From: Daphnia pulex
Taxonomy: Eukaryota > Arthropoda > Branchiopoda > Diplostraca > Daphniidae
Reading direction: 5' to 3'
Assembly: GCF_021134715.1 (NCBI RefSeq)
Contig: NC_060027.1
Coordinates: 4,278,001 to 4,342,000, forward strand
Length of the DNA: 64,000 bases
Positions 1 to 64,000 of this stretch are shown here, one piece after another; within the stretch, counting starts at the first letter, position 1; each line of letters starts with the position of its first letter. The notes under the pieces are model-generated. The model worked only from the letters and a program-made list of their open reading frames with translations. It was not told the DNA's origin and searched no databases. The position numbers and the translations under genes were made by a program.

Positions 1-2931
1 GAAAACGTTTCGACAATGATTGAATGGCGTCAACACATTTATACCCACATATTTCAATCAATTTCAACGAGATTGATTATGTTTAACATTGTATTTTACG
101 AGTTTATCGAGTCTCACACTGGCGATCCGACTCTCCGCGCCTTCCCATTGGTCGATCCGATTTTTGATCGACGCCATCGTCGCACAGCGGCCATAATCGG
201 TAATAGTAATTTAACGACGTATTAGAGCCTTATTAGAGCTTTGACGCCTCCGTTTAAACGTTTTTTTGTATTCATCTTCCATTGTTTATTGTTGCTTTTA
301 TTTTTCGTTTTCCTGGCGACTCGACAGAGGCAAACGCACAACAGTCAGAGCTCGTCAGCTGGGCTTTAAATCGTCTGTCGGGATCATTAATAAATGGGCT
401 GGATTGAGTCGAAACAAAAAAAACTAAAGAATTGCACATCTCTCCGCTGAAATCCAGCTGAAACCGATTGCAGGTGTTGTTTCGAATTATTTTTCGGCAT
501 GTTCGTGACAGCCTCTTTGGTGGCCGTTTATTTCGACTAGCCAATTGGCACATTGCCTAATTTTGTCTTTTCTTCTCTTTCTCTTCCTCAACCACAAAAC
601 TAGTTTGTTCGTGACTCGTGATCATCTTCTTTCTAAATTCCTTTTTTCAACTTTCAAGTTGTAACTTTTTTTTTAAATAGTCGGCCGTTTCGAAGTTGAA
701 AACATTTATCTGGCAGTAGCGCCTAGTCGAAAACAAAATGTCTGACTGTCAACGTCAAGTGTCTCCACAGTCCACACCCAACTTTATCTGCAAAAGTGTT
801 GATGCTCCAGTTTAAATCGACTCTGTGATGAAACTAGTTTTAGGAAAAGAAGGGCCTCTATGAAGAAGAATCAATCGGTCCAAATCAGGTGTTGTTACCT
901 TTGGATTTGTCTTTTTGATCAATGCTCGGCTCGAGTATGATGTGACAGTCCTAGTGGGTGTCATGCTGGCATTTTGTCATCCTTCTTCCGACTATTTATG
1001 CTATGTCTTTATCAATGTCTTTTCTTTTTCCCATCAGAGCAGCTGTTGATTATGATGCTGGCTGTCTAATTACCAAAGGAAAGCTTTGCATACTTGCATT
1101 TCACATTTTGGTTACTCCCTTACGTGTGGTGTACTTGATCTGTTAAGTATTGAAGTAATCTATCAAAATGGTAGTGCACGGTTCACTTGAACATTCATTA
1201 CAACTTTTTACACTGTCGTCCAGCACAAACTATACTACTTGATCAGTATAGTGGCTTTGGCTGGTCAAGTGGTCTGACTTGAAGGTTGCAGTCAGTCGGT
1301 TAAAAATAAGTGAATCTTGAATGAATGATCATACATTCAGTTGTTGATGCTGAAAATTTGGCTTCTGTGTTGTTCATGACTGATGCTTTCTATTTATTTT
1401 GTAGGTTAACAGCTGATTGTAGCTGATTGAATGAGGCTCAATTCCAATCGAATCATCTTTCGATTCAATCGAGGCCTGGCACGTCCCCATATTTTATCCA
1501 TTCTTTTATAAACCTCTTCTTTCGCCCTTCAGTTTACTCGTCGCATTTGGGCGACCTGGACGCAACCATTCAACTCTCTTGAACAAGTGAACGTAGCCAG
1601 CCGAAATTCAGACGATCCAGGGAGATATCGTGACAATCTAGTGCCAATTGTGGCGATGTCAGTGCTCTTTTATCAAGTCTTCATTCTTTGAATGGTGATT
1701 GAACTTTAAAGCCCTATAATTTGCTTGAATAGAGAACCGTGAAAAATGTGCTCGGTCTGAATCTCGTAGACACGGAAAGCGCAAGACTATGGCGGCTTTG
1801 CTTTGTTTCTTTCTGTTTGTGTGGTGTAAAATGGGGCATGGTTTGAAATAAGCTCATCGCACCCTACACACCCTATACAGTACGTGAGTATTATGTAGGC
1901 TGGGCTAGGTGTGCTGCGATTAAATTATCTATATAACATCATTTATTTTTCCTTCTTCATAGAACAGATCAAAAATGAAACGGAAGCAAATAAGAGAGCC
2001 GCTTGTTCGTATTTCGTAAGGGGAGAATCGCAACAGATGGACGAGTGACTGGCAACAATTTCTTCTTCTCCTCAATCTCTGGTAAATTGCCCAGTCAGTC
2101 CTTGCTCACCTCTACTGTCGTGAATTTCACCAAAATGATTGGAAAATGAGGGGGCTCATTGAATAGGTCATTTAGACGAAACGAAGAGAGGGTGAGGTTA
2201 AAATTCAAAGTGGAAGGCTTTTCTTCAATTGTCATGGGATAATACGGTGCTTATGACCTGTTGGTGCTCATTAACCACTCGATGCGTGAGGCTCTATGGA
2301 ATGACATTGATTGCTCTATTTTCATCATCGCGGTTTTTTCTCAATTCAGTTTATTCATTTAAATTTAGTTTTCAGTTCAATTAAAAATGTTTCCTCAATT
2401 CATCAAACTTGAAGCCACCTAGCGTTCAAGGTTTAAACCTTTTTTCATATCGTTATGGCATTTCTTTTTTTGCGAAAAACAATATTGTGGTGTAGAAAGT
2501 ATCGAGTGCTTTTTTAATATTGAAGAAATATTGATTATAACGTGACTGAAGGGTTAAAAACTTAAAATCAACGAATTCATTTAGTTTTTCGTCACGTGAT
2601 GGGGCGCCATGCGCGTCGTCCAATAGGAAAGCTTTCATTGAATCAGCTGTTAGTTAGTGTGTAAATTTGAGAAAAGAAATGGTTTGAAGTTTGAGCACAA
2701 AGCAGTTTGTAGTTCTGAATCTCGGATTTAAAATTGAAATAATTCTCTGATTGTTACTCTAATCAACAATTCACGTCTACGTAAGAAAAAACCAAATGTG
2801 GACATTGCAACTGAACTTGAAAACTAGTATTTATCTGTCATGCTTCTGTTTTAGCCACCTATGTAGGAAGAAACCTTTCTAACTTAATTGATAAATTTGT
2901 TTAATGTGTCTTTATTTATCATGCATTACAG

Positions 2932-4050
2932 GTTGGTTGAAATCACTGCAAAAGGTTTACTTTGCTCAAAGGCAGAAGATGACCTTCCAGTTTTGCTTGA
3001 AAAACCTTTCGTTCCATGCCATTTCCTTTTGAATGGTATTTTCTCATATTTTCTGTCTATTTAAATGAAGAGTGCTGATTTTCCGTTTGAAACCATGAAT
3101 CAAATTGAAGACTTGGCTCTGAAATTTATGGAATCAGGTGTCACTGTACACCATCATCTGAGAAATTTATAATGAGTATTAGATCTAACTTAAATTTTGT
3201 CAATACAGTGTTAGAAATGATTTTAAATATTTCAAGATTACCTTCAAATCATACTTCTACTCTGCCAAACTACTTCTGGACCAGTGTTTGCTGTTTGGTG
3301 AGTCAAACGCCATGACAGCTGAGAATAAGAAATATATTGACAAGTGTTTCAAGATTATATATTTATAACTAGCTAACAGTATTGTTTTATCACTACAGGT
3401 ACAGAAATTTTAAGTTATGAACAAGGAGGAATCCAGTGCTTTGCTTATGAAGGAAAACCAGTCTTCTTTGCAAAGGCAAGAACAACCAAGTATAGTGAAA
3501 CTGAAGGCTCAATTTGCTGAGGTAATGTAATTTTATTTAATTCTGATTTTCATTGTTTTGATTAATGTATTTTCTGAACAGAGATCATTTGTGAAGTGCA
3601 AAGCTGTTGATCTCCGCCAAATTCCCATAAAAAATTGCCAACATTCATCTAATATGGTTATTGTATCAGTAGCTCTTGTTCTCATTAATTTATTCATTAA
3701 CCACTTGATGAATTTTGTGTTGCATTTCCAGCAACCTCGGAACAGCTCAGATATTGTACTTGCAGTCCGAGGACTTAGACACACGTCCGACTGATTTCTT
3801 GCAGGAAACGCCAGGTACGTTTAACTATAGCTGTCGAACATTTGTTTAATTTCCTCGTCAAAGTGTGCATTTGATTTCTTATCTCATTCCAGTTGGTTTC
3901 TGCGAATCGCCCCGTCAAGGTTTTGTGGTTCCATCACCCGTTGCATCAAATGGGGGGGGGGGGGGGAAAGAATTTGAAGAAAAATGAAGATGCACACGCT
4001 GCCAGGAACGGGATCCGGATCGTCGGCCATCGACTATTTTGCCAGAACAG
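2932..4050 (+). pseudogene. Exon-like blocks of an unrecognised gene, probably decayed (copy A)
   Basis: Several stretches here look like exons with splice-site-like ends: 2932-3035, about 3210-3300, about 3400-3521, about 3578-3655, 3732-3813 and one starting near 3893. Individual frames are open, for example a reading beginning GTEILSYEQGG from about 3400. The junction phases do not chain into one intact frame, and frames end in stops soon after each block. I therefore read it as a broken or partial gene. The family is not recognised. The same blocks occur in copy B at about 20247-21350. Confidence 0.25.
3952..3966 (+). repeat. Poly-G run, 15 G (copy A)
   Basis: An uninterrupted run of 15 G. 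The matching run in copy B (21267-21278) has 12. A short difference follows about 40 bp downstream, where copy A has 10 extra bases. Confidence 0.95.
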
Positions 4051-4249
4051 TTTAAGCTTTGTGTGAGCATCTTTTTTAAATTGACAAATTCATCGCATTT
4101 TTTTACACGGCTCATGACAAGTTTAACAGTACCGATTAACCATCGATACACGCGTGTTTCATGTCTGGTGATGATCCGCTGAAATTTTTAAAACCTTTTC
4201 TTTTTATATTAGTAGAAGGGGACGAGTGGGTGTATGGGATAAGGCGTCA

Positions 4250-4700
4250 TTTAGGAGTAGGTGCAGTGGTGCACCTGGAGACCAGGGTTCGAACCCCCTG
4301 GCGAGCTATTGTTGGTTGGTGATACACTCGCTATGGCGCCACTGTGGCGTCACATGGACCCCGTGACTTGCTGCTGGAGAGGGAACTCGGGAGGGTTGGC
4401 TGGGGGACGGTTTTCGTCGATATTGGGATCGGTCCAATATTCCTCAGTCGGCGCAAAAGGCAAATGAAATGTGGAATAATGGGAAATTGGCGCTGTATAT
4501 CTGGCAGAGCAAAGGGCCCTTATTTGCGCAGTCATTGGGTTAATTGCCTTGTTTCCGTCGTGTTGAATTGGGAATGTGTTGCATACAAGTGGGTGCTGGC
4601 TCTGTACGACTAGTCGAATAATCTCAGTGATCATATGCGCGTTGCTTCCGCACGAATCCAACAATGTTGTCCTTGTCATACACCGCCCGGTGTATCATGT
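4250..4700 (+). mobile_element. tRNA-derived SINE-like element (copy A)
   Basis: The head resembles a tRNA gene with internal RNA polymerase III promoter boxes. A box-B match GGTTCGAACCC lies at 4286-4296, about 31 bp after an A-box-like GGTGCAGTGG at 4260-4269. A clean tRNA cloverleaf with a 3' acceptor stem is not evident. The sequence continues as a GC-rich body unlike its AT-rich surroundings, which suggests a SINE. The 3' end is not resolved; the body may run to about 4850. Confidence 0.45.
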
Positions 4701-5093
4701 GGGCAACAACTTGTGAAATGCGTGTATGTGAGGGATTATTTGTGCTAGTTTCAGATCCGTATATCCAGCCTAGAGCCGGGCAGTTGCGACCCCGGCCCCA
4801 TCCACTATCATTGTTAAAATTGTTATGTCAATTATAGAATATTTGGTATCAACAAGTAGTACACACACACAGCGGCGGATGTGCTCCCTCTCCTTGCTAT
4901 TTAGTGGTCATATTTAAACTTTTTCTGTTCCTTTTCTGATTTTAAAATAATTGTATTTCATTTTTAATTTATATCAATTTAAATTTTATTTTTCCGCCTT
5001 CTAAATATAGCTCTAAATATGAGCTCTAAATATACCTGATTCCCCCAATCTCCATTCCTAACGAATTGTCTAATTTGACTAGTAACAACATTG

Positions 5094-5101
5094 TATCGAT
5101 A
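5094..5101 (+). promoter_or_regulatory. DRE-like motif TATCGATA (copy A)
   Basis: A perfect TATCGATA palindrome, the DRE/DREF consensus of insect core promoters, lies about 500 bp upstream of the ATG of the small gene at 5597-6305. It is duplicated at 22396-22403. A role as promoter is inferred from position only. Confidence 0.35.
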
Positions 5102-5596
5102 TTTAGTTCTCCATCGATTTGATAATCGATTGATAATTGGTAAACATTGAAATTTCGTCTGCTCTTTCAACAAGCGAATAAGGACTAAGAAGCAGAAGCA
5201 ACAACGTCATCAAGCTGTCTTTGTCATTTCACCCGATTTGTGAGCGAGATGCAACATCTGTGAGACTGTGACAGCTAAATGGTAATATCCTCTTTGCGAT
5301 AATATGTGCAATGCGCCAGGATCTATAGCTGTTCGAGTGGGTGTCAGAAACTCAGAATGGACCTTAATTTTGAGATCATTGGCGTTTATATAAAGGGAAA
5401 TGAACCACTTGTTAAAAAAGCCATCACATTCATTCTATCTGAATTGCTTTTCCCATTTTATTTCTAAACCATAGAACAGGAGGAGAAACAAAGCACCAGA
5501 AGACATTTTAGTAAGTTGTTCCCTTGAATAAACTTAAATTGTGATTTAATGATTTTACAAAATCTTTCTCTTCTCAGCTGAATTAAGTTCCTCTCA

Positions 5597-6305
5597 ATGA
5601 GTTTGACTCCCCTGGAAGTCAGATCAATCCTGCCAAGCAAAATGGAGCCCGAGGAGGTTGATTCGACTCCACACAATTCTGGTAACTGAATAAGTAAGAC
5701 AAAAGTTGCCTCTGCAGAGGCAATAGTAGAAATCAAATTCACTGAACGTGAACATCATCAAATAGGTGTCAGGTGAATGGATAGTAATTGGTAGCCTCAA
5801 GCCCACTCAACATTTTAATTTCGCAATGTTATTGCCCGTTTCGTCTTCTAGAAGATCAAGACAATTTCGATACAGACACTGGTAACATTCGTCTCTGTTG
5901 GACATTTTTCATTTTTTATTAATTTTACTTATTGAACTTATCTCTCAGATGTGATGGCCGAGTCTACCACAACGGCATTGAACCGTTGGCATCAGTCGAG
6001 TCCCATTCGTTCACCCTGGGACGTAGAGCAGCGATTGAGGTAAACGAACGAAACATTCATCGCTTCATTAGGAATCCAGCAGTTTTTTACCTGATAATTC
6101 ATCTAACAGACTATTGTGGCGAGAGTATTTGTCTCTGGTGGTTAGCATGCAGCTAAATAAAATGGGTGACGGCGGCGGAAACCGCTCTCAACAGCCAGGA
6201 GCGCCGGATTGCGGAGGCGATAACAACCATCGAGAACTCTTTATCGTCTCTGGCTCTCGACCATTGTGGAAACTGGAATGTGTCACCAGTTTATTTTCCC
6301 GCTAA
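5597..6305 (+). CDS. Small four-exon gene of unknown family (copy A)
   Basis: Four exons join in one open frame: 5597-5681, 5852-5881, 5949-6039 and 6110-6305, totalling 402 nt and 133 aa. Each junction has GT-AG ends, and phases match (1, 1, 2). The protein starts MSLTPLEVRS, has an acidic stretch (EDQDNFDTDTD), then SPWDVEQRLR and WREYLS, and a Gly/Asn-rich tail. No signal peptide or recognised domain is visible. An upstream non-coding exon may end near 5510. A second long open frame overlaps the last exon (reading NSQERRIAEAITTIENS from about 6191), so the true C-terminus or reading frame there is uncertain. A decayed relative of the last exon lies at 11487-11610. It could also be a broken copy of a larger gene. 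Confidence 0.4.
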
Positions 6306-7990
6306 AATCATGGAAGATGGATTATTTGAAAATGTCCATTAGAAAAAAACTAAGAAACCGCTGGCAAATACCGATCCGGCGAACAGTGCTCCAGTGCTCC
6401 TCTTTCCCGTTGCCAGGCAACAATTTTTTCCACGCTGCTCGTCTACTGAAAAGGAGAATGCGTTGAATAGTAAATTGATGTGCGGATGAAGACGATTTCG
6501 TGCTAGTCTGGGATGCAATAGATTTATCTAACCGAGTAAGTCGTAATTCCATTAATACTTTAGAAAAAAAGGCTATTTATTGTGAGATAAGAGCGATGTT
6601 TGATATTTCCGAAGAACAGATCCAGTTTCAATCTCAAATGGCTCTTTTTCGTAGAATATCCTCGGCCAAATTTTCATTTATAACCTGCTAAAATTGTTTT
6701 ATTTTACCGATTTTGCATTCGCCTTTCGCCCTTTGGTCGCAATTTTTATGATCTCGCAACGGTGCCCCTTCCCCTCCGTAGAGCCTTTCAAAATGGCGAC
6801 GACGTTACAAATTGTGATTGACGTGTCGCCTGTCGCCGTTCTCAACATATTTTTGGATTTTTCGTTTTTTTCCGCGAGGTAATAACTGACGATGGCGCAA
6901 ATTTTTTCCCTTCTGGCCTAGGCTTAAACCAAAAGAATTAGTCAAATTACTATTTGTCGCAATGTGATTGCTGTATTTTAATAGCAAATTTCCATGAACA
7001 AACTATTTGGGGACTGTTTTTAAGGACCTTCAAAAATAACTTCACTATCGAAGTAGCTTTGATATACTTGCATTTTTCCTTTGATTTTCTTAAACACTAC
7101 TGATGTTGTATCAGAAACTCGAAGAGACTTGAAGCTTGGATGTGCACCAACAGTGATTAACGATAGGAATTTGTTATTATCTGTCTATGATTTGTTGTAA
7201 ACATCCTCGTAAAATTTGTTGAGCTGTGCTGTTTTTGTTTTTAGATCAACAGTTTTTTTTACTAAGTATAGTTATTTAATCTCTGTTATGATAGAAGACT
7301 ACTAGAAATTGAAGTACACCATTAACAGTTTTTTTGTTTCTAGATGGAGTGGATTTGGAGAAAGATCTGTATTTACATGTTTTAAGTACTGTTGCAATGT
7401 GTGACAGATGGTTTTTAAGATAGACCATAAATTAATAGCAGCTTCATATATTGTTGTCCTTTCAGTATTTTTGCTGACTCCAAAAAACCAAATTAAACAA
7501 TGGGTATTACGACTTGGATACTCATGATTCTTAAATTGTGATTCTGTGTTTACAGGTAATCCAGCACAAATTCAACATGCTTCAAGTGCAATTATTAAAA
7601 AATCTTTGAATGCTTGCCATTACTTAGATTTGTTAAAAAGGATTTGGATGTGGATTCCTCTGTTTAGTAGAAACATCAACTTTTGTTGTGAGGTATACCA
7701 ACATTTTTTAACAAATAACATTTTGATGAGCTTGACTACTTTTGAAAATGATAATAGGCTTGGTGTATCATCTAGGTATGAAGCTACTGTGTGCTCACTT
7801 TTCTCCGAGTTCAGCAACCTTTACATCAATGATCACAACTGGATATTCAATTGGTACACTAGTTTATTTGCTAATCAATGTTTGTTACATTTCATAAAGG
7901 AAAACTTGTACATTTTTAGTTATTTCAACAGGGCATTATTGCGTAATAATACTTTGAGTGTATTACTAATGTCGACTTGAAGCAGAACCG
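6306..7990. other. No supportable gene (copy A interior)
   Basis: Mostly AT-rich sequence with short open frames. A CpG-containing stretch with ATG at 6793 (MATTLQIVIDVS...) ends at a GTAATA that could be a donor, so a 5' exon is possible. A splice-like acceptor at about 7554 opens a short frame (GNPAQIQHASS). I could not chain these. The copy B equivalent is 25603-27028. Confidence 0.3.
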
Positions 7991-8011
7991 TCAACAAAAT
8001 TTGAACCATCG

Positions 8012-8486
8012 TCATCTCGCTCTTAAAACGTCCTCGCCCAGAGCTCCAGTATCTTGTGGTGTGCAGCTACATCCAGCTGCGACGTTGGTGGAGATGATCT
8101 TTTCAGGTAGACCGGTCGCCGGATTCCTAATGAAAACCTGTAAGGTCGTCATCAGCTGTTTGCAACTGCGTCCTGTCCCGCAATTTTCATTTTTGCAGGT
8201 TCCTGAGCAAACGATTTCGTCGATGGCGACCACAACATTTCCCAGTGGATGATCGTTTTCTACGGTTTTGTTTTCCACTTTGAAAGGACAAACCGTTTGG
8301 GAATGTCGTCCGAGTTCCTGCAGTTCTTCCACGATGGAAACCATGCGATACTGGACCACGTTGTCTTCTTCTTCAGGCTGTCCAAGTTGACCGGAACTAA
8401 TTGCGGCAGTGCTTGGTAGGACTGACCAGGCAATGAGCTGCGGAGACGCAAAAGGTAACTAAAAGCAAGATTGTTTTCATCGTCAT
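8012..8486 (-). CDS. IL-17-like secreted cystine-knot cytokine (copy A)
   Basis: The frame ending at 8012 encodes a small Cys-rich domain. It has CPF, then IVCSGTC, NENC and GRSC, a hydrophobic LQVFIR strand and a terminal AGCSC, which fits the IL-17 pattern (CP...A.C...C......L.V..R.....VGCTC). A TATA box at 8581-8586 and a start MTMKTILLL at 8486 give a signal peptide, but in another frame. Removing the 22-nt segment 8438-8459, which begins GT and ends AG, joins MTMKTILLL to LIAWSVLPSTAA and then to the cytokine frame, giving about 150 aa. The alternative is an upstream exon spliced at an AG near 8460 or 8438. Spaetzle- or neurotrophin-like knots are other options, but the CxC end favours IL-17. 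Confidence 0.5.
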
Positions 8487-8580
8487 GTCAATGATTGAAA
8501 GTTCTGGGACTAATTCAGAGCAGTAACTATGAGCCGAGTTCAAAGTAGTTGTGATGGATTCTATTCTCGAATCGACCGTC

Positions 8581-8586
8581 TTTATA
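8581..8586 (-). promoter_or_regulatory. TATA box of IL-17-like gene, copy A
   Basis: TATAAA on the minus strand, about 95 bp upstream of the first ATG at 8486, with an initiator-like TCCATCAC about 30 bp downstream. The spacing fits an arthropod TATA/Inr promoter. Confidence 0.4.
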
Positions 8587-8934
8587 TGAGAATTAAAGAC
8601 GACAAATGGAAAAGGTTCAAGGATGTTGATCTCCGCATTTATTTAGCACAATTTAGTAATTGCAGGACGTTTCTACAAATTATTCTTTTACGTTCGATGA
8701 TGCCCATCTCAATTTTCCATCAGTTTTATGACGCGCGTTGCGTCATTTTACGTCCCCCAAACATTGTTTGCCGTCTCGACAGGATTTCCAGGAGTTCTGC
8801 ACGTGAAAATTTCCGTTATTATTGTCAACCGCGTAACATTAAACTTTTGGGGTTTCGGAAGGAAGTTAACCATCGAGTGCGCTCGTAGGGGAAAACGCGG
8901 AATCCATGACGGATGTTGGAAAAGTCGTTACCAT

Positions 8935-9042
8935 GGTAATAGTACATTGATTCTATTGGATTTCCGTTTAATTTTTCCAAGCCGCGTTCTATCCTTCCTA
9001 ACCGCACGTTCGTCGCTATCTGTGCCAGTTAACCGCAATTAT
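8935..9042. other. 108-bp segment present only in copy A
   Basis: The two copies match up to CCAT at 8934 and resume at TCGGATGA (9043 in A, 27973 in B). The 108 bases between are absent from copy B. Short AT microhomology at the edges suggests a deletion in B, although an insertion in A is not excluded. The identity of the copies changes sharply at this point. Confidence 0.9.
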
Positions 9043-9397
9043 TCGGATGATATTGCTACGCGGTAAAATCGGTTTCCTCTTGCAGCGGAATGAAAACATT
9101 TCGCCATTCACCCAGTTGATTTCATTCGTTGCTCCACTGTGTTTTTTATTGTACAAGAGTTTAGTAACTGTGTTTAACCTTGACTGAAAAACGTGTTCTC
9201 GGGGAAGAACGCGTTATTGTTTTGACGGAAATAGGAGTAGTAGTTATTGTGTTCTGTTTTCACGATTGCTATTGGAAATCCGTCATTTTGTGTTTCCTGT
9301 TTGCGTCGATTCGAAACCCAGCAGCCACTGTAGTGTGAGGTATTCGTAGTTCTGAAGAACCTTTATTATATCCTTAATCGAAATGGTGTGTCATACT

Positions 9398-12300
9398 TCG
9401 GCAGTGTTAATAGGCACAGTTCAGAAATGCCACAGCATTAGTTACATTGTTATATTGTCAGTCGTCATATTTTAAACATGTAGTCTACAACTGAAGGTTT
9501 CAAATTATTTTATAAACTAATTGTAACATTTCCTTCTTCAACAGATTAAAAGGCAAGATCCACAAAGATATGCTACACAAAAAATTCTTGGTCGATTTGT
9601 CAGAAGCTTCATTTTTGTCACACGAAGAGGTATTTATTTAAGGTTATAATTTATTCAATTAATTGTTAAAATTATTTCAATTTCCCGAAAGATATAGTTC
9701 TAACCCATTGTTGGTCGATGGTGTGAAGCTGTAACCAATTCCGCTGCACGGCCCACCCAGAAAGCCTACCTCAGATAAATGACATGACGCTTTAGGTAAG
9801 ATCTGTCTACTTAAGTATTGTAAAAGAAGTTGTGATCAAGCTTCATCATCCTCCCCTTCTTGTATTTTGAACGAGAAAACTATCGAGCTTTGTTGATGGG
9901 TACTACTTTTAAGCGTCTTTGTTTTACCGACTATTAGAATGCTGGTTTAGGTTTAAGAGGTGCAAGGCTATTAATTAAAATACCAAAACGATATGCGTAG
10001 AAACGAAAGCTGTAAAACCCTTTAAGCGACTTTTTCTTGTGCTTTTCACTCGAGAGAATGTTACGGATGCAGAGGAAAATTTAAATAACAACTTCCCTAC
10101 ATAAAGATTAACCGTAGGTTGCTTTGAAACTTTTAATTCTTTGAGTATAGCTGCCTAAATGCAATGTTCGATTTATTGTAGGTGTTCAGTCGCCAGCTTA
10201 TAGTGCGTTTTATCAAATTTCGTCTTTTGCTTTTATGTCGATGATTTTGTTTTGGAATTATCGTAAACAGATTTTCTGGGAAAGCCGCGAAGTGGCGTAT
10301 TCGACATAGGAAATAGTTCCCCTGTTGTGATTTTTAATTCAGTGCGTAATACTAGAATAAGGGGAGTCTACCCATCTTCATTTATGTGAAGGTGATCCTA
10401 TCTTTTAATGATGATTTTAAAATGCCGAAATTTGCTGTAGGATTCCTCAAGAAGGCCGTAAACTTCAAATCGGAAAATATTTTGCGGTTAGCTCTGGGTT
10501 AGCTAGTAAATGTTGTTGAAGAAATAGCATCGCAAGCCGTGTCCATTTCTTTATCAACGTGTTGTACGCACAACAATTGTTTAAGGAAATTATCCCCCTT
10601 GGCCGGATGAAGTAAAACCCCAACTCCGCATTCCTTCGCTAACTAATATTTTTTTCTGATTGAATCACATCTATTTAATATGCTCTGCTAATAACACAAA
10701 TTTAATTTAAATTCACTGTACCTTGAAAGAGGAATAAGGGAAAGTACAGATTCGAGAGTTAACTCGCCTGCCAGCACCGTCTTGGGGTTGAAATGTTGCA
10801 CAAGTCGAGATGAAAACACTTCATGTACGATCTGCCTGGTTACGGTATTTTTCTTTCTGCAGTTTTGCCTTTGAAATGGCAAGCTGCTAGCGATGACGTC
10901 AATAAACCTTTATTTACACGCATGTTGCAGGGCCTTCGGGGCTCAGTAACAGTCGACTGAATTTCCGTTTTCTTTCAGCGTACATAAAAAAAAAAATTGC
11001 AGTCTCAGATGTGACGAAGCGTATTGTATCTTGCGTGAGAAAATCGACGTAAGGCCCCTCCTAATCAAGGTGTTCTTGCTCGTATTTACTGAAGTATTTT
11101 CTGCCTTAATATTGCTTGCCTTCCGTTTTCACTAATTTTCTGTTTCTAAGATGGGAACTCCAACAACTTCTGCGATCCTCCTAATCCTTTCCATCTACCC
11201 GACTTTGACACCGGGACCACCTATTATTGCCGACTTCTAATGGTACTTCCGGACTTCCGGTAATCCGCCACAGCTCGACCGGCTTTCAGTATTAAGCCCA
11301 CATCCGAGACTCTATACAATTGGTGATTAAATATAATTTCGCTCTACTGTAAAATAGTAATAATTGATTCTTTTGTATTCCATTTTTAGACGAATCCATC
11401 GTAAACCTGGAAACGTGCATTAGAAAACCGGGTCCGTTTTGCGCCCAACACAGATGATTCTCAGAGCGTTGCGCCTATAAACGAGAATGACAGAGACCAG
11501 GAGTCTAGGACCACCGGATAGCGGAGGCGATAACAACGAAGAAGAACGAACTCGTTATCATCTCTGGCTCTCGACAATTGTGAAAAATGTCACCCAGTTT
11601 CTTTTCCTCCGCACGGAATCCATTCTTCCAATTCAGCCAATCAATTCCGCAACATACCAACGACGACCAACAACATCAGTAGCCGGCAGTAACGTTGGAA
11701 AACTTCAAGGAAATCCACCCAGACCTGAACCTTTGGCTGTTCCCGGTTGGTAGACCACGTAATCTCCCGCCAACTTGGAGGGTTTTGCCGCGTATTGGGC
11801 ATGTCAGGAGGAAGGAACTGCTTCCGTGGTAACCGAAAAAAAAAAAAGTTATCATCAATTCTGAAAAAACCGCATATAAATTTGTTTTCTTTGTCAGAGG
11901 CACCTGGTAGAGAAATTTGGCACTACTTTATGGAATCCCATTACTTCAGTCGTCTGCTTCATTCACGCGTTGTCGTGGCTTTCAACATGGCGATTGTCCG
12001 ATTGATCATTTTTGTTCGTGTTCTTTTGTGGATCTTCAAAACAAAATGTCAAGTATCTTTTTTTTTTATTACTGCATTTCAAATTCTAACGTATAGACGC
12101 TATACTTATGTATTTCCCTAATGTGTTTCCACATGTAAGACTAGGCAAGAGTAGATTTTTCATCAATAGGGGGAGACGGTCATGCGATCACTTTGCAATT
12201 CCTTCTATATTGTTTTTGATTTCATGACATTTTTGCTTTTATTTAAAAAATGCATTTTTAAGAGTAAATTATGGGAAATGGATGAACAAATGGCATCTCC

Positions 12301-15300
12301 CTTTCAATCACTGGAAATCCAGTTCTCGTAAAGGAATGAATGTGCGTTAGATGGTTACCATGAAGCTGCAAATAATATTTGTTTCTTCTAAATCTATTCA
12401 GGCTTCCTCATTCCGATGTTGTTGTTTTGGAGTGGTGGTGTTGTGGAGATCTTGTTGCCTGATCTTGTCCTTATCATTTTGGTCACATTCTCCCAGGAGA
12501 AACTGGATGGGGAAAATGGACGGCCTAAAGAAAGCATCCAAGTGAGCCAAATAGGCATGACTCCTGATTGAAGGTCTGCAGGTCAAATTTTTTGGAATTT
12601 TATTTCTAATTGTTGATTGTGATTGAAAACTTTAACGGGTCTTTAAAAGAGAATAGATGAGTGGCAACTTTGTCCCGTTGGAGATTGGCTGGTTGCCATG
12701 ATTGAAGCCGAAGTCTAGTGGCAGTTTTTGGACGCCGCCCATGGAAAGAAGAACTCTTCCTTTACCAATTTCACGGCGCTATACTTGGGTTAAGTAAGAG
12801 TCACCCTTCAAAAAATGTAACGACTGAACTGAATGAAACCTTTTTGTAGATTTTAGCATTGCCTACATTCAAGCAGTGTCCTCAACATCGACTGCGTTGA
12901 CTGAATGGGTGTGGGTGGGTGACGGCCATGTTTTGCGGTCGAATGGCATCGTCCGTTTGTACCTGATGTCAGTGAGGTTCCACGACGAGAAAGAGACGCC
13001 GATTAAATGAGGTCAGTTGCCCTTTTTCCCTATTCGTGATCGACCTTTTTGGGTTATTGTCTGTTGGTGGCTACTTGTAACAAACGAATTCACCGTGTCG
13101 ATCCAACAGAATGTATTGGGATTTACGTGCATGTAACAGTGCTGCAAGACATATTGATTTTGCTGTGCCACCTTTAGTGTTGCTGTGTAGGAGACGGGGA
13201 CGTATTTCATCCGGAAAAGTGCACTTTTAAAAGCAATTTTAAAAGGCGGACGTTTGTTTTTTTATTTGTTTCTCAGATTATTTTCTTAAACTCGCCCGTG
13301 GTATGGAATTGGCATGGCCTCTCTCTGTTCTAATTTTTGACTCTTTATAAATGTCGTTGACTGGTGTTGGTTAATAAGATTAAGGCTTGCCCTTTTGGTA
13401 TAAGTACTCTCTCTCTCTCTAAGCTCTCTCCATAGACGTTGAATTTGCTTATCAATAGTCGTGAATGCAGATTTGAAATGATTTTGACCAGCCAAGACAT
13501 CTATCATCATGCATGTGTCTTTCAATCAACTGTGCATGAACTTAAAGTGGCAAGCAACCGTTTTAAATTTGTAATATTGCTTTTTGTTCGTTCCAGGTGC
13601 AGTCCATTGGCAATAAGGCAATAATCAACGTGGTTCCTGGGTGCCTCCCATCAAGGTCGATTGGTGCTCGTACATTCAGGATCCGGATTATCCTCATTCG
13701 CTCTGATTTGATGTTCGACTCGCTCTAGAAAAGCCTCACGTTGATTTCTCCAATTTGCATCTTCAACACGGGTGACGCAATCATTTCATTTGCAGGTTAG
13801 TTTTTCATCACATTCGCCTTTTTCTATTCCGCCCTTGCGTTTTTCTTTAAACGTTCTGCTGTCATTATTTGGCATTTGGATTTGGCAATCTGTATTTGGA
13901 ATGTACAATTTCTGGTACGTTTTACCGTGACAGAGTGCAGCATATCCAATTTGTTGGTCTAGGCTAGGCTTTTTGCATCATCCGTCTCTTTGACTCTCTG
14001 CCGTGACTTGACCGAGGTCTCTCTACTCTTAAATGTTTCCAAATAATGAAATTCCCGATTCCTTGGTTTTTCAATAGCTATTTGGTAGTTGGTCATCATG
14101 GCAGTTATGAAAGTACTCGGTTGAGACTTTTGGTTCGTCTTCACTACGTCGCTATTTCGTTCTACTGCGACACTCGCTATGTTTTTGTTTTGAATCGGGA
14201 GAGTTAACTGGAAGCAGTTATTTTTTTTTTAAAGAAGCGCTGTGTCTGATGTTGGTAATTTTTCATTTGACTGTGCATATAATAACCACAGCGGTCGTTG
14301 TAGTAGGCGAGGTGAATCAGTTTTAGTTTTCCAAATTGTGTTTTTCTTGAAAGTCAGAAAAGCAGTTTGATGGTTTTTTTTTTAACTTGATTTCACGAAT
14401 AGTTTAATTAAAAGTTTTGTTGCAATGAATTTTCCTCACAACGTTGCTTTTGGTTACAACAATTTGGTTTTGTTTTTTTAACGAGTTGCCTCTTTTATTT
14501 CAATGGCTTGATTTTATGGGAAAAGTTTATGTGCTCTTGATTCGTGAGTTAAGGAAAACAATTAAAACTTGAGTGCGCCGTTTTGAAGTGAGTGGAAAGC
14601 AATTAGAAATGAAGTTGGCAGATCGCAGAAGCATCTGTCTCGAATGGTTTAAATTTCAAAACAGATTACCGCGTAAATAAAGAAATCTCATAATACGTAA
14701 CATTTTTTTATTCTGAAAGAGTCAACTCAACACAAATACTATAATGTAGGTCAACACAATTTACCGATGAGCTTTTTGTTTCTTGCCTCGTTTTTTTCCC
14801 CTTTTTGGGTTTTGTTTGACACTGCCTTTCCGAGGGCTGTTGTGTGTCACAGGGCGACCGTCCGAATATCTCTTCATTTTTCTCGTGATGATCAAGTCGT
14901 TGACGACGGAAAGCGATTTCGGCTCTCTGTTGATTTTCTTTCATGGTTCTAATGACGACACGGCTACTTGTCGTGGTGATACATTAGGTGAATGAACGCC
15001 GATGAACGCGGCTGCTCCTGATAGTTTGTTGTAAACGACTTTCAACAAGCTGAAAACGTGTTCCTTTTCATTTCTTCCTCCATTGTAGCGTATGCCCTAA
15101 GTGAGCACACGTTCTCGATGTAGTCAGCTCAAAGACTTATTTGAGTCTTTCCTTCGACTTAATTGAGAGACGGGACGAGTTTGATTAAGTCTTGTAATTG
15201 GGGCTGGATTAAATTCGTCCAGAAAATAGGATGCCAACCGATGGAAACCGTCTGATGGAAGGTTAGACGCCATTCCGTCCGTTAAATTGATTCCAAGGTG

Positions 15301-16106
15301 CAGACGTGTAGATGGTCCAGTAATTTGATTCTTTGTTGGCCAGCATTTGCTCGACCAAACCAGTAGGCCTATTGTAGTGCAGGCATCGTGGCGAACTTGA
15401 GTTTGTGACGAAGCGAAAATATTGAATCGATTTGCGGATGATTTTCATTTTCATTTGATGTAGATGGGTGAGAAATAGTTGATTCGACGTTACCGATGTC
15501 GTTGAGAGTGCAAGTCGGTGGAAGTGAAGAAATCATTTTTGGAATTCGACAGTTCACGGTTGAGCGCACCCGGGGATCTGCCCCCCGAGGCCCTGCCCGT
15601 GCTCCTATACAATAATGTATAATACAGTAATGTATGTTTTTGGGTCCGTAGACCCCAGGCGGAAGTTAGTTCCTGTTCGAAGATGGACTGGTGGTATGTC
15701 CATCTTCTCATCCATGACGCTCTGTCGAATCCGGGCGCAGCTGCGTGATGGGTCGTCTCTCTTCGGTAACTGCTGGAAAAGCTACTGCTTCACTCTTCGC
15801 TTTCCAGCTACATCGTCGCTCATCAGTTTTGGGTACTTGAGGGAATGGAGACGGGTCGTGATCGCGGACTCATAACCATCATCCGTTTAAACCACTATCC
15901 CCGCTCAGACTAATCAACCTCTAGTATAAAGTCCATATGTTTGGTAATCAATCCACGTTATGGCGTAGCCGTAGCACGATAGCCAAATGCTACTATGTCA
16001 AAAGGCGAGCCCCCAGCTGGTCGGATTATAACCATCTCCAACCGAGCCAGGGACACTCTCCTTTCGCCATAATAGCTTTGTCTATTGGCGCACGCCATCA
16101 TCTTCA
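9398..16106. other. Spacer between duplication copies, little coding evidence
   Basis: Unique in this window. It holds short unlinked open frames only. One exon-like block at 9545-9630 (LKGKIHKDMLHKKFLVDLSE, bounded by AG and GT) lies just beyond the end of copy A and has no counterpart after copy B. A CT microsatellite lies near 13406-13420. A decayed repeat of the small gene's last exon is at 11487-11610. AT-rich non-coding sequence makes up the rest. Confidence 0.5.
11487..11610 (+). pseudogene. Decayed copy of the last exon of the small unknown gene
   Basis: The stretch with core GCGGAGGCGATAACAAC and the following TCTCTGGCTCTCGAC resembles 6195-6300 (and 23497-23602) but carries substitutions and small indels. 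It is therefore a third, much older relative of that exon. No other exons of the gene were found around it. Confidence 0.55.
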
Positions 16107-17171
16107 CTACTCGAAGAATTTGAAGTCTTCGTTGGTAACCGTAGCTCCTTCAGCCTCTAATTGAACTAGTCGATTCACGATTACTTGAACCTCTGATGCC
16201 TCATTTGGATGGTGAATGAGATCCAAGATGTCATGGACAGCATCTAGCTGGAGCTTCCAGTCTGCTGAGGAACGGGTGAAGGCCTCGTGCGCGTTGTCGT
16301 TGCGGCAGTCAAAAACGGTCTGGAGGACCTGGGCGTCGTTTCTAGAGGCCCCGCCGGGGCTGATGTAAAGCTTATTGTTCTTGATCTGGTGGAGGATGTA
16401 GTTTGTATTGGCATATAAATCCATGGTGATGTTCGGTATGTTCAATTTCAACTGAAGATAAGCCTGTATGGGTTCGGCTAAAAATTTCAGTATGACTCCA
16501 AACACTATCATGGATAGACCCATGGCTTTTTCGAAAGTAAACGCCGCTGTGAAGGTGAACGAAAATTTCACGAGGCCATCGAAACGGCCGGCCATCATTT
16601 CATTCACGATCCTCTGGATCTCTGTGGCGACGTCTGGTCGATTGATGCTGTTATTTAATAGTACCATGGCGGGTAGGTCTTTCGTCCAGGTTTTCTCGAT
16701 CTTGTTGAGGTTGATGTGGGCTGTATTATTTCTGATGTTAATCACCTTGTCAACATTGGCCTTGGACATTGCTATCGGGAGGAATCTGATAGGGCCGGCC
16801 CTGCACTTATCTTTGATTACTTTCAGTAGCACCTGCAAATCAATGTTTGTAGCGTTCGCATCCGCTTGTCCCTTGCCACACAAGAATCCATGTACACCCA
16901 AAAGCGACAAGTTTAGAATGTGCCTTTGTGTGTATGTAACTCGCAGGGTCTTGATCTTTGCCGGACCCTGGAGTGGAACGTATGGAACTTTACGTAGGGC
17001 CGCCAGCAAGCGTTGCTGGACTGTTAGGAAGGGTCGTTGTATAGGTAATATGGATCGTGGATTGACAAGTCCTTTATTCAAAACAATCCGTTTCGCTTTG
17101 ATCACACCACCATTCTTCTGAGGCGCCGGCTGGGCGTTGCTCACTGGAATTTGCTTTTGGGTCTTTCCCAT
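16107..17171 (-). CDS. Intronless protein with two tandem HEPN-like RNxxAH repeats
   Basis: A single 354-aa open frame starting at ATG 17171. Two segments align without gaps over about 50 residues, around 140-192 and 283-335. Each has R-N-x-x-A-H (R147-H152 and R290-H295), Trp 15 residues after the Arg (W162, W305), then Leu, Ala, Pro, A-x-E and an IVN triplet. RNxxAH matches the Rx4-6H catalytic motif of HEPN ribonucleases and resembles DZIP3-type HEPN domains (family knowledge). A hydrophobic segment (about 203-232) separates the halves, and the N-terminus is basic and Gln/Pro-rich. No signal peptide or kinase, NTPase or RING partner is visible in the frame. RNase activity is inferred. The lack of introns is unlike its neighbours and could reflect retroposition. 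Confidence 0.6.
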   Translation of the reverse strand: MGKTQKQIPVSNAQPAPQKNGGVIKAKRIVLNKGLVNPRSILPIQRPFLTVQQRLLAALRKVPYVPLQGPAKIKTLRVTYTQRHILNLSLLGVHGFLCGKGQADANATNIDLQVLLKVIKDKCRAGPIRFLPIAMSKANVDKVINIRNNTAHINLNKIEKTWTKDLPAMVLLNNSINRPDVATEIQRIVNEMMAGRFDGLVKFSFTFTAAFTFEKAMGLSMIVFGVILKFLAEPIQAYLQLKLNIPNITMDLYANTNYILHQIKNNKLYISPGGASRNDAQVLQTVFDCRNDNAHEAFTRSSADWKLQLDAVHDILDLIHHPNEASEVQVIVNRLVQLEAEGATVTNEDFKFFE

Positions 17172-17230
17172 TTTCTTACTTTTGTTGATTTCTCGCTAAA
17201 GTCAGAATACATGTTGCGATGATTGGTGCT

Positions 17231-17239
17231 GCTTATATC
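17231..17239 (-). promoter_or_regulatory. TATA-like box upstream of the HEPN-like gene
   Basis: GATATAAGC on the minus strand, about 60 bp upstream of the ATG at 17171. The position suits a TATA box with a 5' UTR of about 30 nt. Confidence 0.3.
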
Positions 17240-20200
17240 AACTAGCGACCCGTTTCTTTTAGCTACAAGTGCCAAACGGACCATTTCAATCCATGTAGAC
17301 ATTTTCCAGTTGGAGGAAAACGTTTCGACAATGATTGAATGGCGTCAACACATTTATACCCACATATTTCAATCAATTTCAACGAGATTGATTATGTTTA
17401 ACATTGTATTTTACGAGTTTATCGAGTCTCACACTGGCGATCCGACTCTCCGCGCCTTCCCATTGGTCGATCCGATTTTTGATCGACGCCATCGTCGCAC
17501 AGCGGCCATAATCGGTAATAGTAATTTAACGACGTATTAGAGCCTTATTAGAGCTTTGACGCCTCCGTTTAAACGTTTTTTTGTATTCATCTTCCATTGT
17601 TTATTGTTGCTTTTATTTTTCGTTTTCCTGGCGACTCGACAGAGGCAAACGCACAACAGTCAGAGCTCGTCAGCTGGGCTTTAAATCGTCTGTCGGGATC
17701 ATTAATAAATGGGCTGGATTGAGTCGAAACAAAAAAAACTAAAGAATTGCACATCTCTCCGCTGAAATCCAGCTGAAACCGATTGCAGGTGTTGTTTCGA
17801 ATTATTTTTCGGCATGTTCGTGACAGCCTCTTTGGTGGCCGTTTATTTCGACTAGCCAATTGGCACATTGCCTAATTTTGTCTTTTCTTCTCTTTCTCTT
17901 CCTCAACCACAAAACTAGTTTGTTCGTGACTCGTGATCATCTTCTTTCTAAATTCCTTTTTTCAACTTTCAAGTTGTAACTTTTTTTTTAAATAGTCGGC
18001 CGTTTCGAAGTTGAAAACATTTATCTGGCAGTAGCGCCTAGTCGAAAACAAAATGTCTGACTGTCAACGTCAAGTGTCTCCACAGTCCACACCCAACTTT
18101 ATCTGCAAAAGTGTTGATGCTCCAGTTTAAATCGACTCTGTGATGAAACTAGTTTTAGGAAAAGAAGGGCCTCTATGAAGAAGAATCAATCGGTCCAAAT
18201 CAGGTGTTGTTACCTTTGGATTTGTCTTTTTGATCAATGCTCGGCTCGAGTATGATGTGACAGTCCTAGTGGGTGTCATGCTGGCATTTTGTCATCCTTC
18301 TTCCGACTATTTATGCTATGTCTTTATCAATGTCTTTTCTTTTTCCCATCAGAGCAGCTGTTGATTATGATGCTGGCTGTCTAATTACCAAAGGAAAGCT
18401 TTGCATACTTGCATTTCACATTTTGGTTACTCCCTTACGTGTGGTGTACTTGATCTGTTAAGTATTGAAGTAATCTATCAAAATGGTAGTGCACGGTTCA
18501 CTTGAACATTCATTACAACTTTTTACACTGTCGTCCAGCACAAACTATACTACTTGATCAGTATAGTGGCTTTGGCTGGTCAAGTGGTCTGACTTGAAGG
18601 TTGCAGTCAGTCGGTTAAAAATAAGTGAATCTTGAATGAATGATCATACATTCAGTTGTTGATGCTGAAAATTTGGCTTCTGTGTTGTTCATGACTGATG
18701 CTTTCTATTTATTTTGTAGGTTAACAGCTGATTGTAGCTGATTGAATGAGGCTCAATTCCAATCGAATCATCTTTCGATTCAATCGAGGCCTGGCACGTC
18801 CCCATATTTTATCCATTCTTTTATAAACCTCTTCTTTCGCCCTTCAGTTTACTCGTCGCATTTGGGCGACCTGGACGCAACCATTCAACTCTCTTGAACA
18901 AGTGAACGTAGCCAGCCGAAATTCAGACGATCCAGGGAGATATCGTGACAATCTAGTGCCAATTGTGGCGATGTCAGTGCTCTTTTATCAAGTCTTCATT
19001 CTTTGAATGGTGATTGAACTTTAAAGCCCTATAATTTGCTTGAATAGAGAACCGTGAAAAATGTGCTCGGTCTGAATCTCGTAGACACGGAAAGCGCAAG
19101 ACTATGGCGGCTTTGCTTTGTTTCTTTCTGTTTGTGTGGTGTAAAATGGGGCATGGTTTGAAATAAGCTCATCGCACCCTACACACCCTATACAGTACGT
19201 GAGTATTATGTAGGCTGGGCTAGGTGTGCTGCGATTAAATTATCTATATAACATCATTTATTTTTCCTTCTTCATAGAACAGATCAAAAATGAAACGGAA
19301 GCAAATAAGAGAGCCGCTTGTTCGTATTTCGTAAGGGGAGAATCGCAACAGATGGACGAGTGACTGGCAACAATTTCTTCTTCTCCTCAATCTCTGGTAA
19401 ATTGCCCAGTCAGTCCTTGCTCACCTCTACTGTCGTGAATTTCACCAAAATGATTGGAAAATGAGGGGGCTCATTGAATAGGTCATTTAGACGAAACGAA
19501 GAGAGGGTGAGGTTAAAATTCAAAGTGGAAGGCTTTTCTTCAATTGTCATGGGATAATACGGTGCTTATGACCTGTTGGTGCTCATTAACCACTCGATGC
19601 GTGAGGCTCTATGGAATGACATTGATTGCTCTATTTTCATCATCGCGGTTTTTTCTCAATTCAGTTTATTCATTTAAATTTAGTTTTCAGTTCAATTAAA
19701 AATGTTTCCTCAATTCATCAAACTTGAAGCCACCTAGCGTTCAAGGTTTAAACCTTTTTTCATATCGTTATGGCATTTCTTTTTTTGCGAAAAACAATAT
19801 TGTGGTGTAGAAAGTATCGAGTGCTTTTTTAATATTGAAGAAATATTGATTATAACGTGACTGAAGGGTTAAAAACTTAAAATCAACGAATTCATTTAGT
19901 TTTTCGTCACGTGATGAGGCGCCATGCGCGTCGTCCAATAGGAAAGCTTTCATTGAATCAGCTGTTAGTTAGTGTGTAAATTTGAGAAAAGAAATGGTTT
20001 GAAGTTTGAGCACAAAGCAGTTTGTAGTTCTGAATCTCGGATTTAAAATTGAAATAATTCTCTGATTGTTACTCTAATCAACAATTCACGTCTACGTAAG
20101 AAAAAACCAAATGTGGACATTGCAACTGAACTTGAAAACTAGTATTTATCTGTCATGCTTCTGTTTTAGCCACCTATGTAGGAAGAAACCTTTCTAACTT

Positions 20201-21266
20201 AATTGATAAATTTGTTTGATGTGTCTTTATTTATCATGCATTACAGGTTGGTTTAAATCACTGCAAAAGGTTTACTTTGCTCAAAGGCAGAAGATGACCT
20301 TCCAGTTTTGCTTGAAAAACCTTTCGTTCCATGCCATTTCCTTTTGAATGGTATTTTCTCATATTTTCTGTCTATTTAAATGAAGAGTGCTGATTTTCCG
20401 TTTGAAACCATGAATCAAATTGAAGACTTGGCTCTGAAATTTATGGAATCAGGTGTCACTGTACACCATCATCTGAGAAATTTATAATGAGTATTAGATC
20501 TAACTTAAATTTTGTCAATACAGTGTTAGAAATGATTTTAAATATTTCAAGATTACCTTCAAATCATACTTCTACTCTGCCAAACTACTTCTGGACCAGT
20601 GTTTGCTGTTTGGTGAGTCAAACGCCATGACAGCTGAGAATAAGAAATATATTGACAAGTGTTTCAAGATTATATATTTATAACTAGCTAACAGTATTGT
20701 TTTATCACTACAGGTACAGAAATTTTAAGTTATGAACAAGGAGGAATCCAGTGCTTTGCTTATGAAGGAAAACCAGTCTTCTTTGCAAAGGCAAGAACAA
20801 CCAAGTATAGTGAAACTGAAGGCTCAATTTGCTGAGGTAATGTAATTTTATTTAATTCTGATTTTCATTGTTTTGATTAATGTATTTTCTGAACAGAGAT
20901 CATTTGTGAAGTGCAAAGCTGTTGATCTCCGCCAAATTCCCATAAAAAATTGCCAACATTCATCTAATATGGTTATTGTATCAGTAGCTCTTGTTCTCAT
21001 TAATTTATTCATTAACCACTTGATGAATTTTGTGTTGCATTTCCAGCAACCTCGGAACAGCTCAGATATTGTACTTGCAGTCCGAGGACTTAGACACACG
21101 TCCGACTGATTTCTTGCAGGAAACGCCAGGTACGTTTAACTATAGCTGTCGAACATTTGTTTAATTTCCTCGTCAAAGTGTGCATTTGATTTCTTATCTC
21201 ATTCCAGTTGGTTTCTGCGAATCGCCCCGTCAAGGTTTTGTGGTTCCATCACCCGTTGCATCAAAT

Positions 21267-21278
21267 GGGGGGGGGGGG
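21267..21278 (+). repeat. Poly-G run, 12 G (copy B)
   Basis: Copy B counterpart of the 15-G run at 3952-3966. Length variation between near-identical copies is as expected for a homopolymer, or for sequencing and assembly error at one. Confidence 0.95.
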
Positions 21279-21551
21279 AAAGAATTTGAAGAAAAATGAA
21301 GATGCACACGCTGCCACCGGATCGTCGGCCATCGACTATTTTGCCAGAACAGTTTAAGCTTTGTGTGAGCATCTTTTTTAAATTGACAAATTCATCGCAT
21401 TTTTTTACACGGCTCATGACAAGTTTAACAGTACCGATTAACCATCGATACACGCGTGTTTCATGTCTGGTGATGATCCGCTGAAATTTTTAAAACCTTT
21501 TCTTTTTATATTAGTAGAAGGGGACGAGTGGGTGTATGGGATAAGGCGTCA

Positions 21552-22002
21552 TTTAGGAGTAGGTGCAGTGGTGCACCTGGAGACCAGGGTTCGAACCCCC
21601 TGGCGAGCTATTGTTGGTTGGTGATACACTCGCTATGGCGCCACTGTGGCGTCACATGGACCCCGTGACTTGCTGCTGGAGAGGGAACTCGGGAGGGTTG
21701 GCTGGGGGACGGTTTTCGTCGATATTGGGATCGGTCCAATATTCCTCAGTCGGCGCAAAAGGCAAATGAAATGTGGAATAATGGGAAATTGGCGCTGTAT
21801 ATCTGGCAGAGCAAAGGGCCCTTATTTGCGCAGTCATTGGGTTAATTGCCTTGTTTCCGTCGTGTTGAATTGGGAATGTGTTGCATACAAGTGGGTGCTG
21901 GCTCTGTACGACTAGTCGAATAATCTCAGTGATCATATGCGCGTTGCTTCCGCACGAATCCAACAATGTTGTCCTTGTCATACACCGCCCGGTGTATCAT
22001 GT
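21552..22002 (+). mobile_element. tRNA-derived SINE-like element (copy B)
   Basis: Duplicate of the element at 4250-4700, with box-B at 21588-21598. It sits at the same place in both copies, so it was present before the duplication and is not an independent insertion. Confidence 0.45.
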
Positions 22003-22898
22003 GGGCAACAACTTGTGAAATGCGTGTATGTGAGGGATTATTTGTGCTAGTTTCAGATCCGTATATCCAGCCTAGAGCCGGGCAGTTGCGACCCCGGCCC
22101 CATCCACTATCATTGTTAAAATTGTTATGTCAATTATAGAATATTTGGTATCAACAAGTAGTACACACACACAGCGGCGGATGTGCTCCCTCTCCTTGCT
22201 ATTTAGTGGTCATATTTAAACTTTTTCTGTTCCTTTTCTGATTTTAAAATAATTGTATTTCATTTTTAATTTATATCAATTTAAATTTTATTTTTCCGCC
22301 TTCTAAATATAGCTCTAAATATGAGCTCTAAATATACCTGATTCCCCCAATCTCCATTCCTAACGAATTGTCTAATTTGACTAGTAACAACATTGTATCG
22401 ATATTTAGTTCTCCGTCGATTTGATAATCGATTAATAATTGGTAAACATTGAAATTTCGTCTGCTCTTTCAACAAGCGAATAAGGACTAAGAAGCAGAAG
22501 CAACAACGTCATCAAGCTGTCTTTGTCATTTCACCCGATTTGTGAGCGAGATGCAACATCTGTGAGACTGTGACAGCTAAATGGTAATATCCTCTTTGCG
22601 ATAATATGTGCAATGCGCCAGGATCTATAGCTGTTCGAGTGGGTGTCAGAAACTCAGAATGGACCTTAATTTTGAGATCATTGGCGTTTATATAAAGGGA
22701 AATGAACCACTTGTTAAAAAAGCCATCACATTCATTCTATCTGAATTGCTTTTCCCATTTTATTTCTAAACCATAGAACAGGAGGAGAAACAAAGCACCA
22801 GAAGACATTTTAGTAAGTTGTTCCCTTGAATAAACTTAAATTGTGATTTAATGATTTTACAAAATCTTTCTCTTCTCAGCTGAATTAAGTTCCTCTCA

Positions 22899-23607
22899 AT
22901 GAGTTTGACTCCCCTGGAAGTCAGATCAATCCTGCCAAGCAAAATGGAGCCCGAGGAGGTTGATTCGACTCCACACAATTCTGGTAACTGAATAAGTAAG
23001 ACAAAAGTTGCCTCTGCAGAGGCAATAGTAGAAATCAAATTCACTGAACGTGAACATCATCAAATAGGTGTCAGGTGAATGGATAGTAATTGGTAGCCTC
23101 AAGCCCACTCAACATTTTAATTTCGCAATGTTATTGCCCGTTTCGTCTTCTAGAAGATCAAGACAATTTCGATACAGACACTGGTAACATTCGTCTCTGT
23201 TGGACATTTTTCATTTTTTATTAATTTTACTTATTGAACTTATCTCTCAGATGTGATGGCCGAGTCTACCACAACGGCATTGAACCGTTGGCATCAGTCG
23301 AGTCCCATTCGTTCACCCTGGGACGTAGAGCAGCGATTGAGGTAAACGAACGAAACATTCATCGCTTCATTAGGAATCCAGCAGTTTTTTACCTGATAAT
23401 TCATCTAACAGACTATTGTGGCGAGAGTATTTGTCTCTGGTGGTTAGCATGCAGCTAAATAAAATGGGTGACGGCGGCGGAAACCGCTCTCAACAGCCAG
23501 GAGCGCCGGATTGCGGAGGCGATAACAACCATCGAGAACTCTTTATCGTCTCTGGCTCTCGACCATTGTGGAAACTGGAATGTGTCACCAGTTTATTTTC
23601 CCGCTAA
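22899..23607 (+). CDS. Small four-exon gene of unknown family (copy B)
   Basis: Copy B of the gene at 5597-6305, with exons 22899-22983, 23154-23183, 23251-23341 and 23412-23607. Its predicted translation is the same as in copy A. A THAP-type transposon inserted 260 bp downstream of its stop (23867-25595) in this copy only, which could alter its 3' region. The function is unknown. Confidence 0.4.
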
Positions 23608-23866
23608 AATCATGGAAGATGGATTATTTGAAAATGTCCATTAGAAAAAAACTAAGAAACCGCTGGCAAATACCGATCCGGCGAACAGTGCTCCAGTGCT
23701 CCTCTTTCCCGTTGCCAGGCAACAATTTTTTCCACGCTGCTCGTCTACTGAAAAGGAGAATGCGTTGAATAGTAAATTGATGTGCGGATGAAGACGATTT
23801 CGTGCTAGTCTGGGATGCAATAGATTTATCTAACCGAGTAAGTCGTAATTCCATTAATACTTTAGA

Positions 23867-23934
23867 CAGAGCAATAGATACCTGGTCGGTTCTCGGCCGT
23901 GTTGGCTTCCCTATCCCGGTTTCAGGGTAAACGT
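23867..23934. repeat. Left terminal inverted repeat of THAP transposon
   Basis: About 68 bp that match the reverse complement of 25528-25595 with a single C/T mismatch near its inner part. Similarity fades into GGTCCGATTT-like sequence beyond. Confidence 0.93.
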
Positions 23935-24112
23935 GGTCCGATTTGGAAAAATTGATGAGCGCCTCTAGTGAGTGTGTCAGGTACTACGTGAAGCCAGCCA
24001 ATCAGGAAGGGTCTATGAAAAACTCATTGACCAATCACAGCTTACTTTTCTACAAGAAGTGAACAAAATAAAAAGGTAGAAGTATCCAACTGTCAAACCT
24101 CTAGGTCTTTTC

Positions 24113-24223
24113 TAAGTGTCCCAACATTCTTACATTTTATTGTTTGGTTGTGTAAATTGTTTATTCTTTGTAAGTGTCCAAACATTCTTACATTTTATTG
24201 TTTGGTTGTGTAAATTGTTTATT
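24113..24223. repeat. Subterminal 58-bp tandem direct repeat in the transposon
   Basis: A unit starting TAAGTGTCC and containing AACATTCTTACATTTTATTG occurs at 24113 and again at 24171, a 58-bp period with one substitution. It lies between the left inverted repeat and the end of the THAP gene. Transposase-binding subterminal repeats are common in such elements; that role is an inference. Confidence 0.85.
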
Positions 24224-24242
24224 GTTCCGTTGACATAATACA

Positions 24243-25334
24243 CTACTTCTTGTTTTGAAAATGTACACTTTTCACATTATAATTTTCATTTGGTAGTCGA
24301 TCCATCGAAATGCAAAAAATCGTTTGTTTAATTTGATCAAAATACCATGTCCAATTCTTTGGTACCATTGATGAAGTTACTAGTGACTGAAATGTCACAA
24401 AATTAGACTTGAAATTAGTAGAGCTTGCTTCCATAGAAGGTGATGTAACTGTCGAATCATCAATGACAACAGCAACATTTTCGTTCATTACATCAGGAAG
24501 TGGATCAAAAATTGCTTCTTCAGCAGCCTGGTGAGTGTCCATTGATTCTTGAATAGTAGAGGTAGCTTCCATAGAAGGTGATGCAACTGTCGTATCTTCC
24601 ATGACAACAGCAAGATTTTCCTTGATTGAATCTGGAAGTGGATCAAAAATTGCTTCTTCAGCAGCCTGGGGAATGTTGATTGATTCTTTAATAATTTCCA
24701 TGGAGGGTGCTATCAGATAAAATTTAAAGCAATTGCTCTTATAAATAAAATGTAACGAGAACTATTATCAATACCTGTACTGTCAAATTTTTTTCTCTTA
24801 GACGTAGTAGGTATTTTGTCTACTTTTGGTCGTTTCCTTACTGATGCATTGCTAGCATTTGTTTCCACTACAATACATATTTAAGAATTGCGTTATTTGA
24901 TATTAAACAAAATAAACATATTTAAAAATACCATTAAGGTTATTTCTCCATTTGAAACCATCAACATTTTGCATTGCTTGTCGACTAGGTGTATCTAAAA
25001 TGAAAATGGTTCAGTTTCTGTGCTTTACAGATTATACAGGAAATGTAATATCAATACCATTTATCAGAAAATGTTTGGGAATTGCTCCAGCATTACGATT
25101 CCTACGTTTGAAAGGATGGAACACGTTCAAAATTTAAATCCCTGATTTGAAGTCACTTTCGTCAAAATGACGGGAGCAAATACGTGAGGTGCTCGTCAAA
25201 TAACTACATGGAATTAGTTCTCGCCATTTAGATAATGAAGTTTTAGGAATTGCAAACAGGGTAACCTCGTTTTCTTTTTGATTTCCTTTGAAATATGTTG
25301 ATTTACAACCAGGAACAGCACACCTGCCAACCAT
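24243..25334 (-). pseudogene. THAP-domain gene inside transposon, one in-frame stop
   Basis: Four exons chain in phase: 25058-25334, 24932-24994, 24775-24867 and 24243-24709 (900 nt in all). The first encodes a THAP zinc finger: CAVPGC (C-x4-C), LSKW, then ICSRHF (C-x2-H), and after a TAA at 25134-25136 in the same frame an AIPKHF resembling the AVPTIF box. The stop therefore truncates the domain at codon 67 unless read through or mis-sequenced. Exon 3 is Lys/Arg-rich (KRPKVDK, TSKRKK; a possible nuclear signal). Exon 4 carries a duplicated acidic unit (AAEEAIFDPLPD, twice, about 47 residues apart) and ends at 24243. No DDE/RNase H-type catalytic region is seen. Confidence 0.7.
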
Positions 25335-25527
25335 TTTTACAGAAATTATGGTTAGGCTTCATTCACGTAATACACGATAATGGCCGCCGTATTCACATAT
25401 TACACAAAAATGGCCGCCGAAAGTATTATTTGAAAGTCAACGTCTTATCACTAGATGGCGCTGTTTCATTTTTACCACTTCACAACTTCTGACAAGCTCC
25501 GCCCTAAAATGTCTGAAAATCGGGGAT

Positions 25528-25595
25528 ACGTTTACCCTAAAACCGGGATAGGGAAGCCAACACGGCCGAGAACCGACCAGGTATCTATTGCTCTG
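25528..25595. repeat. Right terminal inverted repeat of THAP transposon
   Basis: Inverted partner of 23867-23934. Both outer ends are identical for more than 50 bp, which indicates a young or recently active element. Confidence 0.93.
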
Positions 25596-27049
25596 CTTTA
25601 GAAAAAAAGGCTATTTATTGTGAGATAAGAGCGATGTTTGATATTTCCGAAGAACAGATCCAGTTTCAATCTCAAATGGCTCTTTTTCGTAGAATATCCT
25701 CGGCCAAATTTTCATTTATAACCTGCTAAAATTGTTTTATTTTACCGATTTTGCATTCGCCTTTCGCCCTTTGGTCGCAATTTTTATGATCTCGCAACGG
25801 TGCCCCTTCCCCTCCGTAGAGCCTTTCAAAATGGCGACGACGTTACAAATTGTGATTGACGTGTCGCCTGTCGCCGTTCTCAACATATTTTTGGATTTTT
25901 CGTTTTTTTCCGCGAGGTAATAACTGACGATGGCGCAAATTTTTTCCCTTCTGGCCTAGGCTTAAACCAAAAGAATTAGTCAAATTACTATTTGTCGCAA
26001 TGTGATTGCTGTATTTTAATAGCAAATTTCCATGAACAAACTATTTGGGGACTGTTTTTAAGGACCTTCAAAAATAACTTCACTATCGAAGTAGCTTTGA
26101 TATACTTGCATTTTTCCTTTGATTTTCTTAAACACTACTGATGTTGTATCAGAAACTCGAAGAGACTTGAAGCTTGGATGTGCACCAACAGTGATTAACG
26201 ATAGGAATTTGTTATTATCTGTCTATGATTTGTTGTAAACATCCTCGTAAAATTTGTTGAGCTGTGCTGTTTTTGTTTTTAGATCAACAGTTTTTTTTAC
26301 TAAGTATAGTTATTTAATCTCTGTTATGATAGAAGACTACTAGAAATTGAAGTACACCATTAACAGTTTTTTTGTTTCTAGATGGAGTGGATTTGGAGAA
26401 AGATCTGTATTTACATGTTTTAAGTACTGTTGCAATGTGTGACAGATGGTTTTTAAGATAGACCATAAATTAATAGCAGCTTCATATATTGTTGTCCTTT
26501 CAGTATTTTTGCTGACTCCAAAAAACCAAATTAAACAATGGGTATTACGACTTGGATACTCATGATTCTTAAATTGTGATTCTGTGTTTACAGGTAATCC
26601 AGCACAAATTCAACATGCTTCAAGTGCAATTATTAAAAAATCTTTGAATGCTTGCCATTACTTAGATTTGTTAAAAAGGATTTGGATGTGGATTCCTCTG
26701 TTTAGTAGAAACATCAACTTTTGTTGTGAGGTATACCAACATTTTTTAACAAATAACATTTTGATGAGCTTGACTACTTTTGAAAATGATAATAGGCTTG
26801 GTGTATCATCTAGGTATGAAGCTACTGTGTGCTCACTTTTCTCCGAGTTCAGCAACCTTTACATCAATGATCACAACTGGATATTCAATTGGTACACTAG
26901 TTTATTTGCTAATCAATGTTTGTTACATTTCATAAAGGAAAACTTGTACATTTTTAGTTATTTCAACAGGGCATTATTGCGTAATAATACTTTGAGTGTA
27001 TTACTAATGTCGACTTGAAGCAGAACCGTCAACAAAATTTGAACCATCG

Positions 27050-27524
27050 TCATCTCGCTCTTAAAACGTCCTCGCCCAGAGCTCCAGTATCTTGTGGTGT
27101 GCAGCTACATCCAGCTGCGACGTTGGTGGAGATGATCTTTTCAGGTAGACCGGTCGCCGGATTCCTAATGAAAACCTGTAAGGTCGTCATCAGCTGTTTG
27201 CAACTGCGTCCTGTCCCGCAATTTTCATTTTTGCAGGTTCCTGAGCAAACGATTTCGTCGATGGCGACCACAACATTTCCCAGTGGATGATCGTTTTCTA
27301 CGGTTTTGTTTTCCACTTTGAAAGGACAAACCGTTTGGGAATGTCGTCCGAGTTCCTGCAGTTCTTCCACGATGGAAACCATGCGATACTGGACCACGTT
27401 GTCTTCTTCTTCAGGCTGTCCAAGTTGACCGGAACTAATTGCGGCAGTGCTTGGTAGGACTGACCAGGCAATGAGCTGCGGAGACGCAAAAGGTAACTAA
27501 AAGCAAGATTGTTTTCATCGTCAT
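27050..27524 (-). CDS. IL-17-like secreted cystine-knot cytokine (copy B)
   Basis: Copy B of the gene at 8012-8486, with an identical predicted domain from the CPF cysteine to the closing GCSC, the same upstream signal-peptide frame and the same 22-nt GT...AG segment at 27476-27497. The matching TATA box is at 27619-27624. Copy B lacks 108 bp that in copy A lie about 450 bp upstream of the start, so the two paralogues could differ in regulation. Confidence 0.5.
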
Positions 27525-27618
27525 GTCAATGATTGAAAGTTCTGGGACTAATTCAGAGCAGTAACTATGAGCCGAGTTCAAAGTAGTTGTGATGGATTCT
27601 ATTCTCGAATCGACCGTC

Positions 27619-27624
27619 TTTATA
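27619..27624 (-). promoter_or_regulatory. TATA box of IL-17-like gene, copy B
   Basis: Same motif and spacing as in copy A (8581-8586), upstream of the start at 27524. Confidence 0.4.
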
Positions 27625-28316
27625 TGAGAATTAAAGACGACAAATGGAAAAGGTTCAAGGATGTTGATCTCCGCATTTATTTAGCACAATTTAGTAATTG
27701 CAGGACGTTTCTACAAATTATTCTTTTACGTTCGATGATGCCCATCTCAATTTTCCATCAGTTTTATGACGCGCGTTGCGTCATTTTACGTCCCCCAAAC
27801 ATTGTTTGCCGTCTCGACAGGATTTCCAGGAGTTCTGCACGTGAAAATTTCCGTTATTATTGTCAACCGCGTAACATTAAACTTTTGGGGTTTCGGAAGG
27901 AAGTTAACCATCGAGTGCGCTCGTAGGGGAAAACGCGGAATCCATGACGGATGTTGGAAAAGTCGTTACCATTCGGATGATATTGCTACGCGGTAAAATC
28001 GGTTTCCTCATGCAGCGGAATGAACCCATTTCGCCATTCACCCAGTTGATTTCATTCGTTGCTCCACTCTGTTTTTTATTGTACAAGAGTTAAGTAACTG
28101 TGTTTAACCTTGACTGAAAAACGTGTTCTCGGGGAAGAACGCGTTATTGTTTTGACGGAAATAGGAGTAGTTATATTGTGTTCAGTTTTCACGATTGCTA
28201 TTGGAAATCCGTCATTTTGTGTTTCCTGTTTGCGTCGATTCGAAACCCAGCAGCCACTATAGTGTGAGGTATTCGTAGTTCTGAAGAACCTTTATTATAT
28301 CCTTAATCGAAACGGT

Positions 28317-28386
28317 GTGTCATACTATGTCGTGTCATGTCATGTCATGTATGTCATGTCATACGAGTCAGTGCTATGTCATGTTT
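28317..28386 (+). repeat. TGTCA-type microsatellite at duplication breakpoint
   Basis: An irregular run of TGTCA/TGTCAT units (for example TGTCATGTCATGTCATG) begins exactly where copy B loses homology to copy A (28326). It reads as a Cys/His/Met-rich open frame, which I take as an artefact. Confidence 0.8.
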
Positions 28387-30761
28387 TTTCAATCAAGATT
28401 AAGTGTTTGCTATTTAGTGTCGAGAAGAAGCTGGATCCTCTCGAGATTGTCAGTTTTGACTCTTCTACTTAGCTGTACACTGGACTGTGAGGGAATAACA
28501 CACCTGGGCGATTCGAGTTTTCAATGGCATCTGAAAAATGCCATTTTAATTACTACTCGTTCGTCTGGGTGTTTGACCTGCATGAGTGCTGCGGTTGTCT
28601 TGATACTGTACAAAGCCGTGATGCAGTCTCAGCCAGCATCGAATATTTTTCGAAACGAAAGCGTAAATACCATGATCCAGGAGTATTTAAATAACGCCAT
28701 GTAGCCTAATATAGGATGCGGGCGATATAACCGCCTACACTCACCTGAATAGGGTATTCAGGGGGAGGCGGACCGCTTAACAATAATCAAATGTACATAA
28801 GACGATACAAATATAACAGTCTTTATTCATTAAATAAAGGAGGAGGAACCAATAAAATTTCCCCAGGGCTAATTAGTATTTCAGTCGGATCACGCAATAT
28901 TTGTTTGGGCATAATTGCGTTTGTATAGGAAATTTGAAACCTACACTGTTTTAAAAAAACTTGTCAACTATTTCGGGGTTAAACGCCCTTTCAAAACATC
29001 AGGGGAATTAAATTCATCACCAATAACAAGCCCAATTTTGCATATGAAAAAAAGTAGTTTCGCAATGAGAATGCGTGAGAACGCTCAATATCCGTAGGCC
29101 TAATTTCTCGCAGGCCTTATTTTTGTTTAAAATAATGCTGAAACATAGCTGCCAGTACGGGGCTATAGCTACCGGCAGCGAGAACATGATGTAACGGGTA
29201 AACATTTTCAATCGCTGATGGGTGGTCACCATCACCGAAGCCGCCTGAAAGAGTTCCGTCTGCTGATAAGCCATGATCCGTGACACAACCCCACTGATGG
29301 AAATGAAGAAGAATCTGTTGATGTTGATGCAGCAGAGGATTCGTGATACCGAGGCCAAATCAGTGTCAGAGTAGCCTACTCCAGCAGGGCCAGCCGAAAT
29401 TGCGGATAAGGTTTGACGACGAGGATATTGTGTGGGGATATGACGACACGCCGCTCGCACAAGCCCAGCAGATGGCCGCCGGGGTCCAGGAGTTCGTTGA
29501 GTCAATCGAGAACAGAAGAACTGCACAGGTTGACGTTGTCCACCAGCAGCAGAAGCCAATGGACTGTGACGCAAGGCCTGGACCAACAAGCTGATGTCCA
29601 CTCATCATTCAAAACGGCCTTCGATGCTGCTGATTCCGGCGACACGGTTTCACTGCTGGAAAACCTTATTAGCGAGCTTATTAGCCAGCTTTTGGTGTGT
29701 TAATTGGTGTTGCTAGACGTCCGTCGCAGCAGTTCTTCGTTGTCACTCAAGAGCTGCAGTAGGCTAGTTATCCCAGCAACTGAACAACTCTTTCAAGATG
29801 CTGATGATGTGCTTCTTCGACCGTATAGTGCGAACACATTCCTGCGAGTCCAGTGTAAAACCTTGTGTAAATTTCCCGCGACTCGAGGAGTGTATAACGA
29901 CTGACGGATTCTTCGCATTTGATTTTGCAAGTCGATGGCGGACAGTTCGTCGGATAATTCCGTCGACTTCGACGGCCAAAATTCCTCCAGAGTGCGAGCC
30001 TCAATCAATAGTGAAGTAAACTTGTGTTAATGATCCGAGTCCCAATCTCTCAAACTGATGACCGGACGGACCGGACCGGGCCGATGCAATGATGGGTGCA
30101 GCAGGGCAAGAAGCTAAGCGAGAATGTTTGAGAATAGAAGAAAAGAAAAGGAATTATTGCTTGGAAGAGAAAGAAGAAAAGAAATTATAACCTTTTGAAT
30201 TTCTATCCTCGGATGCGACGTGCTAGCTGAATATCCTTTTGGGCATGATGATGGTGAGACACGACTAGCATAAACGGCACACAGATTGGTGTCTTCAAAT
30301 AGGCCCACCAAAAAAGGCTTCGACTTACTACATTAAACATCGTCCAATTGAATCGTTTCGAATCGTTTATTGCAAGTTTACTAGTACTTGCTTAACCGCA
30401 CACGACACGCCTATAATTTTTCTGTTTTTCAGACGAGCCTAAATCAGACTGGTTCAGTTATTGAAGCAATTAAAATTAGTTATTATTAGTTTTTTAAATT
30501 AGCATCGGTTTGCGTTTTTGACGATTCATGAATCCGTTGAAATAGTCTCGAGTCAAATAGAATTGGCAGTTTTAGTGCGACTAGGGCGGGCTAACGAAGA
30601 GTTGCTCCTCCTTCTTTCTTCCTCCATGGATAGCAGACGAAAATAGCTTTACAAACAGCACAAACAGCATGAGTGCCATGTGCAACTGACAGTAAAAGAA
30701 ACCAAATAGATTGTAATTATTAGTTTATTACACATTTTCGCTGGTCTTGTTTCAAAAGAAA
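28387..30761. other. Intergenic region with decayed coding sequence
   Basis: GC content rises at about 29200-30060. At 29280-29700 several plus-strand frames look protein-like in turn (EEESVDVDAAED, then RFDDEDIVWGYDDTPLAQ, then SFKTAFDAADSGDTVSLLEN) but are separated by stops and frame changes, so this looks like a degraded gene or element. The family is not recognised. The stretch 30060-30760 is AT-rich and contains the presumed promoter of Rexo5. Confidence 0.35.
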
Positions 30762-33483
30762 ATGAGTGGTGAAGTGATGTCAAGGAAAAGAGCTGCACGG
30801 ATTGAGCGACGTAAATCCCGAGTTGCAGCAATTTTCAAAGTCGACGAAAAGCCAGAGGTAATTGTGAGGCATACAGATATCGTGTTGCAGCCTTGCAGGT
30901 ATGCTTTATTGTGATTGTCGTTCGTTTCCAGGAAATAACGAGTGCACAGAAAGAAGAACAAGGAGATGAGCCACCAGAGAAGCAGTTGCAGTTGAGTCAG
31001 TTGAGTGACGAAGAATACAAAGCACTTAGGACGAAACTCAGGGAAAGAAACAGATTGACACAGGTAATCATTTATTTTTTATTTAAAGTTAGTTTCTTGA
31101 GTCAAAACTTTTATCAAATTCAGTTTTCTTAGTATACCCCTGTATTTAGACTCGTTCAATTGGGCCTCACTGCCAGTTTGAATGTCCCCAAGGCTTCTCG
31201 CATTCCTGTTCTTGTGACTGATGTGCAAACCCTTTTCTTGTATACTATTATTGGGGATTCCCGCTATGACCACTATAAGTAAGTAAAGTAATTGAATCTG
31301 AACTGTAATGACATTAATCTGTGAAATCTGTTTGAAAAATTGTCAGGTGGTGCAGTCTTAACAAATGGAATAACCTGACACAAACACTGATTTTGATTGT
31401 TGAAGATGTATCAGTGGATGAGTTAGAAAACAATACTGATGTTTTCTCAGAGACTCTGAAAATTTTTGAAGATGTAGTAGAAATGAGTAATCCAGCAAGT
31501 GATGGCTTTAGTCTTGATCTTGCCTTAGCCTATGTACCACTCAGTTATGCAATGAAGAGAAGAGTAATGGAAGGTGAGTTAAAGTAGGTAATTTTTGCCC
31601 AACATCTAATGATCTAGGATCTCTATTGAATTTCCAGGCTATCCTTCCTTGCAAGCTGCCTGTAAGGATGGGTACATATATGGAGTTACTGACTCACCAG
31701 TTCAAGAAAATACTGATAAATTATCTGCTGAAAGCCATTCATCAGAGATTCCAACTATAAATTCAGAACAAATTGTTTCAGGATTGAAAGAAAAAACAAC
31801 AGAGGTGCGTTGAAATTATACTTCCAAGTGATAATAAATCTAAATTTGTTTTCTTCACAGGCAAAAACCGAAAGAGATGGAGAAAAAACAAGTAGGAACT
31901 GCTTGTCGAATAACACCGAAGAGGGAAATGTAGTGACGGGTGATGTGATGAGTGAGGAAAAAAGGCAGTGCAACGAATCAGATCTGATAAAAACTGATGT
32001 AGCCTCAAGAGTACAGGAGCAGGCTAATTTGAACGAAGTAACGTCTTCAAACGGCGGTACATGTTTAGATATCATTACCCAGGAAGACAAAAGCAAATGT
32101 AGTCGACTTGAGTTGTTGTTAAACGCCTCTCAACTTATCTCCGAACTGTATCCTTTGCCTGGCAACGAAGAGTGTTGCAATTTTGTTTTCACTCAGAATA
32201 AATACGATCCTGTCACTGATCAGTCGCCCATGTTTTCGATAGACTGCGAATGGTGCATTTGTGTTGATGGTAAATATTTTTTATTCAATATTAGAGTGAT
32301 CATGCCCTCCTTCCCTACGTTTGTATCGCATACATCATTAGAATTTTCTTGTTTCTAACTATAGGATCATATGGTTTGGCTCGCGTGGCTGTTGTTGATG
32401 AAAACCTGAAAACTTTATATCACACTTACGTCAAACCAGATTTGGCGATTGCGGATTACCTTACGAGATATTCAGGAATTACCGAAGAGTTACTCCTGGA
32501 TGTTAAGAAGACCCCTTCTGATGTTCAGCAGGATTTACGAAATTTGTTACCTTCTGACGCCATTCTTGTTGGCCAATCTCTACAGTCTGATTTGAAAGCC
32601 TTAAAAGTATGGTGTTGTTATTCAACTAAAAAAAGCTTATTTTTCTTCGTTAATTTGAGAAATATTGTTATGGAACTAAATTCTTGTTATTGACAGATGT
32701 TTCATCCGTACATCATCGACACTTCCGTGATTTTCAATATGACCGGCACGCGTTCCTTCAAAAGCAAACTCAAAGTGTTGGCGGCTTCATTCTGTGGCCG
32801 TCGCATTCAGGATTCTTCAGATGGTCATGACCCGACAGAAGATGCAATTGCTGCAATGGAGCTAGTACAAAAGAAGATGAAAATGGGAACAGAATTTGGA
32901 GATGTTATTCTAATTAGGGATTCCTTTCCTCATTCGTCAGCGGAGGTTCGTTTAATTTCACACCGTATAACACAGTGTACACACTTGCGTCAGTTGCGTG
33001 GATAATTTGATTCGCGTGTTCTATTTACAGGGAAATAACCAGGATAATCTCATTCATATGAAGCTCTTTACTTTCATTCAAAGTCACAACAAGAGTGCAA
33101 CGTTAATCACCACACACCCTTCTGTAGAAAAGTCTTATCGCCCAGGATTACTTAAACTCAATTCGGCTGTTGTCAAGAGAAAAAAAGATGAAGAATCATT
33201 GGCAGAGCCTGTTCAAATGCTCGCTGCTAGTGATTTAAATGAAGCCGTAACAGTAACATCACGTTCACGTTTCAACAACAACTTCACCCTTGTTCATACT
33301 TCTTTGGAAAAAGGAGAGCTGGACCGCAAAGCGAAATTGAAAGAGCTAGACAAAGCCATTGCGGAAATATACCATGGAGTTTCTGTGAATGGAATGATGA
33401 TTGTAATATTTGGGGGGAAAACTAATCCTGTGCAGAACGGAGCTTGTCTTGTGCGTGTAAATAACAGATCTCGACCATTGTGA
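30762..33483 (+). CDS. Rexo5: RNA exonuclease 5 (REXO5/NEF-sp family, DEDDh exonuclease)
   Basis: Nine exons in phase: 30762-30857, 30932-31063, 31133-31278, 31347-31573, 31638-31804, 31861-32269, 32365-32606, 32697-32945 and 33031-33483, giving 706 aa. The DEDDh exonuclease core starts at DCEW (the D-x-E motif, about residue 388), continues with the ITEELL/VGQSLQSDLKAL region (second Asp) and closes with HDPTEDA (His and last Asp). The order of motifs and the C-terminal region of about 200 aa fit REXO5, which trims snoRNAs and rRNAs in the nucleolus (family knowledge). The N-terminus is basic (KRAARIERRKSR), consistent with nuclear import. An AATAAA lies at 33781-33786, close to the start of the next gene. 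Confidence 0.9.
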
Positions 33484-33824
33484 ATTACAATGCATTTGAA
33501 TTTGAATGTTTATTTTATTGTTTTTTCCTATTTCTGCTTTCATGCTATTTCAATTTGAAGGTAAACACAACTTTAATTGCTTACCTTACATTTGGAAAAC
33601 GACCAGCAAATTCAGACCCTACCCGCCCTACCCGCTTCTCGCTCAGTTTTTTTGTGTGTGGCTGTGTGCTTGGCAACGTTGTTGCAGACGACGAACTCAA
33701 ACCATGTATAAAACAATAACAAACGATTCGGATCAACGGATGACAATACATTTGCTTTGAGTTGGCGCGGAGAGCTTTCAAATAAATAGGACGTCAAAAA
33801 TTCTGTGTATTTAAATCATATGAA

Positions 33825-35849
33825 ATGACAGATCAAAGTTCAATAGAGTTAACTATTTATGTCCTTACATGGACAGGATCGGTGCTCTACTCCATGTATC
33901 AGTTTCATTTAGCCAGTGACAGTAAAAAATATTAAATTATTTTATTTAAGTTAAAAACCAGTTGCTATTTCAATGATTTCCTTTTTATAAAATAGGATTT
34001 TCCCAATATCTTGCAGAAGATCTGGTCTCTGGCTGGAAATGGATTGGTCGTCAGGTAGATACAGCTGACTTCGAATGGAAAATGTGGACTCCCATTTTTT
34101 TTAAGTGGTTAAAATTTGTCATCCCATACCTAATCATTAGTTTGACAATCAAAAGAAAGTATCCACAATCAGTATCTATAATAAGTACAGCCATGTCTTT
34201 TTGTTGGCTATGGAGCATGCTTGGACTGCAACTAACAGTCTTCATGTTTATCCAACCAGTGCTATTCCTATGGATTTTAAAATTCTTTTCATTAGCTTTT
34301 GTTTGGCTTGTCTGTATAAGCTTTACACTTACATTGCACTCTTCTTTATTCTCAGAGCTCAAAGTAAGTATAGATAATCTTGAATTAAATTATTACAAGT
34401 TATTCATTGAAGTTAAAAACAGACTTTGAATGAAAGACAGATCTATTTGAAGATAATTCCACTCAAGAGTATTTATTCTCGGTAATTCTGGCATGGACTC
34501 ATGCTCGTTCAATCAGTTATTTGGTTGATAGTCGCTCCGATGCTTACAAAAATAGATTTGTGAAGTTTTACCACTATTGCTTCTATCTCCCCTTATTGCC
34601 AACGGGGCCGTTAATGCTTTATCGGGAATTTAAAACATCTGTAAGTACAACATCTGTATTTACCAGTTTCATGATTCTGAAGAATTTTGTATTTCTTTCC
34701 CTTTTTGAAGCTAGAAAATCCTGTGAGTCAGAATTGTAGTTTAATTCACGTAACTAGGAGCATAGCACTCATCGCGCGCTACCTCTTTTGGTGGTTCTTT
34801 CACCAGTTTGCCTTACATTATTTTTATCATAGCGCGTTGCAGTATCACATTGGTATTTTCATTATTTTGACTTTACTAATACAGCATTGCAGTAGCCTCA
34901 CAATTCTTTCGTTACCAGGAATTGTTCGGCACTTAGATATTTGGTCGGCTGCAGGACTCGGTTACACGCTTGGGCAGTTTTTCATGACCAAATATTTGGT
35001 TTTGTACGGATTGCCATCTTCGTTGGCGAAATTGGATCATATTGATTCACCTCCTCCTCCCAAATGTGTAGGACGAATTCATCTCTATTCTCAAATGTGG
35101 CGCGATTTTGATCGAGGACTGTACAATTTCATGCTGCAGTAAAAAACCATAAGCTTAATTATAAATTTCATTTTGTAATTGATTTTACTTCATTTTATTT
35201 CTTAGTTACATCTACATTCCATTCAAAGGGACTTCAGACAAAGTCTGGGCGAAGTTGATGGGAACGGCTTTATGTTTCGGTTTTGTCTGTATATGGCATG
35301 GAGCTTCAACTGCAGTGGTACAACCTTTGAAGTTATCTCTAGATTTTCCAATGGTTTAAATTGTTATTGTTACTTAGGTGATTTGGTGTGTGTCAAATTA
35401 CTTTGGCATTTGTCTGGAAACAATGGCCAAATATTCCTCTACTTGCTGGCCTATTGCAAATTGGAAAGTACGGACTTGAACGGAGCTGATGTTCATGTTA
35501 TGTAATAGAATTAATTTTTGTTGGTATTCTGACAGGCAAACTGGTCCACGCCCAATTGGCTACGTTTCCAAGCAGCTGTAGCTTCACCACTTCTCCTCGT
35601 GTCAGCACTTTCCAATTTTTGTTTCTTTACGGATGCCAAAGTTGGCTACGTCTTGACCCAAAAAGCTGTTTACGAAGGTATTCATAATTGATTGGTGCAT
35701 TGAAATGCATTTATTATCCACGCTTTTTCACAGGCGGAATCTTGAGGCTACTGTGTATTGTAATGGTCATGTATTGCTGCTGTCACGTCTCCATGGCTCT
35801 AAGTCGTCGCAGTAAAAAGAATCTCATTTTTCAAGCACATCGAGACTAA
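33825..35849 (+). CDS. rasp: Hedgehog acyltransferase (Hhat/rasp), MBOAT family
   Basis: Eight exons in phase: 33825-33921, 33996-34363, 34437-34640, 34711-35138, 35206-35317, 35378-35467, 35536-35677 and 35734-35849, giving 518 aa. Many hydrophobic segments fit a polytopic ER membrane enzyme. MBOAT landmarks are SQMWRDFDRGLYNF, then YIYIPFKG, and the catalytic-His motif VCIWHG in exon 5. A further downstream segment has NYFGICLE and the C-terminal CHVSMALSRR. These match Hhat/rasp, which palmitoylates the N-terminus of Hedgehog ligands (family knowledge); a close MBOAT relative such as GUP1/HHATL is less likely because the His is kept. The start is the first ATG with an open phase-compatible exon. 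An AATAAA lies at 35977-35982. Confidence 0.88.
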
Positions 35850-35976
35850 TTTCAGGTCAATGAATTTAGAAAAAAAAGTGCAATTAGTTATTTTTGCCAG
35901 TAAATTTGTTATTGATTTTTCGTTGATTTCCTTCACTTCTCCTAATTTTCATTCTCGTGCGGTAACCATTTGAATG

Positions 35977-35982
35977 AATAAA
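35977..35982 (+). terminator. Poly(A) signal for Hhat/rasp
   Basis: AATAAA 128 bp after the stop codon at 35849. Confidence 0.5.
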
Positions 35983-37372
35983 TTAAGAAAAACTGCGGAT
36001 GGAAAGCACTATCTAACCCGTTCCGTGATAGTGATAACCAGAAATAAAATTCAAAATTGAATAACTGCCTTAAAATGATATAATCAAACCATAGCAATCA
36101 CAGTTGTTTAACATAATTTTTTATGTGTCTGGACGTTTTAACCTTGACGTGACAAGTGGAGGTATTTTGTCGTCTTAGGCACCAGACACCCGTCGTCCTG
36201 GAAATTTAAATATTTGTCTAGTTTTAGGTATACAAGGACAGGAGCGAGACAAACGAAAGTGATTGATACATCTTTGCTGTATTAACAAGTCGTCTTATCC
36301 GATCGCTCAGACGAATATACAAATGTTTTTAAAAATGATTATAATTTCGTTTCAGGATCGAATGATGTCATGTATATTTGGGAGGGTCTGCTTGCATAAG
36401 TCATACAAGGCATGACGGCAAAGCCAATCTTTTTAGCACTCGGCAATGTTTAATTTTTTTTTTTTCAAAAAAGGATGAAACAAACAAATAAGGGGGAAAA
36501 AAACAAAAATTTAAGGAGTATCAATCTCATGGTAAGTCCGAATCGATCAGGAACAAAAGACAAAAAGGGAAACATTTGATCAGTCAGTTTGTTTCATGAA
36601 GGTATATACGAAGAAGTAAATCGTTTGGTTAAGTTGAAAAGCGATACGGATACAGAAAAACCATAAAAGAGGATATATAACGAGAAACAGAAAAAGGCAG
36701 GTTAAAAAAAAGTAACTTCACTTCGGTTCATGAATGACATGAAAAACAATGAGGTCCAGCTGCCAAAAGCATTGCACAACACGCACACTCTCTTCGAGGG
36801 AGGGGAGAAATGAAACAATTTATCGAGTTTTTGTCGGCGTTAATTCAACAAACAGGAAAAAAAGCTCAACAACATGCACAAATTGATGAGTTATTATCAC
36901 TGATAATGCCGCCACCCCATCTTACAGCACGCGTTATCCACGGTTGGCTGATAATCATTAATAACCACCCCCCTCACGTACGTCTAGCCCCCCAAAAATT
37001 GTTGTTAACAAAGTTATTATTCCATCAAACAAGGTTATGTGTTTTTGTTTGTTTTTTTAAGACAGCCACCAAGGAGCGCAGACTGCGTGAATCTCATTTT
37101 TCAGTCCAAAGGCTCAATTCATTTCAATGAATGACTAGCAATTTAACCAACGTTTTGGAAGCGGCCTCTCATGAAAAAAATTTTGACAAAAAAAAATTGA
37201 CTACTTTTGTTTTAAGTCGAGGTGTTCTTACGCAGAACGGATGGAATCCCATGGACAGAAGAGACTCGATAATAAGAGAGGAGGATAGAAATAAAAGGGG
37301 GAAAAAAAAAATTCAAATGTTTACAAACATCCTCCTCTTTAAAACGTGGTGTTTTAGACGGTTTCATAATCA
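35983..37372. other. Non-coding region between Hhat and Mical 3' ends
   Basis: AT-rich, with many A runs and no chainable exons. It probably contains the 3' UTR of Mical on the minus strand, since that gene's stop is at 37373. No clear repeat or RNA gene is seen. Confidence 0.5.
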
Positions 37373-40300
37373 TCAGACTTGGGATTCCTTTCGTTGGCGA
37401 AGCGTAGCTAGCCGCAAGCCTTTGGCAAGCATTTGAGTTTCCAGGTCTTTGTCCTCTTCACGGTACCTGCAATGGGGAGAGCCAGACAACACAAGAGAAA
37501 GAGGTTGCTTCCGGTTAATTGTGTCTCTGACAAGTCTAAATTATCTTCGACTGCTTATTCCTTCAAAAGCGCTTACAGGCAAATGATAAAAGCACACTTC
37601 ACTATTCTAAATTTAAATTACAAGAAAACAAAATTAACGGACACGATGATTATTTCAAGGCAATATTGAACGGCGATTTTCAAAAGCTGATCGGACTGTT
37701 TCACGGCGTTACGATTACAACTCGATTCTTTGGGGATAGATTTTTCTTTTCTTTTTTGCGCTTGTTTTTATCCAGCAGATAGTTTCTAGTTAGACTAGAT
37801 TGCATGTCATTTTGGCATCCCAATCAAGCAATTCGGATATTAACTTCACTTGGCTCGTCAGACACATTTTGTGGTTGAAAAGCCCAAAATAGAAAACGAT
37901 TCAGACGGGGAGCAAAATAAAGAATAAGAGAATAAGATTTACCGGTAGGATTGACTAAAATTAGAAACGAAAAAAAAAAAAAATTCTCCCGGAGGCCGAC
38001 TTTAAAACATTGTCAGGTAACGTAGAAAAAAGAAATTTGAGCGCAGGTCGATTTGAAAGAATAAGCATAATAACAGAGAAGGTAAAGCTACTACTACTAC
38101 TGGGTAAGGAAAACGAAGAGCGAGAAGAACGGCAGTGAAACGAAACCACAACCACTATTAAAGAATTAAATAAGGAAAATAACAGAGAGCGAGGAGAAAC
38201 AAAAGAATGTGTGAAACAACGGGAGGAGGAGGAAAAAAAAAATAAGAAATGTGCTATCAAAAGAATGAGGGCCAACTGTCGGCCGGAAGTGCCGACAAGA
38301 TGAAAAACGAGAAGACCGTCAGCCAGAAAAGGATGCCAATCTGCCACCACGCCCATCCGCCGGCTGGATCGGATGAGCAAATTGTTCTCTCCAATTCCAT
38401 TTCTGGAACGATTTTCTTTCTTTTCTTCCTGGTTTTTTGAGGTGGCTCTTGTGTCTGTTGCTGCGGGTTTGATTCGAGGTCGTTCCGGCTACTTGACCGA
38501 TCGTCTTTCTTTCCCTTCGTCTTTGGACGCTCGTCCAGATCAGGGTAGACCCCTCGGCGGCCACTTTGCTGCAAATGGTTGTACTCCCACATCCAAACAA
38601 GATCGCGCACCACACCGCGGTTCTCAAATTTAACTCCGAGCGTGCCCCAATCGTTCTCCTCTTCGACGGCCTCGACGCGCTTCCGCGCCTTTCTGTCCAG
38701 CTCGTCAAAGACTTCGACTTTCTCCCGAAGAATTTCAGAGGTTTTCCTTTGTTTCACGTCTGCAGCCATGCTTTGCCGTTGCTCATAAAAGTATTCGTAA
38801 TCAGTGCCGTCGGAGCTCAGAGGCCGTTCAAAATCACTGTTGGCTGCCGAGTCGTCGTCATTGCCGGACCAGAACTCGGTTTCACCTTGACTATTAAGGT
38901 CCGTCAACTCGATCGTCTGGCTTTCAAATTCCATCGAATCCGGGCGCTTCTCTTCGATGGAACTACCTAAACTGGCCACGTCATCGTCAGACAAGTCTTG
39001 GACAAGTTGATCAAATTCTAAAACTTCTTGTTCGTCAATTGCGTTTTCATTCTCGATGGTGGTGGCAACGGCAACGGCAGACCAAAGGTCAATTTCTTCT
39101 TGGCTAACCAATTCGTTCAATTCAACAGTTTTCCCCTCAAATTCGACAGACGGACTCCAAGCAATCTTTGCTGGATGCGCTGGTTGTTCGTGCAATTCCG
39201 CAGGGGGTTCAATGGGATCTAATACAACTAAATCCGATTCGAGAAAATCGCTTATCGAGCCGGTACAGGGAGAAGAAGTGTCTGAATGGTCATTGATGAA
39301 CAGGTGCTCAAATTCCTCCTCGATTTCAAGATCGCTGTCTATTGCTTCCGGCTGGCCGTCCCGAATATCCCAGACTTCGGAATCCGAAGCTTTGGGCGCC
39401 GGAATCTGGTCCGAGTACGCTTGACATTCCCCATCGGATTCATCTGCGATTTCCTGTTCATCCGCAGAGTCAGGCGCGAAAACATCATCCTCTAGACTAC
39501 TTTGAGCCAGATCAATCAGGTTCAAAAAGACTGCCCACCTTTGCCGGTCCTCTTCGAGCATGCTGCGCAGCGAGTCTTTCTGCTCCACGATCTCCAGCAT
39601 CTCGGAAAGAATGGCTCCCTCCTTGTCCACGTCGGCTGGCGATTTCACCGTCTCTGCAAAACGATGGAAATCTTCGCATTAAATTATGAACTCGGTGGTT
39701 TGACAAATAGAACTTTAGAATGAAAATAAGAACGTAGAATCGCCATTATGACCACCACAAAAAAGAAATAGCATTTGAAGGTATACAAGGACGAAATTTG
39801 TTATCAAGATTTTTTGAAAAAGCCACGCCTCCATGCTCTTTCATGCAATCATCACCGGATGCCAGTGTTTGACTCAATTCAATCCTACCTGGCCCCAATG
39901 AGCCATCAGCGATAAAGACGTCGTCTTCCCAGTCTAAAACAAGGATGGGGGTTTAAACAATTGAATTAAGAGCAATGGCGTGAAGCAGGTGTGAGCACAC
40001 ATGTGGTAAGTGGATCACCCTCGATTAGTCGTTCATGAATAAAATTACTGAATAAGTTAGTTCGTTAAAAAAAAAAAAAGCTTTGGAGCTGTTGATTATT
40101 AGTTGAATGTGAGGTCATTTCTAAGTGAAAAACGTGTGTGAAGGGGTCTACGCTATACCATCCAATGACATGCGATCCTTTAGCTCCATCTGAAGCCGGG
40201 CATGTCTATCTTCCAGCTCAAGTTCACGAGCACGAACCATCAGCTCCTGCTCGTACCGACTTAATGCGTTCTTCTCGTGGACTAGCTGGAACCACTCCTG

Positions 40301-43300
40301 CATCAGGGCAGACTCGTCACGGCCGGACACTCCTTGAAAAATATTTAAAAAATAGAAATGAATTCATTCAAACACACACAAAGGAAACTAAATGACTAAA
40401 AATAATCACCTCCTTCTTCACCACGTAAAGTTCTTTCAAGTCTGACGCCTTGGTCCTCCAGTTCCTTTTGCTTCACTTCAATTTCTTCCAGCTGTCGCTG
40501 TATAGATTGAGCCATGCGCAGTCTGGCGAAATGATTGCAAATCGAACATGATTAAAATGAGATCCCTTCACCTTCGTTCCGCTATGCACCAAGAAATCGT
40601 ACCTCTTTAATTCCGTTTGACGCGCTACTTGGCGGGCTTGCTTCGATTGTCGCCTGCTACTCGAAGAGAAAGCTGACCACGCTCCGGTAGGAGTTCCTGC
40701 CGAATCGCCGTACTGTTCCAGGCCGAAACTGGTTGTGGGAGTATTGGCTTCACTTCCCGAGGTTGGACTAGCGAGAAGAGACGATGCTCGTGGTTTGACA
40801 CCATCTTTTACATCTGAAGAAGTGAACAATTGAACATTGTTGGTTAGAAAGGTAAAGTTTATTGAGTTTTGTAGACAATTCAGTTGATTTTCTTACCGTT
40901 GTTGGGCGTGACAGGAGAACTAGCAGCTCGCAGTCGACCTTCTTCGTAGGAGTCATCCAACGCCAATTTATCCTAATGTTTTATTTATATTTAATGGGCA
41001 TACTTCAAAGATTTTCACGTAGGATTAAAAATACCTTGTTAGATTTGTCCTTCTTTCCCGAAAATTTCGGCAACTGGAACTTGGGTGGGCTGGATTTCTT
41101 ACTGGGAGAGGAATCAACTTCTTTTGGTTCGTCTTTCTTTTCTTCTTTCTTGGAGCTGCTAAACAGTCCGGTAATCGTCTGGATAATACTGCGTCGACGC
41201 TCACGGTCTTTCGATTTCTTCACCTTGACGCCCTGCTGCAAAAGAAAATTATTATTGAAATGACGTTACGGACATTTGATGTGAAAAATGAGACTTGTCT
41301 TACATTGTTCGTTGTCGATGGAGAAGACGTCGAAGCAGCAGAATCGGCGTCCAGTTTGGCTTGAGATTCGGCAGGTGAAAGGCCGGCCCACAGGTAACTT
41401 GTGGATTTAGATGACCCGACGGATCGTGGGCTTTGTGGTGGACTTGTCGGGCTGGATGAGGACGGGCGGTTGTGTTGTTGTACAAACATGCTGCCGATAA
41501 CATCTGTCCGCGGACTGGGGGGTTGCAAGACCGGAGCGGCAGGAGAAACAATTTGCGACATTGATTTGGAGTTTTTCAATACGGAATTGAACGGTTGAAC
41601 GGCCGAGGTAGTGTCCGAGATTCGCGAAGACTCCACCTTGTTGGCTGGAGCAACAGTCGGAGCATGCACCATCATTCTTGGAGGTTTGGCAGGTGGTACA
41701 TCGACAACTTCAGATGAAATCTGCCCGGCAACATTATTGGGATGAACTGGGAGATTCCACGATTTGTCGGCATCAACGTTCGGTTCTGAGAAACTGCGCG
41801 TCCGGGCCGGTAGCATTTCGTGGCTATCCTCGTCGACGCTGGGCTTGCGGCGCAGCTTGTCTTTCAGATTTTCGATATAATCCGGTGGACTCAACCCCAG
41901 ATCTTGATCAGCTTTGGCATGAGCTTTGGCTCGAGCCTCAATGCGAGCCGAATTTTGGCGATCAAGTTGTCTGTTTGCATCTTGCCATTCTTTGAAATTG
42001 GGCGTCTTGAATTCACCAATGTCAGTCGGTCTAATCGACGGTGTCGATACGAACAATTCACGTTTCACAGCCATCAGACCACCTTCGTTGTTTTTATCGG
42101 AATCTGGAATTAAAACAAAGACACCGTGAAATTCCCAGCCAACTTAAAAGGTTCCACTGTTTTCTTTTTACCTTTCTTGATGCTGCTCATCGGCGTGACG
42201 AATTCGCTGTGAAGCACCGTCGGCACTTCCGCCACGGATCGAAGAGACGAGTGAGGTGTTGCGAAGATGTCTCGACGATCTGGAGTAATTGTGCTCCTCG
42301 GCTCCGAATCGGATCGAGAAGCTCGTGAAGATCCAGGCGGCGTCATGGATCCGTAAGATCCTCGACGCTCCCTCGTCTTCTCCGGACTAGTGCGCTGAAT
42401 GCGACTGAGGACCATATCGCGCACCAAGTCACCCTGTCGTTCACGCTCCTAATTAGTTCACACACGATAAGACACGAGTGGTTCATGCAAAATAAAAGGG
42501 CAGATAAAATACCTGAGAAATAGCTTCCTTCTTCCGGACCAAATTCGGCGATGATTCGTATTTCTTCTCCAGCATACGACGTTGAATCTCTTTGTGAACG
42601 CGGTCGTCTTTGATGGGTGAAAATAGAGGTGACTGTCGGTCACGCGACATGGCGATCGAGTCTCTAATGCGACTGAACATCAAACTGGGAACTTCCGGTG
42701 ATTCGACGGCCTACAAAACGAGCGCGTAATTGACACGTGAACATCAACACTTTTTTTCTTTTTTAAAGGCTATAAAAAAGTAGAATTACCACGGGAGTGT
42801 CTGGTTTTTCTGGCGTGGGAGTTTCCTCGACCAAATTAGTGTAGCCTTTGAAATCCACCACTCGTTCCTCGCTGTCATCGGCATATTCGATGTCGTCTAA
42901 ATTGGTAGAGCCATTGTTGACGGAAACGGCAGGCTTTGCAGCTGGAGTCTCTGATGGACGGGCTTGTTCTTTGGCTGCCGTTTGTTTGACAGGCTCTGGG
43001 TCAATGTTGAGCTCGGCATCCAAATCGCCACCCAAACTGTTATCGGCCCAGTCGGAGAATTCCGTTTCTGTCATGGCAAATTTGGAAGAATCGACCGATT
43101 CTTTAGAAAGCGACCGCGCCCAGGTCGTGAGTTTTTCTGGAAGATCAATTTTTTCGCTGGATGGACTCAAGTCGAAATCCTCTTGCATTGCCAATTTCGG
43201 GTGATGAGGGGGTGGTCGTGGTGGCGCTTCGTCAGTGGACTCGGGTGACTGTAATTCTTGCACGTCCTGAAGGATTACAACGGCCGGTTCTTCGTCTTCT

Positions 43301-46300
43301 TCCACGACGACACTGGGCAAAGCAACATACTGGTTGAGCGCTTCGTACGGTGGTTCGGATGAATCCGCTTCAGAATCCGTGTCGAAATCTGAAGTCGCGT
43401 CCCGATTAGATTCCTCCTTGGATTCTTCTGATTCGGTGTCACTGCTAGTGACTTCACTGGCGATGTTTCCATTTGTTTGGGCGGAGCCGCTGTCGCTCGG
43501 CGTGACTGGTACAACTGCAGAGGATTCGATTGTCACAGCAATCGCTTCAGCTGGGGGTTCACTGTTGGTCGGAGTTGGAGGTTCCTTTTCAAAACACTCC
43601 AAATCCTCTGGCGGCATTTCTTTTGGAATACTGAGAACCGGTTGAGCAGGTTCGTTAGCTTTTTCGACGGGTAAAACGTTTGGCACTTGACGTGGCCCTG
43701 GTTGGAAAATGTTGGCCGTGTTCTGTAAGAACACCTGTTAAAACGACAAGAAATGTTTAATCAAAGTCAAATCACCGCGTTAATAAAATATTTTCGAATT
43801 CCAACCTGCATGGGAACGCTGGGCTGAGGGGCCGGATTAAGTTTTTTCTGGGCCTCGGAAATGGTGTCCACAAAGCTCCTCAGCTTGCTATCGAGATTGG
43901 TGGTCGAAGCAGATTTTTGTGCCAGCGAGCCTGTAGAGCCTCCATAATCCATCATGTACTTTTTCTTGAGTTCCAGCGAGTTCTTAGAGGCCACCATATC
44001 GGTAGAAGGCGACCTTTCCAGCTCTTCGTGGCGACGCAAATAGGCCAAGACTCCCGAACGGCCAGGTGCGGTCGCCGAATCAGCATTTCTGCTATCTTCA
44101 TGGGATAGCGTCCGCTGGAGTGGCCGAGCATTTTCAAGTGATATGTACTGATCAACGTAGATGGGTTTGGGATCTCCCTTCGTGGATCTGGTGGGTGGCA
44201 TCTGTTCCAATGGTTCTGCTTCAACTTCCGCCACCGGATGACTGTCCAATCCATTACCGTTGGCCAGCTGGTCAGTGCTCTTTTTCAACTGCTCAGCCTC
44301 TGATTCGTTGACAACGATAGTAGGGATTCCTTGAAGTCCTAAACGAACGTCGGCATTGCTGTTTTGATCAAATTCAGAATCAGTTTCAATTTCCGTAGCA
44401 GAATCTCGGCCGTCTTCTTCATCTTCCTCATCTTCTTCGTCTTCATCATCTTCGTCTTCCTCCTCTTCGCCATTCTCATATTCGCTCTCCTCTTCATAAT
44501 CTCCTTCATCGTCCTCCTCTTCGTCTTCCAATTCCAACTCCTCATCGGAACCCATCTGTAAAACCAAACAAATCAATTATATAATAACTGATTTAAACAG
44601 TGATTCAACCTCGAAGGTTTATACCTCTGTATCGGAACTGGTTGCTTCTTCACTGGATTTCTTGTGGATGGGTTCGGATGCAAGCGGGAAGGCCGGGACA
44701 TCAATTCGGACGTTGTTTTCTTCTTCGTCTAAACTCAACCAATTGTCAATATTCATTCAGATGCATGTAACTTGTAAATCGAAACGTACTTTCAGGAATG
44801 CTTTCGTGAAGCGGTTCTTGACATTCCTGTTGATTGCGATCGGACGCTTCGGTCGAATAGCGTTTCTTCCACGATTCGGCAAGTCTTCGAGTTTCGTCTG
44901 CAGTCAAAGGCCTGTCGAGTTCCATCAGATTTTCGTTGGAAACTTCTTCTCCACCTTCCTCGTCGTCTTCGTCATCGTCGGAACTAGAAACAGGATCACT
45001 CAGATTTATAACCACAAACAAAATTTAATGGAGTACAAGATGGAATGTACCTTGAATCGTCCAAAGATGAGGCTTCATCTTCCGTGCCAGAATGGACGGA
45101 ATTGCCGAAATTGTGGTCAGTCCATTCGTCTTCGTCGATTTCGCTCAGTTGATCTTCTTTGGCCGTCTCGTCGGCGATGGAATTTTCAAATTCCACTCTT
45201 TCCGGAGTGCCATCTCGCCGGAAGTCGAGATCGGCAGCCTGGACAGCAGCCTGGACTAGAGGGCTCTTGATCGGCTCAAACACGATTGGCTTATCCGCAC
45301 TACTAAAAAATTTAATTTTTAAAATATTACTACGGATCCTATCAAATAAATAAGACGGAAATTTAGTTACATGTTGAGAAGTTGATTGTTTGGTTGGGCA
45401 GCAACGGGCTGGGCAATTCTTCGTTCAATTTGGCCGTCAACGCAAGTTTCGCCGTTACGGCCCGTCAGAATTTTGTTGCGCATGTAGTACAACATGGACA
45501 CGTGCGGCATACAGAAAAAGACGCCACCGAGGAGGTCGTCGCGGACGAAAGCGTAGCCTCCGAGTCGCAACGTCGAAGCACAGTACTCGCAACGGAAGCA
45601 GCCGCGATGGAAGAATCGACCTTCGGCGCTCATGCGTTCCATCAGGTAGACGCGTTTGCTGCAAAAATGGCACGTCTCCGAGCCTCCTTGCTGAGGAAGA
45701 TTGAGCACCGGCTTGGGTCTGAAAGATTCCGCCTGATCATTCACACTGGACACTTCCGGCACCTTTTTGGACAGCTGCTGAGCCATGGCGGAAACCTTAT
45801 TGCTGCCTCGATGGCCCGTATCCAGCACACTGCCTTCTTTGAGCTTCCTCTCCAGCTGCTTCATGCCGCGTTCCAGGTTGACGTACTTTTCGTTGATGGC
45901 TTCTGCGGGTAAACCGTGAATCCGGCGATTGATCGCTTCGAACTAAATTTAAAAAAAAAGGAAAAAGACAAATATGACGACCAGATGTCGCAAAATTTAC
46001 AACAAAATCAGGGATACCTTATCAGTGAACGCGTCCCTGTTCCATTTGGGAACTTTGTTATCATGCATGTGCGGATCTTTCACCCCACCAGGTGTCTGGT
46101 TCTCTTCAATCTTCTTCTCCAAAGCAGAAAGTTGCCAGTCGCTCCTATCCAATTTTCCTACGAAATAAATCATGAAATAAGTTAAGAAAATGGCAATTCA
46201 TCTTCGAGCTCGAGGACAACAAGATAAGAAAAAACTAAAAACAAACAACAAGTCATTTTTGTGTTACCTATGGCTCGGATTAGATCTTTGGGTTTCTTGT

Positions 46301-49300
46301 CAGTTGGGCGATTGCCTCTCAGCTTGGCTTCCAAATCACGGACTTTATTACTCAGCGATTCGCTACCTTCTGCACCGCTACCACGGCCGGGCTTGGCATT
46401 GCGGTCCTGTAAAACAGAGAAACCAGTGAAAAATTAGAGAGACAAGACAATCGATCAAACGGAAACTCGGCGACGTCAAACTTTGGCGAACATTTTCCAG
46501 CGCAAAACAAATGAACGTACACAAGACACAAAAAAGAAAACACCGTGCGCCACTCTTTCGAGTTAGTATTCAAACTAGGCATGCTCGCCATGGGGGGTAA
46601 GGGAGTTAGATATTTTCAATCCGGCAGATTGAATATGGATGAGTTAGATGCATGTCTAGAAATTCGGGGCTAGCTATAGTTGGTGTTCCCGACAACAATA
46701 CAACAACTGCCAATCACGTGGAGCCGGAGGGGGTTTGTGTGTTACGAAAGTGGGAGAAAAAGGATTGTACAGCAAACGCGTCGACTGCTGGCTTGCTTCA
46801 ACTTGTGCGTCATGCTTTCTATTCAAAAAAAATGAAAAGGTGGATTGCATGTTGTGGATGCATAAAGGCACAGATATTGCCTTGGAGGCTTACGGTGGGG
46901 TTGAAACCGGACAACATCTTCTCCAGTCGGCACCTCTTATCCTCGAAATCTGACTCGAGACGGTAAATGAATAGGGAAATATCCTGGAGGTCGCGATCAG
47001 CCTTCATCTGTCTTTCCGTGGCCTTGCTGAATCCGCCCGGCTCGTCGTCCGGATCGCCACCGGCTTGCAACATCTGCATACTTCTATCGAATCGGAGGCG
47101 CAGGAAAGCTGCCGCCCGTTGCTTTCGGTCCAACCGGTTTGCGGCTATCTCTTGCTGGACTTGACCGCGTTCCTGAACCCCCAACGCACGTTTAACAACA
47201 TGTGAGGAGGATACAATTTTCGCACCAAATTTGGGCACGCAGCCAAACCGGGAAAAAAAATATGAGCTCGCAGGCCCGTTTGGGATTTTGTTTGTTGGAT
47301 GTACTACCATTGTTCGGTTCACTGTGTATATAATATAACCAGAATGGGAAAGAAACAAAAGCCCGCCAGTGGGGGGCGAGTATCAGCACTTACCGCGGTG
47401 TTGTGTAAGGAACGGTCGGTACTGCGACGCTTGCGGGCTTTGCGCAAAGACATGTCGGCCTTGTTGCGGTCACCTCCGGTCCGGTTGAGTGTGCTGCTGG
47501 GCGCCTCTGCCGTCGCTACGCGTTCCAACGTTTTCCGCTTGCTGGACGTCGACGTTCGCGTTGTGACTTTGCTCTGAGCTGCGGCGCGTTGGTATTGGCC
47601 GGCAGAACAAATGGCAGTTGGCCGTTTCAGAGAAGCTGCTCCCAAAATGTCCTCCTCAGACTCGGTCAGTTCCTGCGAAAAGAAAAAGTTGTTGATGTTG
47701 TTGCGTGATTCATAGCAAAAACTACTGACCCTTTTAGGTTGTTTGACGCAAGGAATTTCCCCACGGAACAATTCGTGAACTTGTGTCAGATAGGACAGCA
47801 TGGACAGTTTGTCAGGGACGGCCAACTGAGCCATTTCGTAACCGGTGGTCACCTAAGAAAAGAGAAATCGAGTGCGTTAATGCCGATTCCCGGTCAATAG
47901 TTCGATTAAGGGTATTTACAGGAAGAACGCCAAGTTCTTCAAGGATGTCGAAAGCCAGTTGGTTATTAACGGCCACATTTGCTGGATCAAGTGAGGCGAA
48001 ATCCAGTAAATCGGGGCGATATCGATGGATAATAGCACAGAGGGCAAGGCCGTCTTGAAATGAATTCGTCATATCCGTGATGGTGATATCGTAGAGTGCA
48101 ATCTGCTTCTTGAGCCACACCAATAACGTATCTGGGTGAATGAAAGAGTCGGCTGCAAAAACAAACAAATCAAAAATGAACAACAATGTCTAACCCCAAC
48201 AGCGTTAATTCACCCTTTTTAATCTTACGTCGTTTAGTTCTTTTCCGAGTTCCCTCCTCGACGGGAGCTTTGACAGGTCTGGCCAGCTCGGCCAAGTTAT
48301 CCGTGTCGTAGAGTGATTTGACCTGGAAATCGAGACAGGTTCGTATGTTGAGATTGGGGTAGCGTGTTTGAGGCTCGACGGTGTAGGCACTGTAATCTTT
48401 GTTCAGGTTCTCGGGCGTTGTCTGAGCCAGCAGGCGGTAAATGGACTCTCGCTCGGCGAGGACCTCCAGCGGAGTCATCCGACCACTCGACCAAGAGTGG
48501 ATGGCCCAGCAGGCGTCGAAAGAGCTCAGCCAGCCACGCGCACATCCCGAGCCTGTCGGCCAGAACGGCTCCAGTAAACTGTCACCCACCAGGCACATGA
48601 GCATTTTGTGGCCGTGTCTTTCTAGCACCCTTGAAGCGTTCTCGGCCGCAAACATGGAAGTGAAGTCAAACATGGCCACATCCGGCTGGCCGTAATGATT
48701 GACGGCAAAGTCCAAGTGTGGCAGCTGATAATTGGTGGAGAAATCGGCCGCTTGACGAGCATAGTCCATCAGGGCCTCTTTATTAACATTCTCGATCGAC
48801 AATAGCTTCACCGTGTCCGGGAAGTCCTAATAGATAACAAGTATAGACGTCAATGATTTTTCAAGGATGGAATTCCAAGATTGGAATAGCTGCCAAATGT
48901 TATATATACCTGAATAATGACCCCTTTGCTGAGCAGGGACTGCTTTTTGGCCGTCATGACAAAGTAATGGGTTTCGTCTTTGTAGTAGACGATGTTTTCC
49001 AGGTCGATGCCAGTGACGGCGTTGAGTTCTTTGAAGAACTTTTGATTGAAAATGAAAGCCACGCCCGAAATTTCTTCGACGCGTGCCTCGGCTTCCGATT
49101 TCTTGTTAACCAAATTGGCCGTAATGGCAATGGCCAGTCGTCCACGGAATTCCTTGCGTTTGAACCCTGAAAGAAATTTTTAAAAATTCGTTCGTCAGAC
49201 ATATGAAATTTAGGACAAGGCTAAGTGTTTCCAATAATACCGTCCAATGTGTTTCTCTTGCCATCAGCACCAATGAGCACGTCAAATTCATATTGCGAGA

Positions 49301-51086
49301 CTGGATGATCCGCCGGGCTAATTTTAGCCTTCCAACCTATTTCTGTTGACGAAACAAAACACACACAAACATAAAAATCCAGACTGACGTCTCATAACAT
49401 TTCTGAGGCGCAAAAAGCTGCTGCTGCTGCTGCTACTTACTGATCGACTGATCTTCTGGCGGCTCAGCGAGTCCTTCAAACGTCACGTTCTCGTGAATTT
49501 CAACTCCCAGAAGTAGAGCGACTTTAAGTAGAATGCACTGCAGCTGGCGGATACCTAAATAATGGATTTATCACACAAAAAAAAAGAAGGGGGGACTAGT
49601 GATGACGCAATGGCGAAAAAACTAGGAACAAGTCCAATTTAATTACTGATGTGATCGATAGATCCGGCGCAGAACTTGCCAAAAAACTTCTTAGCACCGA
49701 GCGCCCTCAGATCGTGAATAACGAACGGCCAGAGATGCAGGACGTTGTTGCGAGAGAACCGGTCTCTTTTTTCCACCACAACAACTTTGGCGCCCAGCAG
49801 CTGGGCTTCTATAGCCGTCCGTAAACCGCACGGTCCGCCACCGATGATCAGCACCTACACAAGGAAGAAAAAAAATGACATCAGTCGTCGTCCGCGTGAC
49901 TCATCCCCCCGAATCGTGATGAAAGACATGAGCCAGCAGGCAACAACATCTTGATGTAAACAAGGCCGCCGCCGCCGTCCAGTCACCTCTTATCAGACTG
50001 GCCTGGTTGCGAAAAATAGCCCAGGCGATTGATTCTGGCAAAGGTTACAAACTACACAACTGCAATTCCATGTGTGTGTGTGTGTGTGTGTAAAAACAGA
50101 AAATCTCGCGCTGGGGTTACGCCGTTTCAAAGCAGCGAAAAGCCTCCCAACTGTTGAAGACACTCGGGGGAGTCCCGACAAAAAAACCAAAGTGGAACGG
50201 AAAGAGGCTGCCTGGCCAAACAACGAAAATAGATCCTTGTTTTTTAAGATCGAGGGGTGCATACGCACACGCATGTAAAATAAAATAAAAATCCTGGCTC
50301 GACTTGAAAGAAAAAAGGGAATCTGTTTTTTACTTTCCCGAAAGGGGAAATTATTCATCCGAGAGAATCGCCCTTGAAGATTAACTTTTTTAAGTCGTTT
50401 TTTTCTTTGGTACGTGACGGAATTATGAGAGCACAATGAACGTCTGTTGAGACGGACGAGATATCCAAAGACACTCGCTCCATATAGGGAACCTCCTTGG
50501 AGGACATGTCGCTGAGCTGATAAGGAGCGCTCCAAATGGCACGCCACCAAAAACCCGATATTATACAAAAGGAGAAAAACCGTCTTTTATATTATTATTA
50601 TTTTTCAAATCGTGTTTACCCGTGTGTTTGAACAAGGCCTTCCTCGATTGTAGCACCGATGAGCTGCCCGTTTGTCGAATTTACTCCATAGCGCCTGGGC
50701 TTTCCACGAGCGTAACTTTGCCTGTCGGGGTGAAATGAATCAAAGAAAAAATAATAAACAACAAACTATTAAAAAAGAGTCAACACTCCATCATCGGTGA
50801 CACGACGACGACGACCAAAAGAAGCAAATGGACTTTCTTGTCCAAATGGGAATTTAAAAAGCGTCACCGAAACTATGTTATGATAACTGACCTTGAGTTT
50901 TGGATAGAAAAGAGGGAAGTAAGTGGGTTTTAGCCGGAGCAAATCACACAGCTGCCGGTACAGGCTCAGAATCGATTTGAACGTGACAGCGTTGCAGAAC
51001 TTGTCGAAGACATCCGAGGCCAGTGCCGAATCAGGAGAGGTCACTCTAGCGACACCACCACCACCACCGCTGCTGCTGGCGTACAT
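37373..51086 (-). CDS. Mical: F-actin monooxygenase MICAL (FAD, CH, LIM and bMERB domains)
   Basis: Thirty exons from ATG 51086 to stop 37373 chain in phase to 2633 aa. The FAD monooxygenase has [13 protein letters not shown] (exon 49647-49854), LIGADGKRN (49241-49342) and [12 protein letters not shown] (48214-48826). The CH domain is on exon 47920-48152 ([14 protein letters not shown] ... [19 protein letters not shown]). The LIM domain is on exon 45371-45942 ([13 protein letters not shown] ... [10 protein letters not shown] ... FFCMPH). Long acidic linkers follow (43806-44983). The C-terminal bMERB coiled coil spans 40410-40522, 40159-40332, 39539-39653 and the last exon 37373-37466 ([17 protein letters not shown]). 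Mical oxidises actin methionines and acts downstream of plexin; bMERB binds Rab GTPases (family knowledge). An alternative 3' end is listed separately. Confidence 0.95.
38257..39538 (-). CDS. Mical: Alternative Mical 3' extension with C-terminal membrane anchor
   Basis: The canonical splice donor after codon EEDRQR (GTGGGC at 39533-39538) can be ignored, and the frame stays open for 427 more codons to a stop at 38257. This gives a 3029-aa form. The extension is acidic. It has two similar units ([18 protein letters not shown] near 39140 and [18 protein letters not shown] near 38920), then a charged segment ([18 protein letters not shown]), a basic cluster (KTRKKRKK) and a final hydrophobic helix ([20 protein letters not shown]) 10 residues from the end. 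Basic-then-hydrophobic at the extreme C-terminus is typical of tail anchors. The form lacks the last part of the bMERB helix encoded at 37373-37466. Length, coding composition and internal repeat argue against a chance frame. Use in vivo is an inference. Confidence 0.75.
39889..39933 (-). other. Mical: Mical 45-nt microexon in the bMERB linker
   Basis: A 45-nt exon, phase 1 at both ends, bounded by AG and GT, encodes [15 protein letters not shown]. It lies between the exon ending RMSLD and the one starting [13 protein letters not shown]. Skipping it leaves the frame intact, so it can be a cassette. Other MICAL bMERB domains as I recall them have no such acidic insert here. Confidence 0.7.
50071..50092 (+). 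repeat. (TG)n microsatellite in Mical intron
   Basis: An uninterrupted TG run of 22 bp in the intron between the exons at 50620-50721 and 49647-49854. Confidence 0.95.
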
Positions 51087-53160
51087 TTTTGTTGTTTGCA
51101 ACGGCCTTGTTTTTTTCTTTTTCGGCGTTAATTATCCTCCGCCGAATGTGGCTTCATCCTCTTTCTTCTCTCGGCTGCAAAAGAAGAAAACCAATAGATT
51201 CGTGAATAATAATGAGCAACTCACGATCCCGGACAGCCTCTTAGTCACAAATGTGCCTAGGCGGGCGAGCGCGGGTTACACAACGGGATAATCGTTTCTT
51301 TTTTTCCCAAGTTTTTCAAGCTTCATCGATGCCCGGAGGGAAGATTTCTGACCTTATATGGGTGCGTTCAGAATATATGTCGAACGACACACCTGACTGT
51401 TACTAATCTTTTCCCAACAATCTCTCTCATTGGCCAAGAAGTTTCAAATACATTTTCTAGTGTGGCTCGTACCAAGATTGGGTTCAAACTTTTCTTTTTT
51501 GATAAGAGATAAATGTCAACTTGCATGCACAGGCTTTTTATTCTTCGTATATTTTGTGTGTGTTGTGTTCTTTTTTAACGGCTCGACACACACACACAAA
51601 AAGACTAGCAGAAGACGGATCGCCCTTCCTCATCCAATGCAACACTACATTTAACGTTTCCGACTAAAAAAAGGCCGAAGGGATGAACCATCATTTACGT
51701 TTTTTTGTGATGATATGACTGATGAAACTTGATGTCTTCTATCATGTTTCCAATCTCACAAACATGGTTTTATCTACAGAGGAATTTCAGAGTTAATTTT
51801 ACCTTTAGTCCACTGACAGCACCACCACACACAACACACAGAAGGTCTTGGACAAAGAAGATGTCGTGAACACACACATACACCAAATGGACAGGAACTT
51901 CGGACCAAAAGTGTATCTTCGTCTCACAAATAATAAAAAAAAAAGTTTCACGATCGCGTAGGGCGTTCACGTTCGTTGCACGAGCCGACCACAACTAACG
52001 AAAAATTCTCACACAAGCAGAAGGGCGAGGAACTCCTTTTCTCCTGAATTAAAATTTCGTGCGACTCTCATGCCACCTAGCGTCCGCAAAAGCAACAACT
52101 AATTTTGTCACGTAGTTTTTTATTTTCTTGTGCAATTTGGGGAAAATAACCAACATTCTACATTTGCTTATCGCATTTTGCTCATATCCGTAATGCTATA
52201 CTATTGATTCACTTGTAGGATATCATCCAAAATTCATAACCACATGACTGACATTTACATACTTTTACAATGTACAGGATCTTTTTAATCACCACTCAAA
52301 GTAATTTCCGGGAAAAAAATACAAGACAATTCAACCGCAAATTTCCCTCATGAACCGTGAAAAACCCCAAAATCCGTATTTCAATTCTCATCGTTGAATG
52401 TGTGTCTTCAAACGACCGGGATAATTCGGTTGTTTGCAATTCTATTCAAAAGGCGAATATAACGATAAAGGTATAATCTCTCTGTCGTTCCATTTTTCAG
52501 GTTCTTAATACAATGAAAAGCCACTCTAGGCATTTTTTACTTTAAGAAATTGGTTTGTTTTGTAAGGCCATCAAGATTAGAGATTACGAATTGCGGTCAA
52601 CGAAACTTGATCCTCAATTCCTACTCCTCGAGAAGTAGTTTGTATATTTTGTCTAATTGCTATACATAAATAAATGGAAACATATTAAAACTCGAAATGA
52701 AAACATTAAAAATAAAACTAGGAATTAACGATGGCAGCCGGAGACGTCGAGATAATGATAGAAGTATAATCCGGAATGTTTGATTACCTTTATCAGATGA
52801 AGGAGAAATTATATTTCAACCGCACAAAATGAATCATCACCTGGTCATCTCATGACTCATGACAGTTTTGTGATTGAATACGTATCTTCTAGTCAAGATT
52901 AGATTGCCTGGAGTTCCCTTTTTTAAAAGTCTTATTTTTTAAGCCCGCATTGAAAATAGATCCCCAATAAAACATAATAAACGGAATAAAACATTTCCGC
53001 CCTTCCGGGTAAAAGTATAAATGGGTCTGCCGCGACACCCGGCCAGCCCGGCTAACGGTTCCGAAAAGGGAGGAGCAATTGTTTACGGCAACGCTGTAAT
53101 AAGTAAAAATTTTTTTGACACTTGAGACTCATAGATTGTACAAAAGTGAAAAATTTCTCG
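51087..53160. other. Divergent upstream region of Mical and TMEM35
   Basis: Two head-to-head genes share this 2.1-kb interval. It holds Mical 5' UTR or upstream exons (not resolved), short A/T and CA runs, and no supportable coding exon. A cluster of CpG lies near 53010-53100, just upstream of TMEM35, possibly its promoter. Confidence 0.4.
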
Positions 53161-53806
53161 ATGGCGTCTATCGTATTAAAAAGTTTGTCTATATTTCTGG
53201 GGTTGTTTTTTATTTTTGTAGGGATTATGAAGATTACTCCTTACATTAGCAAAGAACTTCACAAGGACCTGGTGAGTTAAAGATATGGCCTTCTTCTTCT
53301 CTACTGCTGCTCTTTAAATCAAAACGACTTACTTTCAGAGACAAGAATACGTCAAATATGCTAAAATCATACCACTAGCCCGTTGGTTCAACGTCAAGAT
53401 ACCTTCAAAATGGTATCGTCGCATTGTAGGTGGCCTTGAAATTGTTTGTGGCATTGCTCTTACTTTCATTCCTCATCGTAAGTCAGTTCTCTATTACATC
53501 AAGTAGACCAATATGATTTAATTATATTTTTCCTCATCAGGGCGTACCAAGCAGGTCGCCAATTGGATTTTGCTCTCTCTGATGATTGGAGCAATTTCTT
53601 TGCACTGGGCTGTTGATGACAAGCTTGAACGGTCAGCTCCAGCCTTAGTCTTTTTCTTTATGTTGACTTGCCGCCTGGTGGTGGAGTGGCAGATTCAGCG
53701 CCAGGACAAAGCAGAAGCTGCAAAAGCAGCAGCAGCAGCACTCAAACCGCCTAGTACGGGACCCACACCATCAAACATCCCTGCCAAACTGGCAAAGAGT
53801 GAATAG
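53161..53806 (+). CDS. Tmem35: TMEM35/NACHO-like acetylcholine receptor chaperone
   Basis: Three exons in phase: 53161-53271, 53339-53477 and 53541-53806, giving 171 aa. It is a small four-helix membrane protein. The N-terminal SIFLGLFFIFVGIMKITPYIS matches the GLFFVFMGTIKLTP start of TMEM35A. The middle GGLEIVCGIALTFIPH matches GALEVACGIVMTLVP. The later helices (ANWILLSLMIGAISLHW and ALVFFFMLTCRLVVE) match its HQLVGD and LTCRLL region. TMEM35A/NACHO resides in the ER and promotes assembly of nicotinic receptors (family knowledge). The tail is Ala/Lys-rich and low complexity. An AATAAA lies at 54034-54039. Confidence 0.88.
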
Positions 53807-54033
53807 TCTCAATTTTGAAGCCATAAAACAAATATTCTCTTTGAACTAAGTCAGTTTTTTTTTGTAGCAGTATTGTGAATGTCTTGACAGTCTAGTGGTA
53901 CTTAATAGCTTAAGTTTTAATTTAAATAACTTATTTTCCGTCTCACGAGTAGTTGATACAGTAGGATATCTTCAAAACGAATGATCTCGCACGCTCGATC
54001 CATAAACCAGTTGTCTTGATGCACATTTTTCGT

Positions 54034-54039
54034 AATAAA
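54034..54039 (+). terminator. Poly(A) signal for TMEM35
   Basis: AATAAA 228 bp after the TMEM35 stop, only 36 bp from the stop of the convergent cathepsin gene, so the 3' UTRs probably overlap. Confidence 0.45.
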
Positions 54040-54074
54040 AATTTTGTTCATGGAAAATTGTAGAGTTACGACCT

Positions 54075-55544
54075 TTAAATTAAATTAAAATGCTCTTCTT
54101 CATCAACTGGATCCAATTTTGGGATTCCTGCCATAACATGATCCTCGATTTCTGCGTGATTGGATCCTCGAAGAATCTTGAAAAATCCTCCATTTCCCCA
54201 ACGCTTGCTCCATGGATTGGCCGCTAACCAATAAGGAGTTCCACCTTCGATTCCCCAGCCGAAAATCTTGACAGCGTGGTATTCCAATCCTTGCCCATGT
54301 ACATGCCGGTAAACACCTACCGGTAAAAAAATTACTCAAACAATTCCACTTGCGGAAGAGTCTATAATTATACCAACCGGATTTGTAATGTAGAAAATCT
54401 TCGTAGATCCTTAAATTGGCTTGAACAGGCCCATTCTCCATGATTTCTAGTTGAATGGCCCGAACGTCGTTAGGTATTCTGTAAACGCTCTCCCCTAATT
54501 CAGGTTAAATTTAATTCGCATAAACGAAAATTTGTAAACATTTAGAGTTACCGTAATAGAGGTCTTGTTTGTAACTTTTATTGTACGATGTTCTACAAGT
54601 CTTCCGACATTCGAATAGAGTGTTGTCAGTTTTTGGACATTTATTTTTAATCGATCCTTTTGTTCTAGGTTGGTAACAAGGAAAGAATTGATACTTTTGA
54701 CAACCCTTTATTGTCGAAAAATGAAATTCAATCAATCCCAGAATTTCTCAATTCCAATTAAAAAAAAAAAACTTGTTGATATTTACGTAATCTGAAGAGT
54801 ATGATCCCCCTGTTACGATGCCATGTTTCTTCCTATCAAAAAGGATAGAAAAATTAATCTTTCATATTCACTATAAACCAACTTTATAAAAATGAACTGA
54901 CCAGTGCATCCACGCCCCTCCAGGAAAACCGCCTTTACATCCTTTTCCGCACAATTTGCAGCAGCTCAATAAATTGCCAGCGGAAAGGCGTACAATATGT
55001 CGACTTCCAGAGTGGATGCAAATTCGGTCGCTCATAACGTCAGTCGGCGCCACAGCCTTTTGAAAATGCAATTTAATGTTTAATTATGCAGTCCTGAACG
55101 CGTGATTGAGATGCGCAATACCCAACAGGAAGCGCAAGATCCTTGCTCGAATATCTCCCCGATTGTAGGGCAGTTGGGCCAGCGAAGACGGGCGTCAAAC
55201 TCGGCCGGGATCGACGATGAGTAAAATCCCGATGGCGATGATAAAGATCTCCGTTCGTTCACCTGACGTCGCTTCACTGACATAAAGTAGCGCCATGGAT
55301 CGTAAGCTCGGGCTCCCATTAAGGAACGAAACGGGGCCAGTAACTTGTCCGTCCATTTCTTACCGGGGATACTCTTCCCCGATCGCGGTGAATACAACAA
55401 CATCTCGTTTGCGGACCAACTTGATGTAGTGTTAACTGTATCAAAACTTTGATCGCTCATCACTAAAACGAGCAATAAACAAAGTAGGATTACAACAGTG
55501 ACGGGAAAAGAGTAAGTCCGAGATTCAATTTTACAAGTCTTCAT
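54075..55544 (-). CDS. Cathepsin B-like cysteine protease lacking the occluding-loop His pair
   Basis: Six exons in phase: 55122-55544, 54902-55056, 54787-54832, 54552-54705, 54378-54494 and 54075-54316, giving 378 aa. A hydrophobic N-terminal segment ([15 protein letters not shown]) starts about 16 residues in and can act as signal or anchor. A prosegment follows. The mature domain begins [14 protein letters not shown]. The catalytic Cys is in QGSCASCW, His in [12 protein letters not shown], and Asn in NPWSKRWG. Cathepsin B cysteines ([20 protein letters not shown]) and YKQDLYYG are kept. The occluding loop reads PCYQPRTKG where cathepsin B has PCEHH, so the two His residues behind its dipeptidyl-carboxypeptidase activity are missing. 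Endopeptidase or altered activity is inferred. Confidence 0.88.
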
Positions 55545-55584
55545 GATTGATTCACTCGTACAAGACTGATGACAGTAGACTGGA

Positions 55585-55592
55585 CCTTATAA
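55585..55592 (-). promoter_or_regulatory. TATA box of cathepsin B-like gene
   Basis: TTATAAGG on the minus strand, with an ATCAGTC initiator at 55564-55570, about 25 bp downstream. The ATG at 55544 follows a short leader. This is an arthropod TATA/TCAGT core promoter. Confidence 0.6.
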
Positions 55593-56903
55593 CGTTTGTG
55601 GGTCGGAAAGAGGCGGTGCCCGATTTTCCAAGTGATTAACCCATTACAAGGTATTAAAGGACAAATTGCGTGTTTATTGTGCCAATAGAATAGTTTGTTT
55701 GTTTTCGGGAAGGCGTGATAAAAGACGATCTTTTATGATTCTTATTGACTTTACATGATGAGTTAGATCTATAAGTATTTGATGATTGTGTTTGGTAAAA
55801 ATATTTGGTACACTAGTCTATTCTGCTTCTGCAGCTGAACCGGGTCGTTCATCTTTTCTATTCCCTTCGTTTCTGTGCACAATTGAGACAAGTTTCCTGT
55901 ATACTAGACTCTCACGCGTTGACTGGGCATCGACAAATCTTCTCACGTTCGCTCCTCCTTTCATTATTATTCGAAAAAAAAAAACAGATTTTCCACGGTC
56001 CGTTTTCTTTAATCTCTGCACGCGTTCTATCCGTGGTATAACTGTTTACATGTGACATCAGCAGGGGAAGCTTTTTGTTTGTTCACGAGAAGCACATCAG
56101 GTTTCTTCCGGGTCCCGACATGTCAACCGCAGTGATCACAAATTTTGTTCTTCAAATTTAATTAGTAAATCCGCGTGTATGTAGGGTAAATTCGTAATCG
56201 GGTCGATTTATTCAAATTTGCGTTCATTTTGCTTCATCCGCACATGATGCCTCAAGGGTCGATTTTACGCGATCCGATGACTCGGTCATTTTCTTTGTCA
56301 AATTAAATCATCGTAGTAATAATACTCTAATACGCATTCAAGCCAATTTTTAACACATTTGAATACGTCTATTCATTTGATTGGAAAGTAACCTCATTTT
56401 TGTTTCTTTTAGCGGCGTATGTCTAAAAGTCCAAGTATAAAAAGTACAAATGGGACTTGAGGATTCCCGGAGGATATTAGTCTTTCTTAAGTCTTAACTG
56501 ATCTATTTCAACTACTAAAAAAAGTGATAGTAGATCGTCGTCGTCGTGACGTTAAATAATCGTCGATGAAGAAAATGGAAAATTTTTGTTAACAGAAAAT
56601 GTGTTATCACAATTTCAGAAATAATTTTTTAAGCGGAATTAAGTACATTTGTAATTAAAGTGTAAATTTAACAGCATGTCGTTATGACGTTATCTCGTTA
56701 ACTTATCATTTCCTCTTAGTTATTTAATTATTTTTAGCAGTATTTAATTAAGTACAGCAGTATCGCGCAGTATGGTACATATGATAAATATACGTTGTTA
56801 AATTGTTCAACTTTCGCTAGTTCCACGAAATAAGAAAACCCCAAAATTTCTATAGGCCTATACGTTTGAAAAACGCTTCTACTCACAGGTAAGCTGCATC
56901 AGG
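55593..56903. other. Intergenic, nothing supportable
   Basis: AT-rich sequence between two TATA-driven genes. There is a GTCGTC run near 56538 and no exons, RNA genes or repeats I can support. Confidence 0.5.
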
Positions 56904-56940
56904 TATATAAAGGCTAGTACTTGAAGATTTTTCAATCAGT
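56904..56940 (+). promoter_or_regulatory. TATA/initiator promoter of acidic secreted gene
   Basis: TATATAAA at 56904-56911, and TCAGT at 56936-56940 about 32 bp later. The same arrangement precedes the related gene at 59451 (TATAAA 59356, TCAGT 59387). Confidence 0.65.
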
Positions 56941-56997
56941 TGACCTCTGGTTAAATATCTAACTATCTCTTACTTTTTCGTCCAAGTTGCATTGAAA

Positions 56998-58635
56998 ATG
57001 ATGTTCAAAATTGTCTTGTCGATTGGTTTACTAGCATGTTATTCTATAGCCAAAAGCGTCGACCTGCCTAGCGACGACCAAGTAGATCCGAAGGATGTCG
57101 AGGACCCGGAAGTACCCGATTTGAGCGAAGTTATTCGCGAAGTAGAAAACATCCAAGAGACATTCCTCCGAAAATTGTCAGAAGAGATGCAGAAAATTGA
57201 CAGCAAGTTGCAGAAAATCAGAGTTCGACATGAAGAAGAATTGAAACATTTCGAGAAAGAGCCCACCGCAGAAAAAGAAGGTGAAAGGAAGATGCCAGAA
57301 GAAGATTCCAAGATGCCGAAGAGCGAAGAAGATTTAAATCAAGAAGGTGAAACAAAGTTAACTGAACAACAACAAACGCCAGAGAAAAAGGAAAATTTGC
57401 CAAAAGAAACTACTATTCAAGTCAAAGAACCAGAAAACGTCATTATAGAAGTTCGCGTGCCGATGCTTCCGGAATCGACTAAGCCGGAAGAGAAAGCGCC
57501 AGTTGAAGAACATCCGGAATTGGGCGTCAAAGAATTGGAAGAAGAACGTTCAACCACACAGAAATCGTTGGAGAAAGTTATTGAAGAAATTAAAGAAAAA
57601 TTAGAACAGCCTGAAAATGACAAGCTGCCAAAGATGGAATCCGGAGAAGAAAAAGGAGAACAGGAATCTGAAGAAACACCTGTCAAAGAGGAGAAGAAAA
57701 CGAACGTTTCCTCATCCGAAAGCAGCGAATCTTCTGAGGAAGCATCCGATTTGATTACAGCTCCTAGTGGGTCCAGTATTATCATCAGCGTTCCAGCCGA
57801 ATATCAAGAGGAGGGAAATGTTAATATTGAAGTTATTCCACGTGAAGGCCAAGAATTCCTCAATCCTCAGCCTGAAGATCTTCGACTTGCAGAGGGACAA
57901 GCACCTAGCACAGAAGCCTCAAGTACAGAATCTACTACCACAGAAGCTCCTAGCACAGAAGTTCCTAGCACAGAAGCCCCTAGCACAGAAGCTCCTAGCA
58001 CAGAAGTTCCTACCACAGAAGTCCCTACCACAGAAGTTCCTACAAGAGTTCCTACCACAGAAGTTACCAAAGAAGCCGCTGCTGAACTTCCGACACAACC
58101 TCAAATGACAACGGAAGTTCCTGTTCAGCCGGAAACCACTGCAGCACAAGTTCCTAGAGATGAATTCACAATAGAAACTACTACTTCAACAGAGACCACA
58201 ACTATAAAAGAAAAAGAATCCTCGACCGAAGGATCGAAATTGCTTCCTCCTGGTAACACCATTATTATTACTCTTTCAACTGATCAATCACAACCTGAGC
58301 AAAAGGAGATTGTTATCGACATTGAAATTCCGAAACGACCCTGTTTAGATGAAAAATCGAGCATCAAACCGACGGAAGAACAAACCCCTGAGCCCACTAC
58401 CAGCCGTCCGGCGAAAACGACACGCCGACCAACTGAAGGAAAGAAACGACCCTCTGGAAAACGTTGTCCGATTGGTTATCAGTTCAACATCTACACACTC
58501 GAATGCACCATCCAGCCGAACTACGCTTCAAACTACGCTACTGGATTTGGAACTTATTATTGGTCCATGTCCCAGTCGCCAAGTTCATTGACTCCAAATA
58601 ATCCTTTTAAGAATCTTTTTGGCTTACGTAAATGA
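56998..58635 (+). CDS. Secreted acidic Glu/Lys- and Thr/Glu/Pro-rich protein
   Basis: A single-exon frame of 545 aa. The ATG at 56998 (MMFKIVLSIGLLACYSIAKS) starts a clear signal peptide. Order of regions: acidic coiled-coil-like segment (about 30-110), Glu/Lys-rich region, SSSESSESSEE, a module DLITAPSGSSIIISVPAE (about 257-274), a mucin-like repeat of ST-E-(A/V)-P units (about 303-355), a second module LPPGNTIIITLSTDQ, a Thr/Pro/Arg linker, and a Cys-containing end CPIGYQFNIYTLEC followed by NPFKNLFG. The repeats offer many O-glycosylation sites. The C-terminus and the APSGS module are shared with the next gene, so both belong to one lineage-restricted extracellular family. Function is unknown; a matrix or cuticle role is a guess. 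Confidence 0.8.
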   Translation: MMFKIVLSIGLLACYSIAKSVDLPSDDQVDPKDVEDPEVPDLSEVIREVENIQETFLRKLSEEMQKIDSKLQKIRVRHEEELKHFEKEPTAEKEGERKMPEEDSKMPKSEEDLNQEGETKLTEQQQTPEKKENLPKETTIQVKEPENVIIEVRVPMLPESTKPEEKAPVEEHPELGVKELEEERSTTQKSLEKVIEEIKEKLEQPENDKLPKMESGEEKGEQESEETPVKEEKKTNVSSSESSESSEEASDLITAPSGSSIIISVPAEYQEEGNVNIEVIPREGQEFLNPQPEDLRLAEGQAPSTEASSTESTTTEAPSTEVPSTEAPSTEAPSTEVPTTEVPTTEVPTRVPTTEVTKEAAAELPTQPQMTTEVPVQPETTAAQVPRDEFTIETTTSTETTTIKEKESSTEGSKLLPPGNTIIITLSTDQSQPEQKEIVIDIEIPKRPCLDEKSSIKPTEEQTPEPTTSRPAKTTRRPTEGKKRPSGKRCPIGYQFNIYTLECTIQPNYASNYATGFGTYYWSMSQSPSSLTPNNPFKNLFGLRK

Positions 58636-59355
58636 ATGTCATGATTAGCGAAGTTGATGTATAGTTTTTGAAACTTGTTAATGGAATACAAACGGTAAAA
58701 TTGCCATTCAAAAAATATTTTTTGACTCGAATTTCTTGCTTTTCTCCGGTGTCAATTCGCCATAAAAATGAAAATGAAACCCACGAAAAATCGATATAAA
58801 AACAAAACAGTCTAGTTTTTTTTTTAAATTTAAACTGAAATAATTAGCTTTAATTCTGCGAGACGTGCTTTTTTTCTATGAAGCCAATGCATTATTCGAA
58901 GAAAGCTGAAGGGAAATGGTGGCCTGCGTCGAGGGGCCATAATATCACTAACAGTAAATAAGATATGCGGCGATGTAAATTAAGCGGAAAAGGTAGTAGG
59001 CTACGTAATACTTCGTCATTCATTAATAAATTTGCGAATCTATCTTAGAGAACTCTATTGTCGATACATTTCTGTTACCTTTCGATTGCTGACGTGCAAA
59101 CGTTTCGTATGATAAAATAAAACGTTTCATCGGGTATCATCCATTCGGAATGGATCAAACGTTTTTTGTGGTATTGATGCATCTCAGGGAATTTGCAACC
59201 GATTGATTTTATGAAATTGGAGGTGAGAACGACTGATCTTTTTTTACTTCCGGCGATTTTTTCACCTACTTTCGCTATTTCGACGAAGAACGAAGAGAAA
59301 ACTCGACGATCATCGTCGTTGGAAAAATGCGCTATTAACGACAAGTAAATCCTTG
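58636..59355. other. Intergenic between related secreted genes
   Basis: AT-rich. A minus-strand open frame at 59075-59344 (89 aa) has no support from neighbours or family. Otherwise empty. Confidence 0.45.
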
Positions 59356-59390
59356 TATAAATACCAGTAGTTTTCGAGGTTATCCATCAG
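59356..59390 (+). promoter_or_regulatory. TATA/initiator promoter of collagen-like gene
   Basis: TATAAA at 59356-59361 and TCAG at 59387-59390, with the first ATG at 59451. The layout matches the promoter of the neighbouring acidic gene, suggesting that the two arose by duplication with their promoters. Confidence 0.65.
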
Positions 59391-59450
59391 TTGGCTCAGT
59401 GAAGTTGGACTGTTGGCTAAAAATTTGTCTTGCTACCACTCACCTAAAAC

Positions 59451-60059
59451 ATGTTCAAATTTATCGTTTTGATTGGTTTAGTGGCAAGTTACTCCACGGC
59501 CGAGAGCGTCGAAATATCCATTGAGAATCCTACAAGTCTATCAGTAGAAGATGAGCAGAATTCAGCTGAGATTTTACCTGAAGTTTGCCCCTGTGACGGC
59601 CCAGCGCCACCTGATTTGATCGCAGCTCCTAGTGGCTCAAAAATTCGAATTACTCTTCCAGCGGGACCAGTCTCTACTACTACAGCGAGACCATTCTCTA
59701 CTACTAGGCCTACTACAGCGCGACCAGTCTCTACTACACCACCTCTTTGTTGTCGAGTCCCTGGTCCTCGAGGTCCTCCTGGTCCACCTGGCAGAAACGG
59801 CGCTCCTGGCCGTCCGGGTCCACCTGGCAAAAACGGCGCTCCTGGCCCTCCTGGTCCACCTGGCAGAAACGAAGCGCAACCCGGAGGAATAGCAATTCCA
59901 CACTGTCCTGACGGTTATCTATACAACACCAAAACTGGATTATGCGTCCCATCCAATCCAATTCCATCCAATCCAATCCCATCCAACCCCAACGGTTATA
60001 TGAACTTTTACAAGTCTTGGTCCCTAAACAAACCTTTCAAGAATTTCTACGGCTATTAG
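59451..60059 (+). CDS. Short secreted collagen-like protein
   Basis: A single-exon frame of 202 aa. MFKFIVLIGLVASYSTAESVE is a signal peptide. After an acidic stretch comes DLIAAPSGSKIRITLPAG, the same module as in the upstream gene. A Thr/Pro-rich linker with repeated (V/F)STT units follows. Residues about 108-139 are Gly-x-y repeats (GPRGPPGPPGRNG and similar), about ten triplets, enough for a short collagen-like helix. The end has CPDGYLYNTKTGLC, an NPIPS repeat and NKPFKNFYGY, like the partner gene. Trimer formation and an extracellular-matrix role are inferred. The triplet tract is short compared with true collagens. Confidence 0.82.
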   Translation: MFKFIVLIGLVASYSTAESVEISIENPTSLSVEDEQNSAEILPEVCPCDGPAPPDLIAAPSGSKIRITLPAGPVSTTTARPFSTTRPTTARPVSTTPPLCCRVPGPRGPPGPPGRNGAPGRPGPPGKNGAPGPPGPPGRNEAQPGGIAIPHCPDGYLYNTKTGLCVPSNPIPSNPIPSNPNGYMNFYKSWSLNKPFKNFYGY

Positions 60060-60088
60060 TAATGATTATTGTGGTACAAAAGTACCAA

Positions 60089-60094
60089 AATAAA
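60089..60094 (+). terminator. Poly(A) signal of collagen-like gene
   Basis: AATAAA 30 bp after the stop codon. The convergent STK40 gene has a TTTATT (AATAAA on its strand) at 60115-60120, so the two 3' ends meet or overlap. Confidence 0.65.
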
Positions 60095-60262
60095 ATGTTT
60101 ACACACTAGTTTGTTTTATTGAAAATTTATAAATGATATTATAAAATACTTTCAGCTGGAATGGTCACTCCAGAAAACAAGCGTACGTTTGGCTTTGTAT
60201 CAAGACTATGAAGCTTGGCGGGATTATTTAGAGCAATTAGAATCACAGCGATGTATAAGCTT

Positions 60263-62574
60263 TCAATCCGGCTCTTCAGATGGGTCTTCCTGTCGAGATG
60301 ACGAAGAGATCGGAGAGTCGATAGCGATTCGACGAGTGCCATTGATTGAAGCTAAAGGAGCCGGAGCCGGAGCCGGAGGCTGTTGTTGCGCATGTTGTTG
60401 TTGTTGTTGCAGTTGCTGCAATCGTTGAGTAAGAAAATTGGGTGGGAAAAATGCAGGGTTCACCACTCCTTAAAATACAAAACTCAATATTAGAACAATT
60501 ACTTGCAATTTATTATAATGAGATTCCTTACGTAATGATTGCGCGGATTGAGGTAAAGAGGAAGAGGACGGCGGGCTCTGGGCGACATAAGAAGAAAACG
60601 AAGCTATTCTTTGGACAGCGGTGGCGCTGGTTCCTTCATGGAATTGTTGATGGGGAGTCATCATCCGTGGAGGTAACAAGTGCCGATAACGATTCATCTG
60701 TTCGGTACTTAAAGCTCGAATGGATCCTTGTTGGCGACCGAGTGAAGAGAGGAGATTTAAATGAGCATGATGAGCACTAGAGTTTCCATGTTTTTTGACC
60801 ACTTGAAATGGACTTAATCCAGGAACAGTGACTGAATGGTATGCCAGAAGACTACCTGTTGACTCCTCAATTGCCTAGAAAATCAAATATATATTGGTTT
60901 CCGTTATTAATTAGAACTGAATATTTTGTTTTTACATGAAGACGTTGCAAAACACTTTCAAATTCCGATACCCCTCGAGGAAGGTTGGCTGCTATGGTCT
61001 CTATTTCTTCGACTAGTTGATCAGAATCAATATCGGGGACAACCTACAGCCCAAAAGTAATCAAATTGATCATTAACTTAATGAAAATTTTTATGAGTTT
61101 GACACAAACCTGTAACAATGATCGTTCAGGTGATGAAGATGGAAGATTCCCTGTGGCTATAGTAGAATCTAGAGCATGGACTACTTGGTGGGCCTTTAGT
61201 CTTTGGTGAGGATTCAGATTCAATAATTTTTGAACCAGACGAGTTGTACTGTCTGAAACACGGCCATCTCTAGATTTGCATCAAGTTAGGTTTTTAAAAT
61301 TATTTTAAGAATTCAGATTTTATTTCATCAAACCTTGGAATGGTAAAGTCGGCCGCTTTTATTTTTCGGAAGAGCTCCTGAGGCACCGAATCGTAGAATG
61401 GAAACTGACCATAGAGCATAGTAAACAAAACTACACCAAGAGCCCACATATCAGAAGGCTTTCCTGTATCCAAGAGTAAATTTAATAAACGTCTATCAAG
61501 AAGAAAGAAAAAGTTACATACCCAAATACGGTTTGCCGCTTAAAACGTCTGGAGAAATGTAAGCTGGAGATCCTCGCTGATCTCGTAACAGATCTTCCTC
61601 GTTGGCTAGGTGCTTTCCCAGACAGAAATTGATGAGCGTTATACGACGGTTTTGGCGATTCAACACTAAATTCCCCAGTTTCAAATCTCTGTGGACAATG
61701 TTCCTCTATAATTACATACAAACGGATTCATTTTAATAATGAAATTCTTGATAAAAATATTAAAAACACTATATCTACCTGGTGAAGGCTGTTGACAACA
61801 GATACAATTTCCCTAAATATCCAAAGGCTTTCTTGCTCAGTCAACTTTTTCTCCTTGATGACATACTGCTGGAGATTGACATAGTTGTGGGAGTGGGGAC
61901 AAAAGTCATTGGGTGAGAGGCAATCAAGAACAAGATTTAGCCTCTTAACTTTCTTCCCAGTAATGACTACAGTTCCATTTCGAAGCTCTTGTTCCTCATA
62001 GGCCAAATCCTGAATTAATTTGAATGTTGTGTTAACACTTGAGGAGACTAGATTGATTGATGACATCATACTTTAAAAAACCCATGGTGATGGATGACTC
62101 CAGGTTGATCATGCAGAAGGGACAAGAGACTATATTCTGTTAACAGCAACATTTTCCCCTGTTTTTCATCCTGAGTTTCTTCATTAAGGGTTTTCATTAT
62201 AAGCATCTAAAAAATAATTATTTAAAATTGTGGACATAAAATATCGCTATTGCTATTGCTAACCCACTTTGAGTGTGTAAAATTCATCGGTTTTTGATCT
62301 CCTTGCCAAACATTGTGTAATGCTGCGGACAGGAGAGTTTCCCAGTCTAGGCCCTATGACAAAAGGTCCTGCTCTTTTCACCTCTTTTTCATTATGCAAT
62401 TCCCCCACGTGATAGACAGTAGTTGAAGTTTGACCTGGAAAAGACCCTACAGAGCCAAAAAATACATTAAACAAAATACTTTGGAAAAACAAGAGACCCA
62501 TTCTTCGCGTTACCAGAAAAGAATTGTTTCTTTGTTGTTCCGGCTCCATCATCATCAGAAGCCGATCGTTTCAT
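60263..62574 (-). CDS. Stk40: STK40, Tribbles-related serine/threonine (pseudo)kinase
   Basis: Ten exons in phase: 62514-62574, 62268-62446, 62072-62206, 61779-62009, 61522-61705, 61334-61463, 61110-61269, 60936-61043, 60542-60875 and 60263-60468, giving 575 aa. The N-terminus MKRSASDDDGAG and AGPFVIGPRLGNSPVRSI match STK40. The kinase region has LVLDCLSPNDF, NIVHRDLKLGNLVLN (catalytic loop), INFCLGKHL where DFG is replaced by NFC, GSPAYISPDVLSGKPY and KPSDMWALGVVLFTMLYGQFP. Loss of the DFG Asp fits the pseudokinase status of this family, which links COP1 E3 ligase to substrates (family knowledge). The C-terminus is longer and has a Gln-rich stretch followed by Pro/Ala repeats. Confidence 0.93.
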
Positions 62575-63096
62575 GATTGAAAATTTGTTAAATGACAATG
62601 TCTAACAGTTTATTTTTAACGTAAAAATTCTCAAACGTCAAAGAAAAGTTCTGTAACTTTCATTTCATGTTTCATCACCTCCGCTCATTCAATGAGAAAA
62701 ATAAAAACAAGAATTAGGACCACCTCAGCAAGAGTTTAATACTACATTGTATCCCTCCGCCGTTGTAACCGTTTTTCTTTTCTTTTTTTTTGTAAAAAAA
62801 TTATATAAATTCCTATAAAGACTCATTAGAACTATGTAGCGGAATGAGCTGTATTCAATCACGTACGTTTAAATATTTCAATTGTAATAGTCGAGTTTGA
62901 AGGATAGGGTGAATTCGTTATTCATCCGATATTGCCTTGTCATATTGAATCGCCTCTGGGTACGGGGAGAGAGTATAGCAGTAGCAGACAAGAACCCAAT
63001 GGCTGTTCTGTTCTAAGGGGAACGAGACATGTCGAACTTGTGTGTGTGTGTATAAGTGTGTGTGGTTCTCTCAGTTTTCGTTTAAGTTTATGCAAA
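62575..63096. other. Divergent upstream region of STK40 and next gene
   Basis: AT-rich near STK40. There is a TG-rich tract at about 63041-63062 shortly before the ATG of the next gene. No further features. Confidence 0.4.
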
Positions 63097-63160
63097 ATGG
63101 ACATCAAACCCTACGCAAATCAAAGTAGACAAAGTGATGGACCTTCTTCTGTGACAGCAG
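63097..63160 (+). CDS. Possible first coding exon of a gene running off the right edge
   Basis: ATG at 63097 reads MDIKPYANQSRQSDGP and ends at a good donor (CAG/GTAAGA) in phase 1. A well-formed exon follows at about 63710-63770 (acceptor TTTTCAG, donor GTAAG), but reading it in phase 1 meets a stop. An intervening exon is therefore missing or the start is elsewhere. No family is recognised. Confidence 0.35.
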
Positions 63161-64000
63161 GTAAGATTGGAAAACATGTAGAGTGTAGAACATATTTGTA
63201 ATGGCGAGTGAAACTCTCTGTTTGCCCTCCCCTTGTTTGGTCGCCTTCTCACAGAACTCTACTTCTTGATCGCCCGATTACTCAGCCATGGGCCTTGCCA
63301 AAATGCTTCTGAGGTGATATTTCATCATTATGATTGTTTGAATCGAATTGAGTTTGGCTAAACTGACTCGTCTTTTTGTCTCGTTCGTGTGATCCGCCGA
63401 TGGACCTAGGCGCTGCAACGGGAGTTGGAGATGCATGGGGTGAGTGCATAGCAATACTTTGACCTTGCCTATGTTTTCACATACAGACAAGTGTAAAGGG
63501 TCCGTCCGTTCGAGTCCGCGTCGCAACGTGGACTGCACGTGCTTTTCCATCCACCAAAACATTACATACACCTGAAATGATGCCTATTTTTAGTTTTGTT
63601 TCTATTTAAATCTTATTGGTTTGTTTCTTGTCCCATTATCTGTCGCCGAACCGATCAATGATCCCGTTTTTCGACTCTAAGATTCATTTTCCATTTTATC
63701 ATTTTCAGTTGTTACCGAAAAGGATCGATTGGCTCGGGAATGAACACGATCAAACTTATGCCCAAGTGGTAAGTTTTCATTCATCATTTTTAAGTTGAAT
63801 TGTCAATCGCAAGTACGTGGTGGTTTCAGTTGAGTCATGGTGACGTGAAAAACAAATCTTGTCTACGGTTATTCTATGGGAAACATCAAACTAGAAAGCG
63901 AATGAGAAAGTAAGAGAGGAGGGGGGGAGGGATTCTCGAGAAATTAATTCTGAAATGCTCAGCTCGGAACGAAGATACTTTTTTGCGCCGTTACGGTTCT

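Follow-up and report, generated by a model that had tools for sequence, protein, structure and literature searches.

A predicted tail-anchored alternative C-terminus of MICAL in Daphnia pulex

The activity of MICAL proteins, enzymes that take actin filaments apart, is thought to be set by partners such as Rabs and plexin, which relieve an autoinhibition exerted via the bMERB (coiled-coil) domain. In the parts of the sources available to us, MICALs are described as cytosolic (PMC3645671) and as interacting with the cytoplasmic part of plexin and with active Rabs (PMC9982024); those parts do not mention a built-in membrane anchor for the known MICALs, whereas the extended MICAL form described here ends in a predicted transmembrane helix. 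Human MICAL1 is held inactive by its coiled-coil (bMERB) domain; according to a proposal, the third helix of this domain straightens on Rab10 binding and the enzyme is released (PMC11557892). The closest precedent for a membrane-attached relative is EHBP1/EHBP1L1, bMERB proteins with a prenylated C-terminal CaaX box, which their bMERB constructs need to reach endosome-like structures (PMC5026484). The succession of a bMERB domain and a C-terminal membrane anchor is common to these proteins and to the extended MICAL, but in EHBP1/EHBP1L1 the lipid anchor comes straight after the bMERB domain and there is no monooxygenase, whereas here a 426-residue tail and a predicted transmembrane helix follow. 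Neither MICAL form has a CaaX end: the extended form ends in PSFF and the canonical form in ESQV.

Tail-anchored proteins, like the extended MICAL, have a single predicted transmembrane helix in their last 35 residues and a short lumenal end; an enzyme of the size of MICAL on a tail anchor seems unusual. In KASH proteins, too, a C-terminal transmembrane helix follows a large cytosolic part linked to actin; their lumenal segment of some 20-30 residues closes with PPPX. The end of the extended MICAL differs: it is nine residues long, PADSWPSFF, and lacks the SUN-binding PPPX, so that it is not a KASH-type end. The first-pass annotation of this DNA knew of no described MICAL with a C-terminal membrane anchor, and we found no MICAL with a transmembrane helix among the matches listed from the open-licence literature (mostly titles and abstract openings); a MICAL match in PMC6862087 proved to be an author's name. 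An automatic annotation of the extended form may exist.

The window, i.e., the whole stretch of Daphnia pulex DNA analysed (64,000 nucleotides of contig NC_060027.1), contains on its minus strand, from approximately 51 to 37 kb, a MICAL gene with the domain order monooxygenase, CH, LIM, bMERB, which is also that of human MICAL1 and MICAL3 and of Drosophila Mical. The coordinates are given in Table 1. The FAD monooxygenase domain is present: there is a Pfam match to Rossman_Mical as well as a GGGPCG sequence, which we take to be the nucleotide-binding motif of the MICAL monooxygenase.

Table 1. Features of the MICAL gene and of its two alternative C-termini (window coordinates).
Feature	Coordinates	Strand	Basis
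MICAL flavin monooxygenase ORF	49639..49854	-	GGGPCG, presumed nucleotide-binding motif
Rossman_Mical ORF	48826-48170	-	Pfam Rossman_Mical, E 1.9e-17
Calponin homology ORF	47812..48189	-	Pfam CH, E 8.3e-14
LIM domain ORF	45367..45942	-	Pfam LIM, E 4.3e-07
Exon part common to both forms, third bMERB helix	39539..39653	-	Pfam PF12130; MICAL3 5szg alignment
Donor GTGGGC, context AAG/GTGGGC (/, exon end)	39533..39538	-	Score 4.9, generic donor matrix; non-use would give the extended form
C-terminal extension, 426 codons	38260..39537	-	Open in the bMERB frame; coding score; internal repeat
Repeat copy 1, 25 residues	39076..39150	-	Protein self-comparison, shuffles
Repeat copy 2, 25 residues	38863..38937	-	Protein self-comparison, shuffles
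Predicted transmembrane helix, 23 residues, then PADSWPSFF	38287..38355	-	Hydrophobicity; AlphaFold helix
TGA stop, extended form	38257..38259	-	Sequence
Canonical last coding exon, 30 residues and stop	37373..37466	-	REEDKDLE aligned to the human MICAL3 bMERB end

The canonical form is a MICAL with a C-terminal bMERB domain, the end of which matches MICAL3. The exon starting at 39653 covers positions 91-126 of the 134 in the Pfam bMERB profile (PF12130; exon residues 3-38, 24.8 bits against a cut-off of 24.6), and a PDB sequence search with the exon protein returned a single match, MICAL3, over the bMERB part only (E 0.0089). The joined canonical exons, minus an optional 45-base exon, align to the human MICAL3 bMERB (5szg) without gaps (E 5.7e-31). 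The octapeptide REEDKDLE of the last exon is identical to human MICAL3; because of this identity and of the in-phase join of 39538 to 37466, we take the canonical end as real. Its ESQV terminus (37373-37384, minus strand), which fits a class I PDZ-ligand pattern, would be lost in the extended form. The optional exon (39889-39933, minus strand; 15 residues) is situated between bMERB helices 2 and 3: the phase is kept with or without it, and human MICAL3 aligns with no insert at this place. It is possibly a cassette exon by which Rab binding is tuned.

The first-pass annotation had the exon starting at 39653 either spliced at GTGGGC (39533-39538) to 37466 or read straight through for 427 open codons. 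The donor, as well as the coordinates, frame and stop of the read-through, proved correct, the 427 codons being 426 residues and the stop codon. The stop-to-stop ORF (39678-38257) amounts to 473 aa, with the 426 residues and the stop beyond the donor. Other MICAL ORFs extend 0 to 32 codons beyond their donor in the six, out of eight compared, that have a donor in our crude gene model (the other two have no such donor). The extended form keeps the same bMERB profile positions, 91-126 of 134, after which a predicted helix (residues 5-57) continues into the tail. The extension consists of an acidic linker (codons 1 to ~290), predicted helical segments, the basic KTRKKRKK and a terminal hydrophobic helix. 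The difference of 396 aa between the two forms was upheld; the totals given earlier (2633 and 3029 aa) were not reproduced, as our crude exon chain drops exons.

In its open length, its codon score and an in-frame repeat, the extension behaves like coding sequence. At its composition, the probability of 426 open codons is ~9e-8, and among 1000 first-order Markov simulations matched in composition, the longest ORF was 357, none reaching 426 codons. The GC content of the extension, 50%, exceeds that of the remaining intron (37%) and that of 200 kb from this contig (39.5%). The in-frame codon score is 0.148 per codon, above the -0.047 to 0.086 of the five alternative frames, and lies within the range of six other MICAL ORFs (0.066 to 0.168); the 47 training ORFs (at least 150 aa, from 200 kb), which probably include false ORFs, have a mean score of 0.03, and background ORFs of 60-149 aa score up to 0.24. 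Synonymous codon choice over the 426 codons fits coding in all four settings (P <= 0.0105): P was 0.0105 and 0.0065 with training on the long ORFs, while training on MICAL (seven whole stop-to-stop ORFs, hence including some intron codons) gave 0/2000 and P 0.0005. For the first 306 codons, this signal is weak (P 0.057, long-ORF training).

The internal repeat is the best coding evidence for the extension, but by itself it is no warrant for the terminal helix. Extension residues 130-154 and 201-225 align with a BLOSUM62 score of 70, which was equalled in 3 of 9000 shuffles of the first 385 extension residues, i.e., with the terminal helix left out (three designs of 3000 each: 2, 1 and 0). The maximum in a separate set of 200 shuffles was 63, and the other five frames, with stops removed, gave best scores of 30 to 35. 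The two copies share 18/25, 20/25 and 8/25 bases at codon positions 1, 2 and 3, the last value being near chance and such as a chance protein match would give likewise. Their pS of 0.91 and pN of 0.26 make a contrast that on its own is biased, the pair having been chosen by protein similarity. The weight of the repeat thus rests on the shuffle and other-frame controls, not on pS/pN. The shuffles suggest a true duplication; if it is one, the protein was kept with its silent sites random, and the repeat was therefore translated in this frame.

Concerning the C-terminus itself, our hydrophobicity check bore out the terminal hydrophobic helix (20 residues) of the first-pass annotation; KTRKKRKK, placed directly before the helix there, lies ~20 residues upstream. 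Extension residues 395-417 form one strongly hydrophobic stretch, encoded by a pyrimidine-rich sequence, with a 17-residue sum of -1.69 on the Hessa scale, against +11.3 for the best 19-residue segment away from the tail. In a single-sequence AlphaFold model of the exon protein, 342 of 464 residues have a pLDDT below 50 (mean 48), and confidence is highest in a helix at residues 429-454 (extension 391-416), with block means of 82-92 across residues 431-460. The model also prolongs the third bMERB helix by 19 extension residues, up to residue 57; here, the block means are 66 and then 51. Foldseek found nothing better than E 5.8 for the model, and no Rfam match occurs at 37000-40000. Candidate motifs in the tail were set aside: Atg8-binding LIR motifs in the first 390 residues (6 loose and 2 strict, versus shuffle means of 2.8 and 0.6) are not significantly enriched (P 0.053 and 0.11, respectively; 5000 shuffles), KKRK is too common to weigh as a nuclear import signal, and the single FFAT-like match fits the motif poorly.

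The length of the helix, the tryptophans on either side of it, the basic stretch on its cytosolic side and the short terminus devoid of basic residues are what one expects of a tail anchor. This short, non-basic terminus argues against mitochondria and for ER-derived membranes. Alternatively, the extension could be coding with a hydrophobic end that serves as a degradation signal or as a soluble interaction helix, the form being short-lived or cytosolic. We consider this unlikely, given the fit of the helix and its flanks to a tail anchor and the confidence of the helix in the AlphaFold model. In its favour, the coding signal of the extension is weakest in its last part: in the last two of seven 60-codon blocks, another of the six frames scores higher than the claimed one (0.15 versus 0.11; 0.08 versus 0.05), and the evidence from synonymous choice is weak for the final 60 codons (P between 0.0045 and 0.125 across the four settings). 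Moreover, equally hydrophobic tails arise in 2.4% of Markov simulations with the composition of the last 99 bases, as compared to 0.35% with that of the last 150 and 0/2000 with that of the last 300.

As for donor choice, a generic matrix does not rate the donor at 39538 as weak, which counts against the read-through form: at 4.9, it falls within the 0.3 to 6.0 spanned by the donors that the crude gene model chose, a model that admitted positive donor scores only. The model favours the read-through end (517.2 versus 505.3), but it misses ORF 49854-49639 and the exon of the second bMERB helix and reaches the canonical end via another donor, and we relied on it for donor positions and scores only. 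From the stop of the extended form to the last canonical exon, a scan found no AATAAA and, among the variants scanned, only GATAAA at 37772; because of the missing AATAAA, a separate 3' end of the extended form is not evident. Beyond the canonical stop on the same strand, the first AATAAA is at 35715, and an ATTAAA is at 36454. Early polyadenylation and a fully retained 2 kb intron with a common 3' end are equally possible.

A search of the assembly (133.2 Mb, 13 contigs; five candidates scored) found no second copy of the extension. One match (C5, E 0.26) was taken as chance; it concerns a lysine-rich ORF that by eye presumably resembles Sec62. No relative was confirmed in viral contigs (1 pattern match) or prokaryote contigs (68 pattern matches), which is as expected and says nothing on conservation. 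Elsewhere in the window, ~2.3 kb are repeated without a mismatch at 6591-8899 and 25629-27937, 19,038 bases apart; this repeat carries a cysteine-rich exon that, read by eye, resembles a cystine-knot ligand, and it is either a very recent duplication or an assembly artefact.

The missing AATAAA and the lack of a relative beyond this gene (in the assembly, and in contig scans covering viruses and prokaryotes only) would suit an extension that is a decaying former coding exon or a chance-open intron, with retained-intron transcripts as mere noise. Its open length, codon usage and in-frame repeat speak against such an origin, which we judge improbable. It is highly improbable that the extension is a small membrane protein in its own right, separate from MICAL and under a promoter of its own: it is readable alone, but its frame is continuous with that of the bMERB helix across the donor, which would be needless for a separate gene.

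The sequence gives good support to the claim that a complete MICAL has an alternative coding C-terminus with a predicted transmembrane helix at its end: the frame, the domains, the coding character and the hydrophobic helix of the extended form are observed. We think it probable that this is a tail-anchored alternative C-terminus made by not using the donor at 39538; the transcript, its product's membrane insertion, the organelle and the function are our inference. With the donor used, the protein would end like other MICALs; with the donor skipped, the third bMERB helix would run into the 426-residue tail, i.e., ~290 mostly acidic residues, a few predicted helices, the basic stretch and, at the C-terminus, a single transmembrane helix whose lumenal end has nine residues. 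The extended form would be a tail-anchored protein with its enzyme in the cytosol, and the tail would keep the F-actin oxidase at a membrane; the ER, the nuclear envelope and ER-fed compartments are the likeliest candidates. The long linker would let the membrane-held enzyme reach nearby filaments.

The anchor would fix MICAL on the membrane, where Rabs may still switch it on. There is, in our estimation, an even chance that this is an integral tail-anchored MICAL splice form that puts an F-actin oxidase in an organelle surface, clearing actin there and located without Rab recruitment; the ER, the nuclear envelope and the endosome are the candidate organelles. If so, the tail-anchored form would separate the location of the enzyme from its switch and would provide a natural test of MICAL action on a single membrane. 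If expressed, the extended form would be a new end for the known MICAL family.
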